NCBI RefSeq assembly: GCF_016428905.1
Contig: NZ_JAELTQ010000007.1
Span: forward strand, 1-64,000
Length of the DNA: 64,000 nucleotides
Reading direction: 5' to 3'
From: Dyella sp. ASV24
GTDB taxonomy: Bacteria > Pseudomonadota > Gammaproteobacteria > Xanthomonadales > Rhodanobacteraceae
Positions 1 through 64,000 of the stretch are shown here, piece after piece. Both the position numbers and the translations under genes were made by a program. The notes beneath the pieces were generated by a model. The model did no database searches and had not been told where the DNA came from. It worked only from the letters and a program-made list of their open reading frames with translations. Each line of letters starts with the position of its first letter. Position 1 is the first letter of the stretch.

Positions 1-317
1 CTACGACGTAACGCGACCCAAAGATGTAGGGTTTTGCGTGTGGCGTCGTGTCAGTGTTTGTCGATTGCGCGGTGATGTGCGCTTACACCGTCGATGCAGC
101 GCGCCAAATATCTGCACAGGGCGGCGGTGCGCGTCACCGTTCAATGCGCATCGGGTGATGAGCCAAGGGCATCGCAACGATGTATTTGGCGCAGCACCAT
201 CCGGCTCCGTATTGAGGGTGTCGGAGGCAAGCGGGCGCTCTTGGCGAGAGGGTGCACGTCACCGCATCACATGGCGCTCACATAGCGTGTTAGCGCTAAA
301 AATGGATCGTGGCAAAT

Positions 318-343
318 TGTGATGCACGTCATGCTTATGACGT
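318..343. promoter_or_regulatory. Inverted repeat with CRP/Clp-like half site
   Basis: ACGTCAT (326-332) and ATGACGT (337-343) form a perfect 7-bp inverted repeat with a 4-nt spacer. The overlapping stretch TGTGA-N6-TCATG (318-333) matches one full half of the CRP/Clp consensus TGTGA-N6-TCACA and three of five bases of the other. It lies about 400 bp before the adhesin start. A role in adhesin control is inference only. Confidence 0.25.
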
Positions 344-600
344 CGATCGCCACTCACAAGATTTTTCGCATGCTGCCATGCTTCCCGCGCGGCAGCCGTA
401 CTTCAGTTGGAAGCATTTCCGCGTGTTGCTTCGCGGCAGTTGGGGCTGAAGACAGGGACGTCGCAACAGCAGAACGAGACGAATCAGGCTGAATCCCCAG
501 TCATGCCGTTTTCGTTTGAGTCCTCGACACAAAACAGGGGTTGTGCAGGGTTCTTAGTAGCCGAGCGCATCGCGTCGATCTCATTTCTTTCTGAAAACAT

Positions 601-622
601 CGTTCACGCCATGACGTGAGCG
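601..622. promoter_or_regulatory. Inverted repeat upstream of the adhesin
   Basis: CGTTCACG and CGTGAGCG pair over 8 positions (one G-T) around a 6-nt centre, about 115 bp before the adhesin ATG. It could be an operator or an RNA hairpin in the 5' leader; nothing in the sequence decides between these. Confidence 0.25.
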
Positions 623-735
623 TGGGGCGTTGTCGTCCCTCGCTCAGGCCCGCGCGTGCGCGAATGGTCCTTTGCGCCCAGCACTTTTGTTTCCAGCACA
701 TCCCTGATGCCGAATCAGTCATAAGGGAGTGAGGC

Positions 736-3700
736 ATGAACAAGATTTACAACAAGGTGTGGAACAACGCGTTGGCGCAAGTCGTGGTCGCCTCGGAGCT
801 TGCATCGGGGCACGGTGGCGGCACGGTGGATCGGCGCGACGGACGTGAACGACTTTCGCCGAACCGGCTCGGTTTGAGCGTTCTCACTGCACTGGTGGCG
901 CTCGGCGCAACAGGTTGGGTGGAGCGGGCTGACGCACAGACGGTGGACTGCACCCCGTTGCCTTACAACGCCTACAACAGCACGGCGTCGTGCATGGGTT
1001 ATGGCGCCGGGGCTGCCGGCATTGGCGCCACCGCGCTCGGTGCGAGCGCCAAGGCGGATGTGTTGGGTGCCTTGGCCGTGGGCTATGCCGCCCATGCATC
1101 CGGTCAGAACAATATCGCGCTCGGCTTTCAGGCCTTAACCGCAGGCACCAATTCGATTTACCTGGGTGCGCGTTCGGCGGCGGGCACGGGTGCGAACGCG
1201 GATGGTGCGATTGCCATCGGTACAGACGTAACGGCCTCTGCCAGCAATGCCCTCGCCATGGGGGCGTCGTCCAAGGCCTCGACCATTTCTGCCGTGGCCA
1301 TTGGCACGAATTCGGTAGCATCGGGCGGTACGGCCGGCTTGGCCGTGGCTTTGGGCGCAGGCGCCAAGGCCGTGTCGACCAATGGTGGTTCACCCATTGC
1401 GATCGGCGCGAACACCAATGCCAGCGGAAGTGCGGGTGTGGTGCTTCCCAATGGCGCCACCACGACAACCTTCGAAGCCGTTGCGCTCGGCAATCAGGCC
1501 AGTGCGACGGGCATGCAAGGTGTGTCCATCGGTAATCTGACGGCAGCTACCGGCATATGGAGCACGGCGGTTGGCTCCATTGCCAATGCCTCCGGTGGTG
1601 AGTCCACTGCCGTCGGTCAGATGGCGCAGGCCACAGGCACGTATGCCACGGCGCTGGGTGTGGGCGGTACGGCCGCCGCCTCAGCGGTAACAGCCTCGGG
1701 CGCGGGTTCGCTTGCGCTGGGTGGCAATGCGGTGGCGGGTGCGGTGGCGGCGGGCGATAACGCGATTGCTATCGGCGGGGAAACCACGGCAAGCGTAGGT
1801 GGCGCTACAGCGATCGGTCTGCGTGCGAATGCCAGCGGGGTCAATGCCCTGGCAAACGGCGTGCAGGCAACGGCGTCGGGTTTGTCGTCGGCAGCGGTGG
1901 GTGTGAATGCCAATGCTGCGGGGCAGAGCGCTGCAGCGGTCGGGAACTCGTCCAATGCTTCGGCTGATTTCGCGCTGGCGCTGGGTAATCAGGCCGTGTC
2001 GAGCGGTATTGGTTCGGTAGCCGCCGGTTCCGGTGCGCAGAGCACGCAACAATCCGCCATGGCCGTCGGCAACAACGCAGCGGCGACAGCTGCGCTTGCT
2101 TCCGCGTTGGGTGCCGGTGCGGCGGCAAGTGGCCAGAATGCGGTTGCATTGGGCGCGCTCGCGAAGGCCTCGGCGAGTAATGCCACGGCCATAGGCAATA
2201 CCTCGCAAGCGCTGGCCGCATCCACGGTCGCGCTGGGTGATAGCAATACGGTGGTCGCCACGGCGGGAACGGGCTCCATTGCCGGTGGCCACAACTCGAA
2301 GGTATCGGGCGGCACCGGTGCGGTGGCGCTGGGTGAAAGTCAAATTGCCAATGGCAACGGCGCGGTGGCGATTGGCGACCCAAATTCCGCGATTGGTAAT
2401 GGCGCAGTCGCCACCGGTGCCAATGACACGGCCAACGGTGATGGCGCCGTGGCCATTGGTAACAACAACAACGCGCAGGGTGTCGGCTCCGTGGCGCTAG
2501 GCAACGGTAGCAGCGCATTGGGTGCCGGCTCATTGGCCTTTGGCAGCGGCGCTGTCGCCAATAACGCGAACGATGTCGCTTTGGGCACTGGCTCCAGCAC
2601 CACCACGGCCGTAGGCACGCCGAGCACCAGCATCAATGGCACGACCTATAACTTTGCCGGTACCAACCCGACCAGCACGGTGAGCGTGGGTGCGTTGAAC
2701 ACCGAGCGCACCATCACCAACGTTGCCGCGGGCCGCATCAATGGCTCCAGCACCGATGCGATCAATGGCTCGCAGTTGTTCGCGACCAACCAGGCGGTGA
2801 CATCGGTGGGCACCACGGTGACCAACCTGGGTACCACCATCGCTAACAGCATCGGCGGCGGCACCACCTACAACTCGAGCACCGGCGCACTGACCACCAG
2901 CATCACCTATGGCGGCAATACCTATAGCTCGCTGCAGAACGTGTTCAATCAGATCAGCGGCGTGGTGGATGGCGGCGGCATCAAGTACTTCCACGCCAAC
3001 TCGACGCTGGCCGACTCCACCGCTGGCGGTGCCAATAGCGTGGCGATCGGTCCGGTCTCCACGGCGAGTACGGCCAATGCCGTTTCCATCGGCAACGGCG
3101 CCAATGCGGGTACCAATGCGGGGGATGTGGCGCTTGGCTCGGGTTCGGTTTCCGGTGCGGCTGTGGGCACGCCGAGTACCAGCATCAATGGCACGACGTA
3201 CAACTTCGCAGGCACCAACCCCACCAGCACGGTGAGCGTGGGGACGTTGAACAACGAGCGCACGATCACGAATGTGGCGGCGGGCCGGCTCAGCAATGCG
3301 AGCACCGACGCGGTGAATGGCTCGCAGTTGTTCGCAACCAACCAGGCGGTGACGTCCGTGGGTACCACGGTGACCAACCTGGGCAACACCCTTGCCAGCA
3401 GCATCGGCGGTGGCACGACCTACAACTCGAGCACGGGCGCACTGACCACCAGCATCACCTATGGCGGCAACACCTATAGCTCGCTGCAGAATGTGTTCAA
3501 CCAGATCGGCGGCGTGGTGAACGGTGGAGGCATCAAATACTTCCATGCCAACTCCACCTTGGCCGACTCGACAGCTATCGGCGCCAACAGCGTAGCCATT
3601 GGCCCGGTTTCCAACGCGGGTACGGCGAATGCGGTTTCCATCGGCAATGGCGCTACGGCGGACACCAATGCCGGTGACGTAGCGCTTGGCGCAGGCAGTG

Positions 3701-5520
3701 TCACTGGGGCGGTCGTAAAAACCACTGGCGCCACGATTGGTGGCACCGCTTATACGTATGCAGGTACGGCCCCCACCAGCACGGTAAGCGTTGGCAGCGT
3801 AGGCAACGAACGCACGATCACCAACGTGGCGGCAGGGCAGGTGAACGGCAGCAGCACGGATGCCGTCAATGGTTCGCAGCTCTTTGCCACCAATCAGGCG
3901 CTCGATAGTTTGAGCAGCAGCGTGACCGCGAACGCAACGCACTACTACAGCGTCAATGACGGCGGCACGGCGGGTGGCAATTACACCAACAACGGCGCCA
4001 CCGGACTCGATGCTCTGGCCGCTGGTGTAGGCGCGAGCGCAACCGCTGCCAATGGCTCCGCCTTGGGTCAGAACACACAGGCTACGGTGCTGGGTGGTGT
4101 TGCGCTGGGTTCGGGGGCGGTTTCCGACCGGGCCATTGCGCCTACCTCGGGCACCATTCTCGTGGGCACCAATGTCATTCCGTACAACACCACGGATCGC
4201 ACGCTGCTCGGCGCGGTATCCGTAGGCAACGCCACCGCCTTCCGACAGATCACCAATGTGGCGGATGGCACCCTGGATCAGGATGCAGTGACGCTGCGTC
4301 AGCTCAAGGGGGCGATGAGTTCGTTCTCGGTGACGCCGATCAAGTACTTCCACGCTAACTCCACCGCTTCGGACTCGGCGGCGATCGGTGCGGAGTCGGT
4401 GGCCATCGGCCCACAGACCACGGTGAATGGCGACAACGGCATTGGCATGGGCAACGGCGCGATTGTTCAGCAGACCGCGCCGGGCGGTACCGCCATTGGG
4501 CAGAACGCGACGGTGAACCTGGCTGATGGTGTCGCGCTGGGCACCAATGCCACGTCCAACGGTATCCAGGCACTTGCCTTGGGTGCGGGTACGCAAGCGG
4601 CTTATGCGGGCAGTGTGGCCTTGGGTGCGGGCTCGGTGACAGCAGCACCGGTGGCCACCACCAGCACCACGCTCAACGGCACGACCTATCAGTTCGCGGG
4701 TACCACACCGGGCTCAACGGTAAGCGTGGGGTCAGTGGGCGCAGAGCGCACGGTGACCAATGTGGCCGCGGGACGCATCAGCGCGACCAGTACGGATGCG
4801 ATCAACGGCTCGCAGTTGTACGCCACCAACCAGACGCTGCAGCAGTTGGGATCGCAGGTGATCAACCTCTCCAACACCGTACGCAACTTCCCGACCGGCG
4901 TGGGTGGCAGCACGACCATCAACACCTATCAAACCAGTGGTGATAACAACACGGCGTCTTCCGCTACAGGCGGTAACTCGACCGCAGCTGGCGCAGGTGC
5001 AGTGGCGTCTGGCAACAACAGCACGGCGGTCGGCGCCGGTTCGACGGCCAGCGGCGACAACAGCGTGGCCATTGGCAATGGCTCCGTGGCGTCGTCGAGC
5101 AATACCGTGTCGGTGGGTTCGGTGGGTCACGAGCGCACCGTCACCAACGTCGCCAATGGTGTAGCCACCACAGATGCCGTCAACGTGGGGCAGCTTAGCG
5201 ATGCCATTTCGGAGGCCAAGAACTGGTCGAAGGACTATGTCGACCAGCGCTTTCAAAGCGTGGATCAAGACCTCAACCGCATTGGTAATCGCGCCAACGC
5301 GGGTATTGCCTCGGCCATGGCGCTGGCCAGCCTGCCCCAGGCCTATCAGCCGAACCAGAGTTCAGCGGCGGTAGCGTTGGGTGCGTTCCATGGCGAAACG
5401 GGCGTTGCCGTCGGCGTATCGGCCATTACCGAAAGTGGCCGCTACGTGTTCAAGCTCAACGCCACCACCAACTCACGCGGTGATGCCGGCGCGGGCGTTG
5501 GTGCGGGCATGGTCTGGTAA
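736..5520 (+). CDS. Trimeric autotransporter adhesin (YadA/AtaA-like)
   Basis: A 1594-residue surface adhesin of the trimeric autotransporter (type Vc secretion) family. It opens with an extended signal peptide region (MNKIYNKVWN...VVASELA), followed near residues 50-68 by a hydrophobic signal core ending ADAQ. Residues about 80-620 are YadA-head repeats (AIG/ALG-x-A-A-S-G pattern). Then come several neck/stalk modules of the type ERTITNVAAGR...DAVNGSQLFATNQ, separated by IKYFHANST head modules near residues 749, 933 and 1202. The C-terminal 90 residues form the YadA membrane anchor and end in Trp, as expected for a Bam substrate. The start is fixed by AAGGGAGTGAGG. The head binds surfaces or other cells; the ligand cannot be told from sequence. 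The next gene probably encodes its peptidoglycan-tethering partner. Confidence 0.95.
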   Translation: MNKIYNKVWNNALAQVVVASELASGHGGGTVDRRDGRERLSPNRLGLSVLTALVALGATGWVERADAQTVDCTPLPYNAYNSTASCMGYGAGAAGIGATALGASAKADVLGALAVGYAAHASGQNNIALGFQALTAGTNSIYLGARSAAGTGANADGAIAIGTDVTASASNALAMGASSKASTISAVAIGTNSVASGGTAGLAVALGAGAKAVSTNGGSPIAIGANTNASGSAGVVLPNGATTTTFEAVALGNQASATGMQGVSIGNLTAATGIWSTAVGSIANASGGESTAVGQMAQATGTYATALGVGGTAAASAVTASGAGSLALGGNAVAGAVAAGDNAIAIGGETTASVGGATAIGLRANASGVNALANGVQATASGLSSAAVGVNANAAGQSAAAVGNSSNASADFALALGNQAVSSGIGSVAAGSGAQSTQQSAMAVGNNAAATAALASALGAGAAASGQNAVALGALAKASASNATAIGNTSQALAASTVALGDSNTVVATAGTGSIAGGHNSKVSGGTGAVALGESQIANGNGAVAIGDPNSAIGNGAVATGANDTANGDGAVAIGNNNNAQGVGSVALGNGSSALGAGSLAFGSGAVANNANDVALGTGSSTTTAVGTPSTSINGTTYNFAGTNPTSTVSVGALNTERTITNVAAGRINGSSTDAINGSQLFATNQAVTSVGTTVTNLGTTIANSIGGGTTYNSSTGALTTSITYGGNTYSSLQNVFNQISGVVDGGGIKYFHANSTLADSTAGGANSVAIGPVSTASTANAVSIGNGANAGTNAGDVALGSGSVSGAAVGTPSTSINGTTYNFAGTNPTSTVSVGTLNNERTITNVAAGRLSNASTDAVNGSQLFATNQAVTSVGTTVTNLGNTLASSIGGGTTYNSSTGALTTSITYGGNTYSSLQNVFNQIGGVVNGGGIKYFHANSTLADSTAIGANSVAIGPVSNAGTANAVSIGNGATADTNAGDVALGAGSVTGAVVKTTGATIGGTAYTYAGTAPTSTVSVGSVGNERTITNVAAGQVNGSSTDAVNGSQLFATNQALDSLSSSVTANATHYYSVNDGGTAGGNYTNNGATGLDALAAGVGASATAANGSALGQNTQATVLGGVALGSGAVSDRAIAPTSGTILVGTNVIPYNTTDRTLLGAVSVGNATAFRQITNVADGTLDQDAVTLRQLKGAMSSFSVTPIKYFHANSTASDSAAIGAESVAIGPQTTVNGDNGIGMGNGAIVQQTAPGGTAIGQNATVNLADGVALGTNATSNGIQALALGAGTQAAYAGSVALGAGSVTAAPVATTSTTLNGTTYQFAGTTPGSTVSVGSVGAERTVTNVAAGRISATSTDAINGSQLYATNQTLQQLGSQVINLSNTVRNFPTGVGGSTTINTYQTSGDNNTASSATGGNSTAAGAGAVASGNNSTAVGAGSTASGDNSVAIGNGSVASSSNTVSVGSVGHERTVTNVANGVATTDAVNVGQLSDAISEAKNWSKDYVDQRFQSVDQDLNRIGNRANAGIASAMALASLPQAYQPNQSSAAVALGAFHGETGVAVGVSAITESGRYVFKLNATTNSRGDAGAGVGAGMVW
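2614..3717 (+). repeat. 552-bp in-frame tandem duplication in the adhesin gene
   Basis: Two near-identical 552-bp units (184 codons each) begin at 2614 and 3166. Each encodes a neck module, a short stalk, an IKYFHANST head module and a GDVALG segment. A third, diverged unit follows. Because the period is a multiple of three, recombination between units would lengthen or shorten the fibre without breaking the frame. Confidence 0.85.
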
Positions 5521-5580
5521 TGGACGCAGCCTGGCGCTATGCGCCGCGCTCGTCTTCCATCGCATGAAGGAATCAACGAT

Positions 5581-6393
5581 ATGAATAATCCCTGGAAACA
5601 GATCATGGTGGCGGCAACCGCTGCGCTTGTATTGGCGGCTTGCGGCAATGTCAGCCGCAACGTGGCGAAGGATGGCAACTCGGCCAGCGAGCTGGTGTGG
5701 CCAACACCGGACAGCGTTACGCCCATGCATAAGGGTGGCACCTTTCCGAACCTCGCCAATTTGCGGCAGGTTAGGGCAGGGCTCAACAAGCCGCAGATTT
5801 CCGAGTTGATCGGCTATCCGCATTTCAGTGAAGGTTTGTGGGGCGTGCGTGAGTGGAACTACCTGTTCAACTTCCGCAAGCAAGGCAGTGACGAGGTAAC
5901 GGTGTGCCAGTACAAAGTGCTGTTTGATGAAAACAGTGTGGCGCGCAGTTTCTACTGGAAGCCGGAATCTTGCGCATCCTTGCTGAAAGAGCCGGAGCCT
6001 GTTGCGCCGCTTAGTGAGGAACCGCCGCATCGGTTTACGCTTTCGGGCGATGCGCTCTTTGCCTTTGGCAAGTCGGACCTGACCCCGGAAGGTAAGCGGG
6101 TGCTGGCTGATCTCGCAACGCAATGGCATGAGCATTTGGCGCAGATGGGGAGCATCCGCGTCACTGGCTATACGGATCGCCTCGGTACATCGGCCAGCAA
6201 CCGGGCCCTCTCCGAACGTCGCGCGCGCGCCGTGATGGACGTGCTCGTGGAGGATGGTGTGCCACGCGCAAAGATCCGGGCCGAAGGGCTGGGTGAAAGC
6301 GATCCGGTGAAAGATTGCCCTGAGGGGCCGCGTGCGCAGTTGGTGGCATGTCTCGCACCCAATCGACGCGTCGAGGTAAGGGTTGAACCGTAA
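5581..6393 (+). CDS. OmpA-family lipoprotein, TpgA-like partner of the adhesin
   Basis: A 270-residue lipoprotein. The chosen ATG at 5581 follows GAAGGA and gives a short signal ending in LVLAAC; an upstream in-frame ATG at 5539 would bury this lipobox. Residues about 55-140 resemble the SmpA/OmlA (BamE-like) fold (LRQVRAGLNKPQISELIGYPHF), and residues about 165-270 are an OmpA C-terminal peptidoglycan-binding domain (FAFGKSDLTPEGK, GYTDRLG, NRALSERRA, NRRVEVRV). The same domain order is known for TpgA of Acinetobacter, which anchors the AtaA adhesin to peptidoglycan. Lying 60 bp after the adhesin on the same strand, it very likely belongs to the same operon and job. Confidence 0.85.
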   Translation: MNNPWKQIMVAATAALVLAACGNVSRNVAKDGNSASELVWPTPDSVTPMHKGGTFPNLANLRQVRAGLNKPQISELIGYPHFSEGLWGVREWNYLFNFRKQGSDEVTVCQYKVLFDENSVARSFYWKPESCASLLKEPEPVAPLSEEPPHRFTLSGDALFAFGKSDLTPEGKRVLADLATQWHEHLAQMGSIRVTGYTDRLGTSASNRALSERRARAVMDVLVEDGVPRAKIRAEGLGESDPVKDCPEGPRAQLVACLAPNRRVEVRVEP

Positions 6394-6428
6394 CCCCTGT
6401 TGCTTGATGGGTGGCTGATATCGCCATC

Positions 6429-6457
6429 TCCCGGTCATGGCAGAACCATGACCGGGA
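6429..6457 (+). terminator. Hairpin after the adhesin/OmpA operon
   Basis: A perfect 12-bp stem (TCCCGGTCATGG with its complement) with the loop CAGAA, 36 bp after the lipoprotein stop. There is no U-run, so the termination role is inferred from its position. Confidence 0.55.
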
Positions 6458-6530
6458 TCGCGCATGGAAGCTTGTTGGCGTGGCGGCCCAAGGTAACCGC
6501 CCGTACACCTTCTGTCTGGGTTACATCGTT

Positions 6531-6566
6531 GCGGCCAAGGTGCACTCTTGCGGGCACCTTGGCCGC
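6531..6566. repeat. 13-bp hairpin before the small secreted protein gene
   Basis: GCGGCCAAGGTGC at 6531-6543 pairs perfectly with 6554-6566 across a 10-nt loop. It lies about 30 bp before the ATG at 6597, so it could be a second terminator or a structure in the leader of the next gene. Confidence 0.5.
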
Positions 6567-6596
6567 ATCCGTGGCCCAACGTCAGTCGAGGTGGCT

Positions 6597-6929
6597 ATGC
6601 ACCGCATGACTTGGTTGATCTCCGCCGCGTTGATCCTCCCCATGACCACCATGGCGCCTGCTCAGGTTGCCAGAGCTGCCCAGGACAATGCGGCTGATTG
6701 CGTCTCCCGACAGGGCAGCCAGTTCGTGAACCGGTGCGACTTTCCCGTCACGCACGAATGGTGTGTCTACTCGGAGCCACGTTGCCCCGATCACTACACC
6801 CATAAGGCCACCATTCCGCCGCATGGATCGATTGGCACTGCCGCTGGCCGTGACACTGGCACACGTAGCGGACGCGTTTGCCGGGGTGAGGACTCCATTC
6901 CGTCGGACAGCGCGGAAGGGTGCAGGTAG
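6597..6929 (+). CDS. Small secreted cysteine-containing protein, unknown function
   Basis: A 110-residue protein with a signal peptide (MHRMTWLISAALILPM...) and a likely cut after VARA. The mature part has six cysteines, an even number that fits disulfide bonding outside the cytoplasm, and no family I recognise. The ATG at 6597 is chosen because it places the hydrophobic segment at the N-terminus; a longer frame from 6411 would run through the two upstream hairpins. The ribosome binding site is weak (GAGGTGG). It follows the adhesin operon but is separated from it by hairpins. Confidence 0.5.
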   Translation: MHRMTWLISAALILPMTTMAPAQVARAAQDNAADCVSRQGSQFVNRCDFPVTHEWCVYSEPRCPDHYTHKATIPPHGSIGTAAGRDTGTRSGRVCRGEDSIPSDSAEGCR

Positions 6930-6996
6930 GTTGGCGTTGTAGGTTCCGCTTCAGTCTTGGTGTTCCGGTACGCGGCGAAGAACGACTGAAGTCGCA

Positions 6997-7392
6997 GTCG
7001 AAAGCGGACCTCTCCAGCCTGCCGACACGATGCCCCAGTCACAAGGCTTGAAGACGGCAAAGAGTTGTATTTGAGCTTTTGGCCGCCCGCTAAGAGTTCA
7101 CTGGTGGCGCCGCAAGTTTTTACAAACCCCGATGCCAAACATCATAAGGAACAAGAAAATAGCGACCGGCACGAACAGAACGGAACCCGTAGTCCTGACC
7201 ACCCTTGTCAGAAAAGGGGCTTTTTGGTGCTGGCTGGTGGACCCAGGCCAGAAGCGCCAAAAGAGCCAGATGAAGCAGCAAGAGAGGCACACAATAAAAA
7301 CAATTAGAAGATCGCGTTCCACGACTGATCGCCTTTAGTTCGTGCCTGCTGAAGGTCGGCGCTGGTGAGGAGCAGGGCGAAAGCGGACATTC
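6997..7392. repeat. Two half-palindromes of the GTCGAAAGCGGAC family
   Basis: GTCGAAAGCGGAC at 6997-7009 and GGGCGAAAGCGGACATTC at 7375-7392 match the right half of a palindrome that appears more completely at 8789, 14048 and 14654. The left halves are missing or decayed here. Confidence 0.45.
7098..7322 (-). CDS. Small membrane protein, unknown function
   Basis: A 74-residue frame with two hydrophobic segments: residues 5-25 (LLIVFIVCLSCCFIWLFWRF) and residues 48-65 (VLFVPVAIFLFLMMFGIG). They are separated by a basic linker, which suggests two membrane passes. It lies downstream of the domain-duplicated protein on the same strand, 172 bp away. No family is recognised. The membrane pattern argues for a real gene, but it is short and lacks other support. 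Confidence 0.4.
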   Translation of the reverse strand: MERDLLIVFIVCLSCCFIWLFWRFWPGSTSQHQKAPFLTRVVRTTGSVLFVPVAIFLFLMMFGIGVCKNLRRHQ

Positions 7393-7494
7393 CGCGCAAG
7401 AAAAATGGTGTCAGGAAAACGGTGTATGGGACAATTTCCAAGCCGTCTAAACCCACGAATACGGGTCGCGACAACCTCACAAAGCGTCTGACTG

Positions 7495-8763
7495 TCAGAT
7501 GTCCCTGGTGTAACTTTTGCACTTTCCACAGGAACAATTGGTTCGCCATTCCTGCTGACACCCTTGAACCTCGATGCGCCCATCACAGAACGGGCATGCC
7601 TGTTCGACCGGAAGTGAGCTGAAGAACTGATTCTGAGCTTGTTCTATGGCCAGTTGACGCTCCTCGTTTTCCAGGCGCCGGATGTCCAGGACATTTTCAT
7701 TGCCCCACACGGAGGCGAGCATCGTTTTGGCTTGGGACTGATCGGCGGCCGTCACGTTGACTCCAAATTTGCCGCCACTCACTGTTGGTATGAACGCACC
7801 AAATAGCTTTTGCCCGGTGAGCGCCGGCGCCCGGCGGCGGATGGCTTCGATCCTCGCGGAAATATCTCCACCCGGCCGAAGATACGGACTCCCGACGCGA
7901 CCTTTATGCCGATTGACGAATCCGTTGACAGGCTCCCACAGTGCCGTAATCACGAAGTCGCGAGCGTCCTCGTCCGATTCCGCCTCAAAGACTTCATAGC
8001 TGTCGTTGCAAACCAATTCTTTCCAGGAACGCGATGTATCGCTCAAGGCCAGCTCCAGTTCAAGCTTGAGCTCTTCAGAGAAGGGCCAATTCCCTCGCCT
8101 CAAACGCAACTTCGCATCCGATATGGACACCCCGGACTTGCGGTTGAAAATTGTTGATAGTACCTGTCTAACTCGCGGAAGGTCCTCGAAAACCAGTCTC
8201 TGCGCCGCGGCCATTGCCGAGTACGCAGGGTTATCCCCCCTTAAACCCGCGGTATCTCTATTTGTCTCTCTGTGGCAATCGTAAACGCCAGAAACGTTTC
8301 CTTCCCCCCAGATCGAAACCAGCCTTTCGCGGGCTTCCGACAAATTTTTAGCCTTTGTTGCAACGGGACCTGTCCATCCGCCGGGCCGGGTGACGATGGC
8401 CGAAAATTCCGTCCCGTCGGCCTGATCAAAGGCCATCCTTCGGCTCCTTTCAATTTCTGTGAACACTCTTCCCAAAGACCGACTTTGTCCGGGATTGCAC
8501 AGCGGCCACAAAATGGTCGATTCAGCGAAAGCGCGCGCCTGCTCCTCGGACTCCGCTTCAAACACTGTGTACTCATCGTTGCAAAGCAATTGTTTCCAAG
8601 ATACCGAAGGATCGCTGAGCAAACCTTCCAGTTCGCGTTGAAGGCAGCTTCTCATCGGCCACTGCGGGTGATTAAGAACGGTCCGGGCATCGAGCAACGA
8701 CATCCCCGACTCCCGGTTGAAGAGTGTCGAGAGGATCCACCTCAAATTTGGAAAGTCACTCAT
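7495..8763 (-). CDS. Domain-duplicated protein with C-terminal zinc ribbon, unknown family
   Basis: A 422-residue soluble protein built as A-B-A'-B' plus a zinc ribbon. The A units (from about residue 3 and residue 195) share LSTxFNRxSGxS, an SW-K-L-CND motif and V-FEAES-E-AR-F. The B units share a pattern ending LxSxWGxxNV. The tail has CPFC...CSCGKC, a likely zinc-binding cluster. The frame is open from 8838, but those first 25 codons overlap a palindromic repeat (8789-8813), so the ATG at 8763, preceded by GAGAGA, is the better start. The gene follows the secreted-protein gene at 8845-9498 on the same strand. No enzyme motif is visible. A link to small immunity proteins is possible but unproven. 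Confidence 0.6.
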   Translation of the reverse strand: MSDFPNLRWILSTLFNRESGMSLLDARTVLNHPQWPMRSCLQRELEGLLSDPSVSWKQLLCNDEYTVFEAESEEQARAFAESTILWPLCNPGQSRSLGRVFTEIERSRRMAFDQADGTEFSAIVTRPGGWTGPVATKAKNLSEARERLVSIWGEGNVSGVYDCHRETNRDTAGLRGDNPAYSAMAAAQRLVFEDLPRVRQVLSTIFNRKSGVSISDAKLRLRRGNWPFSEELKLELELALSDTSRSWKELVCNDSYEVFEAESDEDARDFVITALWEPVNGFVNRHKGRVGSPYLRPGGDISARIEAIRRRAPALTGQKLFGAFIPTVSGGKFGVNVTAADQSQAKTMLASVWGNENVLDIRRLENEERQLAIEQAQNQFFSSLPVEQACPFCDGRIEVQGCQQEWRTNCSCGKCKSYTRDI

Positions 8764-8788
8764 GCGTCTCTCGTATCTATTCAAAAGC

Positions 8789-8813
8789 TGTCCGCTTCGG
8801 GTCGAAAGCCGGC
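8789..8813. repeat. Short palindromic repeat (TGTCCGCTTCGGGTCGAAAG type)
   Basis: Two near-complementary arms around a GGG centre: TGTCCGCTTC and GAAAGCCGGC. It lies just upstream of the likely start of the zinc-ribbon protein gene and belongs to the same family as copies at 14048-14093 and 14654-14684. Confidence 0.55.
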
Positions 8814-8844
8814 TTTTCGTTTTTTCCAAGGCGTCCACCGTAAA

Positions 8845-9498
8845 CTAGTTTCGCCTCTGCGAGTCACCATCAATGGTGATATCAAGCAAGCACGCGTCGG
8901 CAATATCCTGCCGTCGAAATGGGGCCTTTATATCTGCGTATCCGATCGTTACCGTGGCTCCGGATGCCGGTACTCGATATCGGATGACATTGGGTTGCGA
9001 CAGGTCGCTTCCCATGCCCATGGGAACCACTCGGCCACCTCGCTGCTCCAATGAGTGCAAAACTTCCGTCATGTCGAGACATTGAGGTGAGCCTTTTGCA
9101 AAGCCTCCCCAGCGGATCTCCATCGTTGACTCCCAAGTGCCTATTTTCCGGGCGTGAGCGTCGGTCACCTTACGCAAGGTATAACCAAATCCTGCATACC
9201 AAGGGCGGTCGTCTGTTGCGAAGAAACCGCCGTCTGCGTCGGACCTGATTGTCCGCAGGTGCGCAGCAAATGTGTTTTCAACGCTCTTCGCGCTGATAAA
9301 ACCACCGCGGGCGTCCAGGAGAGCAAGAACCTTGGCCCAGAAGATATTTGGCTCGAACGGCGGGACGGGTTCGGTCCTTCCGTAAGAGGGCGTCGCCGCC
9401 GCTCCAGCGCTTCCGCCGGTGGCGTTGGACTGGGCGAGCGCCGAACCGGTGGGTATCGACAGACTGACAACCCAAAGCAAGGCAACGAGGCAAATCAT
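8845..9498 (-). CDS. Secreted protein of unknown function
   Basis: A 217-residue exported protein. The ATG at 9498 gives a compact signal peptide (MICLVALLWVVSLSIP...ALAQ) preceded by three arginines in the longer frame; the ORF is open from 9603 but the extra 35 residues look non-coding. After a Gly/Ala/Pro-rich linker, the body (about residues 60-217) has mixed alpha/beta character, with two Cys (QCLDM, ACLLD) that could pair. No family is recognised. The next gene downstream on this strand is the zinc-ribbon protein, so the two may be co-transcribed. Confidence 0.55.
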   Translation of the reverse strand: MICLVALLWVVSLSIPTGSALAQSNATGGSAGAAATPSYGRTEPVPPFEPNIFWAKVLALLDARGGFISAKSVENTFAAHLRTIRSDADGGFFATDDRPWYAGFGYTLRKVTDAHARKIGTWESTMEIRWGGFAKGSPQCLDMTEVLHSLEQRGGRVVPMGMGSDLSQPNVIRYRVPASGATVTIGYADIKAPFRRQDIADACLLDITIDGDSQRRN

Positions 9499-9847
9499 CC
9501 GTCGGCGGGGATCACCGCCTATTCGGCGCAGTTCGACACGACTATCCCTATCCACAATGCCCCCATGCACTAGTGGTCCCTCGCGGACTTTACTCAACTG
9601 CACAACTTCCGAGAAGACGGGGCTGGCGGCAAATTCCTTCGACGGACAGCCCCGGCACTATGTCCGCAGCACCTGTCGTTCTTGCATGAATGTTTCGGCT
9701 GAGGCAACCGATCACCGTCGCTGCACCGCAGATCATTCACCAGACACCGCTCGTCACAGCAAAGCGACCTTTCATCCTGCTTGTGCCGACACGTCAGCGT
9801 CGCCCTGTTAGCGTGCAACGCGCCAACTCCAACCAGGCGAGTGCACC
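9499..9847. other. Divergent intergenic region
   Basis: 349 bp between the secreted-protein gene on the minus strand and the one on the plus strand. No gene, repeat or clear promoter was found by eye; it should hold both promoters. Confidence 0.4.
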
Positions 9848-10642
9848 ATGAAGTCATCACTTCTAGCCGCTTCACTTATGTCTATCGCGGGAGCCGCGAG
9901 CGCCGATCACCCGTCAAGCGATCGCTATTTGACGCCGCAGTTCAGCGCTGGCCAAACGTACAGCAACGTGTTTTCCATCTTGCGATCGATCAAGGCGGAT
10001 GGCTATGACGAGCATGCGTCCCGCAACGGCGGATCGGCCGACTACGCCATACTTTCAGCAAGTAACGACGGCTGGGTGACTCGGGCTAAAGGACGCTACG
10101 ACGGTCAGGCGAGTGGTGATAGCTCCGTAGAGTTTCGGGAAAATGGCCGAACCTATTGCCAGTTGAACGATGGCGGGAAGACGAGCTGCAATGCGTACCT
10201 GGAGGGGAGCGGTCTGACCTATAACGCAACGATCTGGGGTGTTCCGCCAAAGCAGCTGGTGCAAGGGGTGAGTTGGACGGTGGACGTGAAGCAAGCGTGG
10301 GAGCTCGGCGGTTCGAACGGCACCGAAAAGGTCACTGTCGTCAGTGTCGATCCTGCGACGGATACTGCTGTCTTGTTGCGAGAAGGGGCGTCGGAAGGCT
10401 TCTACTCGGAAAGCGACGCTCATACCGTACAGCTCACCCATGACGGTCATGCCGAGATGCTTGAGGTCAAGCCGGGCACGTCGCACTGGAAGGGGTATAC
10501 GACCTTCGTGAAAGGCGTGGTGTTCAGTGATGAACTTGTCGTAACGCGCGACGACGTACTGGTGAGCAAGAGTGGTAGCTCAATCAATGCCACTGAGCGC
10601 CGAGTGATGCTGCTTAACGCTGCGCCATTTCCCACACTTTGA
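9848..10642 (+). CDS. Secreted protein of unknown function
   Basis: A 264-residue protein with a signal peptide (MKSSLLAASLMSIAGAASA) and predicted cleavage before DHPSS. The mature part is rich in beta-type, Gly/Ser/Thr segments, with two cysteines (YCQLND, SCNAYL) near residues 102-113. No catalytic motif or known family was recognised. It is transcribed away from its left neighbour and converges with the AraC-type gene, ending 29 bp from it, so it is probably a single-gene unit. Confidence 0.65.
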   Translation: MKSSLLAASLMSIAGAASADHPSSDRYLTPQFSAGQTYSNVFSILRSIKADGYDEHASRNGGSADYAILSASNDGWVTRAKGRYDGQASGDSSVEFRENGRTYCQLNDGGKTSCNAYLEGSGLTYNATIWGVPPKQLVQGVSWTVDVKQAWELGGSNGTEKVTVVSVDPATDTAVLLREGASEGFYSESDAHTVQLTHDGHAEMLEVKPGTSHWKGYTTFVKGVVFSDELVVTRDDVLVSKSGSSINATERRVMLLNAAPFPTL

Positions 10643-10671
10643 TCGCTGCCATCAGGCGGTGGATCACTGTG

Positions 10672-11664
10672 TCATTCCGCCGCTGGCATCTGGCTTCGCA
10701 ACGCCCCGGGCGGGCGGCCTATGACACGTTTGAATGCACGGCTGAACGCGGCCAGCGAGCCATAGCCAAGACGATAGGCCACCGTCTCGATCGTCTCGCG
10801 GTCACGACTGATCCATTGCACCGCCAGATGCATGCGCAATTCGGTCAGGTAGCGCACCGGTGTCATGCCGGTGAGTTCGAGGAAGCGCTCCGCGAACACG
10901 GAGCGCGAACTGCCCATCACCGCGGCCAGTTCGGCTACGGTCCAGTCGCGCCCCGGCTCTCGGTGCAAGGCAAGGATCACATTGCTCAGGCGCGGATCAC
11001 GCAGTGCCTGCACCCAGCCCGTGGCATCGCCGCAACCAGATTCCACCCAGCCGCGCACGATAAATGAGGACACCACTTCGGCAAGGCGCGCGAGGATGCC
11101 GGCAAAGCCCGCGCGCTGGGATATCGATTCGCGCTCCATGGCATCGAGCATGGCATGCAGTTCGGGGTATCGCTTGAGCAATGTGCTCACCAGCATCACC
11201 TCCGGCATGGAGGCCACCAGCATTTGCATGCCGCCAAGATCAAAGTCCATGCAGCCACTGAACATCAGCGCCTCATCGGAAAGAGGTGTGTCGTCCTTCG
11301 CCCTGAGCGCGCACACCGAGGCGCACAGCTCGACTGTCGGGTACGCACCGATGTCCTTGCACGGCTGCTCCGCCGAGGAGAGCAGGGCATGCTCGCCACC
11401 GTGCGGCAGCAGGGCTGCATCGCCGGTATCAAGGCGATGCAAGCTCCCATTGGCGGCGCGAAGGAATACGGGCCCGCGCCCCACAAAGTGAAACTGCGCG
11501 CGCTCAGGTGCATTACCAAAGCGCAAGCCGAACGGCCGTGCGATCTCGATCCTTCGGTAATTCACGCCGAGCATCCGCATGCTGAGCAGCAACTCGCTGG
11601 TTATGTCGTGCGTATTGGAAGAGGGCGGGAGGCGTCCAATCATGGCATCCGGACTCGTGATCAA
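10672..11664 (-). CDS. AraC-family transcriptional regulator (cupin_6 type)
   Basis: A 330-residue regulator. The N-terminal half (FHFVGRGPVFLR... HRLDTGDAALLPHGGEHALLS) is the AraC-type cupin found next to many drug or small-molecule exporters. The C-terminal 100 residues form two helix-turn-helix motifs (WTVAELAAVMGSSRSVFAERF and ETVAYRLGYGSLAAFSRAFKR). It is divergent from the MFS exporter at 11757 with 92 bp between starts, so it most likely controls that gene and itself. An alternative start lies at 11643 (MIGRLPP). Confidence 0.88.
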   Translation of the reverse strand: MITSPDAMIGRLPPSSNTHDITSELLLSMRMLGVNYRRIEIARPFGLRFGNAPERAQFHFVGRGPVFLRAANGSLHRLDTGDAALLPHGGEHALLSSAEQPCKDIGAYPTVELCASVCALRAKDDTPLSDEALMFSGCMDFDLGGMQMLVASMPEVMLVSTLLKRYPELHAMLDAMERESISQRAGFAGILARLAEVVSSFIVRGWVESGCGDATGWVQALRDPRLSNVILALHREPGRDWTVAELAAVMGSSRSVFAERFLELTGMTPVRYLTELRMHLAVQWISRDRETIETVAYRLGYGSLAAFSRAFKRVIGRPPGALRSQMPAAE

Positions 11665-11756
11665 TAATCTCGGAGCCTACATCATAGATCGTCCTGTCTC
11701 GGCTACTTACGCTGCGTCCTCCTTCCTGGCCGTACGCCGAAACCGGATACCGCTTC

Positions 11757-13073
11757 ATGAACTCATATGTAGACGCCGCCACCGGACCCGCTGTCACCGA
11801 GACGGCAAAACCGGCTTGGGGCGCGGTGTTATCGCTCTCGCTGGGCGTGTTCGGCCTTGTAACCGCCGAGTTTTTGCCGGCCAGCTTGCTGACGCCGATG
11901 GCGGCCAGTCTGCATGTCACCGAGGGCGTGGCCGGACAGATGGTGACGGTGACTGCCGCAGTGGCCTTGGTGACCAGCCTGGTGATCTCGGCTGCGACAC
12001 GGCGTATCGATCGGCGCTGGGTGCTGATCGCATTCTCCGTGTTGTTGATCGCTTCCAATGTGCTGGTCGCCTACGCACCGGGCTTAACCCTCCTGTTGCT
12101 CGGTCGCGTGCTGCTGGGTATGGCCATTGGCGGCTTCTGGACCATGTCGGCGGCCACCGCCATGCGCCTGGTGCCGCCCGCGTTGGTGCCGCGTGCGGTG
12201 TCGATCATGTATGCCGGACTCTCCCTGGCTACCATCGCTGCGGCGCCGCTTGGCAGCTATTTCGGTGCACACCTTGGATGGCGCCAGGTTTTCCTGCTGG
12301 CGACTGGCTTGGGCGTACTCACCTTGCTCTGGCAATGGTTCACGCTGCCGCGCATGCCGCCTAACAGGTCGACAAGCCTGGGGACGTTGCTGGAAGTGTT
12401 GCGCCGCCCTGCGATGGCGCGCGGCATGCTGGCCTGCATCCTTGTCTTTACCGGCCACTTCACCTTCTTCACTTACCTGCGTCCCTTCCTTGAGAACGTC
12501 ACCGGCGTCGGCATCAATGCACTCTCCGCCATCCTGCTCGGCTTTGGCGTGGCCAATTTTCTGGGCACATCGCTAGCTGGCGTACTCCTGGAGCGCAGCC
12601 TGCGATTCACCCTGATGCTGATGCCGCTACTGATGGGCTTGATTGCGATCAGCCTGGTGATCTCTGGCCAGGCCGTTCTTGCCCATGCCGTGCTGGTGTC
12701 ATTGTGGGGCGTTGCGTTCGGTGCGGTACCGGTGACCTGGACCACCTGGATCACGCGCACGGTGCCCGATGAAGCCGAAAGCGGTGGTGGGTTGATGGTG
12801 GCTTCGGTGCAGTTGGCGATCACCACGGGCGCCGCCGTCGGCGGCGTGATCTATGACGCAGCAGGAGCACGCAGTGTTTTCAGTGCCAGCGCACTGATGT
12901 TGTTCGCTGCGTTCGGCATGATCTTTTTCAGCTTCCGTGCCCGCAAGGCCGTGCGAGACGACGTTTGGCCAACACGCAACGTGTTGTCAGCGAAGGGCCT
13001 GGTTGAGCCGGTAGAAATTCCGGCATGCCATTCCGGTAAAGATGGCCCCAGCCAGGCCGATGGCGGTCACTAG
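11757..13073 (+). CDS. MFS transporter, DHA1 family exporter
   Basis: A 438-residue inner-membrane transporter with about 12 hydrophobic segments. It resembles the AraJ/sugar-efflux-like DHA1 group: LSLGVFGLVTAEFLPASLL in helix 1, and the conserved LLLGRVLLGMAIGGFWTM loop near residues 107-125. It probably uses the proton gradient to expel small molecules; the substrate is unknown. The divergent AraC gene is its likely regulator. The last 35 residues (after FRARKAV) are hydrophilic and overlap the minus-strand gene at 12987-13187 by 87 bp. Confidence 0.88.
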   Translation: MNSYVDAATGPAVTETAKPAWGAVLSLSLGVFGLVTAEFLPASLLTPMAASLHVTEGVAGQMVTVTAAVALVTSLVISAATRRIDRRWVLIAFSVLLIASNVLVAYAPGLTLLLLGRVLLGMAIGGFWTMSAATAMRLVPPALVPRAVSIMYAGLSLATIAAAPLGSYFGAHLGWRQVFLLATGLGVLTLLWQWFTLPRMPPNRSTSLGTLLEVLRRPAMARGMLACILVFTGHFTFFTYLRPFLENVTGVGINALSAILLGFGVANFLGTSLAGVLLERSLRFTLMLMPLLMGLIAISLVISGQAVLAHAVLVSLWGVAFGAVPVTWTTWITRTVPDEAESGGGLMVASVQLAITTGAAVGGVIYDAAGARSVFSASALMLFAAFGMIFFSFRARKAVRDDVWPTRNVLSAKGLVEPVEIPACHSGKDGPSQADGGH

Positions 13074-13187
13074 GCCCGTTGGACCACTCATACTGAGTGG
13101 ACGAGGCTGGATGGCAAAGGCAAGCGCTGTGAAGGTGAGGAACACAACACCAGCGGCTAACAGCATCACTGCAGGCAGAATTTTCAT
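12987..13187 (-). CDS. Small two-helix membrane protein
   Basis: A 66-residue protein with hydrophobic segments at residues 3-26 and 37-53, ending in a basic tail (CRNFYRLNQALR). The ATG at 13187 has a good ribosome binding site (GGAG, 9-10 nt upstream). Its 3' half is antisense to the end of the MFS exporter gene. No family is recognised. The start signal and membrane pattern make it likelier than the longer upstream frame. Confidence 0.5.
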   Translation of the reverse strand: MKILPAVMLLAAGVVFLTFTALAFAIQPRPLSMSGPTGLVTAIGLAGAIFTGMACRNFYRLNQALR

Positions 13188-13291
13188 ATACCCAGCTCCA
13201 TGTGATTGAAGGAATGAAAGCCGCGATGATTCCGATCGAGCAACGTGTTGCATTGATCGCCTGATGTCGCAGTCGAACGCGAGGACCGCCT

Positions 13292-14032
13292 TCAATTCTT
13301 CTGCGGCTTTTGCGACAAGAAAATGTGCTGCACACAGTACGCTTCGGCTGCAAGCCAACCAACTGCCTTGTTGCCATGCTGAAAATGAGTGGATCGACCA
13401 CCGCCATCGGTGAGTGGCGGGAAACTCAATGAGTTGTTCACCCACCCTGCCTTGGTTAGGGCGTTCGACAATATCGAAGTGGGCACGCATTGGACTGAAC
13501 CAATGGTTGGCGATATCCCAGTTACATCCAGGTTGATGTCCAGATCGGCGTCTTGAACTTTGCCGAGCCGTTTTGGGTGAAGTCCTGGCACGAAATGGTC
13601 CGGGCCTGCATCGAGCGGATAGAAGGCCTCGCGAACTGAGACCATAAGCCTCCAGCCATCCTTCCCAGATAAAATCATCGAGTAGTTTGCGATGCGGGGA
13701 TCATCGTAAGAAGTGGTCATGGCGGGGATGCCGAATGCTTTTTCCACCGTTTCAACGCTGTCCGGAGCATCTCTGTCGGAGCTCAATGCGGCTATTCGAA
13801 GGGAGAGTTCCTCGAACCCGTATGGGCATTGTGCCGTCCTGGTTGGGCGGAGCTTGCCTTCTGACATGCGGATCAGTTGTGGATCGACTGGGTTAGGTGT
13901 GCCTTCAACACACGGTACATATTTGCTTGACTGATGGGGCTGAAGGGGGCGCCTTGCTGTGGTTGTCGAACATCCAGAGGCTGTCATCAACGCGACTACG
14001 ACGATGCCGATCTCACACCAAGGTAGTCTCAT
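13292..14032 (-). CDS. Lipoprotein of unknown function
   Basis: A 246-residue lipoprotein. The ATG at 14032 yields a short signal with lipobox LMTASGC (Cys 20), followed by STTTARRP. The open frame continues upstream to 14248, but that part runs through a palindromic repeat (14048-14093) and is not coding. The mature protein has four further cysteines and no domain I can name. It lies in a minus-strand run with the VOC genes and the small membrane protein. Confidence 0.6.
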   Translation of the reverse strand: MRLPWCEIGIVVVALMTASGCSTTTARRPLQPHQSSKYVPCVEGTPNPVDPQLIRMSEGKLRPTRTAQCPYGFEELSLRIAALSSDRDAPDSVETVEKAFGIPAMTTSYDDPRIANYSMILSGKDGWRLMVSVREAFYPLDAGPDHFVPGLHPKRLGKVQDADLDINLDVTGISPTIGSVQCVPTSILSNALTKAGWVNNSLSFPPLTDGGGRSTHFQHGNKAVGWLAAEAYCVQHIFLSQKPQKN

Positions 14033-14047
14033 GTCTGCTCTAGTCCT

Positions 14048-14093
14048 AATGTCCGCTATGGGGTGCGGATTCAGCCGGTCGAAAGTGGACATT
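14048..14093. repeat. Short palindromic repeat (AATGTCC...GGACATT)
   Basis: AATGTCCGCT on the left and GTCGAAAGTGGACATT on the right bracket a short centre. It lies immediately upstream of the lipoprotein start and is the copy with the best preserved outer arms. Confidence 0.55.
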
Positions 14094-14226
14094 CGAAGTC
14101 CAGGCCATACCCGCATGATCGATATGGAAAACGAATGGACGGGGCTCTCGGGGCTGAATATTTGTTCCTTAGCCACGCCGAACGCGTCACTCTGAGTGTT
14201 GCGCGTAAAGACGCGCCCAGTTTTGT

Positions 14227-14580
14227 CTAGCGGAGACGGGTCGGCCACCCGACTCTGACCAGCATGTCGTCAGGCGCGTTGAGGGCGAACTCGTACATAC
14301 CCCACGGTTTGTCGCTTGGGTTGGCGTCGATTTCGCCACGAAATGCAGCGGCAAGCTCATCGACATCCTTGCGGTAGAGGTAAAGCCCAAATGGATTGCT
14401 TCCCGGCATGAGCCATCCTTCCACCGCCTGATTCAGATGGATTTGAGCACCGAAACCATCGGCGAGCATTCGATAGTCTCCGGAACTATCTTGCTCGCTC
14501 TTGAAGCCAAGCCTTACGAAGAAGGCCTCCGTACGATCAAGATCATTGCACGGCAATATGGCGATAAGGCTCGACTGCAT
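14227..14580 (-). CDS. VOC-family (glyoxalase/bleomycin resistance-like) protein
   Basis: A 117-residue protein with the typical single VOC module: an opening ILPCNDLDRTEAFFVRLGF strand-helix, a central QIHLNQ strand, and a closing WGMYEFALNAPDDMLVRVGW segment. Its length matches bleomycin-binding-type members, which bind drugs without turning them over; other VOC proteins are metal enzymes. Substrate and reaction cannot be told. A GAGG lies upstream of the ATG at 14580. Confidence 0.75.
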   Translation of the reverse strand: MQSSLIAILPCNDLDRTEAFFVRLGFKSEQDSSGDYRMLADGFGAQIHLNQAVEGWLMPGSNPFGLYLYRKDVDELAAAFRGEIDANPSDKPWGMYEFALNAPDDMLVRVGWPTRLR

Positions 14581-14653
14581 GTTGCAAACCTCGTATGGGC
14601 TCTTCTTTGTGTCCGGAGAGCATGCACTTTCGCTCGGATTCCAGACATCCCCC

Positions 14654-14684
14654 GAATGTCCGCTCCGGTTCGAAAGCAGACCTC
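14654..14684. repeat. Short palindromic repeat (AATGTCCGCT..GAAAGCAGAC)
   Basis: A copy of the same palindrome family as at 8789 and 14048, with a compact CCGGTTC centre, between the two VOC genes. Confidence 0.5.
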
Positions 14685-14691
14685 ATCGAAA

Positions 14692-15144
14692 CTAGCGCTT
14701 AGGCTCCCAAAGCTCGACCTTGTTTCCTTCGGGATCCAAGATCCAGGTAAAGCGGCCGTTCGGGTCGTTGTCGTCACGCTTGATGATCGTGACGTCTTTG
14801 GATTTCAGTCGCGCGAGCAACGCATCCATATCATCCACGGCGTAGTTGATCATCAATCCGCTGGTTGATGGCGCGAAGTACTTCGTCGTCGCGGGAAACG
14901 CGTTCCATGCCAGTGCGGGTGGGTGCTTTGGCGCGTCGTAGCGCAGCGCCGCGCCACCCCAGGCTTCTACAGGCATGCCAAGGACATCGCGGTACCACGC
15001 CGCTAGAGCCTTGGGGTCCTTCGCTTTGAAAAAGACTCCACCGACACCGGTGATATGCCCGGCGGGTGGCGCGGATGCGGCCGTCGCCAAGCCGGCGATG
15101 GAAAGCAAGGTTAGACACAGCAAGAGAATCGATCGCCGCTTCAT
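14692..15144 (-). CDS. Exported VOC-family protein
   Basis: A 150-residue protein with a signal peptide (MKRRSILLLCLTLLSIAG...TAASA) and one VOC module (GVGGVFFKAKDPKALAAWYRDVLGM at the start; FTWILDPEGNKVELWEP at the end, carrying the Glu that usually ligates the metal). Similar domains form lyases, isomerases or dioxygenases; secretion is less usual. GGGAG lies 8 nt before the ATG. Confidence 0.78.
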   Translation of the reverse strand: MKRRSILLLCLTLLSIAGLATAASAPPAGHITGVGGVFFKAKDPKALAAWYRDVLGMPVEAWGGAALRYDAPKHPPALAWNAFPATTKYFAPSTSGLMINYAVDDMDALLARLKSKDVTIIKRDDNDPNGRFTWILDPEGNKVELWEPKR

Positions 15145-15383
15145 CTATGTGCTCCCAAGTTTGTGTGACTTACCCCATGCGGACTACTGGCAAACCCTTT
15201 CTGGGCCGAAAGTTACCCGAACGGCATCAGTGATCAGTCGCTGCCATTTGGATGGGTTTCGTTGTTCCGAGCCATGGAGCAATCCGCATCAAATTGCGAC
15301 CATTATGCGACGCTGAATGCAGCGCCCAAGCGACGGCCGCGTGCTACATTTCTATCACTCCGCCTGCCACCTTCGCTATCTAC

Positions 15384-15758
15384 GTGTTGCGACGTAAAGC
15401 CCATCGACAGATTGTCACTTGGCTAGCCTGGCTGGCCATGGCGTTTGTTGTCGTGGCGCCGATGGTGTCGCGCGTCATGCCCGCACACGAATCCATGCCT
15501 GGCATGGCCGTCATGATGGGCAGCGACTGCTCACATGCTGTGGCGGGCCTCGATCATTCCGGCAGCCCGCCGGATGCAACCGACCGCTGCGGTTACTGCG
15601 TCCTGCTCGATCACCAGTCGCTACTTGCAGCGCACGTGATCTTGCATTTTCTCCCCGCGCCACCTCGCGCCTTCGTTTCCGTCGCCCTTCATGAGGCCGG
15701 TGTGCAGAAGACGCAGCATGAGGACGCGCGTCCGCGTGGACCGCCACGCTTGGTCTGA
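15384..15758 (+). CDS. DUF2946-type protein, metal-locus associated
   Basis: About 124 residues if read from GTG at 15384 (TTG at 15387 is equally possible; the frame is open from 15252). A membrane or signal segment (TWLAWLAMAFVVVAPMVSRV) is followed by a Met/His-rich stretch (MPAHESMPGMAVMMG) and the CGYCVLLDH motif typical of DUF2946. Such proteins are common next to copper genes and TonB receptors and probably bind metal in the periplasm. The two genes after it encode an outer-membrane protein and a TlpA-like thioredoxin on the same strand. Confidence 0.65.
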   Translation: MLRRKAHRQIVTWLAWLAMAFVVVAPMVSRVMPAHESMPGMAVMMGSDCSHAVAGLDHSGSPPDATDRCGYCVLLDHQSLLAAHVILHFLPAPPRAFVSVALHEAGVQKTQHEDARPRGPPRLV

Positions 15759-15939
15759 TATGCCGGCGAGTATTTGCGCGTAACTTGCGCTTAGCTGACT
15801 TTTGCCGCCAATGCCATCGACGCTCCGACCGCCGGACTACGTGGAAACCACGTGCCCGAACGCGGCCGCGCGAGCATTCAACGACATCCGTACCAAGCGA
15901 CCCAGCATGCGTTCGCGGTACGTTATTGGAACACGCCTT

Positions 15940-17040
15940 ATGCGCGTCACTCTTTCCTCATTTACTTTCGCGCCTCGTCGCTCAACGGTGCGCCTGGCGG
16001 GCGCGACTAGTGCTTTGTTGTTTCTCGTCGCAGGGTTCCCTCGGGTTGCCCACGCCTGTGCAACGTGCGGATGCACGCTCAGCACGGATGCCGCCACCGG
16101 CTATTCAACCGCAAGCGGCTGGCGGTTGAATGTCGACTACACGTTCATCGACCAGGACCAGCTTCGCCACGACAGCAGCAAAGCTTCGCCGCAGAAGGTG
16201 GTCAACCAGCCATCCGATCCATCGTTAGGTGGGGGGGAGATCGAGAAGCAGACGATTAACCGCTATATCAATGTCGGGGCGACATATCGCTTCAATGCGG
16301 ATTGGGGGCTGACGTTTGTGGTGCCTTACGTTGTTCGTGATCACGACACCTACGGCACGCAACTTGCGCCCTATACACCAAGCGAAACAGCGCCCGACGA
16401 GGTCAGCAATGCCCATGTCGCCGGTCTCGGCGACGTAAAGCTCATCGGCAGTTACCAGGGGTTTCTACCCATGCACAACTTGGGTATCCAGTTCGGCATC
16501 AAGCTTCCCACCGGTCATTACGGTGGCGAAACGGAGGATGGTGACCTGGTTGGCCATCCGACGACGTTTCGATCCGGTCCTGGCCTGGGGCAGTCGCTGG
16601 ATAGCAGCCTGCAGGCCGGTACGGGAAGCACGGATCTCATCATTGGCGGCTACTACTACCAGCCCATCAGTCAGAACTTCGATATGTTCGTCAATGGACA
16701 GTTCCAGGCTGCCGTGAGCGAGCGAATGGATCAGCCGGGTGCTGATTTCCGGCCGGGCAACCTTGTCTCCGCCAGCTTTGGCCTGCGTTATGAGGCGCAC
16801 GCAAACTGGGTGCCGCAACTGCAGATCAATGTCATTCGGCGCAGTGCTGATCAGGGCGCATTCGCCGACCGGCCGGACACGGCTGGCACAGTGGCGTATG
16901 TCAGTCCCGGTATCAGTGCGAGCCTGACCAGGAACATCCAGTTCTATGCGTTTGTACAGGTCCCCGCCTATAGCCATCTGCAGGGGTACCAGTTGTTCCC
17001 GCACTGGACCGGTACGGTGGGCCTCAGCATGAAACTGTGA
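15940..17040 (+). CDS. Outer-membrane barrel protein with N-terminal CxxCxC
   Basis: A 366-residue exported protein. From the ATG at 15940 the signal peptide (STVRLAGATSALLFLVAG...AHA) is followed at once by CATCGC, a possible metal- or disulfide-forming motif. The rest consists of alternating amphipathic strands typical of a beta barrel (GATYRFNADWGLTFVVPYV, FGIKLPTGHYGGETEDGD, TGTVGLSMKL), similar to the MetA/phenol-degradation transporter-like family. Upstream in-frame ATGs (15802, 15907) would only lengthen the pre-signal. Neighbours suggest a role in metal or thiol handling; the solute is unknown. Confidence 0.7.
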   Translation: MRVTLSSFTFAPRRSTVRLAGATSALLFLVAGFPRVAHACATCGCTLSTDAATGYSTASGWRLNVDYTFIDQDQLRHDSSKASPQKVVNQPSDPSLGGGEIEKQTINRYINVGATYRFNADWGLTFVVPYVVRDHDTYGTQLAPYTPSETAPDEVSNAHVAGLGDVKLIGSYQGFLPMHNLGIQFGIKLPTGHYGGETEDGDLVGHPTTFRSGPGLGQSLDSSLQAGTGSTDLIIGGYYYQPISQNFDMFVNGQFQAAVSERMDQPGADFRPGNLVSASFGLRYEAHANWVPQLQINVIRRSADQGAFADRPDTAGTVAYVSPGISASLTRNIQFYAFVQVPAYSHLQGYQLFPHWTGTVGLSMKL

Positions 17041-17114
17041 CTTTGCCTGCCCACAAGCAAGGGGCGTGGTCGCTCACGCGACCATGCTCTATCAACTGGA
17101 GGAACAGACCTTCC

Positions 17115-17657
17115 ATGCTTGCAACACGATACGCACGAATGAAACACATGTGGCTATCCATCGGGGCTTTCTTGATGCTGTTCACCTATGCGTCCGTGGC
17201 GTGTGCCAGTGACCTTCGCGTGGGGCAGCCAGCGCCAACTATTGCGCTCGATACGCTGGATGGCCGACACATCTCGCTCGACGAACTCCGTGGAAAAACA
17301 GTCATCGTCACCTTTTGGGCGACGTGGTGCGAACCGTGTCGTGATGAACTGCCTTTGCTATCTCGCTACGCACAGGAGCACGTGCGCGACAATCTTGCGG
17401 TGCTGGCTTTCAGTCTTGACACGCCAGATACGTTGGTTCAAGTGAGGAAACTTGCGTCCACGCTGAGTTTTCCAACGGGTCTTCTGGGGGATCCGCACGT
17501 ACCGGGCTACGGCCGCATATGGCGCCTTCCGGTGAGTTTCGTCATTGATCGGAATGGCCTTCTCGTCCATGACGGATGGAAAGACAAGCAACCCGAGCTC
17601 AGTCGCGATCGGCTCGAACAGGTGGTAACTCCACTGTTAGAGGGGCCGTCGCATTGA
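17115..17657 (+). CDS. TlpA-like periplasmic thioredoxin-fold protein
   Basis: A 180-residue thiol oxidoreductase. A signal or anchor segment ([21 protein letters not shown]) is followed by an AhpC/TSA-like thioredoxin domain with [15 protein letters not shown], the active site [13 protein letters not shown], and the cis-Pro segment [13 protein letters not shown]. TlpA/ResA-like proteins reduce disulfides for cytochrome c or copper-centre assembly. The ATG at 17115 is preceded by GGAGGA 11 nt away; another ATG at 17139 is possible. It follows the Cys-motif outer-membrane protein by 74 bp, so they probably share an operon. Confidence 0.85.
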
Positions 17658-17715
17658 TGCATAAGCGGAGATGGCGGACCTGATGTGCAGCCTGAATCCG
17701 CTGAGTGCAATGAAA

Positions 17716-17743
17716 GTGCCCGTTTCGGGAATAGAGCGGGCAC
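17716..17743. terminator. Weak hairpin between convergent genes
   Basis: GTGCCCG at 17716-17722 pairs with CGGGCAC at 17737-17743 across a 14-nt loop, between the ends of the TlpA-like and AraC-family genes. Position supports a shared terminator; the structure is only moderate. Confidence 0.35.
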
Positions 17744-17761
17744 GTTCCCGGAAGAGGCGTT

Positions 17762-18574
17762 TTATCGCTGCTTGCCGAAATACCGGCTAGGCGTATCCCC
17801 AAAGTTTCGACGGAACATGGCAATGAAATTGCTCGGTGTGGCATAGCCTAGCGCATCGGCAATCTCGGCCACAGGAACATTATTGGCGAGCATTTCCAGC
17901 GCAAGGGTCAGGCGTGCCTGCTGGCGCCATTGGGCGAAGCTGAGTGCTGTTTCGGCCAGGAAGAGCCGGCTCAGGGTGCGCACCGACAGGCCGGCCCAGT
18001 GTGCCCATTGCTCGATGGTTCGCGCATCGTGCGGATGCTTGAGTATGGCCTGTGCAATACGAAGCAGGCGGCGATCGCTGGGCATGGGCAGGTGCAGCGG
18101 CTCGTGCGGTGCATGGCGTATTTCTTCAAGCAGCACGGCCAGCATGCGTTTCTGCGCCGTCGCCAGCACGGGCTGATCGGACCATGCGACTGCTCGTCGC
18201 ACCAGTGCAAGCATGAGGTCGTTGAGGCCCATGACGCACGGGTGTCGGGGCAGGGTGCGGCACGCCTTCGGCGTTATGAGCAAACTCCAGCCTCCCGTTA
18301 CACCGCTGATGCTCACTTTGTGACGCTCGCCGGGCGGTATCCAGCCCGCTCGTTGCGGTGGCAACAGCCAGGATCCGTGCGTGGTGCGTACATGCACCAG
18401 GCCGCTCTCGACGCAAAACACCTGGCCGCGGAGATGGTGGTGCCAATCCACTTCGCGTGTGCCAAGCCGGAAGTCACCAGCCGTTGATGCGTCGCCGCGA
18501 ATAGCGATCAGGTCCGGGCCTTCCGCTTGCTCGCTGTGATCGATAGGGGCTTCGACATGGCGTGTTTTTGTCAT
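17762..18574 (-). CDS. AraC-family transcriptional regulator with cupin sensor
   Basis: A 270-residue regulator: an N-terminal cupin (DWHHHLRGQVFCVESGLVHV, PPGERHKV) and a C-terminal two-helix-turn-helix domain (ARTIEQWAHWAGLSVRTLSRLF; VAEIADALGYATPSNFIAMFRRNFG). This layout is that of NimR/YdeO-like regulators that often control a divergent transporter or enzyme gene. Here the divergent unit is the 18707-20327 pair, 132 bp away, which it probably controls. Confidence 0.87.
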   Translation of the reverse strand: MTKTRHVEAPIDHSEQAEGPDLIAIRGDASTAGDFRLGTREVDWHHHLRGQVFCVESGLVHVRTTHGSWLLPPQRAGWIPPGERHKVSISGVTGGWSLLITPKACRTLPRHPCVMGLNDLMLALVRRAVAWSDQPVLATAQKRMLAVLLEEIRHAPHEPLHLPMPSDRRLLRIAQAILKHPHDARTIEQWAHWAGLSVRTLSRLFLAETALSFAQWRQQARLTLALEMLANNVPVAEIADALGYATPSNFIAMFRRNFGDTPSRYFGKQR

Positions 18575-18706
18575 GGCCAGATTTCATTATTTTCTGTCCA
18601 TACAACGTTATCTTGTTTTTGCGTGCTGGCCCACCATGGGGCTCCGTCGCGTATTCACCACGAATCCACGCGCGCTCTCATCTTTGCCACCTGATAGGCC
18701 TTTCCC

Positions 18707-19135
18707 ATGAACCTCACGGAATCGTTTTCCATTCACGATCTGTCGTCATTCCCTCTGGTGAGGATGAACGACGGCACAGCGATGCCCGGCTATGCCGCGC
18801 AATGGGCGAAAGAGATGGATGCACTGCTTCTGCGTTCCCGTCCCTTCGTGATGCTTCATGGCTCCGGCGAAGGCGACGAAGCGCATGAGGACAGAAAGGA
18901 GCGGGGACTCTGGCTGAAGCGCCATAAGGAGGAACTAGGGCGATACTGCCTCGCCATGATCGGCATCGAGGCCGATCCACACAAACGCCAGGCCATGAAG
19001 GCCATGTCCGCCATGGCAACCAAGGCCTTCGGCACGCCGACGTACGTTGTGGAAAGTGACGAGGCGGCAGTCAAGCTTGCGAACCGCCTGCTGAGTGCGT
19101 TTGATGGCAAAGAGGTCATGAGCGATGCGCGCTGA
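18707..19135 (+). CDS. Small cytosolic protein of unknown function, paired with the monooxygenase
   Basis: A 142-residue protein without signal or membrane segment. Its pattern (a beta-strand LLLRSRPFVMLHG, an acidic/basic helix, then LGRYCLAMIGIEADP and FGTPTYVVESDEAAVKLANRLL) looks like a small alpha/beta fold, perhaps of the STAS/SpoIIAA-like kind, but I cannot name a family. It overlaps the next gene by 11 bp, so the two are translationally linked and probably work together. Confidence 0.65.
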   Translation: MNLTESFSIHDLSSFPLVRMNDGTAMPGYAAQWAKEMDALLLRSRPFVMLHGSGEGDEAHEDRKERGLWLKRHKEELGRYCLAMIGIEADPHKRQAMKAMSAMATKAFGTPTYVVESDEAAVKLANRLLSAFDGKEVMSDAR

Positions 19136-20327
19136 AGCCCTCCGCGTCGCCATTGTGGGAGCTGGTCCTGGCGGGCTGTGCCTTGCGCAAGGCTTGAAGA
19201 AGCGTGGCATACGATTCGACGTGTTCGAACGGGATCACGCCGCCAACGGCCGAACGCAGGGTTATCGCATTCGCATCGATCACACAGGGCAGAAAGCGCT
19301 GGCGGCTTGCCTGCCAAAAGCATCTTACGCGTTGTTCCAACACACCTGTGCTACGCCTGCGGCGGGCGTAAACGTACTGGATGCGCAGTTGAGGGACGTG
19401 TCGGGCCGATGGGTGAGTGCCTGGCGAAAAACACCATCGGATGCCGACGACGCGGATCGATGTGCCCATCGGCAAACGATGCGCGAAGTACTGATGCACG
19501 GTATTGAGCCGAACGTTCAGTTCGGCAAGGCCCTTTCCCACTATGAGGAAGGGCCTGACGGCGTGACCTTGTACTTCACCGACGGCAGTACCCGTGCCGC
19601 GGATGCATTGATTGGTGCGGACGGTATCCATTCCGTGGTGCGGCGCCAACGTCTACCTGGTCATGACCCTGTCGATACGGGGTCCATATGCATCTACGGA
19701 AAAGCCCGCCCGGAACAGCTGGTGGGTGCGTTCGGGACGGAAGCGCTGCATGGCAAGACGTCCATTGTTTTTGCGGATGGCATGTCGGTGATCATGGATG
19801 CCATGTCATTTGATCCATCGGCATTCGAGTCATCGGAAAGTAGCGTGCGGTTCACTCGCGTCGATGATTATTTTTACTGGGCCCTCATGGGTACGCGCGC
19901 GGCCTTCGGTCTTGCCGGCGATGAGTCGCTTTCATTGGGGCGAGAAGATATCAATACCTTGGTTGGCCAATCGGCAGCGTCATGGGCCTCTCCGCTACGA
20001 GCGGTGTTTGAATGTAGTGATGCCGGAAGCATGGCCATCGCATCCGTACACCAAGCTGCATCGATAACATCCTGGGAGCCCAACCGGGTTACTTTGCTTG
20101 GCGATGCTGTCCATGCGATGAGCCCTGCTGGTGGCCTGGGGGCCAATACAGCGTTGCAGGATGCCAGCGTGCTCGCGGAGTGCCTGGCCGACGCGTGCAG
20201 CGACGAGGCATCTGTTCTGACCGGGATCAGCCGGTACGAGGTTGCCATGCGCTCCTACGGCGCGAATGCCCTGGCAGCTTCCGAGTCGAGCGCTCGTGCC
20301 TTGTTTGACGTCGGTGGCGGGGCTTGA
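19125..20327 (+). CDS. FAD-dependent monooxygenase (aromatic hydroxylase family)
   Basis: A 400-residue flavoprotein: a dinucleotide-binding GxGxxG motif at the N-terminus (VAIVGAGPGGLCLAQGLKK, residues 8-26), the DG motif (ADALIGADGIHSVVRRQ) near residue 165, and the GD motif binding FAD ribose (VTLLGDAVHAMSPAGGLGANTAL) near residue 325. These are diagnostic of class A flavin monooxygenases, which use NAD(P)H and oxygen to hydroxylate aromatic or related compounds. The substrate is unknown. It is fused by overlap to the small protein gene, divergent from an AraC regulator. Confidence 0.87.
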   Translation: MRAEALRVAIVGAGPGGLCLAQGLKKRGIRFDVFERDHAANGRTQGYRIRIDHTGQKALAACLPKASYALFQHTCATPAAGVNVLDAQLRDVSGRWVSAWRKTPSDADDADRCAHRQTMREVLMHGIEPNVQFGKALSHYEEGPDGVTLYFTDGSTRAADALIGADGIHSVVRRQRLPGHDPVDTGSICIYGKARPEQLVGAFGTEALHGKTSIVFADGMSVIMDAMSFDPSAFESSESSVRFTRVDDYFYWALMGTRAAFGLAGDESLSLGREDINTLVGQSAASWASPLRAVFECSDAGSMAIASVHQAASITSWEPNRVTLLGDAVHAMSPAGGLGANTALQDASVLAECLADACSDEASVLTGISRYEVAMRSYGANALAASESSARALFDVGGGA

Positions 20328-20553
20328 TGGAAGAGGCATGCTGACGCGGCCTTCGCGCCGTGAACGCACCTCCGCTCGCTGATGGTTGGCGCTATATCGA
20401 TCTTGGTGGGCTGGAGTGTTGCCGTACGAGCCCCGTGGTGCGGTCATCGCCGCTGAGCGCAGCTCATTCCCTTCGGTACGTGGTTCGTCGGATGTCGCTT
20501 CCTTAGAGCATGCCATTCGGGAAATTCTCGACGGCGACCCAAGGAGAGGCATC

Positions 20554-21405
20554 ATGAGTGCACCCGCGACTGTTGTAGCCGTGTCGGACCTCAGTACCGA
20601 TGGATCGCGCCGGACGCTCAGGGCGGCGCCCATCTTGCGTTTCGCGGCAAGGGCCTGGCTGGTCGTTGCGGTACTGGGTCAACTGCTGTTCGCGTTCTAC
20701 GTCGCCGACTTCTACGGGCGCGCGGCTATGCGGGGGCAATGGCAGCAATGGAACGATGTGCTGACCGCCGGGTACATACATGGCGATACCCTGGGCAATT
20801 CGGTGCTCGCCGCCCATCTGTTGTGTGCATTGGCGGTGATGCTGAGCGGGGCTGCCCAACTGGTGCCGCTGATCCGACGACGCTGGCCGCGCTTCCACCG
20901 CTGGAATGGCCGCGCCTTCCTGTTATCAGCGGTTATCGCCAGCCTGGGCGGCGTGTACATGATCTGGACGCGCCACGTTACCGGTGGCGATCTGTTGGGG
21001 CGCTTGAGCATGAGCCTCAATGCGGTGTTGATCCTCGGCTTCACAGGTCTGGCTTTTCACCATGCTCGCGCCAGGCGCTTTGATGTGCACCGCCGCTGGG
21101 CGCTTCGGTTGTTCCTGGCGGTAAGTGGGGTGTGGTTCTTTCGCGTGGGCTTGATGTTCTGGCTCACCGTGAACCAGGGGCCGGTCGGCTTTGATCCCAA
21201 GACGTTCACTGGTCCGTTCCTGAGTTTTCTTGGCTTTGCTGAGTATCTGCTGCCGCTGGCGGTGTTGCAGCTCTACTTCATCGCGGAAAAGAGCAAGAGC
21301 GCGTACGGCCAGCTTGCGATGGCGGGCGGTCTGGCGCTGTTGACATTGATGATGGCCGTGGGCATCACCGCCGCGTTCGCTTTCCTCTGGCTTCCCCATC
21401 TGTAG
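20554..21405 (+). CDS. DUF2306-type integral membrane protein
   Basis: A 283-residue membrane protein with about seven or eight hydrophobic segments (residues 29-50, 90-112, 130-150, 160-180, 190-215, 230-260 and 262-283 roughly). Conserved features of the DUF2306 family are seen: RWPRFHRWNGRAFL and ARRFDVHRRWALRLFL, with paired histidines suggestive of haem or quinone contacts. The ATG at 20554 is set by AAGGAGAGG; the frame is open from 20386. It precedes the sensor kinase gene by 28 bp, so the three genes form an operon and it may feed a signal to the kinase. Confidence 0.75.
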   Translation: MSAPATVVAVSDLSTDGSRRTLRAAPILRFAARAWLVVAVLGQLLFAFYVADFYGRAAMRGQWQQWNDVLTAGYIHGDTLGNSVLAAHLLCALAVMLSGAAQLVPLIRRRWPRFHRWNGRAFLLSAVIASLGGVYMIWTRHVTGGDLLGRLSMSLNAVLILGFTGLAFHHARARRFDVHRRWALRLFLAVSGVWFFRVGLMFWLTVNQGPVGFDPKTFTGPFLSFLGFAEYLLPLAVLQLYFIAEKSKSAYGQLAMAGGLALLTLMMAVGITAAFAFLWLPHL

Positions 21406-21433
21406 GTCCTTGTGGGAGATTAGCTGCTCGCCC

Positions 21434-22540
21434 ATGCCTGATCATTCTTCGCCAGTGTCCGCATTCCATGTTTACGCAAAGCCGCGTGGTCTCGCCTTGG
21501 TCCTGGGCTGGAAGCGTTTGCTTTTCACTTTGTGTTTCTCGGTTGTTCTGGGGCTGATGCTTATTCCCGGCTGGACCTCCGGCTTGCCGTCACTGTTGCT
21601 GCGCACGGTGACGATCGGGCTGGTGGCCATGCTGACGTTCGGGTTGTTCGAGCAATGGCCTGTGCGCCTGCCGACTTGGCTTGCACGATGGGCCATGCAG
21701 GTGTTTGGGGTAGCGGTTTCCATTCCGCTGACGGTTTGGCTGATCTACTCGTACAGCACCGAAGCTGGCGCGCCAGCGTTCTGGCATGACAAGGATCGCC
21801 TGGAAGGTTTCCTCACCCTGAGCATTCTCGGCGTCTTGTTAGCGCCGTGGGTGGCGCTCGGCGCGTTGGTGCGGCAGAAAGATGCGCTGGCACGCCATCA
21901 GGCGCTGGCGTTCGATCTTGAGCGCAGCGAGCTCGAGCGTCAGGCATTGGATGCGCGCCTGCACTTGCTGCAGGCGCAGGTCGCCCCGCATTTTCTGTTC
22001 AATACGCTGGCCAATGTGCAGGTATTGGTGGATGAAGGTTCGCCGCAGGCTTCCGCCGTGCTGCGCAACCTGATCGCTTATCTACGTGCCGCGGTGCCGC
22101 GACTGGACGAGTCGATCACCACGTTGGGCGAGGAGTTGGAGCTGGTGCGGGCGTACCTGGAATTGATGCATATGCGCATCCCCGATCGCCTGCAGTTTGC
22201 GCTGCACGTAGATGACACCACGCGTTCGCTGCAATGCTCACCCTTGACCTTGCTGACCTTGGTCGAGAACGCGGTGCGACACGGCATCGATCCTAGTGAA
22301 GAGGGCGGGCGCATCGACATCCAGGTGCAACGACGCGGAGATCGCTGCTCGGTACGGGTGAGTGACACCGGCATAGGCCTGCAGGCCGCCAGCAAGGGGC
22401 TGGGTACCGGTCTTTCCACCTTGCGTGAGCGACTGGCCTTGGCTTTCGCTGGCGATGCGAGCCTGAGTATCGGGGAGCAACACCCACACGGCGTGATTGC
22501 CGAGGTACAGTTCCCGGCCCGCGAGGCAGGCGCCCGATGA
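21434..22540 (+). CDS. LytS/AlgZ-type sensor histidine kinase
   Basis: A 368-residue inner-membrane kinase. Four or five hydrophobic segments occupy residues 25-145, followed by a short coiled linker (QALAFDLERSELERQALDARL) and the His_kinase domain: HFLFNTLANVQVLVDEG carries the phosphorylated His, LTLVENAVRHGI is the N box, and DTGIGLQ with GTGLSTLRERL the G boxes. A TTG start at 21410 is possible, but the ATG at 21434 is more usual. The gene overlaps the LytTR regulator by four bases (ATGA), a standard pairing. Confidence 0.9.
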   Translation: MPDHSSPVSAFHVYAKPRGLALVLGWKRLLFTLCFSVVLGLMLIPGWTSGLPSLLLRTVTIGLVAMLTFGLFEQWPVRLPTWLARWAMQVFGVAVSIPLTVWLIYSYSTEAGAPAFWHDKDRLEGFLTLSILGVLLAPWVALGALVRQKDALARHQALAFDLERSELERQALDARLHLLQAQVAPHFLFNTLANVQVLVDEGSPQASAVLRNLIAYLRAAVPRLDESITTLGEELELVRAYLELMHMRIPDRLQFALHVDDTTRSLQCSPLTLLTLVENAVRHGIDPSEEGGRIDIQVQRRGDRCSVRVSDTGIGLQAASKGLGTGLSTLRERLALAFAGDASLSIGEQHPHGVIAEVQFPAREAGAR

Positions 22541-23310
22541 CCACCGCACTGATCGCCGATGACGAACCCCTGCTGCGCGGTGCGTTGGCGCAGATGCTAG
22601 GACAGGTGTGGCCCGAGTTGGAGATCGCCGCGCAGGCGCGCAATGGCAATGAAGCGATCAAGCTGTTTGATGCCATTCAACCGGATATCTGCTTTCTCGA
22701 TGTGCACATGCCGGGAGTTTCCGGCATCGACGTGGCCCATCACGTCGGGCGACGCGCGCATGTGGTTTTTGTCACCGCGTATGACAAGTACGCCGTGCAA
22801 GCGTTTGCGCAGGGTGTTCTCGATTACCTGGTCAAGCCCGTGGAGTCGGCACGGCTGGCCGAGACGGTGGCGCGGCTGCAGGAGCGCTTGCGCATGGCGC
22901 AGCCGGTATCGAATACGGAAACGTTGTTGCGTGAACTGGCCAATCAGCTTGAGCGCCGGAGTGCGCCCACCCCATTGCGCTGGATACGCGCACAAGTCGG
23001 GCAGACCCTGCGGCTGATTTCGGTAGACGACATTGACTACCTTCGTTCGGAAGCGAAGTACACGTTGATCGCCTGGCATGGCGAGGCAGGGCAATCGGGC
23101 GAAGCGTTGATAAGCAGCCCCTTGAAGGAGCTTGTTCCTCAGCTCGACGCCTCGCAGTTTGTGCAGGTGCATCGTTCGGCTGTGGTCAACCTGCGCGCCA
23201 TTAGCCACGTCACCCGTGGCGACCACGAAACGGGCACCGTGCACCTCAAAAACCGAAAGGAACAGTTACCGGTCAGCCGCAGCTATCTACATCTATTCCG
23301 ACAGATGTAG
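22537..23310 (+). CDS. LytTR-type response regulator (AlgR/LytR family)
   Basis: A 257-residue regulator. The receiver domain (residues 2-120) shows the acidic pocket ADDEP, the phospho-acceptor in CFLDVHMPGVSG, and the DYLVKPVE lysine. Residues about 150-257 are a LytTR DNA-binding domain (IDYLRSEAKYTLI, FVQVHRSAVVNLRAI, LPVSRSYLHLFRQ). It receives phosphate from the kinase encoded just upstream. LytTR proteins bind direct repeats near promoters; targets are not evident here. A strong hairpin follows the gene at 23401. Confidence 0.92.
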   Translation: MTTALIADDEPLLRGALAQMLGQVWPELEIAAQARNGNEAIKLFDAIQPDICFLDVHMPGVSGIDVAHHVGRRAHVVFVTAYDKYAVQAFAQGVLDYLVKPVESARLAETVARLQERLRMAQPVSNTETLLRELANQLERRSAPTPLRWIRAQVGQTLRLISVDDIDYLRSEAKYTLIAWHGEAGQSGEALISSPLKELVPQLDASQFVQVHRSAVVNLRAISHVTRGDHETGTVHLKNRKEQLPVSRSYLHLFRQM

Positions 23311-23400
23311 AGGATGGCCTGTCTGACCTCGGCATCCGCCGACTAACGGATCGCATCTACATAGCCTGCTGTGGCGAAGACTCGCGTTGTCACTACGACA

Positions 23401-23439
23401 TTGCGCCGCCGGAGTGGCTCTCCCGCTCCGGCGGCGCAA
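23401..23439. terminator. Bidirectional terminator-like hairpin
   Basis: A perfect 14-bp stem (TTGCGCCGCCGGAG and its complement) with an 11-nt loop, flanked by A- and T-containing ends, between the convergent LytTR regulator and DUF3472-type genes. Confidence 0.75.
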
Positions 23440-23457
23440 AACGTTGAGGCTTGAGAA

Positions 23458-24744
23458 TCAGGGCAGGGCGTTCACATCCACGTCTGGCTTGTGGTTCACC
23501 GGGGTGCGCGTAAAGGTCTGGCCTGACGGCACGGAGTTGCTGAAGAAGCCGTCATTGCGCAGGTAGAACTGGTTGCCGATGACGCCGCCGGCAAAGTCGA
23601 GGCGCTGGCGGTTGAGACCGGTGGGGTCGACGTCGTAATAGGCGGAGGTGATCTCCGTCCATTGACCATCCGCACCCACCGCCCACTGATTGCCGTAGCG
23701 CGCGGAGCGGCCGATGTAGCCGTGATCGGGGTCGAACGACTCCAGGAATGAATACATACCTTTCAGGTAGGTGGATGTGCCGGGGTACTTCCAGGTGGCG
23801 ATGAATTTCCAGTCGCTGCCATCTTTTCGCGCATCGGAATGGTGGTCGTGCGGTGCACGGCTGAACCACGCGGAGAACAGCGTGTTGCCGTTGCCGTCAG
23901 GTTGGGCGCGGGTGATGAAGCGATAGGTTTCGCCGGCCACCCAGGGATAAACCAAGTGACTTTGGCCGCCCGTACCTTCACCGCCGAAGTTGTCGACAAT
24001 GACGTGCGGGCCTTGCTTGACCAGCGTCGTGCTCCCTTGCGTGGGATCCCACACGGAGAACAGCACCCAGCGCTCAGTGGCGGAGACAGTCTGCATGCCG
24101 AAGTAGCCCACGTTGAAGCCGTCGGCCATGTAGTAGGAGCCGATGGGGTCCTGGCCTTCGGGCACGGTGACTTCGCTATAGAAGTATTCCGTGTTGGCGG
24201 GCACATTGAAGCCCAGGTGCACGGAAGGGCCGCGACGCGACCAGTAGAAGTTGCTGGGATCGTTGGCGAACACCGTGCCCGCCGCGGTGGCGCTGCCGGC
24301 AATCTGCAGGCCAGAGATGTCGCCGAAGTAGCCGCCATCGGTGGAGATGCCTTGCAGGTCGACCTTGACGTAACCCGGCTTGCGGATAGTGAAGCTGCCC
24401 ACCGGAATGGTGGGCGGTGCAACGGAAGACAGTTTGACGACGCGGGCCTGATCGCCGATCGATACCTTGATGGCGCTATGGCTGCCGCCGTTGAGCGCCC
24501 CGACCAGGGCAAGGTTCAACTCGCCCGCCTGTTGCACGTCGAAATACACGCTGACCACAGCCTTGGGTGAATCCCAGTTGTGCAGGCCGGTGTCGGTAAT
24601 CGTTTCGTCGCCTGCAGGCGACGGGTGGGTGACATAGGCGTTGCCGCCCAGCGGTACGGTGGACGCGGTGTCCTGTGCGGTTGCCGTGCTGGCAAGCAGG
24701 CAAATGCCCATGCTTATCCCCAAGCCTAAAGCCAGGTAGCGCAT
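23458..24744 (-). CDS. Secreted DUF5077/DUF3472-type protein
   Basis: A 428-residue exported protein. The ATG at 24744 follows GAGGAG and opens a signal peptide (MRYLALGLGISMGICLLAS...ATAQ). Residues about 30-145 look like a DUF5077 carbohydrate-binding-like jelly roll (PLGGNAYVTHPS...GYVKVDLQGIS). Residues about 160-400 fit DUF3472 (SNFYWSRRGPSVHLGFN, FYSEVTVPEGQDPIGSYYMADGF, YRFITRAQPDGNGNTLFSAWF). The pair is common in secreted proteins of polysaccharide-using bacteria and is thought to bind or act on glycans; no catalytic residue can be assigned. Confidence 0.8.
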   Translation of the reverse strand: MRYLALGLGISMGICLLASTATAQDTASTVPLGGNAYVTHPSPAGDETITDTGLHNWDSPKAVVSVYFDVQQAGELNLALVGALNGGSHSAIKVSIGDQARVVKLSSVAPPTIPVGSFTIRKPGYVKVDLQGISTDGGYFGDISGLQIAGSATAAGTVFANDPSNFYWSRRGPSVHLGFNVPANTEYFYSEVTVPEGQDPIGSYYMADGFNVGYFGMQTVSATERWVLFSVWDPTQGSTTLVKQGPHVIVDNFGGEGTGGQSHLVYPWVAGETYRFITRAQPDGNGNTLFSAWFSRAPHDHHSDARKDGSDWKFIATWKYPGTSTYLKGMYSFLESFDPDHGYIGRSARYGNQWAVGADGQWTEITSAYYDVDPTGLNRQRLDFAGGVIGNQFYLRNDGFFSNSVPSGQTFTRTPVNHKPDVDVNALP

Positions 24745-25030
24745 AACTGCTCCTCTCGGTTGAGATGGTGGTGCAGCGATAAGCCGCCCGGTCATGGCAA
24801 GGCGTGGGCGGCAGGAACCCTGGGTTGCCTTTGGCGACCTTTTGCGAAGGGCCAAATGCAACAAATCGAAAGCATTCGACAGAATTAATAATTAAATGAA
24901 ATGCAATTGCAAGTGCCTGGCGCGCAATTTCGCCCGTCTGGGCGCGCGCATGGGCTGGAATGAGGCAAGGCGGCACGCCCTGGGCTCGGGGTGCGGCCTG
25001 GTCGCGGCATGTGTGATTTTGGTTGCGTGC
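24745..25030. other. Intergenic region with AT-rich promoter-like stretch
   Basis: 286 bp upstream of the DUF3472-type gene. It contains an AT-rich segment (24883-24905) that contrasts with the high-GC surroundings and includes small inverted repeats such as TCGAA..TTCGA. A promoter for the minus-strand gene is likely but not resolved. Confidence 0.4.
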
Positions 25031-25831
25031 TTACACGTACTGCATCTTGATGGTCATGCCACCGTCGACGACGAAGTGCTGCCCCGTGATGAAGGACGAC
25101 TGTGCTGACAACAGAAACACCGCCAGTGCACCGATGTCCTCAGGAACGCCGACGCGCCCTGCGGGATGCTGCGCGTGGTCGCGACGGCTGAGTGAGGGCG
25201 CATGACGCTCGGCTGGTTTCCGCCATGCGTCGGTGGCGATCCATCCGGGAAGAATGGCATTGACCCGAACATCGGGGCCGGTGCTCACCGCGAGTGCATG
25301 CGTGAAAGCGAGCAGGCCACCCTTGGTCGCGGCATAGGCTTCCGAATCGGCCTCTGATTGCAGTGCGCGCGTGGAGGCGATGTTGATTACCGCACCTTTG
25401 TGTTGTTTCAGGTCGGCCAATGCGTGCTTGCTGCAGAGAAAGGGGCCGGTGAGGTTGGTGGCTAGGTAACGGTTCCAGTGATCGAGCGACAGCGCGTCAA
25501 GCGGACCGGAGTGCGGGTTGGCGATCCCTGCGTTGTTCACCAGTCCGTCGATACGCCCAAAACGTTTGCGTGCGGCTTTTATCCAGCGTCGAACGCTGGT
25601 TTCGCGTGATACATCGAGCACGGCGAACGCTGCGCGCTTGCCTGCATTCCATTCGTCGATGCAGCCCTTGCCGGCTTCCGCATCCAGATCCCCGATGAAA
25701 ACGTTGCCACCCGCACCGAGTACGGCCTGCGCGATGCCGCGACCGATGCCCTGCGCGCCGCCCGTGACAAGGATGGTCTTGCCAGCCAGTGGTGCGGCGT
25801 CGAACGGGGCGATAGAGGGCGTGCTGATCAT
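25031..25831 (-). CDS. Short-chain dehydrogenase/reductase
   Basis: A 266-residue SDR of the classical type: the cofactor-binding TGGAQGIGRGIA (residues 24-35), NNAG near residue 100, a catalytic serine (INIASTRAL) and the active-site YAATKGG. The C-terminal FVVDGGMTIKMQYV is typical. An acidic residue after the second strand (FIGDLDAEAG) favours NAD over NADP. The substrate is unknown. The ATG at 25831 (MISTPS) is preferred over the upstream frame. Confidence 0.88.
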   Translation of the reverse strand: MISTPSIAPFDAAPLAGKTILVTGGAQGIGRGIAQAVLGAGGNVFIGDLDAEAGKGCIDEWNAGKRAAFAVLDVSRETSVRRWIKAARKRFGRIDGLVNNAGIANPHSGPLDALSLDHWNRYLATNLTGPFLCSKHALADLKQHKGAVINIASTRALQSEADSEAYAATKGGLLAFTHALAVSTGPDVRVNAILPGWIATDAWRKPAERHAPSLSRRDHAQHPAGRVGVPEDIGALAVFLLSAQSSFITGQHFVVDGGMTIKMQYV

Positions 25832-26184
25832 GGTGGTTGTTCCCGGTGTCAGGCGGTGCGGGCGCATAGCCCGCATAGGCTAAGGCGTGGCGATTGCATG
25901 GGCGAGCGTCACTGATGTGTCGCTGCTGTGTGGACACACCATCGGCCAAACGGCCTAAACCTCAGCGCGGATGCCCGGCGGATTTTCCGCAAGGGTTTTC
26001 GTTGCCGTTGCCGCGCGGGCGTCGACAGGCCTTTGAGCGCCGTGAGTGATTTCACGCATCGAGTTCTTTGGGTGGAATCCATGTGCGGCAAGACATAGAA
26101 CCAATGGTTTTGTCAAGTTTAGAAAGGCCGTGGATATACTCGTAAGTGACGCAGTTCACATTTTTTGTGTGCAGGGGGCCCGCC
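25832..26184. other. Divergent intergenic region between SDR and EPS operon
   Basis: 353 bp with no gene. The right end holds the promoter of the exopolysaccharide operon (listed separately). The left part presumably carries the promoter of the SDR gene, which was not resolved. Confidence 0.5.
26110..26160 (+). promoter_or_regulatory. Predicted EPS operon promoter with CRP/Clp-like site
   Basis: TTGTCA (26110-26115) and GATATA (26133-26138, 17-nt spacer) or TATACT (26135-26140) form a sigma-70-like promoter. AGTGA-N6-TCACA (26145-26160) matches nine of ten informative bases of TGTGA-N6-TCACA, the site for CRP and for Xanthomonas Clp. The site overlaps the expected transcription start, 24 bp before the ATG at 26185, so binding there would more likely repress. 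Confidence 0.5.
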
Positions 26185-26808
26185 ATGAAAGTACTTCCTC
26201 TGTTGTTCGCTGTTTGCGTATCCGCATTGCTCTCCGCCTGTGCCACAGGCGGTGGCTCGACCGAGGCGCCGAAGATCGACCCGGCCGCCCAGGCGGTATC
26301 CACGTATCGCATCGGCGTTGATGACCAGTTGCAGGTGACGGTCTGGCAGAACCAGGACCTGAGCGTGAGCGTGCCCGTGCGACCGGACGGCAAGATCACC
26401 GTGCCCTTGATCGGCGACGTGATGGCGGGCGGCAAGACGCCGGAAGAAGTCGCTGCCGAGATCAAGGAAAAGCTTGCCTCGTATGTTCGCGATCCGCAGG
26501 TGGCGGTGATCCTTACTGCGCTGCGCAGCCACGAATACCTGTCCCGCGTGCGCGTGACCGGCGCGGTGCGCCAACCGGTATCGCTTCCTTATCGCCAGGG
26601 TATGACGGTGCTGGATGCCGTACTGGCAGCGGGTGGTACCACGGAATTTGCCGCGCCGGATCGTACTGAGCTGTTTCGGGAAGGCAAGGATGGTGTGACC
26701 ACGCCCTACGCCGTGCGCCTGGACAAGGTGCTGCAGAAGGGCGATCTCGACACCAATTACCCGGTGCAACCGGGGGACGTAGTCACTGTGCCGATGCGGT
26801 CGTTCTGA
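26185..26808 (+). CDS. Polysaccharide export lipoprotein (Wza-like OPX)
   Basis: A 207-residue outer-membrane lipoprotein: signal MKVLPLLFAVCVSALLSAC with lipobox LLSAC, then a polysaccharide-export domain (YRIGVDDQLQVTVWQNQDLS, VRPDGKITVPLIGDVMAGGKTPEEV) and a SLBB-type repeat (VRVTGAVRQPVSLPYRQGMTV). Such proteins form the channel that carries exopolysaccharide across the outer membrane. It is shorter than Wza and matches the size found in exosortase-type EPS loci. The ATG at 26185 follows AGGGGG; the frame extends to a GTG at 26146, inside the Clp-like site. First gene of the operon. Confidence 0.92.
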   Translation: MKVLPLLFAVCVSALLSACATGGGSTEAPKIDPAAQAVSTYRIGVDDQLQVTVWQNQDLSVSVPVRPDGKITVPLIGDVMAGGKTPEEVAAEIKEKLASYVRDPQVAVILTALRSHEYLSRVRVTGAVRQPVSLPYRQGMTVLDAVLAAGGTTEFAAPDRTELFREGKDGVTTPYAVRLDKVLQKGDLDTNYPVQPGDVVTVPMRSF

Positions 26809-26840
26809 GGCCGCCAGAAGGTTAAGGGGAGGGCATCGCC

Positions 26841-28385
26841 ATGAGCGGAGAACTCAGGCCGATGGCAAGCCTGGTACCAGCGTTGGTTAACGAGGCGCGT
26901 CGCCGCCGACTTGCACTGGGTATCGCGTTTGCTGTGATCGCATTGGCTGCTTTGACGGCCGGCATGTTGTGGCCGCGCAAGTACGTCGCGTCGACGACGA
27001 TCCTTGCTCAGGAAAGCAGCATCATCACGCCGTTGATGGAGGGCGCCGCCGCGCCCACCGCCAACAAGAACCGCGCCAGCATGGCGCGCGACGTGATCTT
27101 CAGCCGCAAGGTGATGGCCAAGATCCTGGATGCAGGCGGCTGGATGGCCACCAACCCGACGCCGGTGGAGCAGGACCGCATCGCCGAAGGCATCAAGTCG
27201 CGTACGCAGGTGGACATCACGCACGACAACTTGATCACCATCACGTATAGCGACAACAACGCCAGGCGCACCTATGAAGTGGCGCGCTCGTTCGCCCAGT
27301 TGTTCATCAGCGAGAGCCTGGCGTCGAAGCAGCGCGAGAGTCGCGAGGCGTACGAGTTCATCAATAGCCAGGTCGAGGCATACCGCGCCAAGCTCACTGA
27401 TGCGGAAGACAAGCTGAAGGCGTATCGCGACGCTAACGCCGATGCGCGGCCCGGTAATGAAGCCGACACGGCGGCACGCATCAGCCAGTTGCGCACGCAG
27501 ATCGAAACCGCGCGCATGGACATGATGGAGCGTCGTTCGCAGGAGGGTTCGCTGGCCGCGCAACTGAATGGCGAATCCGAAGTGAGTACGGTACAAACCA
27601 CCGGTGGCGTGCTGCAGGCGCAGATCGGCGAGTTGCAGGCGCAGCTCAACCGGCTGCAGCTGACCTATACGGACTCGTACCCGGACGTGGTGCGTGTTCG
27701 GCATCAGATCGAAGATCTAAGGAAGCAGCTCGCCAGCGAAGACCAGCGCGCGCAAGCGGCGAAGGCCTCCGGTACGGCGACGGCCCTGGACAGCAACGTC
27801 ACCTTCAATCCCGCCTATCAAGAGATCAAGACGCAGCTGGCCTCTGCGCGCGCCGCCAGTGCTGCCGCCGGGGCGCGCATGGGTGCGAGCGAATCGATGT
27901 TGCAATCGGAACTGGACCGCGCTGCGCGCATCGCCAGTTCGGAAAACGTCACGGCGGAACTGACGCGCGATTACAACGTCAATCGCGATGTCTACCAGGA
28001 TCTGCTCAAGCGTCGTGAAAACGCGCGCGTGTCGATGAATCTGGATGCCGAGCAGCGTGGTCTGACCTTCCTCGTGCAGAACCCGGCCGTGTTGCCGTTG
28101 ACGCCGTCCGGCCTGCGCTTCATGCACTTCGGCATGGCCGGCATGGGGCTGTCCGTACTGCTGCCGCTGGGCCTTCTGTTTGCGCTGGTCTGGTTTGACC
28201 CGCGGGTGCGCTCGGTGTGGCAACTCGAGCAAGCCATTGGCGCGCCGGTGCTGGCCACTATTCCGTTCTATCCCACGCCGGGCGATCGCCGTCGCGATCG
28301 CATGCGCAACATGACGGTGGCCTTGATCGTGGCTGGCGTGATCGCCGTCTATCTCATTGCCGTGTGGATCCGGCTGAAGGGATGA
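26841..28385 (+). CDS. Wzz-like polysaccharide chain-length determinant
   Basis: A 514-residue inner-membrane co-polymerase. A first transmembrane helix (residues 24-44) is followed by a Wzz domain (PRKYVASTTILAQ) and long coiled-coil helices (residues 180-380), then a GNVR-type segment (NRDVYQDLLKRRENARVSMNL) and a second and third helix near residues 435-455 and 490-508. It sets chain length and contacts the kinase-like protein encoded next. AGGGGAGGG precedes the ATG. The end overlaps the next start region (28382-28385). Confidence 0.92.
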   Translation: MSGELRPMASLVPALVNEARRRRLALGIAFAVIALAALTAGMLWPRKYVASTTILAQESSIITPLMEGAAAPTANKNRASMARDVIFSRKVMAKILDAGGWMATNPTPVEQDRIAEGIKSRTQVDITHDNLITITYSDNNARRTYEVARSFAQLFISESLASKQRESREAYEFINSQVEAYRAKLTDAEDKLKAYRDANADARPGNEADTAARISQLRTQIETARMDMMERRSQEGSLAAQLNGESEVSTVQTTGGVLQAQIGELQAQLNRLQLTYTDSYPDVVRVRHQIEDLRKQLASEDQRAQAAKASGTATALDSNVTFNPAYQEIKTQLASARAASAAAGARMGASESMLQSELDRAARIASSENVTAELTRDYNVNRDVYQDLLKRRENARVSMNLDAEQRGLTFLVQNPAVLPLTPSGLRFMHFGMAGMGLSVLLPLGLLFALVWFDPRVRSVWQLEQAIGAPVLATIPFYPTPGDRRRDRMRNMTVALIVAGVIAVYLIAVWIRLKG

Positions 28386-28387
28386 CC

Positions 28388-29167
28388 ATGAAGAATCTAG
28401 AAGACGACAACATGTCCGACCGCATCAGCGAAGTGTTGGAAGCCGCCGCCCACAGCCTGGAGATGCGTAAATCGTCCAGCCAGTCGATTGCGCGCATGCA
28501 TGAGCAGGGTGGCGCGCTGGCGCCGATCCAGCTGGAACAGCGGCGGATGATCCATCGCGAAGAGTCGGTGCGTCAGCAATCCGATGCCTTCCGCGAGATC
28601 CGCACGCGCTTGCTCGCCATGGGTGGGCACCAGAATTTCGTGACGCTGGTGGTAGCGGTCAGTCCGCACTCGGGTAGCAGCTTTGTGGCGCGCAATCTGG
28701 CAGCAGCCTTCGCCTTTGATGAAGCCAAGACCAGTCTGCTGGTCGACTGCAATGTGCGCTATCCGAACCAGCACAAGGTGATGGGCGTGGAGCCTGCGCA
28801 CGGTGGCCTGAGCGACCTGATGGACCACCCGGCGATTGGCATCGAGTCGATCATCTATCACACGGGCGTACCGCACCTGCGTCTGATTCCTGCGGGCAAG
28901 CCGCGTGAAAGCAGCAGCGAGTACTTCACGTCGCATCGCATGCGCGCGGTCATCGATTCGCTGCGCTCGCGTTACGCTGATCGTTATCTCTTCCTCGATG
29001 GCCCAGCCATCAAGGGAGCTCCCGACGCACGCATCCTCGCCGACCTGGCCGACTTCGTGGTGGTGGTGGCCGGTTATGGGCGCGACACGCCCGGAGCGAT
29101 CAGCCAGGCATTGAGTCATTTCGAGCCCAGCAAGCTCGCAGGAGTGGTGTTCAACCAGGCGCCCTAG
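28388..29167 (+). CDS. BY-kinase-like ATPase of EPS locus with altered Walker A
   Basis: A 259-residue MinD/CpsD-like protein. The start is taken at ATG 28388 (AAGGGA five bases before); ATG at 28382 overlaps the wzz-like stop. The fold is recognisable: TLVVAVSPHSGSSFVARNLA occupies the P-loop place, LLVDCNVRYP the Walker A' place and YLFLDGPAIKGAPDAR Walker B. In usual BY-kinases the P-loop is GEGKS/T; here the lysine is replaced (SGSS). The terminal tyrosine cluster is missing too: the protein ends SKLAGVVFNQAP. It may therefore bind nucleotide weakly or serve as a scaffold for the Wzz partner. Confidence 0.8.
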   Translation: MKNLEDDNMSDRISEVLEAAAHSLEMRKSSSQSIARMHEQGGALAPIQLEQRRMIHREESVRQQSDAFREIRTRLLAMGGHQNFVTLVVAVSPHSGSSFVARNLAAAFAFDEAKTSLLVDCNVRYPNQHKVMGVEPAHGGLSDLMDHPAIGIESIIYHTGVPHLRLIPAGKPRESSSEYFTSHRMRAVIDSLRSRYADRYLFLDGPAIKGAPDARILADLADFVVVVAGYGRDTPGAISQALSHFEPSKLAGVVFNQAP

Positions 29168-29239
29168 ACGGATAGGGAGAGGGAGATGCCGTCCCTGGAA
29201 GGAACGGCGTCCCGAGGGGGAAAGGTCAGAGGAATGGAT

Positions 29240-30583
29240 ATGCCGGCATACAACAGGCTTGCCCGCGCCACCATGCTCGCGCTGGTCGTGGTGCCCGGCT
29301 GTTCGTGGGCTGGGGACTTCGCCTATTCGCTGTTCACCAGTGTGGAGCACAGCGACAACATCGCACTGTCCACCAATAACCCGGTGAGCAGCAACGTCTT
29401 CACCCCGGGCATCAACTTCGCGTATCGACAGATAGGTTCGACCATCCAGGCGAATGTCGTCGGCACGGCGGAGTATCTCGACTACAGCAGCAGCCAGTTC
29501 GACAGCCAGACGCTGGGTACGCTCAGCGCGCAGGTGAATTGGTCAGCGATTCCGCAGCGGTTGGATTTCACCGTGGAGGACGACGCCGGCGTGCAGCCGG
29601 TGGATACGTTGGCCAGCAATGCGCCGAACAACCGGCAGCAGACCAACGTGCTGTCACTGGGCCCGGTGCTGCATTTCGATTTCAACGCGGCCACCCGTGG
29701 TCAGGTGGAGTTGAAGTACGTCAACAGTTACGCCTCCAAGGTGGACGATTTCGATTCCTCGCGTGGGCTGGGTGCATTCCGAGTGATTCGCGACGTGAGC
29801 CCGACCACGCAGGTGTCGCTGAACCTGGAGTCGCAGCGCGTCGACCTGAAGACCGCGACCGCTGGCCCCAACTACACGCGTGATGAAATCTACGGGCACT
29901 ACGTGCACACGCTGAAATATTTCGACGTGGATGCCTTGGTGGGTTGGAACTATGTCAACTTCAACAGCGCGCCCAGCGCATCCAAGCCGATGACCCGCTT
30001 CACGGTGGGCTGGCGACCGAGCACGCAGAACAGCTTCACCGTGACCGGCATCTACGAGTTCTCGGACGCCGCGCAGGACATGTTGCTGCAGCCCGGCCAG
30101 ACGATCGTGGACAACATGACCAACGTGTCCAGCAACCCGCTGGACCTGATCAACGATCCCAATCGTGGCCTGAATACCGGCACCGTGGTCATCGACTCGA
30201 CGGTGTACCTGGATAAGAGTTTGCAAGGCACCTACAGCTACCGTGGCGACCGTTTGTCCATCACCGTGGCCCCGGTGTACCGCAAACTCGACTACCTCAA
30301 TAACCCGACCTTCAATCAGAAAGAAAAGAGCGTCGATATTGCCCTTGACTACAAGTTGCGGCCCAACCTGACGCTGACGGGGTTTGGCGACTACCAGCAC
30401 ATCGACTACACGGCGCTTACGCGCACCGACAAGACCACCCGCTTCGGCGTGGCGCTCAGCGACCAGTTTACGCAGCACTGGAGTTGGCGCGTGAGCTACA
30501 CCCGGCAGTTGCGCGCCAGTACCGCCGCCCTGCAGAGCTACCACGAGAACGAAATCATGGTGGGCGTGGTGTATCACCGATGA
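29240..30583 (+). CDS. Outer-membrane beta-barrel protein of the EPS locus
   Basis: A 447-residue exported protein: signal MPAYNRLARATMLALVVVPG with cut near SWAG, then an almost entirely beta-stranded body with alternating polar and aromatic residues (FAYSLFTSVEHSDNIALS, VDALVGWNYVNFNSA, WSWRVSYTRQLRAS) ending EIMVGVVYHR. Proteins of this type sit in exosortase-associated EPS loci; they probably help pass polymer over the outer membrane. The ATG at 29240 has AGAGGA six bases upstream; earlier ATGs at 29186 and 29234 are less well placed. It overlaps the next gene by four bases. Confidence 0.8.
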   Translation: MPAYNRLARATMLALVVVPGCSWAGDFAYSLFTSVEHSDNIALSTNNPVSSNVFTPGINFAYRQIGSTIQANVVGTAEYLDYSSSQFDSQTLGTLSAQVNWSAIPQRLDFTVEDDAGVQPVDTLASNAPNNRQQTNVLSLGPVLHFDFNAATRGQVELKYVNSYASKVDDFDSSRGLGAFRVIRDVSPTTQVSLNLESQRVDLKTATAGPNYTRDEIYGHYVHTLKYFDVDALVGWNYVNFNSAPSASKPMTRFTVGWRPSTQNSFTVTGIYEFSDAAQDMLLQPGQTIVDNMTNVSSNPLDLINDPNRGLNTGTVVIDSTVYLDKSLQGTYSYRGDRLSITVAPVYRKLDYLNNPTFNQKEKSVDIALDYKLRPNLTLTGFGDYQHIDYTALTRTDKTTRFGVALSDQFTQHWSWRVSYTRQLRASTAALQSYHENEIMVGVVYHR

Positions 30584-31356
30584 AAGCGCGCATCGAAGCC
30601 GAAACGCCGTTCTACTTCGGGCCTGGGCGCGAGCTGTTTGGCTTCTACCATCCGGCTGCGCCGGTTACCGGCACTGCGGTGCTGCTGTGTCCGCCGTTTG
30701 GGGTGGAACAGATCCGCTGCCACCGCCTGTATCGCCAGCTTGCGCATGGACTGGCGGAGAGCGGCTTGCCCGTGCTCCGTTTCGATTACTTCGGCACCGG
30801 CGATTCGGCGGGCGACAGCCGCGAATTCGAATGGACGCGCTGTCTGGCGGATGTCGTCACCGCTGCTGCCGAGTTGCGCACGCGCCACGGTGGCGGTCGG
30901 GTACTGGCTTTCGGTGCGCGACTGGGCGCCAACGCGGCGCTGGCCGCCGCCCAGGCGGCCCGGTTGGACGGTGTGGTGACGTGGGACGCGATTACCGACG
31001 GCGAAGCGCTTGTACACCAGTACGACCGCATGCAGGAGGCGCTCAAGGTTGACCTGAACCGCTTCGAGTATGCGCGGCCGGAGCTGGATGTCAGCCGTCA
31101 GTGGCCTGGTTTTGAACGGGGCGACGGATTGCGCGATGAACTGCTTGCGTTGCGTTTGCTCGACCCGGGTATGGCGTCGGTGTGGCTTTCGTCGGCTGTG
31201 ATTGATGAGGCCTCGCAGCCGCACGAGCAGCATGCAAGGAAGCGGGTCAGCGTTGACGTAGCACCGCGTTGGGACGAGGTCGATTGCCTGGAGCTGGCGA
31301 TCCTCTCGCATCCCTTGCTCGATGCAGTGAAGCGGCATCTGAAGGAGATGGCGTGA
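30580..31356 (+). CDS. Exosortase-locus-type alpha/beta hydrolase lacking the usual serine
   Basis: A 258-residue alpha/beta-hydrolase-fold protein similar to 'exosortase A system-associated hydrolase 2'. The fold is seen in FYHPAAPVTGTAVLLCPPFG, PVLRFDYFGTGDSAGDSREF and the nucleophile elbow VLAFGARLGANAAL. At the elbow GxSxG is replaced by GARLG, so the usual serine nucleophile is absent. The start overlaps the preceding stop (ATGA at 30580) and the end shares a base with the next ATG, so the three genes are coupled in translation. A role in polymer transfer or a regulatory, non-catalytic role is possible. Confidence 0.78.
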   Translation: MKARIEAETPFYFGPGRELFGFYHPAAPVTGTAVLLCPPFGVEQIRCHRLYRQLAHGLAESGLPVLRFDYFGTGDSAGDSREFEWTRCLADVVTAAAELRTRHGGGRVLAFGARLGANAALAAAQAARLDGVVTWDAITDGEALVHQYDRMQEALKVDLNRFEYARPELDVSRQWPGFERGDGLRDELLALRLLDPGMASVWLSSAVIDEASQPHEQHARKRVSVDVAPRWDEVDCLELAILSHPLLDAVKRHLKEMA

Positions 31357-32177
31357 TGCACGAGCAGGCCTTCCGTTTCGGTGTGGCTCGCCATCTGGTC
31401 GGCGTGGTGGGGCTGCCCGCTGTCATCGACCATGGCGTAGGCGTGATCTTCCTCAATGCGGGGATGGTCTACCGCGTGGGTCCGTTCCGGCTGCATGTCG
31501 ACCTGTCGCGGCGACTCAATGCGCTGGGTTATCCGACGTTGCGCTTCGACCTGTCCACCATTGGTGACAGCGGTGCCAGCGGGCAGCGGTTGTCGCGCCC
31601 CGAGCAGGTGGTGGCCGATGTGCGCGACGCCATGGAGGTGCTCAAGCAGCAATCGGGCTGCACGCGCTTCGTGTTGTTTGGTCTTTGTTCGGGTGCGCAG
31701 AACGCGCATTCGGCGGCGCATGCCGATCCCCGCGTAGCGGGTGCCTTCTTCCTGGATGGTTACGGGCACCGCACGTTCGGGCAGCGCGTGCGCCACTACC
31801 TGCCGCGCCTGCTGAGCCTGTCGTCGTGGCGTAATCGGTTACTGCGACGTCACGTGCAGGCATCACCGCGACCCGCCGAGCCGGCGTTTGTGGTGGAGCC
31901 ATTGCCGCCCAGCGTGGTGCGCGCACAGCTCACCGACATGCTTCAGCGCGGGCTCAAGCTCGACTTCGTCTACAGCGGTGGTGTGGCTCGGTATTTCAAC
32001 CATATCCGCCAGTTCCGCGAGTGCTTTGGTCGGCTGGCGGACCATCCGGGTGTTGACGTCAGCTTCTTCAAGGAAACGGACCACACCTACGTTCTCAGCG
32101 GCGACCGCCAGCGACTGATCGACCACGTCGTGCAATGGATGGGGCGCCACTTTCCCGTCACGCGAACAGGTATGTGA
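31356..32177 (+). CDS. Alpha/beta hydrolase of EPS locus with GLCSG elbow
   Basis: A 273-residue alpha/beta hydrolase. GVIFLNAGMVYRVGPFRLHV and PTLRFDLSTIGDSGASG are the oxyanion and strand-4 regions; FVLFGLCSGAQNAHSA gives a GxCxG elbow in which Cys may replace Ser; ETDHTYVLSG near the end carries the likely catalytic His. Such 'hydrolase 1' proteins sit beside 'hydrolase 2' in EPS loci. The ATG shares one base with the stop of the upstream gene (TGATG); a GTG at 31353 is an alternative. Confidence 0.8.
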   Translation: MHEQAFRFGVARHLVGVVGLPAVIDHGVGVIFLNAGMVYRVGPFRLHVDLSRRLNALGYPTLRFDLSTIGDSGASGQRLSRPEQVVADVRDAMEVLKQQSGCTRFVLFGLCSGAQNAHSAAHADPRVAGAFFLDGYGHRTFGQRVRHYLPRLLSLSSWRNRLLRRHVQASPRPAEPAFVVEPLPPSVVRAQLTDMLQRGLKLDFVYSGGVARYFNHIRQFRECFGRLADHPGVDVSFFKETDHTYVLSGDRQRLIDHVVQWMGRHFPVTRTGM

Positions 32178-32179
32178 GC

Positions 32180-33184
32180 ATGCACAAGACACTTGTCACC
32201 GGGGGAGCCGGCTACATCGGTAGCCACGTCGTCCAGCAATTGGCGGCGCGTGGCGAGCATGTGGTGGTCATCGACAACCTGAGCTCGGGATTCCGGGAGG
32301 CCGTTGGCGCGGCCGAACTGGTCGTAGGCAACGTTGGCGATACAGAACTGGTCGAGTCGGTGCTCAAGGCGCATCGTATCGATGCGGTACTGCATTTCGC
32401 CGCACACACCGTGGTGCCCGAGTCGGTGAGCGATCCGCTCAAGTACTACGGCAACAACACCTGCAATACGCGCAATCTGCTGGCGGCCTGTGCGGCATCG
32501 GGCGTGGACAAGTTCATTTTCTCCTCGACGGCGGCCGTCTATGGGCTGACCGATGAGGGCGTGGCGGACGAAGACACACCGACGCATCCGGCCAATCCTT
32601 ACGGCATGTCCAAGCTCATGTCGGAGATGATGTTGTGCGACTACTGCGCCACCGGCCAGATGCGCCATGTGATCCTGCGCTACTTCAATGTCGCTGGTTG
32701 TGACCCGAAGGGACGCATCGGCCATTCCGCACCTTCCGCCACGCTACTGATCAAGGCGGCTTGTGAGCACGCCGTAGGCAAGCGCGAGTTCATGGCCATC
32801 TACGGCACCGACTACAACACGCCGGACGGCACCGGCATACGTGACTACATCCACGTGGAAGACCTGGCTTCAGCGCATTTGCGCGCGCTGGATCATCTGC
32901 GTACTGGCGGTGCGTCGCTCAAGCTCAACTGCGGCTACGGCCACGGCTATAGCGTGCGCGAGGTGCTCGATGCGGTGGCGCGGGTCGGCGGGCATCCGCT
33001 GAATATTGTCGAGCTGCCGCGGCGCGACGGTGACCTCGCTATGCTCATCGCCCGCAGCGACCGGCTGAAGCAGGTGCTGGATTGGCATCCGCAGTACGAC
33101 GATCTGGATTTCATCGTGCGTACGGCGCTGACGTGGGAGCGGAAGATGGTCGCCAAACACGCCCCGCTCTCGTCGGTGGCGTGA
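32180..33184 (+). CDS. galE: UDP-glucose 4-epimerase
   Basis: A 334-residue extended SDR that interconverts UDP-glucose and UDP-galactose in the cytoplasm, supplying a sugar for the exopolysaccharide. Signs: TGGAGYIGSH (residues 6-15) binds NAD; SSTAAVYG carries the active-site Ser/Thr region; NPYGMSKLMSEMML has the Tyr-x3-Lys pair; HSAPSATLLIKAACEHAVG and GTGIRDYIHVEDLA are GalE hallmarks. Its length matches the family. The stop overlaps the next start (TGATG), keeping it within the operon. Confidence 0.92.
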   Translation: MHKTLVTGGAGYIGSHVVQQLAARGEHVVVIDNLSSGFREAVGAAELVVGNVGDTELVESVLKAHRIDAVLHFAAHTVVPESVSDPLKYYGNNTCNTRNLLAACAASGVDKFIFSSTAAVYGLTDEGVADEDTPTHPANPYGMSKLMSEMMLCDYCATGQMRHVILRYFNVAGCDPKGRIGHSAPSATLLIKAACEHAVGKREFMAIYGTDYNTPDGTGIRDYIHVEDLASAHLRALDHLRTGGASLKLNCGYGHGYSVREVLDAVARVGGHPLNIVELPRRDGDLAMLIARSDRLKQVLDWHPQYDDLDFIVRTALTWERKMVAKHAPLSSVA

Positions 33185-34938
33185 TGGCGCCAATCGCGCC
33201 CGTGGCCGGGTGGAGTCCTCGCAGAGCGAGGACGCTTTGGGTGGCGTGGGCGTTCGGTCTTGCCCTTGCATGCTCGCCGCTCACCGCGTGGTCCGCATCG
33301 CATGCGCATCACGCATCCCCGGCTTCGCCCACCAAGAGCCAGGATCCTCCGGCGCCGCAGGTACCCCAGGACAGCACCGCCGCCCAGCGCATCGTGGTCC
33401 ACCAGAACGTTGGCGACGCCAGGGATGTACGCGTTTCTGTCGGCATTCCGTTTCCGCCGTCCACGCTACGCGACGCTCAGCAGGTTCGCATTCTCGACAC
33501 ATCAGGCAACGAGATTCCCGCGCATGTCACGGCCACGTTGCTGTGGTATGCCCGTGATCGCAGCATCCGCGCCGTACGCGCCCAGTTTCAGGCGCAATTG
33601 GTGAAAGGCGAGGGCACCTACTACTTTGCGGTGGACAAGCCGCGAACCAAGGACATACCCGGTTGGCCTTACGTGCAGGAGCTGGTGCCGGACGCGAACG
33701 GCATTCGCGTGGCCGCCGCCTTGGCGACGCTGGAGCCGGCCTGGCTTTGCGCCTCGCTGATCGCGGGTCCACAGGTGCCTGCGCCAAAAGGTGAGGCCTA
33801 CGCCAACTATGTGTCCACGCAGTTCGAGTGGGCGCGCAAGTTGCCTTCTGACGATCACACCGCGTGGCTATTCGATCGGCCGAGCACCTTGTTCAAGGCC
33901 TATATCCGCACGGGACGGCTCGACTACCTGCAAGCCGCGGATGAGAGCTATCACTTCTACATGAAGTACATCAAACGCGACGGCATGCCGTTCAGTCCGT
34001 TCTGTGGCGGTGGCTGGACTTATGGCAAGGAGCCGTGCGACGTGAAGTACGTGTACGTCGAGCCCATCCTGCTGGCGCTGGCACTGACGGGTGACGACAG
34101 CGAACACGATGCGGAACTGGTCGACAAGATGGTCATCCTGTGGCGGCACAACGGCTGGAGCGGCGAAGCCGGGCCGTATACCGGGCCCGGGGAGCGCTTT
34201 ACCGAGCGTCTCGCGGGCCTGGGTCTGCTGGCCACCATCAATGCCTATGAACTGACCGGCACGACGCATTACCTGGAGCTGGCGCGCGAACGCGTGAATT
34301 GGCTCTACGACCATCAGCGCAACAATCCAGACAAGCTGGGCGACGACGGTTCATGGCGCAACAGCTGGAACCTGCACGAGGATGACTCGTGGAATCCCGA
34401 TAAGGACGTGCGCGGCACCTCGCCGTGGATGAGCGAGAACATCATCGACGGTCTCTGGCACACCTGGCTTGTGACGGGCGACAAGCGCATTCCGGAAATG
34501 ATCACTGCGTTTGGCCGCTACATGGAGCGCTACGGCTGGATCGACGTGAGCACCATCGTGCAGGGGCACGACTGGCGCAACCCGTGTTCCGGTTCCAACG
34601 GGCAGATCGCCTGGTATTGGGCGTCCTCGCAGGCCAGTCACAAAAAGCTCGCCGACATCGAGGATTCCGATGGCTGGTACAGCGATGCGCACAACGTGGA
34701 ACTGGTGATGCCGATGGCGGCCGCCTATTACTTCGAGCGCGACCCGGTGCAAAGCGCGGCCTACAAGAAGCGTATCGAGGCGGTATCCACGTCCTACAAC
34801 ACCGAATGCGCGCAGATTGGCGAGACGCTGCGTCGCTTCAATTGGAACAACCGTGGCGCCGGTGTAGCGATGTGGTTCCTGCAGCAGCCGCCCGGTAGCG
34901 GTGCAACGACACCCGTGGTGACACATACGGCGCCTTAG
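33184..34938 (+). CDS. Secreted alpha/alpha-toroid protein, possible glycan lyase or hydrolase
   Basis: A 584-residue exported protein with a signal segment (ARTLWVAWAFGLALACSP...WSA) and a His/Pro-rich linker. Residues about 65-140 (VSVGIPFPPSTLRDAQQVRI, GNEIPAHVTATLLWYARDRS) resemble the N-terminal RIFT-barrel of PcRGLX-like exo-lyases. The rest looks like a helical toroid (ERFTERLAGLGLLATINAYELTG, SENIIDGLWHTWLVTGDKRI). Candidate acids include Asp and Glu near HEDDSWNPDKD. Placement between galE and the flippase suggests trimming of the exopolysaccharide in the periplasm. The exact family is not certain. Confidence 0.65.
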   Translation: MAPIAPVAGWSPRRARTLWVAWAFGLALACSPLTAWSASHAHHASPASPTKSQDPPAPQVPQDSTAAQRIVVHQNVGDARDVRVSVGIPFPPSTLRDAQQVRILDTSGNEIPAHVTATLLWYARDRSIRAVRAQFQAQLVKGEGTYYFAVDKPRTKDIPGWPYVQELVPDANGIRVAAALATLEPAWLCASLIAGPQVPAPKGEAYANYVSTQFEWARKLPSDDHTAWLFDRPSTLFKAYIRTGRLDYLQAADESYHFYMKYIKRDGMPFSPFCGGGWTYGKEPCDVKYVYVEPILLALALTGDDSEHDAELVDKMVILWRHNGWSGEAGPYTGPGERFTERLAGLGLLATINAYELTGTTHYLELARERVNWLYDHQRNNPDKLGDDGSWRNSWNLHEDDSWNPDKDVRGTSPWMSENIIDGLWHTWLVTGDKRIPEMITAFGRYMERYGWIDVSTIVQGHDWRNPCSGSNGQIAWYWASSQASHKKLADIEDSDGWYSDAHNVELVMPMAAAYYFERDPVQSAAYKKRIEAVSTSYNTECAQIGETLRRFNWNNRGAGVAMWFLQQPPGSGATTPVVTHTAP

Positions 34939-34978
34939 GGCGTCTTCAGGGAACAGGCATGAACAGGGGCAGGTGCAG

Positions 34979-36526
34979 ATGAATCGTCGGATGGCAGCAC
35001 TCCGCAGCGTGGCGCTGGTGTCAGCGTCCACGTATGTGGAGTACGCGCTGGGTTTGTTCATCAGCGTGTGGATTGCCCGTGCGCTGGGGCCGGCGGATTT
35101 CGGCCGCTACGCCTTTACCGTGTGGCTATGCGGCTGGCTGATGACCTTCAGTAATCACGCACTGACTACCTCGTCCACCAAGTTCATTGCCGAAGCGTAC
35201 GGCGCGGACATCCCTGATATCGCCTCGCATATTTCCTACCGACTGGCTCGCAATCAGGCGTGGAGCTGTGCCGCGGTGATCGGCCTGTTCTTTGTAGGCG
35301 TGGCGATCATTCGTCCGAAAGAGTGGGCGGGCTTTATCCTGCCCATCACCGCGCTGGTGGCCATCGGTGTCGTGGCCAAGGCCAATTACAGCCTGTGGGT
35401 GGCCATTTCGAAAGGGCAGGAGCGCTTCGAGCCGGTGTCGATCGCCACGGTGATATCCGGCGTGATCATGCTGACGCTCGTCGTACTGGCCACGGTCTTC
35501 CATGCAGGCTTATTGGCTTTCGTGGGCATATTTACGATCTCGTGCCTCACGTTGAATCTGATCAATCGCATCGCCTATCGGCGGTATTGCTTGCCATTTG
35601 GTCCGGGCGATGTACCTGCGGATCTGTCGAAACGGCTGACCCGGCACTTACGGCTTACTGCAGTGCTGATCCTGTTACTCGCACTCAAGAGCAATACGGT
35701 CGAAGTATTCCTGCTCACCACCTACGCCAATTCCACGGCTGTGGGCTTCTTCGCCATTGCCGGCACGTTGACCCGCGGCGCGGTGGAGTTGTTCTCCGTG
35801 GGCCTGACAACGACCTTGCTGCCGTATATGGCGCGTGCGTTCGGCCAGAACGGTCAAGGCCAGGCGACGCGTGTGCTGGCCGAGGCGACACGATTTTACT
35901 GGGCTACCGGTTTGATGATCGCAGGGCTCGGCTTTGTGACCACGCCGGGGCTGGTGACGCTGATGTACGGCAACAAATACGTGGACGCCATTCCTGCCAT
36001 CGAAGTGACCCTGGTGCTTGCCGGCCTGCTGCTGATCACCAACAGCATCGCTGCGTTCCAGGTGGTGACGGATCGTCAATGGGATCGCCTGCGCATCTCG
36101 GGTTCCGCGTTGGTCATCAACGTAGTGCTTGGCTTCAGCCTGATTCCGCATTTTGGCCTGCTTGGCGCAGTGCTTTGCTACGCAGGCACGCGGCTGGCGG
36201 AACTGGTGATCTGCACGTTCTACATCCGTCGCGTGGCTAGTGCAGGTTTGCCGGTGGCGGTGATGGCTAGGTTGTTTGCGGTGGGGTTGCTGGCCACTGG
36301 TGGGGGGTGGCTGGTGGCGAATGTCACGCCGGGACATTTTGCGTTTCTGGCGGGGGCGATGGTGTTTTCGGCGGTGTTTTTGCCGGCCAGTTTTGTGGTG
36401 CGGTATTGGAGTGATGCGGATTATCGGTTGATGGGGATGATTACGGATAAGTTGGGGCCGGTGGGTAGGGTGGCGAAGCGGGTGATTGGGGTGTTGCAGG
36501 GGCCGGTGGAGAGGGTGGCGCCTTAG
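34979..36526 (+). CDS. Polysaccharide flippase (Wzx/MOP superfamily)
   Basis: A 515-residue inner-membrane protein with about 12-14 hydrophobic segments. It opens with the flippase signature VALVSASTYVEYALGLFISVWIARALG split across residues 12-38, and has GPADFGRYAFTVWLCGWL and GLLGAVLCYAGTRLAELV. It moves lipid-linked repeat units across the inner membrane. ATG at 34979 is preferred over a GTG six bases earlier. From about 36245 to the stop the coding strand turns strongly G/T-rich and C-poor, unlike the rest of the gene. It is the last gene of the operon; a T-run lies at 36544-36549. Confidence 0.88.
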   Translation: MNRRMAALRSVALVSASTYVEYALGLFISVWIARALGPADFGRYAFTVWLCGWLMTFSNHALTTSSTKFIAEAYGADIPDIASHISYRLARNQAWSCAAVIGLFFVGVAIIRPKEWAGFILPITALVAIGVVAKANYSLWVAISKGQERFEPVSIATVISGVIMLTLVVLATVFHAGLLAFVGIFTISCLTLNLINRIAYRRYCLPFGPGDVPADLSKRLTRHLRLTAVLILLLALKSNTVEVFLLTTYANSTAVGFFAIAGTLTRGAVELFSVGLTTTLLPYMARAFGQNGQGQATRVLAEATRFYWATGLMIAGLGFVTTPGLVTLMYGNKYVDAIPAIEVTLVLAGLLLITNSIAAFQVVTDRQWDRLRISGSALVINVVLGFSLIPHFGLLGAVLCYAGTRLAELVICTFYIRRVASAGLPVAVMARLFAVGLLATGGGWLVANVTPGHFAFLAGAMVFSAVFLPASFVVRYWSDADYRLMGMITDKLGPVGRVAKRVIGVLQGPVERVAP

Positions 36527-36550
36527 GCGCGGCGTGGGGGCGCTTTTTTG
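36527..36550 (+). terminator. Possible terminator at the end of the EPS operon
   Basis: A short GC-rich segment follows the flippase stop, then a run of six T residues (36544-36549). The stem is weak, so this is only a possible intrinsic terminator. Confidence 0.3.
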
Positions 36551-37650
36551 CTCCCTCTCCCTTTTGGGGAGAGGGTTGGGGTGAGGGGTGGGTGCTCGCC
36601 CCGTGGTTTCATCTTTAGCCGTCACCCCGGTGCACCCCGCAAAAGGGGGCAAGGGCCGGGGTCCAGTAGCGGTATCGCTTGATTGTCGCGTGGCGGCGAT
36701 CGGGCCGCCTACGCGGCGGGCGTTTCGCCCTTCTGCCGAAGGCCGAGTCACTTTTCTTTGCTTGCCCAAAGAAAAGTAACCCAAAGAAAGGGCCCCCCGG
36801 AATCGGCGCCTTCCGGGCTACGCCCTCCAGGTGCGCGGTCGGGTTCCGGGCTTTTCGACGGGGCTCCTGCCCCGACGAAAAGTGGCTGGCATCCCTGCCA
36901 GCCACCCCTGCGGGGCCTTATCTCCACCCGCCCGCCGCCTCATACGGGGCCCGGAAGATCAAAAGCACAGAGCTGACGGCTCGTGCAGCTTTGCTGCACA
37001 TCGCACCGCGGCGGGTCGCGATGGTTCTGCTCCAGGCGCACAAAGCCAAGACAGAAGGAAAGGCGATGCCGTTCGTTGGCGAGTTCTTCCCACCGGTCGG
37101 GAAGCGTAGCGTCTTCTTTGCCTTGCCCCAGTGGTGGGAAAGCGTAGCGCTCCCTTTACGTCGCCTCGGCGGTAGGAAAGCGTAGCGTCCTCTCTCCCTA
37201 GCCCCAGCGATCGGGAAGCGTAGCGAAGCCTGCTTTAAGTCCTCTCCGCACCGGCGCGTTGCGAAGCGTTCCGGCGTACCCGCTGTGTAGAGGCGAAGGT
37301 GGCCAAGTCACACGATTCCTCAGCCGTTCGGGATTATCCCAAGGTAATGCTGCGGGCGTTGGCCTTACGGCCATTTTCTTTGGGTTACTTTTCTTTTGGG
37401 CCAGCAAAAGAAAAGTGACTCGCGCGTCGGCAGACGATCGAAACGCTCGCTGCGTAAGCGGCCTGATCGCGGTAACGCACGAAGCGACAGCCAATCACTG
37501 GCGAAACCAGATGACCAGCCATTCGGCTGTTGAGAAGCGCCTCCGGCCCTTGTCCCCTTTTGCGGGGTGCGCCGGGATGACGGCCAAAAATGAAACGATA
37601 AGGCGAGCACCCACCCCTCACCCCAACCATCCCCCCGAAGGGGAGAGGGA
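36551..37650. repeat. Palindromic hairpin-rich repeat element, copy 1
   Basis: A non-coding element between the convergent flippase and mfd genes. A core of 775 bp (36696-37470) has inverted ends about 95 bp long: each carries a GCGATC..GGCCG start, a GC hairpin, and a hairpin of the ACTTTTCTTTG..CAAAGAAAAGT kind. Outside, an imperfect inverted repeat reaches CCTCTCCC..GGGGAGAGG at both outer ends. Inside are hairpins at 36851-36882 and 36882-36905, a GTGCAGC/GCTGCAC hairpin, and four copies of GGGAAGCGTAGCG (37099, 37136, 37175, 37213). Short frames in it have no family signature. Copy 2 is at 45586-46511 in the same orientation. Confidence 0.85.
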
Positions 37651-37798
37651 ATAGAACGCGTCGCACGCTTGCGGCCCTTCGCATCCTATGAACGAGCACC
37701 AAAATGCAAGCTTCGGTGAAGCGGCAAAATGTGTACCCGAGCCGCAAGTCCGTCAACGCCAAAAAGTTACGTAGCCGCGCCCCAGCGAAGAGCAGCCA

Positions 37799-40700
37799 TC
37801 ACCCCGGACGCCGTGCTCCCAATTGCACCAACACTTCCTGCGCCGCGCGAATACGCTCAGTCGCACCCGGCAACTCCAGATTCACCTTGAGCTTGTCCTG
37901 CCCATCCAGCTTGTAAACGCGCGGCTGACTCTGGATCAGGCGAATGATCGCCATCGGATCCACCTCCGGCTTGTCGCGGAAGGTGATGCGTCCTCCATTG
38001 GCGCCGAAGTCCAGCTTACGAATGCCTAGCGGCGTTGCCATCAGCTTGAGCTGGGCGACGGCGAACAACTGCTTCGCCGCGTCAGGCAGCAAGCCGAAGC
38101 GGTCGATCATCTCCACCTGAAGATCGCGCAGGTGATCCTCGTTGCGTGCACTGGCGATGCGCTTGTACAGCGTCAGGCGCGTGTGGACGTCCGGCAGGTA
38201 GTCGTCGGGAATCAGAGCTGGCAAGTGCAGTTCGACTTCTGTTTCGTGCTCGCTGCTGAGGTCGAAGTCGGGCACCTTGCCGGACTTGAGTGCGCGCACG
38301 GCGCGCTCCAGTAGCTCGGTGTAGAGACCGAAGCCGATCTCCTGGATCTGGCCAGACTGTTCATCACCCAGCAGTTCGCCCGCGCCGCGGATTTCCAGGT
38401 CGTGCGTGGCCAGGGTGAAGCCGGCGCCCAGTTCTTCCAGCGAGGCGATCGCTTCCAGTCGCTTTTCCGCATCAGCCGTCATGGCCTTGCGATCAGGTAC
38501 CACAAGATAGGCGTAGGCACGGTGGTGCGAACGGCCCACACGGCCACGCAACTGGTGCAACTGCGCGAGGCCGAAGCGGTCTGCTCGGTTGATGATGATG
38601 GTGTTGGCCGTGGGGATGTCGATGCCGGTTTCGATAATGGTGGTGCATACCAGCACGTTGAAACGCTGGCGGTGGAAATCCGCCATCACGCGTTCCAGGT
38701 CGCGTTCGGCCATCTGGCCATGGGCGATGCCAATGCGCGCTTCCGGAATCAATTCCTCCAGTTCGCGTGCCGTGCGTTCGATGGTGTCCACTTCGTTATG
38801 CAGGAAGTACACCTGACCACCGCGTTGAAGCTCACGCTGGAATGCCTCGCGGACCAGCGCAGGCTCCCATTGCGCGATGAACGTGCGTACCGCCATGCGA
38901 TGCGCGGGTGGCGTGGCGATCAGTGAGAGATCGCGCAGGCCGCTCATGGCCATATTGAGCGTGCGCGGGATCGGCGTGGCCGTCATGGTGAGCAGGTCCA
39001 CTTCGGCGCGCAGCTTCTTCAGCTGTTCTTTCTGGCGCACGCCAAAGCGCTGCTCTTCGTCGACGATGACCAGGCCAAGGTTCTTGAACTTGATCTCCGG
39101 TGCAAGCAGCTTGTGCGTGCCGACGATCACGTCGATCTGTCCATCGGTAAGACGCTTGAGCGCTTCGTTCACTTCCTTGGTCGATTTGAAGCGCGAGAGC
39201 ACGTCCACGCGTACCGGCCAGTCGGCAAAGCGGTCAGCGAAATTGCGATAGTGCTGCTGGGCGAGCAGGGTAGTGGGCACGAGCACAGCGACCTGCCGGC
39301 CGGCTGTTGCCGCAGCGAAAGCGGCGCGCAGCGCCACTTCGGTCTTGCCGAAGCCCACATCGCCGCAGATCACGCGATCCATGGCGCGCGGTGCGGCGAG
39401 GTCCTTCAGCACGGAATCGATGGCCTGTTCCTGGTCCGGCGTTTCCTCGAACGGGAAGGTGGCTCCAAATTCCTCGACCATCTGGCGGTCGATCGGCATC
39501 GACTCGCCGCCGCGCGCTTCGCGCTGTGCGTAGATGGCGAGCAATTCGGCGGCCACGTCGCGTACTTTCTCGGCGGCCTTGCGGCGCGCGCGTTCCCAGG
39601 CGTCGCCACCGAGCGAATGCAGCGGTGCGAGTTCAGGGGCCGTGCCGGTATAGCGACTGACCAGACCGAGTTGCGCCACGGGCACGTAGAGCTTGTCGCC
39701 CTTGGCGTACTCGATGGTGAGGAACTCGCCTTCCATGCCGCCCAGTTCCATCGATACCAGGCCCTGGTATCGGCCGACGCCGTGGTCGACATGGACGATG
39801 GGCGCACCGATGGTCAGCTCGGTGAGATCGCGGATGATGCTTTCCGGATCGCGCGCTGCGCCGCGGCGGCGCTTGCGATCCGTGCGTACGCGTTCGCCAA
39901 ATAGCTCGCGCTCGGTGAGCACAGTGAAGGCGGGCTGGGTGAGGGCAAAGCCCTGTTCCAGTCCTGCGATGGTGATGGCAAGCCGTAGTTTGTCGCTGCC
40001 GGCAAGAAACGCTTGCCAGCCGTCGATGGTGTCTGGTTTCAGGCCGGCGCTGGCGAGCTGTTCGATCAGGGCTTCGCGGCGACCTGCCGAGTCGGCGGTG
40101 ATCAGCACGCGCCCCGGGTAGCTCGACAGGAAATGGCGCAGCGATGTGCCGGGCTCTTCGCCCTTGCGGTTGAGCGGGAGTTCCGGTGCGGGTTGCGTGC
40201 CACTAGGTAGGGCATGTTCGTGGCCGCTTTCCACTAGTTCCACGCGCAGGCGCTTGTTGAGCTGTTCGCGCAGCAGTTCCGGCGGAAGGTACAGCTCGGC
40301 CGGCGGCAGCACGGGGCGTTCGATATCGTGCGCGCGCTGGTCGTAGCGTTCGCCGGTCTGCGTCCAGAACTGGTCGGCCGACTCCAGTGCACCTTCGCCC
40401 AGGAGGAATACGGCGCTGTCGGCGAGATAGTCGAACAGCGTGGCAGTCTGTTCAAAGAACATCGGCAGGTAGTACTCAATGCCGCCCGGCGTCACGCCTT
40501 CTTTCATGTCCTGGTAGAGCGGGCAGCGACGCACGTCGATGGGGAAGCGCTCGCGCAGGCGCGTGCGGAAATCTTTGGCAGCGTTCTCCGTAAGCGGAAA
40601 TTCCCGCGCGGGCAGCAACTCGATGTAGTCCACCTGCTGCTGCGAGCGTTGGGTTTCCGGATCGAAGCTACGGATGGATTCCACTTCGTCGTCGAACAGC

Positions 40701-41254
40701 TCGATGCGATACGGTTCGGCGGCACCCATCGGAAAGATGTCGATCAGCGCGCCGCGCACGGCGAAGTCTCCAGGCTCACCCACCTGCGGCACGTTGCGAT
40801 AGCCGGCAGCCTCCAGCCTGCGCTGCTCCGCAGCGAGGTCGAGCTTCTGTTTCTTCCGCACCACCAAACCCGCGCCCGTGATGTGGCTGCGCGGGGCAAT
40901 GCGCTGCATCAGCGTGGCAATGGGCACCACTAGTACGCCGCGTTGCACATTCGGCAACTCGTACAGAGTGGCGATGCGCTGCGAGACGATGTCCGGGTGC
41001 GGACTGAACACGTCGTAGGGCAACGTTTCCCAGTCGGGGAAGTGCAGCACGGGCAGGTTGCCCGCGAACACGCGCAGCTCATCTTCCAGCGCGCTCGCCC
41101 GCTGCGTGTCGCGCGTCACGGCAACCAGCAGCCCCTGGTGCGTGCGCGCGGCTTCGGCGACCAGCAAGGCGCGCGAGGAACCGTGTGGCGACGTCCAGAA
41201 GCGACGCTGCTTGGGGGTGGTGGGCAGGGACGGGTGGGGAATCGTATTGGCCAT
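37799..41254 (-). CDS. mfd: Transcription-repair coupling factor
   Basis: A 1151-residue DNA translocase that removes RNA polymerase stalled at lesions and recruits UvrA. In order: UvrB-like N-terminal domains (residues 20-350, with FPDWETLPYDVFSPHPDIVS), the RNA polymerase-interacting CarD-like domain (about residues 475-560, VHVDHGVGRYQGL), a helicase core with Walker A GDVGFGKTEVA near residue 630 and DEEQRFG near 731, motif VI (QLRGRVGRSHHRAYAYL), and a C-terminal TRCF domain with LPALIPDDYLPDVHTRLTLY. Length is normal for the family. It is a housekeeping gene, converging with the EPS operon across a repeat element. Confidence 0.97.
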   Translation of the reverse strand: MANTIPHPSLPTTPKQRRFWTSPHGSSRALLVAEAARTHQGLLVAVTRDTQRASALEDELRVFAGNLPVLHFPDWETLPYDVFSPHPDIVSQRIATLYELPNVQRGVLVVPIATLMQRIAPRSHITGAGLVVRKKQKLDLAAEQRRLEAAGYRNVPQVGEPGDFAVRGALIDIFPMGAAEPYRIELFDDEVESIRSFDPETQRSQQQVDYIELLPAREFPLTENAAKDFRTRLRERFPIDVRRCPLYQDMKEGVTPGGIEYYLPMFFEQTATLFDYLADSAVFLLGEGALESADQFWTQTGERYDQRAHDIERPVLPPAELYLPPELLREQLNKRLRVELVESGHEHALPSGTQPAPELPLNRKGEEPGTSLRHFLSSYPGRVLITADSAGRREALIEQLASAGLKPDTIDGWQAFLAGSDKLRLAITIAGLEQGFALTQPAFTVLTERELFGERVRTDRKRRRGAARDPESIIRDLTELTIGAPIVHVDHGVGRYQGLVSMELGGMEGEFLTIEYAKGDKLYVPVAQLGLVSRYTGTAPELAPLHSLGGDAWERARRKAAEKVRDVAAELLAIYAQREARGGESMPIDRQMVEEFGATFPFEETPDQEQAIDSVLKDLAAPRAMDRVICGDVGFGKTEVALRAAFAAATAGRQVAVLVPTTLLAQQHYRNFADRFADWPVRVDVLSRFKSTKEVNEALKRLTDGQIDVIVGTHKLLAPEIKFKNLGLVIVDEEQRFGVRQKEQLKKLRAEVDLLTMTATPIPRTLNMAMSGLRDLSLIATPPAHRMAVRTFIAQWEPALVREAFQRELQRGGQVYFLHNEVDTIERTARELEELIPEARIGIAHGQMAERDLERVMADFHRQRFNVLVCTTIIETGIDIPTANTIIINRADRFGLAQLHQLRGRVGRSHHRAYAYLVVPDRKAMTADAEKRLEAIASLEELGAGFTLATHDLEIRGAGELLGDEQSGQIQEIGFGLYTELLERAVRALKSGKVPDFDLSSEHETEVELHLPALIPDDYLPDVHTRLTLYKRIASARNEDHLRDLQVEMIDRFGLLPDAAKQLFAVAQLKLMATPLGIRKLDFGANGGRITFRDKPEVDPMAIIRLIQSQPRVYKLDGQDKLKVNLELPGATERIRAAQEVLVQLGARRPG

Positions 41255-41318
41255 GCGAACCCAGCTATCGAAGGCGAGGCCTCATGCCGCGCCGGGAAAG
41301 CGGGCAAGTGTAACGCGA

Positions 41319-41341
41319 CCGCCCCGGACAGGCCGGGGCGG
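41319..41341 (-). terminator. Hairpin between GNAT gene and mfd
   Basis: A 9-bp GC stem (CCGCCCCGG and its complement) with a 5-nt loop, 35 bp after the GNAT gene's stop on the minus strand and 65 bp before mfd. It probably separates the two transcripts. Confidence 0.55.
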
Positions 41342-41376
41342 ATCGACTTTATGGCTTCAGCGGTTTGGGGTGTGCG

Positions 41377-41994
41377 TCAGAGCAGCAGCGAGATCAGTGT
41401 GGTGCCGGGTTCGTCTGGCGACAGGCGGCGCACGAAGCCCAGTTCCTTGCACAAGTGGAGCATGGGGCGGTTTTCCAGCAGTACATAGCCCCAGATTTCA
41501 CTCAAGCCGCGGCGACGGCAATCGTCGACCAGGCGCTGCATGAGCAGGGCGCCAAGGCCCTGGCAGCTCCAGTCGCGCTCCACCAGCACGGAGAATTCAG
41601 CGCTGTTGGCGGCTTCGTCGACGAAGATACGCCCGACACCGCGCATTTCCGCCGGCTTGACCGTTTCGTCCATCAGCACGAAGGCGGTTTCCACGGCAGG
41701 GTCGATGTGGGTCAGGCGCTGTGCCATCGAGTCCGGCAGCTCCGACATGCAATGAAGGAAACGACGGCGGATGTCCTCGGGCGAGAGACGGGAGAACTGG
41801 CGCTTCAGCGCGGCCATGTCGTCGGGCTCAATGCCACGCAGGTACAGCTCACGGCCGTCGTGCGCGTGCACCAGCTCGCCCTTCGGCGATTTGGGCACCT
41901 CAACCAGCCGAGGGCGGGCGAAGCGCTCGTTGCTGCGCACGGGGACCAGCGCGCGGCGGTTGCTTGAGTAGTCGATGGCGGGAGTCATGACCAT
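41377..41994 (-). CDS. GNAT-family N-acetyltransferase
   Basis: A 205-residue protein with a GNAT domain over residues about 45-195: GRELYLRGIEPDDMAALKRQ (strand 1/helix 1), GRIFVDEAANSAEFSVLVERDWSCQGLG (strand 4 with the Q-x-x-G-x-G/A acetyl-CoA loop as QGLGALLM), and YVLLENRPMLHLCKELGF. It resembles the acetyltransferase domain of Pat-type protein lysine acetylases that tune acetyl-CoA synthetase. The target here is unknown. Confidence 0.82.
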   Translation of the reverse strand: MVMTPAIDYSSNRRALVPVRSNERFARPRLVEVPKSPKGELVHAHDGRELYLRGIEPDDMAALKRQFSRLSPEDIRRRFLHCMSELPDSMAQRLTHIDPAVETAFVLMDETVKPAEMRGVGRIFVDEAANSAEFSVLVERDWSCQGLGALLMQRLVDDCRRRGLSEIWGYVLLENRPMLHLCKELGFVRRLSPDEPGTTLISLLL

Positions 41995-42168
41995 ACTTTA
42001 CCGTATTGTGTGCAGTGCAACATGAACAAAAAGCTTTGTTAACCAGGTTGTTTTGCGGCGCTATGTCGCACTGCATGGATGGATCGGATGCGGCCCTGAG
42101 AGTCTCCGGGCGGCTGCAGGCAGAATGCGCCAGCGAGCGCCCATCAGCGTTGAGGGGGAGTGAAAACC

Positions 42169-42558
42169 ATGGCAGCTGCGTCCAAAGGCATCACCCCTCG
42201 TCAGGTCGAGGCACTCTGCGGGCAATGGCCCGGGGTGACTCGTGACATCAAATGGGGTGCCGAACTGGTGTTCAGCGTAGGCAGCAAGATGTTTGTGGTG
42301 ATGCCGGTCGACGGAGGGCGGATCGCCTTCAAGGTCGAGGAGGATCGCTTTCTCGAACTGACCGACCAGCCGGGTATCATCGCGTCCCCCTATCTCGCCC
42401 GCGCCCGCTGGGTCTCGGTGGTGGAGCCGCAGCGCTTCAGCACCCGTGAGCTGTCCGAGCACATCCGAACGGCTTACGGACTGGTCCGCGCCAGGCTCAC
42501 CAAGAAGCTGCAAGCGGAGCTGGGCGAGTGGCCACTCCCAAAGGAAAAGCACGAGTGA
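42169..42558 (+). CDS. MmcQ/YjbR family protein
   Basis: A 129-residue protein of the MmcQ/YjbR family: LCGQWPGVTRDIKWGAELVFSV, MFVVMPVDGGRIAFKVEEDRF and ARWVSVVEP are the conserved parts. YjbR has a CyaY-like fold with probable DNA-binding ability; its role is unknown. ATG at 42169 has AGGGGG upstream; a GTG at 42160 is also possible. Its stop overlaps the next start (GTGA), so the two are coupled. Confidence 0.85.
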   Translation: MAAASKGITPRQVEALCGQWPGVTRDIKWGAELVFSVGSKMFVVMPVDGGRIAFKVEEDRFLELTDQPGIIASPYLARARWVSVVEPQRFSTRELSEHIRTAYGLVRARLTKKLQAELGEWPLPKEKHE

Positions 42559-42950
42559 AGCAGTACATCGGCAGCATCGCCCTCGTCGTGGCTGATTACG
42601 ACGAAGCCATCGACTGGTATACCCGCGTGCTGGGGTTCACGCTGCTCGAAGACACCGACATGGGGGGCGGCAAGCGCTGGGTGATTGTCGCGCCGCCGGG
42701 CTCCAGCGAAACACGTGTGCTCCTTGCGCGGGCGACAACGCCGGAGCAATCGGCCCGCGTGGGTGATCAGACGGGTGGCCGCGTCTTCCTGCTGTTGCAC
42801 ACCGACAATTTCTGGCGCGACTACCGCCGCATGGAAGCCGCTGGCGCCACGTTCTGCGAAGCGCCTCGCGAAGAAGCCTATGGAACGGTGGTGGTGTTTC
42901 AGGATCTCTATGGCAACAAGTGGGATCTGCTGCAGCTCAAGAGCGGCTGA
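42555..42950 (+). CDS. VOC-family protein with GTG start
   Basis: A 131-residue glyoxalase-fold protein: a first half IALVVADYDEAIDWYTRVLGFTLLED and a second half FLLLHTDNFWRDYRRMEAAGATF..TVVVFQDLYGNKWDLLQL. The start is the GTG at 42555, overlapping the TGA of the YjbR-like gene and preceded by AAAGGA nine bases upstream. The likely metal ligand position at the end (KWDLLQ) has Asp in place of Glu. Substrate unknown. Confidence 0.82.
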   Translation: MKQYIGSIALVVADYDEAIDWYTRVLGFTLLEDTDMGGGKRWVIVAPPGSSETRVLLARATTPEQSARVGDQTGGRVFLLLHTDNFWRDYRRMEAAGATFCEAPREEAYGTVVVFQDLYGNKWDLLQLKSG

Positions 42951-42972
42951 TCCACCTCCGCGCGGAGATCAC

Positions 42973-43881
42973 TCAATCAGTGATGTCCGGCTCGAAGAAA
43001 CTCCAACGGATATCCGGAAACTGCGCCTTCATGGCGCGCTCCACGCTGTTGATCGCCTCCACCAGTGCCGTTTGATCCGGCGCTGGAGACATGCGGGCCT
43101 TCACCGCCACCATCACGTCTGGGCCCATCTGCAGGGTGATGACGTTGAGCACCACATCCACTTCCGGGCGCGCATTGATGAAGGCAATCAGCTCTTCGCG
43201 GCGCTTGGGCTCTACGCCCTGGCCGATCAGGAGATCCTTCACCTCGCTGGCCACGGCGACCGCCACCACCACCAGCAGCACGCCGATCACGATGGTGCCC
43301 GCAGCGTCGTAAAGCAGGTTGCCGGTGATCATTGTGGCGAGCACGGCGACCAGCGCTACGGCGAGGCCGAGTAGGGCAGCGAGGTCTTCGCCAAAGATCA
43401 CCAGCAACTCGCTGGAACGCGTTTCGTGGAACCAACGCCACAGGCTACGGCCATCGCGTGCCTTGTTCACTTCCTTCAGGCAGCCATGCATGGAAATCGA
43501 CTCGGCCACCACGCCAAAGCCAAGCACGCCGATGGCCAGCCACGGCCACTTCAGCGGCTCCGGATGGCTCAGCTTGTGGATGCCCTCGTAGATGGAAAAC
43601 ATGCCGCCGACACTGAACAGCAATATGGCGACGAGAAACGACCAGAAATACAGCGCGCGGCCCCAGCCCAGTGGGTACTCGTCAGACGGCGGGCGCTCTG
43701 CCTGACGCATGCCGAACAGCAGCAGGCCCTGATTGCCGCAGTCGGCCAGCGAATGCACCGCTTCGGCCAGCATGGCACCCGAACCGGTGATCCATGCGGC
43801 GACCAGCTTGCTTAGGAAAATCGCGAAATTGGCGCCGAGGGCCAGCAGGATGGCCCTCGTTGAATTGGCGTGACCGGACAT
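42973..43881 (-). CDS. Cation diffusion facilitator transporter
   Basis: A 302-residue inner-membrane exporter of the CDF family, which expels zinc, iron or similar divalent ions for protons. Six hydrophobic segments fill residues 10-215. The helix-II/V metal site is visible as HSLADCGNQG and the matching LGLAVALVAVLATMITGNLLYDAAG. The cytoplasmic C-terminal domain includes DVVLNVITLQMGPDVMVAVKARM. The ATG at 43881 is preceded by AAGGAA. The metal cannot be named. Confidence 0.88.
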   Translation of the reverse strand: MSGHANSTRAILLALGANFAIFLSKLVAAWITGSGAMLAEAVHSLADCGNQGLLLFGMRQAERPPSDEYPLGWGRALYFWSFLVAILLFSVGGMFSIYEGIHKLSHPEPLKWPWLAIGVLGFGVVAESISMHGCLKEVNKARDGRSLWRWFHETRSSELLVIFGEDLAALLGLAVALVAVLATMITGNLLYDAAGTIVIGVLLVVVAVAVASEVKDLLIGQGVEPKRREELIAFINARPEVDVVLNVITLQMGPDVMVAVKARMSPAPDQTALVEAINSVERAMKAQFPDIRWSFFEPDITD

Positions 43882-43992
43882 CGTTCCTTCCCTTGGACGA
43901 GTAAGTGTCGCGAACAAAACGACTGCGCGACCGTCATGCGGGCGCTACGTTTTGTTGGCGACTCCAGGGGAAGTTTAGCCGGCCATCCGGCC

Positions 43993-44511
43993 TTAGCGTA
44001 TGACGCCGCCCACACCCACGCCGAAGCTCACGTTCGACTTGCCCGCATTCATTTCATCGGGCGTCCACCGATGTGACTGGGCAACGCTCACCAGCGGGAA
44101 CACATAGCTAGCTTCGCCTACCTTGCCTTCGCGGGTGCTGGTAATGCGGCCCGACAGCGTGATCAATGAGCCAGTGGGGTAGTCGAACGACTCCACGTAG
44201 CCAGGCATTACGGCGATGAAGCGGCCCCAGCCACCGTTGTTGGCTAGTTTGGGACGCTGGGAGCTGTCGAGTGGATAACCCACGATTTCCACCTCGCTGT
44301 GATCGGCGAGGTTGCGCACTTCAACGACCTGACCGCCCCAGATCACATCTGCATTGGTGTACTGGCCCGGCGATTGCGCCACGATGTTCGGCGCTGTCGC
44401 TACCGTGGTGGGCGAGGGCTTGTAGATAGGCGCAGGTGCGCAGGCCGCCAGCGGCAGCAGGCCGGTGGCGATGGCGACATGCAGAAGTGAACTTGTGATG
44501 TGCTGGTTCAT
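43993..44511 (-). CDS. Slp-family outer-membrane lipoprotein
   Basis: A 172-residue lipoprotein with lipobox LAAC at residues 21-24 (MNQHITSSLLHVAIATGLL). The mature part fits the Slp family, starvation-inducible outer-membrane lipoproteins: VIWGGQVVEVRNLADHSEVEIVGYPLD, GGWGRFIAVMPGYVE and SLITLSGRITSTREGKVGEASY. Length agrees with the family. The function is not settled. It lies 82 bp after rlmJ on the same strand. Confidence 0.85.
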   Translation of the reverse strand: MNQHITSSLLHVAIATGLLPLAACAPAPIYKPSPTTVATAPNIVAQSPGQYTNADVIWGGQVVEVRNLADHSEVEIVGYPLDSSQRPKLANNGGWGRFIAVMPGYVESFDYPTGSLITLSGRITSTREGKVGEASYVFPLVSVAQSHRWTPDEMNAGKSNVSFGVGVGGVIR

Positions 44512-44593
44512 GGCCTGATCCCCGTAGGTTGATTCGAGCTTAACGGGCTGGCAGGGCGGAAGGTATACAGCACGTGGACGCAGGCACCTGCGT

Positions 44594-45475
44594 TCAGCCG
44601 GCGCTTTCTTCCACCAGCCAGTCGAGCCGCCAGCGCGCCGGATGCTCCTGCGACAGCAGGGGCGCCATCGCGCGTAGCGCTTCGTGCAGGGTCTCGTCCA
44701 GCTTCCACGGCGCGTTGAGAATGACCATGCCGGAGCCGTTGAGCCGCAGCGGCGAATCATCCGGATGCACCAACAGCTCGGCCCGCAATACCCTGCGCAC
44801 GCCGCAATGCTGCAGCCAGCGATGGAATGGCTGCACCTGACTGCGCAGCTTGATCGGATACCACACGGCGTAGACACCCGTGGGCCAGCGCTGAAGCGCG
44901 CCCTTCAGCGCTCGCTCGATCACGCGGTACTCTGCTTCCTGCGCCTCATAGGGCGGATCGATCAGTACCAGGCCGCGTTTCTCTTTGGGCGGCAGCAATG
45001 CCTTGAGCGCTTCGTAGCCGTTGCGCTCATGGACGTGCACGCGCTGATCGTGGTGGAACAGCTCGCGCAGGCGCGTGGCTTCTTCCGGATGCAGTTCGCA
45101 CAGCTGCGCGCTGTCGCTCTCGCGCATGGCATTGGCTACCTGCAGCGGTGAGCCGGGGTAGAGCTTCAGGCCGTGCTCGTTACCCGGCAGGCGCAAGATG
45201 GCATCGAGCCAGCGTCGCAGCAGCGGGGGCAGGGGCTGCGTCTTGCCATGGCTACCATGCATGTCCGGAAACAGCAGGCGCGCGATGCCGTCCTTGTACT
45301 CGCCCGTCTTGCCGGCCTCCACGCTGTCGAGCGCGTAGCAACCGCTGCCAGCGTGTGTGTCGACAAAGGCGAACGGGGTGGGCTTTGCCTGCAGTGCCTC
45401 GATCAGCGCGAGCAGCACGGTGTGCTTGAGGACATCGGCGAAGTTGCCGGCGTGGTAGGCGTGACGGTAGTTCAT
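44594..45475 (-). CDS. rlmJ: 23S rRNA (adenine-2030-N6)-methyltransferase
   Basis: A 293-residue enzyme that methylates A2030 of 23S rRNA with S-adenosylmethionine. The N-terminus MNYRHAYHAGNFADVLKHTVL is diagnostic for RlmJ; FVDTHAGSGCY is the SAM-binding segment and LVLIDPPYEAQEAEYRV the N6-adenine catalytic DPPY motif. Length is near the usual 280. The upstream region is occupied by repeat copy 2. Confidence 0.95.
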   Translation of the reverse strand: MNYRHAYHAGNFADVLKHTVLLALIEALQAKPTPFAFVDTHAGSGCYALDSVEAGKTGEYKDGIARLLFPDMHGSHGKTQPLPPLLRRWLDAILRLPGNEHGLKLYPGSPLQVANAMRESDSAQLCELHPEEATRLRELFHHDQRVHVHERNGYEALKALLPPKEKRGLVLIDPPYEAQEAEYRVIERALKGALQRWPTGVYAVWYPIKLRSQVQPFHRWLQHCGVRRVLRAELLVHPDDSPLRLNGSGMVILNAPWKLDETLHEALRAMAPLLSQEHPARWRLDWLVEESAG

Positions 45476-45585
45476 GGGATGGGGGCGCCGGGTGGTGGGA
45501 CAGTATAGGGGAGGGATGTGTGAGGTCCCTTGATTCTGTTTTTCTTTTCCCGGGAGGGGGCGATGCGGGGGGCGTGTGCTTTTCT

Positions 45586-46511
45586 TCCTCTCCCCTATGG
45601 GGAGAGGGTTGGGGTGAGGGGCGGGTGCTCGCCTTGTGGTTTCGATGAAACCGTCCCCACGGCGCAGGCCGGAGGCGCTTCTCAGCAGCCGAATGGCTGG
45701 TCATCCAGTAGCGATATCGCTTGGTTCTCGCGTTGCGGCGATCTGGCCGCTTACGCAGCGGGCGTTTCGGCCTCCTGCCGGAGGCCGAGTCACTTTTCTT
45801 TGCTTGCCCAAAGAAAAGTAACCCAAAGAAAGGGCACCCCCGTCGCGTCGCCGGCCGATAAAGCCGGCCGGTCCGTGAGGGTCGGCCGGGCTTTTCGACA
45901 GGGCATCCTGCCCTGACGAAAAGTGCCGGGCATCGTGCCCGGCACCCCTTCGGGGCCTGATCGTCCACCCCTCACCGCCGCTCTAGGGGGCCCGGAAGAT
46001 CAAAAGCGAAAGCTGACGGCTCGTGCAGCTGTGCTGCACATCGCATCGCGGCAGGTCGCGTTGCTGCTGCTCTAAGTGCACAAAACCAAGGCGGAAGACA
46101 AAGACGATGCTGTTCGGTGGCGAGTTCTCCCCACCGGTCGGGAAGCGTAGCGTTTGCTTTCCCTTGCCCCAGTGGTGGGAAAGCGTAGCGCTCCCTTTAT
46201 CTTGCCTTGGCGGTAGGAAAGCGTAGCGTCCTCTCTCCCTAGCCCCAGGGGTAGGGAAGCGTAGCGCGGCCTGCTTTAAGTCCTCTTGGCCATGGCGCGT
46301 TGCGAAGCGCTTCGGCGTACCCGCTGTGTAGAGGTGGAGGTGACCAAGCAGCACGATTCCTCACCCGTTCGGGCTTATCCCAAGGTCATGCTGCGGGCGT
46401 TGGCTTTACGGCCATTTTCTTTGGGTTACTTTTCTTTTGGGCCAGCAAAAGAAAAGTGACTCGGCCTCCGGCAGGAGGTCGAAACGCCCGCTGCGTAAGC
46501 GGCCAGATCGC
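45586..46511. repeat. Palindromic hairpin-rich repeat element, copy 2
   Basis: Second copy, between the divergent rlmJ and copL-like genes, in the same orientation as copy 1. The core is 774 bp (45738-46511) with 95-bp inverted ends of high identity; the left outer segment with CCTCTCCCC..GGGGAGAGG is present, while the right outer segment is missing. Hairpins at 45891-45923 and 45923-45945 match those of copy 1 with paired substitutions. Four GGGAAGCGTAGCG-type motifs lie at 46140, 46177, 46216 and 46254. Confidence 0.85.
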
Positions 46512-46516
46512 GATAT

Positions 46517-46605
46517 CACCCCAACAAGAGACCCAAAACCCAAAGAACGCACGAATCAACTCGACATAAAAAACATCAACCACCCAGCCCAAAACCTCCC
46601 TCAAA
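46517..46605 (+). promoter_or_regulatory. G-poor, C/A-rich leader before the copper operon
   Basis: About 90 nt with very few G residues and many C and A residues lie between repeat copy 2 and the first copper gene. Unstructured C-rich, G-poor RNA is what Rho factor loads on, so this could be a Rho-dependent control region. No hairpin or clear promoter was seen; the role is inference. Confidence 0.3.
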
Positions 46606-46664
46606 CCGCGTGGAGCCACCTCCAGAGTTGAGCCCCCACCACCAACACCACTATTCTCGATCCC

Positions 46665-47021
46665 ATGCCCCGCCACCTGCTCCGCCACCTCCGCCGCTGC
46701 CGCACCCTAATGGTGCTGGCCCTGTGTGCGTGGCTGACGCTGTCCAGCGTGGCGTGGTCCATGCCGCGTCACGACGACTGCTGCCCTCCGGCAGACGCGA
46801 TGGGTATGACGGCCATGCAGCACGCCGCACCGGACCACAGCGCCACGCATGCGTCGACGCTCAGTGCGGATAGCTGCTGCACGCATGCGCCGGCCAGCGT
46901 GCCGGCGTCGATGGTGCCGCATGTGCTGCACGTGCAGGCGGATGGCGCCCATGTTCAGGCGCGCCGGGAGAACACCCCGCAGCCTGCCTACGAACCGCCT
47001 CTGCGGCCTCCGGTCGCCTGA
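46665..47021 (+). CDS. copL: CopL-like small metal-binding protein of the copper operon
   Basis: A 118-residue exported protein: a basic N-terminus and signal segment (TLMVLALCAWLTLSSVAWS), then a stretch rich in Cys, His and Met (RHDDCCPPADAMGMTAMQH, SADSCCTHAP). In Xanthomonas, copL lies directly before copAB and is needed for copper-induced expression of these genes. Position and composition here fit, though the sequence is variable in this family, so the symbol is a positional assignment. Confidence 0.65.
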   Translation: MPRHLLRHLRRCRTLMVLALCAWLTLSSVAWSMPRHDDCCPPADAMGMTAMQHAAPDHSATHASTLSADSCCTHAPASVPASMVPHVLHVQADGAHVQARRENTPQPAYEPPLRPPVA

Positions 47022-47104
47022 TTCTCCGTTGATGGCAACGGGCCAGCGTCTGCTGGCCGATTTGATGCGTCTGCGTCGCGGGCGCGCATAGCGGAGTCAA
47101 GGCA

Positions 47105-48832
47105 ATGAACAAGCAGGTACCGAGCGGCCTTCAGCTGCCGCGTCGGCGTTTCGTACAGGGATTGGTACTGGGTGGCGTGGCTGCCGGGCTGGGGTTGTGG
47201 CGCGGCAATGCGCTGGCGCAAGCCGCTCGACCGCGCGCGGAGTTGAGCGGCAGTCATATCGATCTGGAGATCGGTGAACTGCCCGTCGACTTCACTGGAC
47301 GCAAGCGCATAGCCACCGTAGTGAACGGCCAATTGCCTGCGCCGCTGCTGCGTTGGCGGCAGGGCGAGACGGTGACATTGCGCGTGCGCAATCGGCTCAA
47401 CGTGGCCAGCTCCATCCATTGGCACGGCATCGTGTTGCCTGCAGATATGGATGGCGTGCCGGGTTTGAGTTTCGACGGTATTCCGGCCGGTGGTGAATAC
47501 ACCTACCAGTTCACCGTGAACCAGTCGGGCACCTACTGGTACCACAGTCATTCGCGTTTCCAGGAACAGACCGGCCTCTATGGGCCAATCGTGATCGAGC
47601 CGCGCGATGGTGAGCGCTATCCGGCGGATCGCGACTATGTCGTCATGCTCAACGACTGGACCGATCTCGACCCCGAAACCATCTACGCCAATTTGAAGAA
47701 GCAGGGCGGCTACTACAACTACGGCAAGCGCACGGTGGGTGACTTCATGCGTGATGCCGGAAACGAGGGCGTTTCCAAGGCACTCGCCGATCGGCGCATG
47801 TGGAACCAGATGCGTATGGATCCTACCGACCTGGCGGATGTTTCTTCCGTGGCCTATACGCATCTGGTGAACGGTTACACGCCGGCCGGCAACTGGACGG
47901 GCTTGTTCAAAGCGGGCGAGAAGATCCGCCTGCGTTTCATCAACGGCTCGTCGATGACTTTCTTCGACGTGCGTATTCCCGGCCTCAAGATGACCGTGGT
48001 CGCGGCGGATGGGCAAGCCATCGAGCCGGTGACCGTCGACGAATTCCGCATCGGCACGGCGGAGACGTATGACGTGATCGTGCAGCCGTCGGCGGATCGC
48101 GCGTGGACCATCTTTGCGCAGAGCATGGACCGCACCGGCTATGCGCGCGCCACGCTGGCGCCGCACGCCGGCATGGTGGCTGACGTCCCGGCGCTGGATC
48201 CCCGGCCCTTGCTTAGCATGGGCGACATGATGGGCGCGATGGATCACGCCGCGATGGGGCACGACATGTCTGGCATGGACATGATGGCGATGCCGGGTAT
48301 GTCAATGTCGCATCACGACACGCCGGCCGAACCGTTGAAGACCGGACCCGAGGTGGACATGCGTGTGCCAACGCCACGCACCAATCTCGATGATCCGGGT
48401 GTGGGTCTGCGCGACAACGGTCGCCGCGTACTCACCTACGCCGACCTGCACGCCGCCGATGCGCCCATTTCGCCGAACGTGGACCGCGAACTCACATTGC
48501 GGCTTACCGGCAATATGGAGCGCTATCTCTGGTCGTTCGACGGTAAGCGCTACTCAGGTGCCGAGCCACTGCGCCTGCACCATGGCGAACACGTGCGTAT
48601 CGTGCTGGTGAACGACACGATGATGACGCACCCCATCCACCTGCACGGCATGTGGAGCGAACTCGAGTCGCCAAATGGTGACTTCCAGGCACGCAAGCAC
48701 ACGGTGATGGTGCAACCGGCACAGCAAGTGGCCTATCGCGTAAGCGCGGATGCGCTGGGTCGCTGGGCCTATCACTGCCATCTGCTCTACCACATGGAGG
48801 CGGGCATGTTCCGCGAGGTGGTGGTGGCATGA
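47105..48832 (+). CDS. copA: Periplasmic multicopper oxidase, copper resistance protein A
   Basis: A 575-residue multicopper oxidase that oxidises Cu(I) and binds copper in the periplasm. The Tat signal shows RRRFVQGLVLGGVAAG. Copper ligands are all present: HWHG near residue 103, HSHSRFQEQTG near 148, HPIHLHGMW near 518 and HCHLLYHMEAGM near 558. A Met/His-rich loop (residues 365-400, MGDMMGAMDHAAMGHDM) provides extra copper sites, as in other CopA proteins. The stop overlaps the copB start (ATGA). Confidence 0.95.
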   Translation: MNKQVPSGLQLPRRRFVQGLVLGGVAAGLGLWRGNALAQAARPRAELSGSHIDLEIGELPVDFTGRKRIATVVNGQLPAPLLRWRQGETVTLRVRNRLNVASSIHWHGIVLPADMDGVPGLSFDGIPAGGEYTYQFTVNQSGTYWYHSHSRFQEQTGLYGPIVIEPRDGERYPADRDYVVMLNDWTDLDPETIYANLKKQGGYYNYGKRTVGDFMRDAGNEGVSKALADRRMWNQMRMDPTDLADVSSVAYTHLVNGYTPAGNWTGLFKAGEKIRLRFINGSSMTFFDVRIPGLKMTVVAADGQAIEPVTVDEFRIGTAETYDVIVQPSADRAWTIFAQSMDRTGYARATLAPHAGMVADVPALDPRPLLSMGDMMGAMDHAAMGHDMSGMDMMAMPGMSMSHHDTPAEPLKTGPEVDMRVPTPRTNLDDPGVGLRDNGRRVLTYADLHAADAPISPNVDRELTLRLTGNMERYLWSFDGKRYSGAEPLRLHHGEHVRIVLVNDTMMTHPIHLHGMWSELESPNGDFQARKHTVMVQPAQQVAYRVSADALGRWAYHCHLLYHMEAGMFREVVVA

Positions 48833-49815
48833 GCCGGTCACTTTCGCTTTGGATTTCCGCATGCCTTGGCGTGCTGCCCATGGCCGCGTTCGCGCAGAGC
48901 ATGGATATGCAGAGCATGCCCGGCATGGTGATGCCACCGCCTGCTGATCAACAGGCTCCTTCGCACGATCAGCACGATGTTATGCCCGCGAAGGATGACG
49001 CGCAGCACGCCACCATGGATCACTCCGGTCACGATATGCACGACATGGCCGGCATGCATGACACAGGCGGCGCAGACGCAAAGACCTTGCCCACGAACGA
49101 CCACGTGCCGCCTCCGCCGCCGCAATCCGTGCCCCACGACATGACGCCCGCGCAGATGAACGCGATGATGCAGATGGACGACAACGCATCACTCGGCATG
49201 TTCACGCTGGATCGCCTGGAGCGTAGCCGCAGTACGTCCGGTGACTATGCGACCAGTTGGGAAGCCGAAGGCTGGTACGGCAATGCGATCAACCGCCTGT
49301 GGTTGAAGACCGAAGGCGAGCGCGATAGCAGCGGTACCCAGGATGGCCGCGTGGAGGCACTATGGAGCCACGCGTTTGCCAGCTTCTGGGACTGGCAACT
49401 GGGTGCGCGACACGACTTCGGGCAAGGGCCTGATCGTCAGTGGCTTGCTGCCGGTGTGGAAGGTCTAGCGCCTTACTGGTTCGAAACACAGGCGACGTTC
49501 TATGTTGGCGAGGAAGGGCGCACCGCGCTGAGGCTGGAAACCAGCTACGACATGCGATTCACGCAGCGTTTGATCCTGACGCCCCGGGTGGAGCTGAACT
49601 TCTACGGCAAGGACGATCCGCAACGCGGCATCTCATCCGGCCTGTCGAACGTGGAGGCGGGGATGCGCCTGCGCTACGAATTCAGCCGCAAGTTTGCGCC
49701 CTACGTGGGCGTGAACTGGACGCGTCGCTTCGGCAATTTCAACGACATGCCCGGTGTGCCGGAAGTGCACGCGCGGGAAACCACCTGGGTCGCTGGTGTG
49801 CGTATCTGGCTTTGA
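48829..49815 (+). CDS. copB: Outer-membrane copper resistance protein B
   Basis: A 328-residue outer-membrane protein: signal MSRSLSLWISACLGVLPMAAFAQ, then about 85 residues rich in Met and His (MDMQSMPGMVMPPP, HSGHDMHDMAGMHD) that should bind copper, then the CopB barrel (MFTLDRLERSRSTSGDYATSWEA... YGNAINRLWLKTEGERD) ending AGVRIWL. It works with CopA in periplasmic copper sequestration or export. It overlaps copA by four bases. Confidence 0.93.
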   Translation: MSRSLSLWISACLGVLPMAAFAQSMDMQSMPGMVMPPPADQQAPSHDQHDVMPAKDDAQHATMDHSGHDMHDMAGMHDTGGADAKTLPTNDHVPPPPPQSVPHDMTPAQMNAMMQMDDNASLGMFTLDRLERSRSTSGDYATSWEAEGWYGNAINRLWLKTEGERDSSGTQDGRVEALWSHAFASFWDWQLGARHDFGQGPDRQWLAAGVEGLAPYWFETQATFYVGEEGRTALRLETSYDMRFTQRLILTPRVELNFYGKDDPQRGISSGLSNVEAGMRLRYEFSRKFAPYVGVNWTRRFGNFNDMPGVPEVHARETTWVAGVRIWL

Positions 49816-49826
49816 AGGGGAGTGCC

Positions 49827-50447
49827 ATGAAGAAGACCATAGCCATTGTGTTGCTTGTGCTTGTGCTGGCCACCGCGGCAACGGCGGCGTTTGTGGTGTC
49901 CGGAAGTTACGACATTGCGGCAGATCGACCGCACTGGGCGTTGACCGAGCGCGTTATCGAGACCCTGCGGGATCGCTCCATCGAGCATCATGCAGGAGGT
50001 ATCACCGTGCCCGATCTCGATGATCCGCAGCGCATCCGTCGTGGTGCGGAGCATTACGCGGAAATGTGCACGTCCTGCCATCTTGCACCGGGAATGACGC
50101 AAACCGAGTTGCGCCAGGGGCTCTATCCGCAGCCGCCGAATCTCTCCAGACACGGGGTGCATGATCCCGCCGAGGCATTCTGGGTCATCAAGCACGGTGT
50201 AAAGCTCACGGCCATGCCTGCTTGGGGACGCAGTCATGACGATGCGGCCATCTGGGACATGGTGGCTTTCATCAAGCAGTTGCCCACGATGGACCAGGCG
50301 GCGTTTGAGGCGATGGCGGGCAGGGAAGCTGACGACGGTCATGGTGATCACGAGCATCACCACCACGACGATCCGCAGGGCGAGCCGGCAGATCACGATC
50401 ATGACCACATGGACGCCGATCAGCACGACCACGATCACGCGCACTGA
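49827..50447 (+). CDS. c-type cytochrome with His-rich tail, copper operon
   Basis: A 206-residue exported protein with one N-terminal hydrophobic segment (TIAIVLLVLVLATAATAAFVV), a haem-binding CTSCH near residue 87, a likely axial Met in LTAMPAWG near 131, and a C-terminal tail of about 45 residues dominated by His and Asp (DDGHGDHEHHHHDD and later). It follows copB by 11 bp with GGGGAG before the ATG. A monohaem cytochrome next to CopA could take electrons from Cu(I) oxidation, and the tail could hold metal; both are inference. Confidence 0.85.
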   Translation: MKKTIAIVLLVLVLATAATAAFVVSGSYDIAADRPHWALTERVIETLRDRSIEHHAGGITVPDLDDPQRIRRGAEHYAEMCTSCHLAPGMTQTELRQGLYPQPPNLSRHGVHDPAEAFWVIKHGVKLTAMPAWGRSHDDAAIWDMVAFIKQLPTMDQAAFEAMAGREADDGHGDHEHHHHDDPQGEPADHDHDHMDADQHDHDHAH

Positions 50448-50468
50448 GCGCGTGCCTCAAGCGAAAGA

Positions 50469-50495
50469 GTGCGGATGGCAGGTCGCCATCCGCAC
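50469..50495. terminator. Bidirectional terminator-like hairpin
   Basis: A perfect 11-bp stem (GTGCGGATGGC and its complement) with a 5-nt loop, between the convergent copper operon and the NAD(P)-binding protein gene. Confidence 0.7.
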
Positions 50496-50502
50496 CGGTT
50501 GA

Positions 50503-51144
50503 TCAGTAAGCGACCGTGATGCGCTGCTTGCGTGCGTCGTTCTTCTCGACGCGGTCCAGCAGGGCCACGGCGTAGTCGGGCACGCTGATGCGGCTCTTGC
50601 CGTTGGCGTCCACCAGCAACTGCTCACCGCCGACGCGGTACTGGCCCGTGCGCGGGCCGTCTTCAAGCAGGGCTGCCGGGCTGATGTAGGTCCACTCCAC
50701 GTCGCTCTTGTGCTGGCGGAACACATCCAGCGCCTTGGCCTGCCCGAGCGCCTCAGCCTTCCAGGCTTCCGGGAAGTTCGGGTCATCCACCACACGCACG
50801 CCCGGCGCGGTTTCCAGCGAGCCGGCGCCACCGACCCACACCAGGCGCTTCACGCCGATCTTGGACAGGTTGTCCAGCACGGCAGTGGCCTTGGCCGGGA
50901 TGGCATCGTTCGAGCCGTCGCGACGGGCAGAGATGCTGACGATGACGACGTCCGCGCCACGCACGGCGTCCAGCCAGGTATCCGGCTTGCCGATGTCGCC
51001 AGTGACGACCTTCACGCGCGGGTCGGGGTTGGCCAGTCGCGATGCGTCGCGCACGATGGCGGTGACGTCGGCACCACGTGCCAGGGCTTCGTCGAGGATG
51101 GCGTGGCCGACATGGCCGGTCGCGCCGAACAGGGCGATCTTCAT
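50503..51144 (-). CDS. NAD(P)-binding protein (atypical SDR, YwnB-like)
   Basis: A 213-residue Rossmann-fold protein: MKIALFGATGHVGHAILDEAL binds the cofactor, followed by VTAIVRDASRLANPDPRVKVVTGDI and VKRLVWVGGAGSLETAPGV. It fits the NAD(P)H-binding atypical SDRs (YwnB, SDR_a5-like), whose members act on flavins, quinones or unknown substrates. The ATG at 51144 is preferred over the frame from 51219. The LysR regulator at 51317 is divergent and probably controls it. Confidence 0.83.
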   Translation of the reverse strand: MKIALFGATGHVGHAILDEALARGADVTAIVRDASRLANPDPRVKVVTGDIGKPDTWLDAVRGADVVIVSISARRDGSNDAIPAKATAVLDNLSKIGVKRLVWVGGAGSLETAPGVRVVDDPNFPEAWKAEALGQAKALDVFRQHKSDVEWTYISPAALLEDGPRTGQYRVGGEQLLVDANGKSRISVPDYAVALLDRVEKNDARKQRITVAY

Positions 51145-51279
51145 GGATGTTGCTCTCCAGCGGGGATAAGGGGAGTGCGGCGGACGATGACGCGTGGCGC
51201 GTGAACGATCCGCCAGCACCGGGGAACGGAAGCCATCATGCGCCTGCGGAAGGTGCGGATAAACGCATCAAAAGGTAAT

Positions 51280-51306
51280 TCACTGTAAAGTTTGGATTGA
51301 CAGTGA
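51280..51306. promoter_or_regulatory. LysR-type operator (TCACTGT-N13-ACAGTGA)
   Basis: A perfect 7-bp inverted repeat in the divergent spacer, 10 bp before the LysR start and about 135 bp from the start of the NAD(P)-binding gene. Its position is typical for autoregulated LysR proteins. Confidence 0.55.
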
Positions 51307-51316
51307 GGATCGCCCC

Positions 51317-52213
51317 ATGGCCGACGTCAATCTCAACCGCTTGTCCGTGTTCGTGGCGCTGGTGCGTGCGGGCTCATTCACCGCCGCCGCTGAAGTGCTA
51401 GGCATGACCAAGGCGATGGTGAGCCAGCACATTGCACGGTTGGAAAGCGAACTGGGCGTGACGCTGCTCTCGCGCAGTACGCGCCGCATGACGCTGACCG
51501 AGGCTGGCTCGGCGTTCCATACCGCCTGCGTGCGCATCCTGGCCGAGGCAGAAGCGGCGATTGCACAAGTAGGGCAAGGCCAGGAGAAACCCAGTGGCAC
51601 GCTGCGACTCACGGCGACCGGTGACTACGGCACGGCCGTGGTGGCCCCCGCGCTGGCCGAGTTTCTGCGCGTGCATCCGGAGATACAGGCCGATCTGGTG
51701 CTTACCGATCACATGAGTGATCTGATCGCCGAGCGCTTCGATATGGCCATCCGTATGGGTTGGCTGCGCGACTCCAATCTGCGTTCGGCGCGCCTGGGCA
51801 GCTTTCGCCAGTTGATGGTGGCGTCGCCCGCCTATCTCGCGCGACGCGGCGAGCCGCGGTTGATTACTGATCTCGCCTCGCACGACTGGGTGGCGTTGGC
51901 CTTGCTGGCGACGCCGTTGCGCTGGACCTTCACGGCCCCGGATGGCTCTCGCCGCACGGTGCGCATGCGACCTGTGGCGCAGGCGAACAATGTCACCGCG
52001 ACACATGCATTGGTGTGCCACGGCGCGGGCGTCAGCGTGTTGCCGGATTACCTCGTCACGGATGACATCCGCGAAGGGCGCCTTATCGTGCTGATGGCGC
52101 AATACAGCTTGCCGGACTGCGGCATCTACGCGGTGTATCCGGGTCGCCAACCGCCAGCTAAGGTGCGTGCGTTTATCGACCACATGCGAAAGACGGTTGC
52201 CATATCGGGCTAG
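51317..52213 (+). CDS. LysR-family transcriptional regulator
   Basis: A 298-residue regulator: winged helix-turn-helix at residues 5-62 (NRLSVFVALVRAGSFTAAAE, VSQHIARLESELGVTLLSRSTRRMTLTEAG split over two parts) and a substrate-binding domain (GTLRLTATGDYGTAVVAPAL, FDMAIRMGWLRDSNL). It belongs to the CrgA/YhjC-like branch often divergent from oxidoreductase genes, here the one at 50503-51144. The effector is unknown. Confidence 0.9.
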   Translation: MADVNLNRLSVFVALVRAGSFTAAAEVLGMTKAMVSQHIARLESELGVTLLSRSTRRMTLTEAGSAFHTACVRILAEAEAAIAQVGQGQEKPSGTLRLTATGDYGTAVVAPALAEFLRVHPEIQADLVLTDHMSDLIAERFDMAIRMGWLRDSNLRSARLGSFRQLMVASPAYLARRGEPRLITDLASHDWVALALLATPLRWTFTAPDGSRRTVRMRPVAQANNVTATHALVCHGAGVSVLPDYLVTDDIREGRLIVLMAQYSLPDCGIYAVYPGRQPPAKVRAFIDHMRKTVAISG

Positions 52214-52251
52214 AGCCTTAGAACCTGTCCAAAATCTCCACTCCAACTGGG

Positions 52252-52279
52252 CGTCATTCCGGCGCAGGCCGGAATGACG
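52252..52279. terminator. Bidirectional hairpin, CGTCATTCCGG type
   Basis: A 12-bp stem (CGTCATTCCGGC and its complement) with a 4-nt loop between the convergent LysR and exchanger genes. This sequence type is a common dispersed hairpin in proteobacteria (established knowledge). Confidence 0.65.
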
Positions 52280-52320
52280 GTGAGGAGAATGAGCGCTCCC
52301 GCGAGATTTCGAGCCGGCGC

Positions 52321-53436
52321 CTAGCCCTGGAACATGTAGAACAGATAGGCAACGAACAGAATCAGGTGCACGCCACCCTGCAGCACGTTGGTGTGGCCGC
52401 TGGAAAACGTGACCAGACTCAACCCAAGGGTCAGCACGAACATCGCGAGATCCGTGTGTTGCAGCCCCAGCTCAATGGGATGCGCGGTGACATGGCTGAT
52501 TATCAGGATGGCGGGAATGGTCAGTCCGATCGTGGAAAGCACGGAGCCAAGGAAGATGTTTACCGAGCGCTGCATATGGTTGCGTCGCGCTGCTCGCACG
52601 GCGCCGACGCCCTCGGGTGTCGCGACCAGTACGGCCATCACCAGCCCTGCGAGTGCAGCGGGTTTGTGCAGTGTCTCCACCACGTAATCCACGGGGTGGG
52701 CCAACTTCTCGGCCAGATAGACCACCGGTGCCATGTAGGCCAGCAATAACGCCGCGTGCATCAGGCTGCGGGTTACACCGCCATGTACCACTAGCGCTGT
52801 CTCCTCCTCGTCGCCGCTATCCGCGGCGAAGTAAGCGCGATGGCGTCGTGTCTGCAGCCCGAGGAAGGCGAGGTACAGGCCCGCGCATATCACGGCGAGA
52901 AACACCTCTTGCGGAAACGTGAGTACGGTCAGCCCGTGCGCGGCGAAGCGGGGCATCACCAGCGCGAGAATGCCCAGCGGGATGACCACGCCAAGGTAGG
53001 CATTCGCGCCCTGCAGGTTGTACTGCTGCTCGCGGTGCCGCCAGCCGCCGGCCAGCAACGACAGGCCAACCATGCCGTTGAGCACGATCATGGTGACGGC
53101 GAATAGCGTGTCGCGCGCCAGCGTGGGGTTGTTCTCGCCGTGCAGCATGATGGCGGTGATGCTGATCACTTCGATGGCGGTGATCGACAGTGTGAGCACC
53201 AGCGTGCCGTAAGGCTCGCCCAGGCGTTCGCCCAGGTGTTCCGCATGGCGCACCACCGCCAGCGCGGAGCCAAGGATGACCGCGAATAACCATGCGAAAA
53301 GAATCGCGAGCCACAGTGGCTGATCCAGCCCGTTCAGCAGACGAGGGCCGAACAGAAGAAACGCGATGGAAGTGACGACGCTGACAGAAAGGAACCACTC
53401 GCGCCGTAAAAGCCTTGGGAAACCGCCCGAAGTCAT
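52321..53436 (-). CDS. chaA: Cation/proton antiporter, ChaA-like (CaCA superfamily)
   Basis: A 371-residue inner-membrane exchanger with about 10-11 hydrophobic segments. The two alpha repeats hold acidic residues: LVLTLSITAIEVISITAIML in the first half and VLVATPEGVGAVRAARRNHM in the second, as in ChaA, which exchanges Ca, Na or K ions for protons. Length (366 in E. coli) and motifs agree. The ATG at 53436 follows GGGAGG; the longer frame from 53646 runs through the repeat upstream and is rejected. Confidence 0.88.
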   Translation of the reverse strand: MTSGGFPRLLRREWFLSVSVVTSIAFLLFGPRLLNGLDQPLWLAILFAWLFAVILGSALAVVRHAEHLGERLGEPYGTLVLTLSITAIEVISITAIMLHGENNPTLARDTLFAVTMIVLNGMVGLSLLAGGWRHREQQYNLQGANAYLGVVIPLGILALVMPRFAAHGLTVLTFPQEVFLAVICAGLYLAFLGLQTRRHRAYFAADSGDEEETALVVHGGVTRSLMHAALLLAYMAPVVYLAEKLAHPVDYVVETLHKPAALAGLVMAVLVATPEGVGAVRAARRNHMQRSVNIFLGSVLSTIGLTIPAILIISHVTAHPIELGLQHTDLAMFVLTLGLSLVTFSSGHTNVLQGGVHLILFVAYLFYMFQG

Positions 53437-53486
53437 CGCACGCACCTCCCCGGACCATCCTGAAGCGACGCACCGCGTCGCGCGAT

Positions 53487-53753
53487 AGGGCCTGTTAACA
53501 CTATTCGCGTAGCCCGCGTTGCTTGTCCGTAGTCGCCCGGTGGTAGTGCGTGGCGCGGGCCTGGCTGGCTGCCAGGTCAAGCCGCGCGCTGCCGCCGGGT
53601 GGCTACGGACAAGCAACCCTTCGGGCTGGGTCTTTTTGCCCGCCATACCGCGTCATCACTCAGTCGTGTACGGACGTACACTCCTTCGTTCTTCCTTGTC
53701 TGGCAGGCAAAAAGCTCCCAGCGCGGGCCACGCGAATAGTGTTAACAGGCCCT
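53487..53753. repeat. 267-bp palindromic intergenic element with nested inverted repeats
   Basis: The ends are near-perfect inverted repeats of about 33 bp (AGGGCCTGTTAACACTATTC outward, complementary at 53720-53753). Inside are TTGCTTGTCCGTAG (53519-53532) with its complement at 53603-53616, a GCTGGG..TTTTTGCC / GGCAAAAAGC..CCCAGC pair, and a GTGTACG-GA-CGTACAC hairpin at 53666-53681. No gene is inside. It lies between the exchanger gene and the EamA transporter gene, upstream of the former. Confidence 0.8.
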
Positions 53754-53799
53754 TGCCAGTCGGTGTCGTGGGAAGGGCGTGCTTCGCCGCGACAGCGCT

Positions 53800-54753
53800 T
53801 TATTCAACCACACTGTGGCTTTCCGCGGTGCCCAGTAGTTCGGGTTGCGACGGCGGCGTCTGTTTGCGCGTGAGCAGCGGGTGAACGAAGACCGCGGCCA
53901 GGATCACCGCCACGCCCCCATAGAACCAGCCGTCCAACTGGCGCTGCTCGCCCAGCAGCAGGATGGCCAGCACGATGGCGTAGATCGGTTCCAGGTTGGT
54001 CACCATCTGCGTGCCAAAGGCACTCATGTGGCGCAAAGCCACCAGCGCCAGGGCGAACGGCAACAGCGTGCAACCAAACGACAGCACCAGCAGAAGAATT
54101 GCGTCGTGGGTACTGGGGAGCACGAAAGCAGGGCCGGGCAGCAGCGGCGCCAGCAGGGTCAGGAACAGCGTGCCGGTACCCAGCTCGATGCAGGTCACCG
54201 TCAGCGGGTCGCCGTGTTCCACCAGCCGCTTGTTGAAGGCGCCGAACAGCGCCACCAACAGGGCCGAGGCCGTACCCACGACGATGCCCATACGCATGTC
54301 CATGGGCACCCCGCCGACCACCATGGCCACGCCGGGCACCACGGCAACGCCGATCAGCAGCTCGCGCGGATCGAACTTGCGACCGGCGATCCAGGGCTCC
54401 ACCAGCGACAGGAATACCGGGCCCAGCGCGATGCAGGTAGCACCGACCGAGGCATTGGCCAGCTTGATGGCTGCATAGAAGGTCAGCCAGTGCAACGACA
54501 CCAGCACGCCGATGCCCGCATAGCCCCAGCGCAGCTTCGCGGGCATGGCTTTCAGGCCACGCCACACTTTGGGGCTAAGCAATAGCGCGCCCGACACCAG
54601 CAACGTACGCCACCACACCAGTTGCAGCGCCGGCAAGGTGATCAGCTTGCCCAGGATGGCGGTGAAGCCCCAGAGCAGGACGCAGAAATGGATCTGCCAG
54701 CGGGCTTTGCTTACCGGTTGCATGCGTGGACGTCGGGGAGAGTGGCCCGACAT
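53800..54753 (-). CDS. EamA/DMT-family transporter
   Basis: A 317-residue inner-membrane protein with ten hydrophobic segments and two EamA repeats (HFCVLLWGFTAILGKLITL near residue 22; LTVTCIELGTGTLFLTLLAP in the second half; LEPIYAIVLAILLLGEQ near residue 265). DMT-family proteins export amino acids or metabolites; the substrate is unknown. An ATG at 54723 is an alternative start; neither has a clear ribosome binding site. Confidence 0.87.
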   Translation of the reverse strand: MSGHSPRRPRMQPVSKARWQIHFCVLLWGFTAILGKLITLPALQLVWWRTLLVSGALLLSPKVWRGLKAMPAKLRWGYAGIGVLVSLHWLTFYAAIKLANASVGATCIALGPVFLSLVEPWIAGRKFDPRELLIGVAVVPGVAMVVGGVPMDMRMGIVVGTASALLVALFGAFNKRLVEHGDPLTVTCIELGTGTLFLTLLAPLLPGPAFVLPSTHDAILLLVLSFGCTLLPFALALVALRHMSAFGTQMVTNLEPIYAIVLAILLLGEQRQLDGWFYGGVAVILAAVFVHPLLTRKQTPPSQPELLGTAESHSVVE

Positions 54754-54773
54754 TCTAGCGTCGCAGCCAGGGT

Positions 54774-56933
54774 TCAGTGGGCCGGGACCGCCTTGGTCTT
54801 CACCGGGACAGGCGCGGGCCGCGCCTTGGATGCCCCACGCATCTGCTCCAGCACCGTGGCGCAGGTGTTGTCCGGCGCGCCCTTGCTGGCGGCCACCAGC
54901 GGCAGCAGAGCGGCGACCGGCGCGGCGAACACACCTAGCGCAAGCGCGCCGCCGCCACGCAGGATCAGCGGCCCAGGCTGCACGCCAACGTCGGGATTCT
55001 TGAGGGTGCCCTTCACGTAGAGCGGTGATCGTAGCGACAGGATACGCAGGCCTTTCGACTCGGGCCGCACGTCCAGGTCGAGCTTCTCGTTGGTGAAGTT
55101 GACGTTGCCATTCACGCGGATGGTGGCGTCTTCGGTGTCGAACACGAACAGCTTGGTTTCGTAGAGCCCGTTGGTTGCCGCCAGATCCGATGCGGCGCAG
55201 TTGATCTTCGCCGTCTTGTCGCCGAACAGCTTGGCGATCACGACGTTCGCCACGTTCAGGCCCGCGGTTTCCAGCAAGGTCTTGCTGATCGCGCCGTCGT
55301 TCATCAGCAGCTTCAACTCGCCGGTCGACGTGCTCATCAGTTCGCTCACCGAATTGCCACGTGCGTCGAGCGCCGCGTCGCCGTTGATCTCGCCGAAACT
55401 GGTACGCATGGGTTCAAAGGTGGGAAAGAGCTCTTTTAACTTGAGATGGCGGGCCTTGAGTCGGATGGTGCCTTTCATTGGCGCGGCGCTGCCATCCAGA
55501 TGCAGATTGCTGGCCACCTTGCCGCCAGCAAGGTCGAAGTCGAGCGGGTCCAGCGTGAGTACGCCGTTGTCCATGATCACGTGCGTTGACAGCGCGTTGA
55601 TGGGCAGCGCGGCATCACGCACGATGCGGCCAGCGCGGAACGCGACATCCGCATCCATCGCCCGCCAGCGATCAGTGCGGAACGGTTCGACCGGCAATAC
55701 CTTGTCGGCCGGCTGGGGGGGGGTATCGCCACGTTGCTGCTTCTGCGCGTTCGAGTCCGCGCCGATCAGCGGCGCAAGATCGGCGAACCGCAGCAATTGC
55801 GATGTCACGCTACCCGCGAGCTTGGGGCGTGCACCGCTGGTATCAAAGGCGAGGTCGCCGGATAGGTCGCTGCCACCCACGCGCCCACGAAAATGGTCGT
55901 ACGAAAAGTGGCTGGCGCCGCGCTTCAGGTTTGCCTTCAGATGGCCTTCCGTCGCGTAGGGCGGCGTATCGGGCAGGGTCACGCCGATCAGCGGATAGAG
56001 CTTGGCCATGCTGGTGCCCGAGAACCACAGGCGGATATCGAGCGCGCCCAGGTGCAGGGGATCCGTGAGCGTACCCACCAGGGCGATGTGCGTGTCGCCG
56101 ACATGTACGTCGGCCTGCAGCGGAAACGGTTGGTCCGACTGCTGCAAAGCCAGCACGCCACCGGTCTTGCCGTTGCCGTCCACCGTGGCGCCTTGGTATT
56201 TGCCCACGGCCTGCCAGGCAAACTGATAAGCCGCGTTGGTGTGCCCGGGCTCGTTACCATCCTTGTCGGCATCTTTGGCGAGCTCCGTTTTCGCGGCCGC
56301 TCCCACGGTACGCCGGGCTTGTTCACGCGCATCGGTGGATTGCTGGGCCACGATGTCGCCATAGGGGATGGCGTGCTGCAACAGTTCGACCGTGATCTGC
56401 AGGTCGCTCTTGCTGACAGCATCGCTGAGCGCGACATGGCCTCGATCGAAGCCGATGGCGTGCAGATCGAGTTGCCAGGTGGAGGGCGAGCCACTATCGG
56501 GCAGGGTGAAATCCCAGTTGGCTTGCCCCTGCTTGTTACGCTCCAGGTCAATCGTGGGCTGCGACAGATACAGCACCGGGATTTCCACTCGATGCGCGAT
56601 CAGTGGCAGTGGCGAAATGCGAAAGCGCAATGCATCCAGTCGCGCGAACAATGGCTGGGTGGCCCAATCGGGATTACCGACGCGGATATCCTGGGCGACG
56701 AATTCCGGCCACGGTACCCAGCTTTCCATGCCACTGGCGCGGCGCTCGCGCTGCCAATGCACACTCAGGTCGCCGTTGATGGCGAACGGTCGCCCCAGGG
56801 TTTCGCTGGCGCGAGCGTTGATGGTGGGTTTGAGCCGATTCCAGTCGAACGTGGCAATGACGATCAGCAGTATCACGATCAGCGCCAGACAGACGCCGAT
56901 AATCCATGACATGATTTTCCACACCCGCCGCAT
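54774..56933 (-). CDS. AsmA-family protein
   Basis: A 719-residue envelope protein with one N-terminal transmembrane helix (IMSWIIGVCLALIVILLIVI, residues 7-26) and a long periplasmic AsmA body: FDWNRLKPTINARASETLGRPF at the start and repeated beta-strand units such as IRLKARHLKLKELFPTF and INGDAALDARGNSVSELM near the end. AsmA-like proteins are bridge-like lipid transporters between inner and outer membrane. The ATG at 56933 has GGGAGCGGAG upstream; the frame is open from 56975. It lies 20 bp before the EamA gene, which follows on the same strand. Confidence 0.9.
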   Translation of the reverse strand: MRRVWKIMSWIIGVCLALIVILLIVIATFDWNRLKPTINARASETLGRPFAINGDLSVHWQRERRASGMESWVPWPEFVAQDIRVGNPDWATQPLFARLDALRFRISPLPLIAHRVEIPVLYLSQPTIDLERNKQGQANWDFTLPDSGSPSTWQLDLHAIGFDRGHVALSDAVSKSDLQITVELLQHAIPYGDIVAQQSTDAREQARRTVGAAAKTELAKDADKDGNEPGHTNAAYQFAWQAVGKYQGATVDGNGKTGGVLALQQSDQPFPLQADVHVGDTHIALVGTLTDPLHLGALDIRLWFSGTSMAKLYPLIGVTLPDTPPYATEGHLKANLKRGASHFSYDHFRGRVGGSDLSGDLAFDTSGARPKLAGSVTSQLLRFADLAPLIGADSNAQKQQRGDTPPQPADKVLPVEPFRTDRWRAMDADVAFRAGRIVRDAALPINALSTHVIMDNGVLTLDPLDFDLAGGKVASNLHLDGSAAPMKGTIRLKARHLKLKELFPTFEPMRTSFGEINGDAALDARGNSVSELMSTSTGELKLLMNDGAISKTLLETAGLNVANVVIAKLFGDKTAKINCAASDLAATNGLYETKLFVFDTEDATIRVNGNVNFTNEKLDLDVRPESKGLRILSLRSPLYVKGTLKNPDVGVQPGPLILRGGGALALGVFAAPVAALLPLVAASKGAPDNTCATVLEQMRGASKARPAPVPVKTKAVPAH

Positions 56934-57023
56934 GCTCCGCTCCCTCATGGAGTCGTGGGCATCCTGCAGGCCCACGAGGTGAAGAAGTCGTGGTCTTAGG
57001 GTGTAGGGCGTGGAACCCGTTCA

Positions 57024-57052
57024 CGATATCCGGGCAGACAGCCCGGATATCG
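57024..57052. promoter_or_regulatory. 12-bp perfect hairpin or operator between divergent genes
   Basis: CGATATCCGGGC and its exact complement with an AGACA centre, in the divergent spacer between the AsmA gene and the DUF4349-like gene. It may be a protein-binding site for both promoters or an RNA structure in the leader of the latter. Confidence 0.45.
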
Positions 57053-57100
57053 GGTGAGTTGCGCTACTTTGCGCAGGACCGAAACAAGCAGGGAAGGGAT

Positions 57101-57880
57101 ATGCGCATCATGAAGCATGGGATGCTGGTCGCCGCCGTGGTGTTGCTGGTCGCCGGATGTTCGAGCAAACAGGCAGGGGCGCCTCAGGGCATTGGCGGAG
57201 AAACGTCGAAAACCGGCGCAAAGCTGGCGTATGAACATCACCTGCGCATCGAACTGCCGGAGGGGGAGATGGCGCCGCGTATGGCCGCCGTGCGGCAAGC
57301 CTGCGACTCGGCGCGTTTCGGCGCCTGCGACGTACTGCGCTTCGAGCAAAGTGAGCACGATGGAACGCTGACCGTACGCATGGTGCCGTCAGGCGTCGAG
57401 CCACTCACCAGCATGGCCAGTCAAAACGGCAAATTGGCGTGGCGGGAGACGCGGGCGGAGGATCTCGCCGAGGCCGTCAACGACACCGAGCAGAAACGGA
57501 AGCTGCTGGAAACCTACTCCGTGCAAGTCGAGCAGCTGGCTCAGCGCAAGGACCTATCGACCAGCGACCTTATTACGCTCAGCCATGAGCGTGCGCAGAT
57601 TCAAGTGCAGCGCGAGGAGCTACAGAACACGGCGGCTCAGCAGCAGCGGCGCATCGACACCAACCTCCTGCAGATGGATTTCACCGACAAGACGCGCAGC
57701 CAGCGTTTTGGCTTGTCGCTGGGCGAGTGGACCGATCAGTTGGTCGAAGGCATACGTGCCGCGTTGTCGATGCTGGCCTATGCGATCCCCTTCCTGCCGC
57801 TGGTGTTCGTGCTGGCGCTTGCATGGCGCTGGGTATGGCGCAAGGTGACGCGCAAATCGCGCGAGCGTAGCGTTGTCTAA
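57101..57880 (+). CDS. DUF4349-like lipoprotein with C-terminal membrane helix
   Basis: A 259-residue lipoprotein (lipobox LLVAGC, Cys 20). The body is DUF4349-like: YEHHLRIELPEGEMAPRMAAV, LTVRMVPSGVEPL, then a coiled-coil section (DTEQKRKLLETYSVQVEQLAQ...QREELQNTAAQQQRR) and a membrane helix near residues 222-246 (ALSMLAYAIPFLPLVFVLAL) with a basic tail. With both lipid and helix it may bridge membranes or sit in the inner one. GGGAAGGG lies before the ATG. Function unknown. Confidence 0.75.
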   Translation: MRIMKHGMLVAAVVLLVAGCSSKQAGAPQGIGGETSKTGAKLAYEHHLRIELPEGEMAPRMAAVRQACDSARFGACDVLRFEQSEHDGTLTVRMVPSGVEPLTSMASQNGKLAWRETRAEDLAEAVNDTEQKRKLLETYSVQVEQLAQRKDLSTSDLITLSHERAQIQVQREELQNTAAQQQRRIDTNLLQMDFTDKTRSQRFGLSLGEWTDQLVEGIRAALSMLAYAIPFLPLVFVLALAWRWVWRKVTRKSRERSVV

Positions 57881-57896
57881 GCCGGTGTTCCCGTGA

Positions 57897-57927
57897 GGAC
57901 GTCGCCGCCGTTGCGGCGGCGACGTCC
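57897..57927. terminator. Bidirectional terminator-like hairpin
   Basis: A perfect 13-bp stem (GGACGTCGCCGCC and its complement), extendable by one pair, with a 3-5-nt loop, between the convergent lipoprotein and cyclophilin genes. Confidence 0.72.
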
Positions 57928-57932
57928 AGGCA

Positions 57933-58868
57933 TCAATGCGTTGCTTTGGCGTCGCGCGCAGGGATGTTCACGCTGCACACGTCGACCTTGCCGGCGGGGA
58001 TACGATAGAAATCATCGAGGCGATTGCGCTTGGCACCCACCAGCGCCGTAAAGGTCGCGCTGTCGGCGCGCAGCACCTCTACGCTTGGGCGCTCGTTAGC
58101 GGGCAGGTCGGCGGCAAGGCGGACAGAGCGGATGGTGATGCGCTGCTCGGGCTTCTCGTAAAAGCCCAGCGGGCCGGTGCCGCGTGGCAGGCCCGACAGA
58201 TACTCCATGCCTTGCAGCACGCGGCCCACCACGGCGATATTGCGGTCCAGCGCGCGTGGGGCTTGGCCGATCACGGCATAGAGTTCGCTGCCACTGCCGG
58301 TTTCCGGGTCAATGTCCCGGCCGACGCCGACCATGCCGTAGCAATGCGTCAGCCATTCCTGTTGATGGGCTTTGTCGCGCCCCACCGGGAAGCCTTCGGA
58401 AAAGCCCACTTCCGGCGCGTAGAAATCGCCGTCCTTCAAGGCAGTGAAGGGGAGCTTCGCGTCGTAGGGGCGCGTGTATTCGGGGGGCAACCTGTCCTTG
58501 GCGGAACCCAGCGGCTTGAGCTTGCTGGTGTGGCTATCGTCCTCATTGGCGGCATCGCCCCACTGGGTGACGAAATTGTCCTGCACGCGCTCGATGACGA
58601 GCCCATCGTAGTAATGCTCGTGCGCCATGGTGCGGATGTTGGCGACGTGCAACGGTGCGTAGTCGGGCGCCAGTTCGATCAGCACGCGCCCCTGCGGGAG
58701 TTCCATCACCAGCAGATTCTGGGCATCGGGCGTGCGCCATTCCTGCGGCTGGGATTTGGCGAGAAGCTCCTTGGGCGACGGCGTGTGCGCGGGCTTCGTT
58801 TCGTCTGCGACCACCGTGGCAGGCAGTGCGACAGCGAGTGCAAGGGCAAGGCAACGGCGCAGCAGCAT
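57933..58868 (-). CDS. Periplasmic cyclophilin-type peptidylprolyl isomerase
   Basis: A 311-residue exported protein: signal MLLRRCLALALAVALPATVVA, then a cyclophilin domain (LVMELPQGRVLIELAPDYAPLHVANI; HYYDGLVIERVQDNFVTQWGD; YGMVGVGRDIDPETGSGSELY; AVVGRVLQGMEYLSGLP). It is longer than single-domain PpiA, with an insert near residues 115-160 and a C-terminal extension. The catalytic Arg position (RVQDNFVTQ) is conserved while the F-x-M-Q-G motif is altered. The ATG at 58868 follows GGGGAGA. Confidence 0.85.
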   Translation of the reverse strand: MLLRRCLALALAVALPATVVADETKPAHTPSPKELLAKSQPQEWRTPDAQNLLVMELPQGRVLIELAPDYAPLHVANIRTMAHEHYYDGLVIERVQDNFVTQWGDAANEDDSHTSKLKPLGSAKDRLPPEYTRPYDAKLPFTALKDGDFYAPEVGFSEGFPVGRDKAHQQEWLTHCYGMVGVGRDIDPETGSGSELYAVIGQAPRALDRNIAVVGRVLQGMEYLSGLPRGTGPLGFYEKPEQRITIRSVRLAADLPANERPSVEVLRADSATFTALVGAKRNRLDDFYRIPAGKVDVCSVNIPARDAKATH

Positions 58869-59032
58869 GGAATCTCCCCGTGTCGGAAAGCTTGCAAGGT
58901 AGCAGAGCGCGCCAGCGGCTGCCCCTGCCGGAGGGTAGGGGCGCTGTGCACGTTCGGGCCGCCAATACAAGCCGCGAAACAACGGCGCGGGTTCTCTACA
59001 ATGCCGCCCCTTTGCCGTATCTGCCTGAGTCC

Positions 59033-59872
59033 ATGGACATCGTCGTCAACGAAGAACTCAAAGCCTATATCGATCCGCTCACCCCCGACGAGCACGAGGC
59101 GCTGGAGCGCAGCTTGCTGGCCGAAGGCTGTCGCGATTCGCTGGTGTTGTGGGGCAATGTGCTGGTGGACGGTCACAACCGCTACGGCATCTGCAAAAAG
59201 CACGATCTGCCGTTCAACACAGTGCAGAACACCCGCTTCCAGTCCATGGAAGACGTACATCTGTGGATGATCGAACAGCATCTGGGGCGGCGCAGCGTGT
59301 CCGATTTCCAGCGTGGCGTCCTGGCGCTGCGCAAGCGCGAGATCCTGGCGGAGCGTCGCTCACGGGCAAAGCCAGCGCAGGACGATGTGGCGGCCGTCCC
59401 GGCAACCGATGCCGCGCCTGACGTTGTCATGCAAGAGCCTGAAGACGCACCTCCTGCTGCGAAGGGCAAGGCCGAGCCCCTGCCAAGCCGGCAGGAGCTT
59501 GCGCGCGAAGCGCGCCTGAGCAACAGCCAGGTGGTGATGATCGAGAAGATCCAGAAGCAGGCGGCGCCCGAAGTGGTTGCGGCGGTCAAGTCCGGCGCGC
59601 TGTCGATCAACGCGGCCGCCGCCGTGGCGACCTTGCCGGAAGAAGAGCAGCGCGCAGCCGCCATTGCCGGTGACGACGAGCTCAAGCAGGCGGCCAAGCG
59701 CGTGCGTGACGCCAAGCGTAAGCCGAAGAAGGAGTCGGAGGCAGGCGAGGAGGATCTGCCGACCCTGCGCCGACGCGTGACGGAATTGACGGCGGAAGTC
59801 GCCGAACTAAAGGCTGACAACGAGGCGTTGCGTGAGCAGCTCGCGCGCTGGGAGCGCTCGGCCAACGCGTGA
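59033..59872 (+). CDS. Orphan ParB-like N-terminal-domain protein
   Basis: A 279-residue cytosolic protein. Residues 1-75 form a ParB/Srx-like domain (IDPLTPDEHEALERSLLAEG, VLVDGHNRYGICKKHDLPF). Residues 135-200 contain a possible helix-turn-helix (LPSRQELAREARLSNSQVVM) and residues 240-279 a coiled coil (LPTLRRRVTELTAEVAELKADN split here). The VDGHNRY motif is the nuclease/CTPase-fold signature of plasmid replication/partition-related proteins. No parA gene or parS site is nearby, so it is probably a regulator rather than a partition protein. The frame upstream of the ATG at 59033 is not coding. Confidence 0.75.
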   Translation: MDIVVNEELKAYIDPLTPDEHEALERSLLAEGCRDSLVLWGNVLVDGHNRYGICKKHDLPFNTVQNTRFQSMEDVHLWMIEQHLGRRSVSDFQRGVLALRKREILAERRSRAKPAQDDVAAVPATDAAPDVVMQEPEDAPPAAKGKAEPLPSRQELAREARLSNSQVVMIEKIQKQAAPEVVAAVKSGALSINAAAAVATLPEEEQRAAAIAGDDELKQAAKRVRDAKRKPKKESEAGEEDLPTLRRRVTELTAEVAELKADNEALREQLARWERSANA

Positions 59873-60138
59873 CGCGTTTGCGGACGTTGTCCGCAATGAA
59901 TACGTATGCAATGACTGGTTGCTGCATTGCGATGCTTTCTACGATGCATCGCACTGCCGACCAGGTGGCGGCCGCACGTGGGGAGTGCGTGCGGCACGTC
60001 GTGGGATGTCTGATCCGTCTTTCCCGTTCCTCTATTCGACAGTGGTTTTCGCTTGCCCGCACGCTGCGGCAAGGATGCGCACCGTGGCGCCGATGCTGTT
60101 CGACCTGATCGTCAACGAAACAGGATGGAGGCTGACCC
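59873..60138. promoter_or_regulatory. Control region of the isoamylase gene with inverted repeats
   Basis: 266 bp with three small inverted repeats: TTGCGGAC-GTT-GTCCGCAA (59878-59896, possibly the terminator of the ParB-like gene), GCAATG..CATTGC (59908-59930) and GCGATGC..GCATCGC (59929-59952). The last two abut and could be regulator sites. AACAGGATGGAGG before 60139 holds the ribosome binding site. Confidence 0.4.
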
Positions 60139-62469
60139 ATGAAGTGCCCAAAGTTTCTCGCCGTGCTGCTTGGCTGCGCGGTGCTCGCCGGTGTGCCCGC
60201 AACGCCGGCGCATGCGGCCATCAACAGCATGAGCCTGGGCGCGAGCTATGACGCGCAACAGGCAAACATCACCTTTCGCGTCTACTCCTCGCAGGCCACG
60301 CGCATGGTGCTCTACCTGTATTCGACGGGTTACGGCGTGCAGGAGTCGGCCACCTATACGCTGAGCCCAGCGGGCAGTGGCGTGTGGGCGGTGACGGTGC
60401 CGGTGTCGTCCATCAAGGCGGCCGGTATCACGGGGGCGGTGTACTACGGGTATCGCGCTTGGGGGCCGAATTGGCCTTATGCCAGCAATTGGGGCAAGGG
60501 TTCGCAGGCAGGCTTTGTTTCCGACGTCGACGCCAACGGTAACCGCTTCAATCCCAACAAACTGCTGTTGGACCCCTACGCGCAGGAAGTGAGCCAGGAT
60601 CCGCTGAACCCGTCCAACCAGAATGGCAACGTGTTCGCCTCGGGTGCCACCTATCGCACCACCGATAGCGGCATCTATGCGCCCAAGGGCGTCGTGCTGG
60701 TGCCGAGCACCCAAAGTACCGGCACCAAGCCCACGCGCGCGCAGAAGGATGATGTGATCTACGAGGTGCACGTGCGCGGCTTCACGGAGCAGGACACCTC
60801 TATCCCTGCGCAGTATCGCGGCACCTATTACGGTGCAGGGCTCAAGGCCAGTTACCTGGCCAGTCTTGGCGTGACGGCGGTGGAGTTTCTGCCGGTGCAG
60901 GAGACGCAGAACGACGCAAACGACGTGGTCCCCAATTCAGATGCCAACCAGAACTACTGGGGCTACATGACCGAGAACTACTTCTCGCCGGATCGCCGCT
61001 ATGCCTACAACAAGGCGGCAGGCGGACCCACCGCGGAGTTCCAGGCGATGGTGCAGGCGTTTCATAACGCGGGCATCAAGGTCTACATGGATGTGGTTTA
61101 CAACCACACTGCCGAAGGCGGCACCTGGACCAGCAGTGATCCCACCACGGCCACCATCTACTCGTGGCGCGGCCTGGACAACGCCACGTATTACGAGCTG
61201 ACCTCCGGCAACCAGTACTTCTACGACAACACGGGCACGGGCGCGAACTTCAACACGTACAACACGGTAACGCAGAACCTCATCGTCGACTCACTGGCGT
61301 ATTGGGCGAACACGATGGGCGTGGATGGCTTCCGCTTCGACCTTGCTTCCGTGCTCGGCAACAGTTGCCTCAATGGCGCGTACACCGCATCCGCACCGAA
61401 TTGCCCAAACGGTGGTTACAACTTCGACGCGGCGGATACCAACGTAGCGATCAACCGCATCCTGCGCGAGTTCACGGTGCGCCCGGCGGCGGGCGGCAGT
61501 GGTCTTGATCTGTTCGCGGAACCGTGGGCTATCGGCGGCAACTCGTACCAGCTGGGTGGATTCCCACAGGGTTGGTCCGAGTGGAACGGCCTGTTCCGCG
61601 ACAGCTTGCGGCAGGCGCAGAACGAGCTGGGAAGCATGACCATCTACGTGACGCAGGATGCGAATGACTTCTCCGGTTCGTCCAATCTGTTCCAGTCCAG
61701 CGGACGATCACCGTGGAACTCGATCAACTTTATCGACGTGCATGACGGCCTGACGTTGAAGGACGTGTACTCCTGCAACGGTGCCAACAACAGTCAGGCG
61801 TGGCCCTACGGGCCGTCGGATGGCGGCACGAGCACCAATTACAGTTGGGATCAGGGCATGTCGGCGGGAACGGGTGCCGCGGTCGACCAGCGTCGAGCGG
61901 CACGAACGGGCATGGCCTTCGAGATGTTGTCGGCGGGCACGCCGCTGATGCAGGGCGGCGACGAATACCTGCGCACGCTCCAGTGCAACAACAATGCCTA
62001 CAACCTCGACTCCAGCGCCAACTGGCTTACCTATAGCTGGACCACCGATCAATCGAACTTCTACACCTTTGCGCAGCGCCTGATTGCGTTCCGCAAGGCG
62101 CATCCCGCGCTTCGCCCGTCGAGCTGGTACAGCGGTAGCCAGTTGGCGTGGTACCAACCCAGTGGAGCCGCAGCGGACAGCAACTACTGGAACAACACCA
62201 GCAACTACGCCATTGCTTACACCATCAATGGGCCGTCGTTGGGCGACAGCAATTCCATCTATGTCGCTTACAACGGTTGGTCGAGCAGCGTGACCTTCAC
62301 CTTGCCTGCGCCGCCATCGGGGACGCAGTGGTATCGCGTCACCGATACCTGCGACTGGAACGATGGCGCCAATACGTTCGTTGCACCAGGCAGCGAGACA
62401 TTGATCGGCGGCGCGGGTACCACCTATGGGCAATGCGGCCAATCGCTGCTGCTGTTGATCTCCAAGTAG
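60139..62469 (+). CDS. iam: Secreted isoamylase (glycogen 6-glucanohydrolase, GH13)
   Basis: A 776-residue enzyme that hydrolyses alpha-1,6 branches of glycogen and amylopectin. Signal peptide of 26 residues ending PAHA, then AINSMSLGASYDAQQAN, which as I recall is the mature N-terminus of the crystallised isoamylase of Pseudomonas amyloderamosa; total length and most of the rest agree with that enzyme. GH13 motifs: DVVYNH (region I), GFRFDLASV with the nucleophile Asp (II), LFAEPWA with the acid Glu (III) and FIDVHDG (IV). An N-terminal CBM48-like beta domain and a C-terminal beta domain flank the barrel. A strong terminator follows. Confidence 0.95.
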   Translation: MKCPKFLAVLLGCAVLAGVPATPAHAAINSMSLGASYDAQQANITFRVYSSQATRMVLYLYSTGYGVQESATYTLSPAGSGVWAVTVPVSSIKAAGITGAVYYGYRAWGPNWPYASNWGKGSQAGFVSDVDANGNRFNPNKLLLDPYAQEVSQDPLNPSNQNGNVFASGATYRTTDSGIYAPKGVVLVPSTQSTGTKPTRAQKDDVIYEVHVRGFTEQDTSIPAQYRGTYYGAGLKASYLASLGVTAVEFLPVQETQNDANDVVPNSDANQNYWGYMTENYFSPDRRYAYNKAAGGPTAEFQAMVQAFHNAGIKVYMDVVYNHTAEGGTWTSSDPTTATIYSWRGLDNATYYELTSGNQYFYDNTGTGANFNTYNTVTQNLIVDSLAYWANTMGVDGFRFDLASVLGNSCLNGAYTASAPNCPNGGYNFDAADTNVAINRILREFTVRPAAGGSGLDLFAEPWAIGGNSYQLGGFPQGWSEWNGLFRDSLRQAQNELGSMTIYVTQDANDFSGSSNLFQSSGRSPWNSINFIDVHDGLTLKDVYSCNGANNSQAWPYGPSDGGTSTNYSWDQGMSAGTGAAVDQRRAARTGMAFEMLSAGTPLMQGGDEYLRTLQCNNNAYNLDSSANWLTYSWTTDQSNFYTFAQRLIAFRKAHPALRPSSWYSGSQLAWYQPSGAAADSNYWNNTSNYAIAYTINGPSLGDSNSIYVAYNGWSSSVTFTLPAPPSGTQWYRVTDTCDWNDGANTFVAPGSETLIGGAGTTYGQCGQSLLLLISK

Positions 62470-62476
62470 CCATGGA

Positions 62477-62510
62477 GCACCAGCGTTACCCAAACGGGTA
62501 ACGCTGGTGC
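62477..62510 (+). terminator. Strong terminator hairpin after isoamylase
   Basis: A perfect 15-bp stem (GCACCAGCGTTACCC and its complement) with the loop AAAC, eight bases after the isoamylase stop. No long U-run follows. Confidence 0.75.
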
Positions 62511-62608
62511 AATAGGTCTGGCTGACGTGTTTGTCACGATCCCATCGCCATACTGAAAACGAGCGCCGTGTGTAGCGGCCCGTTCTCCTTTCTTCAAGGA
62601 TTCTGGTT

Positions 62609-64000
62609 ATGGCAAATACGAAAGTGGCCGATGTCGTGACGGAAACGCTGCACGTGGCCGGCGTCAAGCGTATCTACGGTGTAGTGGGCGACAGCCTCAA
62701 TGGCATCACTGATTCGCTGCGGCGGCGTGGTGACATCGATTGGATCCATGTGCGACACGAGGAGTCAGCGGCGTTCGCGGCGGGCGCGGAGGCGCACCTC
62801 ACTGGTGAGCTTGCCGTTTGTGCGGGCAGCTGTGGCCCGGGCAACCTGCACCTGATCAACGGCCTGTTCGATTGCCATCGCTCGCGTGTACCCGTACTCG
62901 CTATCGCGGCACACATTCCCAGCGCTGAGATCGGCCGGGGGTACTTCCAGGAGACACATCCGGAATCCTTGTTCCGCGAATGCAGCCACTATTGCGAGCT
63001 GGTGTCCAGCCCCGAGCAGTTGCCGGGCGTGCTGGAAAGCGCCATTCGCGCGGCAGTCGGCTTGCGTGGCGTGGCGGTAGTGATCATTCCTGGTGACGTC
63101 GCACTGCGCGAGTTGAATGCGAAGCCGGCAGCGGGCGCATCCCTGGCGCTCCTGCCTCCCGTCGTGCAGCCAGCGGCGGCGGATGTCGATGCACTGGCGC
63201 AGTTGCTCAATGGCAGCAGCAAAGTCACCTTGCTGTGTGGGCGCGGTTGCGCGGGCGCACACGATCCCTTGCTGAAGTTGGCCGAAGCGCTGAAAGCACC
63301 CATCGTGCATGCGTTTGGCGGCAAGGAGTACGTGGAGTATGACAACCCGTACGACGTTGGCATGACCGGGTTGATCGGTTTCAGCTCCGGCTATCACGCC
63401 ATGTTGAACTGCGACACGTTGCTGATGCTGGGCACCGATTTTCCGTATCGCCAGTTCTATCCGGCGGACGCGAAGATCGCACAGGTCGATGTGCGCCCGG
63501 AGAATCTGGGGCGACGCGCCCGGCTGGACCTCGGCATGGTGGGTGATGTATCCGCCACTATCGGGGCGCTCCTGCCGAAGCTGAAGGCGCGGACGGATCG
63601 AGCCTACCTGGACGCTTGCCTGGCGCACTACCGCAAAGCGCGTGAGGGCCTGGATGAACTGGCCACGGGCCAGCCGGGACGCAAGCCCATCCACCCGCAA
63701 TACCTGGCCAAGCTGGTCAGCGAGGCGGCGGCGGACGATGCGATCTTCACCTTTGACGTGGGCACGCCGTCGATCTGGGCCGCGCGTTATCTCACCATGA
63801 ATGGACGTCGACGCCTGATCGGTTCATTGGTGCATGGCTCTATGGCGAACGCCATGCCACAGGCCATCGGCGCGCAAGCGGCATTTCCGGCGCGGCAGGT
63901 AATCAGCCTTTCCGGCGATGGCGGTTTCACCATGTTGATGGGTGATTTCCTCACCCTGGTGCAGCACAAGCTGCCGGTGAAAGTGGTGGTGTTCAATAAC
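62609..64000 (+). CDS. poxB: Thiamine-diphosphate-dependent pyruvate oxidase/dehydrogenase, partial
   Basis: The first 464 codons of a PoxB-like enzyme that oxidises pyruvate to acetate and CO2 with quinone as acceptor; the rest lies beyond the window. Visible: the catalytic Glu segment [19 protein letters not shown] near residue 50, a central FAD-binding-type domain ([20 protein letters not shown]), and the complete ThDP motif [10 protein letters not shown]... to FNN, which ends exactly at the last base. The ATG at 62609 has AAGGA eight bases upstream. Acetolactate synthase-like relatives cannot be fully excluded, but the Met-Ala-rich start [20 protein letters not shown] favours PoxB. Confidence 0.87.

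Follow-up and report, generated by a model that had tools for sequence, protein, structure and literature searches.

The window analysed here, a 64,000-nucleotide stretch from Dyella sp. ASV24, contains two copies of a palindromic intergenic element, the first lying between convergent open reading frames and the second between divergent genes (Table 1). The inverted arms of copy 1 (36552–36659 and 37543–37650) span 108 nt and are 88% complementary, while those of copy 2 span 80 nt and are 90% complementary; the layout of copy 2 is that of copy 1 without the outermost right arm. The original prediction described two related copies whose stems differ in sequence but stay paired, and both copies and the quoted stem pairs were found in the sequence at their positions. 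Its statement that the element contains no gene also held, as the six translated frames across the element gave no Pfam match at E ≤ 0.01. We rejected a coding role on the same result and because codon-position GC indicated no gene-like open reading frame.

Table 1. Features of the two element copies and the open reading frames beside copy 1, in window coordinates
Feature	Position	Strand	Description
Open reading frame beside copy 1	34973..36526	+	convergent with the frame at 37799..41254
Whole element, copy 1	36551..37650		~1.1 kb, gene-free
Left outer end	36553..36588	+	Y-R-R' G/C-rich intrastrand triplex motif, fits TM_ECO (BoxC/PIT) consensus
Second arm hairpin	36619..36666	+	CCCCGG../..CCGGGG type
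A-rich triplex/pseudoknot	36751..36793	+	predicted; Y arm CTTTTCTTT, R arm AAAGAAAAG, clamp GCCC/GGGC
Hairpin H6b	36809..36831	+	covarying; 3x3 internal mismatch TCC/TCC (GGA/GGA on minus strand)
Hairpin H7	36851..36882	-	loop TCCT on plus, AGGA on minus strand; internal stem mismatch kept in most copies
Hairpin H8	36882..36905	-	loop ATCCCT on plus, AGGGAU (ANGGA) on minus strand; variable covarying stem
Short hairpin H8c	36905..36915	+	CCCC-TGC-GGGG
Central array	37104..37225	+	GCGTAGCG at 37104, 37142, 37180 and 37218; 38-nt spacing
Right-arm A-rich triplex/pseudoknot	37369..37415	+	predicted; inverted relative to the left one
Right outer end	37614..37650	-	degenerate inverted copy of TM_ECO-like motif
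Open reading frame beside copy 1	37799..41254	-	convergent with the frame at 34973..36526
Element, copy 2	45586..46511		right outer end missing; flanked by divergent genes
Copy 2 A-rich triplex/pseudoknot	45793..45835	+	predicted
Copy 2 hairpin H7	45891..45923	-	loop AGGAU on minus strand
Copy 2 hairpin H8	45923..45945	-	loop ATCG(T) on plus strand; no GGA on minus strand

A whole-genome search for copies had been proposed together with the original prediction. By searching this genome (5.63 Mb, 635 contigs) with a 25-nt arm core at up to three mismatches, we found 63 forward and 54 reverse matches, or 117 in total, compared to none for the reversed pattern in the same search. Because a complete element contributes two core matches, the genome holds about 55–60 elements, and 53 copies could be oriented and aligned. 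Contig ends of the draft assembly fall inside many copies (loci L060–L095), so both copy number and structure are under-counted. The element shares terminal inverted repeats and the lack of a gene with MITEs, and the listed flanks, compared by eye, revealed no constant target-site duplication. We infer that the element is probably mobile. We saw no indication that its copies are degraded parts of a known transposon, with transposases looked for only in the DUF559 unit described below. The number of central array units seems to vary between copies, with fewer in some. A mini-element of ~130 bp (L097 around 590–730, G000:C12:14090–14230) has the same two ends without the hairpin module of the left arm.

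The stems of this module change in sequence while retaining their pairing. Between copies 1 and 2, the H7 stem reads CGGGGC/GCCCCG vs. CAGGGC/GCCCTG and the H8 stem GTGGCTGGC/GCCAGCCAC vs. GTGCCGGGC/GCCCGGCAC, while the arm hairpins carry CTTC/GAAG vs. CTCC/GGAG and CGTC/GACG vs. CTCC/GGAG. Across 18 diverse copies, 94.7% of cells were paired, and 69 cells carried two-sided changes, compared to 18.7 expected by shuffling and to a single one-sided change. Using a covariance model built on the left module, we gathered further copies from 65 chosen loci in this genome, its genus, and its order. The first 84 aligned matches yielded 77 distinct copies, in which 16 column pairs reached E < 0.05 against a tree-simulated null. 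All 16 were among the 43 helix pairs, in stems H6, H6b, H7, H8, and H8c, and no column pair outside the modelled stems was significant. The compensatory change that the original prediction had read from two copies extends to many. One of the 16 significant pairs, the outermost of H8c, covaries yet is unpaired in many copies.

Pairs and loops of H7 and H8 were counted in 81 distinct sequences, seven of them from this genome, obtained from the first 88 of 150 aligned matches. H7 contained 1013 Watson-Crick cells out of 1017 (no G-T, two A-C, and two other), and H8 contained 585 out of 593 (one G-T, six A-C, and one other), with up to four pair types at each stem position. Pair counts from another tool concurred, based on a second alignment that was fitted to the model and includes weak rows. 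Not every position was paired: H7 retained an internal mismatch (A.A in 42 and A.G in 27 of 81 copies), and the three middle positions of H6b were unpaired in 40, 29, and 35 of 79 copies, while H7 and H8 stayed paired. The TCC/TCC mismatch of H6b listed in Table 1 occurs in 19 of 81 copies and possibly forms sheared G-A pairs.

The original prediction also held that the element matches no nameable class, which fails for its ends. The left end fits the TM_ECO consensus CCCTCNCCC-N3-6-GGGNGAGGG-N3-GGGNGAGGG (PMC4666352), and the right end is degenerate. TM_ECO, formerly named BoxC or PIT, is a G/C-rich purine-type intrastrand triplex motif that formed a DNA triplex in vitro; according to the same source, RNA can form pyrimidine-type triplexes, which are driven by T-A-T triads, but not purine-type ones (PMC4666352). 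H6, the inner motif, likewise runs from a pyrimidine arm through a purine arm to a mirror purine strand, but it differs from the outer ends in being A-rich. Its mirror third strand in copy 1 is CAAAGAAA, with one mismatch. Across genera, the third strand mirrors the purine arm, with one position reading A-A in 56 copies, G-G in 14, and A-G in 3. The sequence beyond the third strand is complementary to the H6 hairpin loop, giving the clamp helix, in which one position reads C-G in 35 copies, G-C in 14, T-A in 14, and other combinations in 11.

We compared these relations in the 77 copies with a pair-specific tree null. For the five mirror pairs, G summed to 165, where the null never exceeded 73, and for the five clamp pairs it summed to 220 against a highest null value of 105; 0 of 400 simulations matched the observed sum in either case. 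Shifted and direct-repeat controls reached 47–54 and were exceeded by 7, 8, and 19 of 400 nulls; they lie above most of their own nulls, as would be expected where neighbouring columns have a common history. In an all-against-all test of the same copies, neither the mirror nor the clamp relation reached E < 0.05. Under the pair-specific null, then, two stems and a matching third strand covary, as is characteristic of an H-type triple-helix pseudoknot. On the complementary strand, the motif is a candidate for such a pseudoknot, with a pyrimidine loop that can form U.A-U and C.G-C triples, and at the left-arm motif of copy 1 it is the minus strand that would form the pyrimidine-type triplex. In three loci (L014, L036, and L098), the purine arm is interrupted by a ATCCCACGGGGACTAGCTTCGCGTCG-like stretch, apparently a nested insertion, and in two others (L021 and L055) the triplex hairpin arm is also altered.

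The loops of H7 and H8 are conserved on these variable stems. The regulator CsrA is a dimer that prefers hairpins exposing ANGGA, usually paired (PMC7366521, PMC4333381). In our alignment, the plus-strand loop was TCC(N)T, equal to A(N)GGA on the minus strand, in 74 of 81 copies for H7 and 75 of 81 for H8. The closing pair was C-G in 78 of 78 and 77 of 79 copies with letters, respectively. The module therefore holds at least two A(N)GGA hairpins, as do the CsrA/RsmA-binding RNAs of Rfam clan CL00106; window copy 1 has both H7 and H8, and window copy 2 has H7 only. The loops were also polarized. Hairpin loops lying up to ~215 nt downstream of a triplex, counted without stretches of <120 nt, repeats, and N, carried TCC, GGA, or neither in 77, 0, and 18 cases in this genome (89 triplexes), 141, 0, and 34 in the order (81 triplexes), and 30, 0, and 8 in the class (22 triplexes). 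Control hairpins at the same loci gave 15, 11, and 210; 10, 12, and 252; and 6, 9, and 56, respectively. Downstream TCC-loop hairpins were missing for 47 of 89, 13 of 81, and 3 of 22 triplexes. With wider scoring, GGA appeared in four plus-strand loops. All four came from G259, and inspection by eye placed them in the triplex hairpin of that genome.

A relaxed Rfam search of 52 loci (167 kb), two of which (L049 and L109) cover one place, returned nine sub-threshold CL00106 matches, all over modules and all on the minus, GGA-bearing strand; two of the nine came from one tandem array. The best was TwoAYGGAY at 42.3 bits (gathering score 43, E = 0.0012), and no family reached its gathering score in the window or the 52 loci. 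Some smaller E-values at these loci belonged to unrelated families (MIR8670, 2.3e-8; isrG, 4.5e-5; MIR1432, 5.9e-4), so only the strand and overlap of the CL00106 matches count. Three further sub-threshold matches were to Bacillaceae-1, and their strand agrees because that family has the CsrA motif on its reverse complement (PMC4333381).

In covariance model searches, 76 of the 200 genomes from the order gave a module match, and the class gave matches in 85 of 369 genomes and 72 of 272 genera; class-level loci are best-scoring matches, with weak modules under-sampled. Outside the order, we read modules by eye on a replicon of Aeromonas caviae and a replicon of Pseudoalteromonas sp. NC201. The A-rich triplex is also present on an Ilyobacter polytropus plasmid (Fusobacteriota; L131 1501–1565), where no TCC-loop hairpin was seen by eye.

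As in hosts of CL00106 RNAs, CsrA is encoded in the Dyella genome (PF02599, 91.9 bits). Genomes with and without the module could not be told apart by the presence of CsrA (51 of the 58 searched, out of 85 positives, vs. 13 of 15); it was the state of the loops that separated genomes. Two genomes that are 99–100% complete and without CsrA (G328 and G498) have the triplex and lack GGA hairpins in the copies looked at, and searches of their orders found modules in 49 of 61 and 20 of 60 genomes. We fixed a loop-based prediction before searching for CsrA in two follow-up orders and one genus, picked because a member had neither CsrA nor loops; the prediction was blind only for genomes without an earlier CsrA search. 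CsrA was found in 16 of 17 loop-positive genomes, with the exception (G644) being 91% complete, and no CsrA was found in 17 of 18 loop-negative genomes, with the eighteenth (G598) containing a partial hit of 51.9 bits, above the Pfam cut-off.

Among all scored genomes, 36 loop-positive ones had strong CsrA and seven had none, while 1 loop-negative genome had strong CsrA, 2 had weak CsrA, and 22 had none. At ≥95% completeness, strong CsrA vs. the rest stood at 30 to 2 in loop-positive and 1 to 23 in loop-negative genomes (Fisher p = 2e-12, phylogeny ignored). Stricter pattern-based scoring, restricted to loci with a recognised triplex pattern (56 genomes), gave 23 with and 0 without CsrA vs. 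0 with and 21 without. The wider scoring accepted a model match (69 genomes) and included G600, which lay outside the CsrA search; loci L203 and L207 and the modules of G604 (strong CsrA, in a loop-negative family), G594, G602, and G612 were unscored. The exceptions were G344 and G511, which have loops but gave no CsrA hit and whose assemblies comprise 470 and 590 contigs at contamination values of 5 and 7; G589, with CsrA and no TCC loop; and five more loop-positive genomes, 73–91% complete, with no CsrA hit. Most of the loop-negative group comes from a single order and a single genus, so these counts represent few independent contrasts. Still, the covariation, the conserved loops on variable stems, and the co-occurrence of loops with CsrA support the originally predicted selection on the folded form, and we consider it highly probable that selection acts on the fold.

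These results are most economically explained by an old, dispersed repeat whose ends are DNA-type triplexes and which carries an RNA module, with paired CsrA sites adjoining a triplex pseudoknot. We lean toward describing the element as a dispersed non-coding repeat that, once transcribed, would present paired CsrA-binding hairpins beside a triplex pseudoknot, and our confidence in a CsrA-type RNA reading of the module is likewise modest, a little above even. Under this reading, the element would have two nested triplex-forming arm pairs, an outer BoxC/PIT/TM_ECO-like pair acting at the DNA level and an inner A-rich pair closed by the clamp helix. The left-arm module would be read as RNA on the minus strand of the window, in the order of two adjacent A(N)GGA-loop hairpins, a third variable hairpin, and the pseudoknot, whose U/C-rich loop could make a U.A-U/C.G-C triple helix. 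The paired GGA hairpins would bind a CsrA/RsmA dimer, and the pseudoknot would stabilise or end the transcript. Where two modules form an inverted pair, a transcript crossing it from either side would include one sense module. The effect could be titration of CsrA, protection or marking of neighbouring mRNAs, or a service to the element itself. It is a more tentative idea, and one that may well fail, that class-wide mobile repeats scatter dozens of CsrA-binding modules, each next to a triple-helix pseudoknot, across gammaproteobacterial genomes as a distributed sponge or plug neighbouring transcripts into Csr/Rsm, with hairpins gained and lost along with CsrA.

The gene context could fit a different role. 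Among 30 copies in this genome with both neighbours called, by a simple codon-composition script, 14 lay between convergent genes, 15 between co-directional genes, and 1 (window copy 2) between divergent genes; 85 settings in other genomes divided into 31, 45, and 9, based on simple gene calls that are unreliable at low G+C. Positions 36400–37800 contain seven terminator-like sites, compared to 1.9 expected, and no sigma-70-like promoter site was found there. Both the context and the terminator-like sites would be expected of a bidirectional 3'-end element, that is, a terminator or REP-like RNA-stability hairpins with incidental GGA loops. However, this explanation accounts for neither the identity of the loops, nor their one-strand polarity, nor their co-occurrence with CsrA, and we consider it rather unlikely. 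Sense read-through from neighbouring genes was unsupported as a source of the RNA, since modules beside co-directional neighbours were more often antisense than sense, both in this genome (12 vs. 3) and, for single modules, in other genomes (18 vs. 11). Of the triplex clusters at loci of other genomes, 83 consisted of a lone triplex, 26 of a plus-minus pair, and 7 of a minus-plus pair, with other arrangements among the rest listed. Folding energy does not pick a strand, as both strands folded better than shuffles (z = -4.6 for minus and -5.7 for plus). We also dropped a strand call from wobble pairs (eight A-C vs. one G-U in H7 and H8 of the order set), because the bias was not upheld in 194 hairpins (16 A-C vs. 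10 G-U, p = 0.33), where 101 of 1552 pairs were other mismatches. Between RNA and single-stranded DNA, both of which the original prediction had allowed, the evidence leans toward RNA of the complementary strand and does not settle the choice.

Folding as DNA stays a rival, given the near-absence of G-U pairs, a gene context that does not favour sense read-through, and a loss of CsrA that is represented by few clades. G-U pairs were almost absent from H7 (0 of 1017) and H8 (1 of 593), which is unusual for RNA and counts against the RNA reading. If the fold mattered as DNA, with hairpins and triplexes arising on single-stranded or supercoiled DNA and recognised by the apparatus for copying or moving the element, and the resemblance to CsrA sites were coincidental, such nearly pure Watson-Crick pairing would be expected, as would interspersed copies whose ends are shared with shorter units. 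The left end fits a motif that forms a DNA triplex in vitro (PMC4666352), and the A-rich triplex inside shares its Y-R-R' polarity. Yet the DNA explanation predicts neither GGA loops on one strand only nor their absence in clades without CsrA, and since T-A-T triads drive pyrimidine-type triplexes (PMC4666352), an A-rich motif would be expected to use the complementary strand, whether as DNA or RNA. On balance, we find it unlikely. Less likely again is that mutation alone maintains the pairing, through template switching between palindrome arms that copies changes across. This could generate the predominance of two-sided changes (69 vs. 1 one-sided) and the multi-base stem alleles seen inside one genome. 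However, template switching alone is weakened by the mismatches retained in H7 and in the middle of H6b while H7 and H8 remain paired; moreover, the loops are conserved although unpaired, and mirror covariation of a third strand is not an obvious outcome of such switching.

Returning to a repeat with an RNA module, several known systems offer comparisons. REP/BIME and MITE repeats are palindromic and intergenic, with inverted ends and a bias to gene 3' ends. The element shares these features, including the 3'-end preference, but is longer, with two-triplex arms, a module conserved across a class, and no identified transposase. In telomerase-type pseudoknots, a pyrimidine loop joins the stem's purine strand in U.A-U and C.G-C triples. 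The pyrimidine loop of our element is predicted to form the same triples, though this candidate is bacterial and lies inside a repeat. BoxC/PIT/TM_ECO repeats are likewise intergenic and present in many copies, and inverted pairs of them are also known in E. coli (PMC4666352). Here, by contrast, they form the ends of a ~1-kb element enclosing GGA-loop hairpins together with a second, A-rich triplex and its clamp helix; for the E. coli repeats, no link to mobile elements was reported (PMC4666352). CL00106 RNAs (TwoAYGGAY, RsmW, and relatives) share the adjacent A(N)GGA hairpins, and the TwoAYGGAY match falls on the predicted strand. Unlike them, our module belongs to a repeat in dozens of dispersed copies, is joined to a triplex pseudoknot, scores below gathering, and is only predicted to bind CsrA. 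A functional precedent, likened by description rather than sequence and probably from the same order as the window, is RsmU of Xanthomonas campestris, an RsmA-binding RNA with GGA motifs that is processed from a 3'UTR (PMC7694677). RsmU is described as a single locus downstream of comEA for which BLAST gave no relatives beyond Xanthomonas (PMC7694677). The matches listed by full-text literature searches included no report of a repeat carrying CsrA sites.

If the CsrA reading is true, an interspersed repeat may titrate or re-wire a global RNA regulator, which would connect selfish DNA with post-transcriptional regulation throughout a large class of bacteria. The repeat could supply CsrA-binding RNA where BLAST found no CsrB-type RNAs, as is reported for Xanthomonas (PMC7694677). 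In addition, it offers for study a natural candidate for a bacterial triple-helix pseudoknot with three covarying strands.

A separate unit with the same TM_ECO-like ends (L096 3369–3800, G000:C240:25869–26291) carries a DUF559 gene. We kept DUF559 as a mobiliser only as a lead, since the patterns used in the DUF559 search themselves partly selected for the end motif: they included translated end sequence, and three loci matched the protein tail only. With that selection, the end motif lay upstream in 15 of the 25 DUF559 loci, which include loci from distant phyla, compared to 3 of 136 background windows. The DUF559 gene (135.7 bits) is the sole match in this genome, and the best relatives of its protein are in Dyella.
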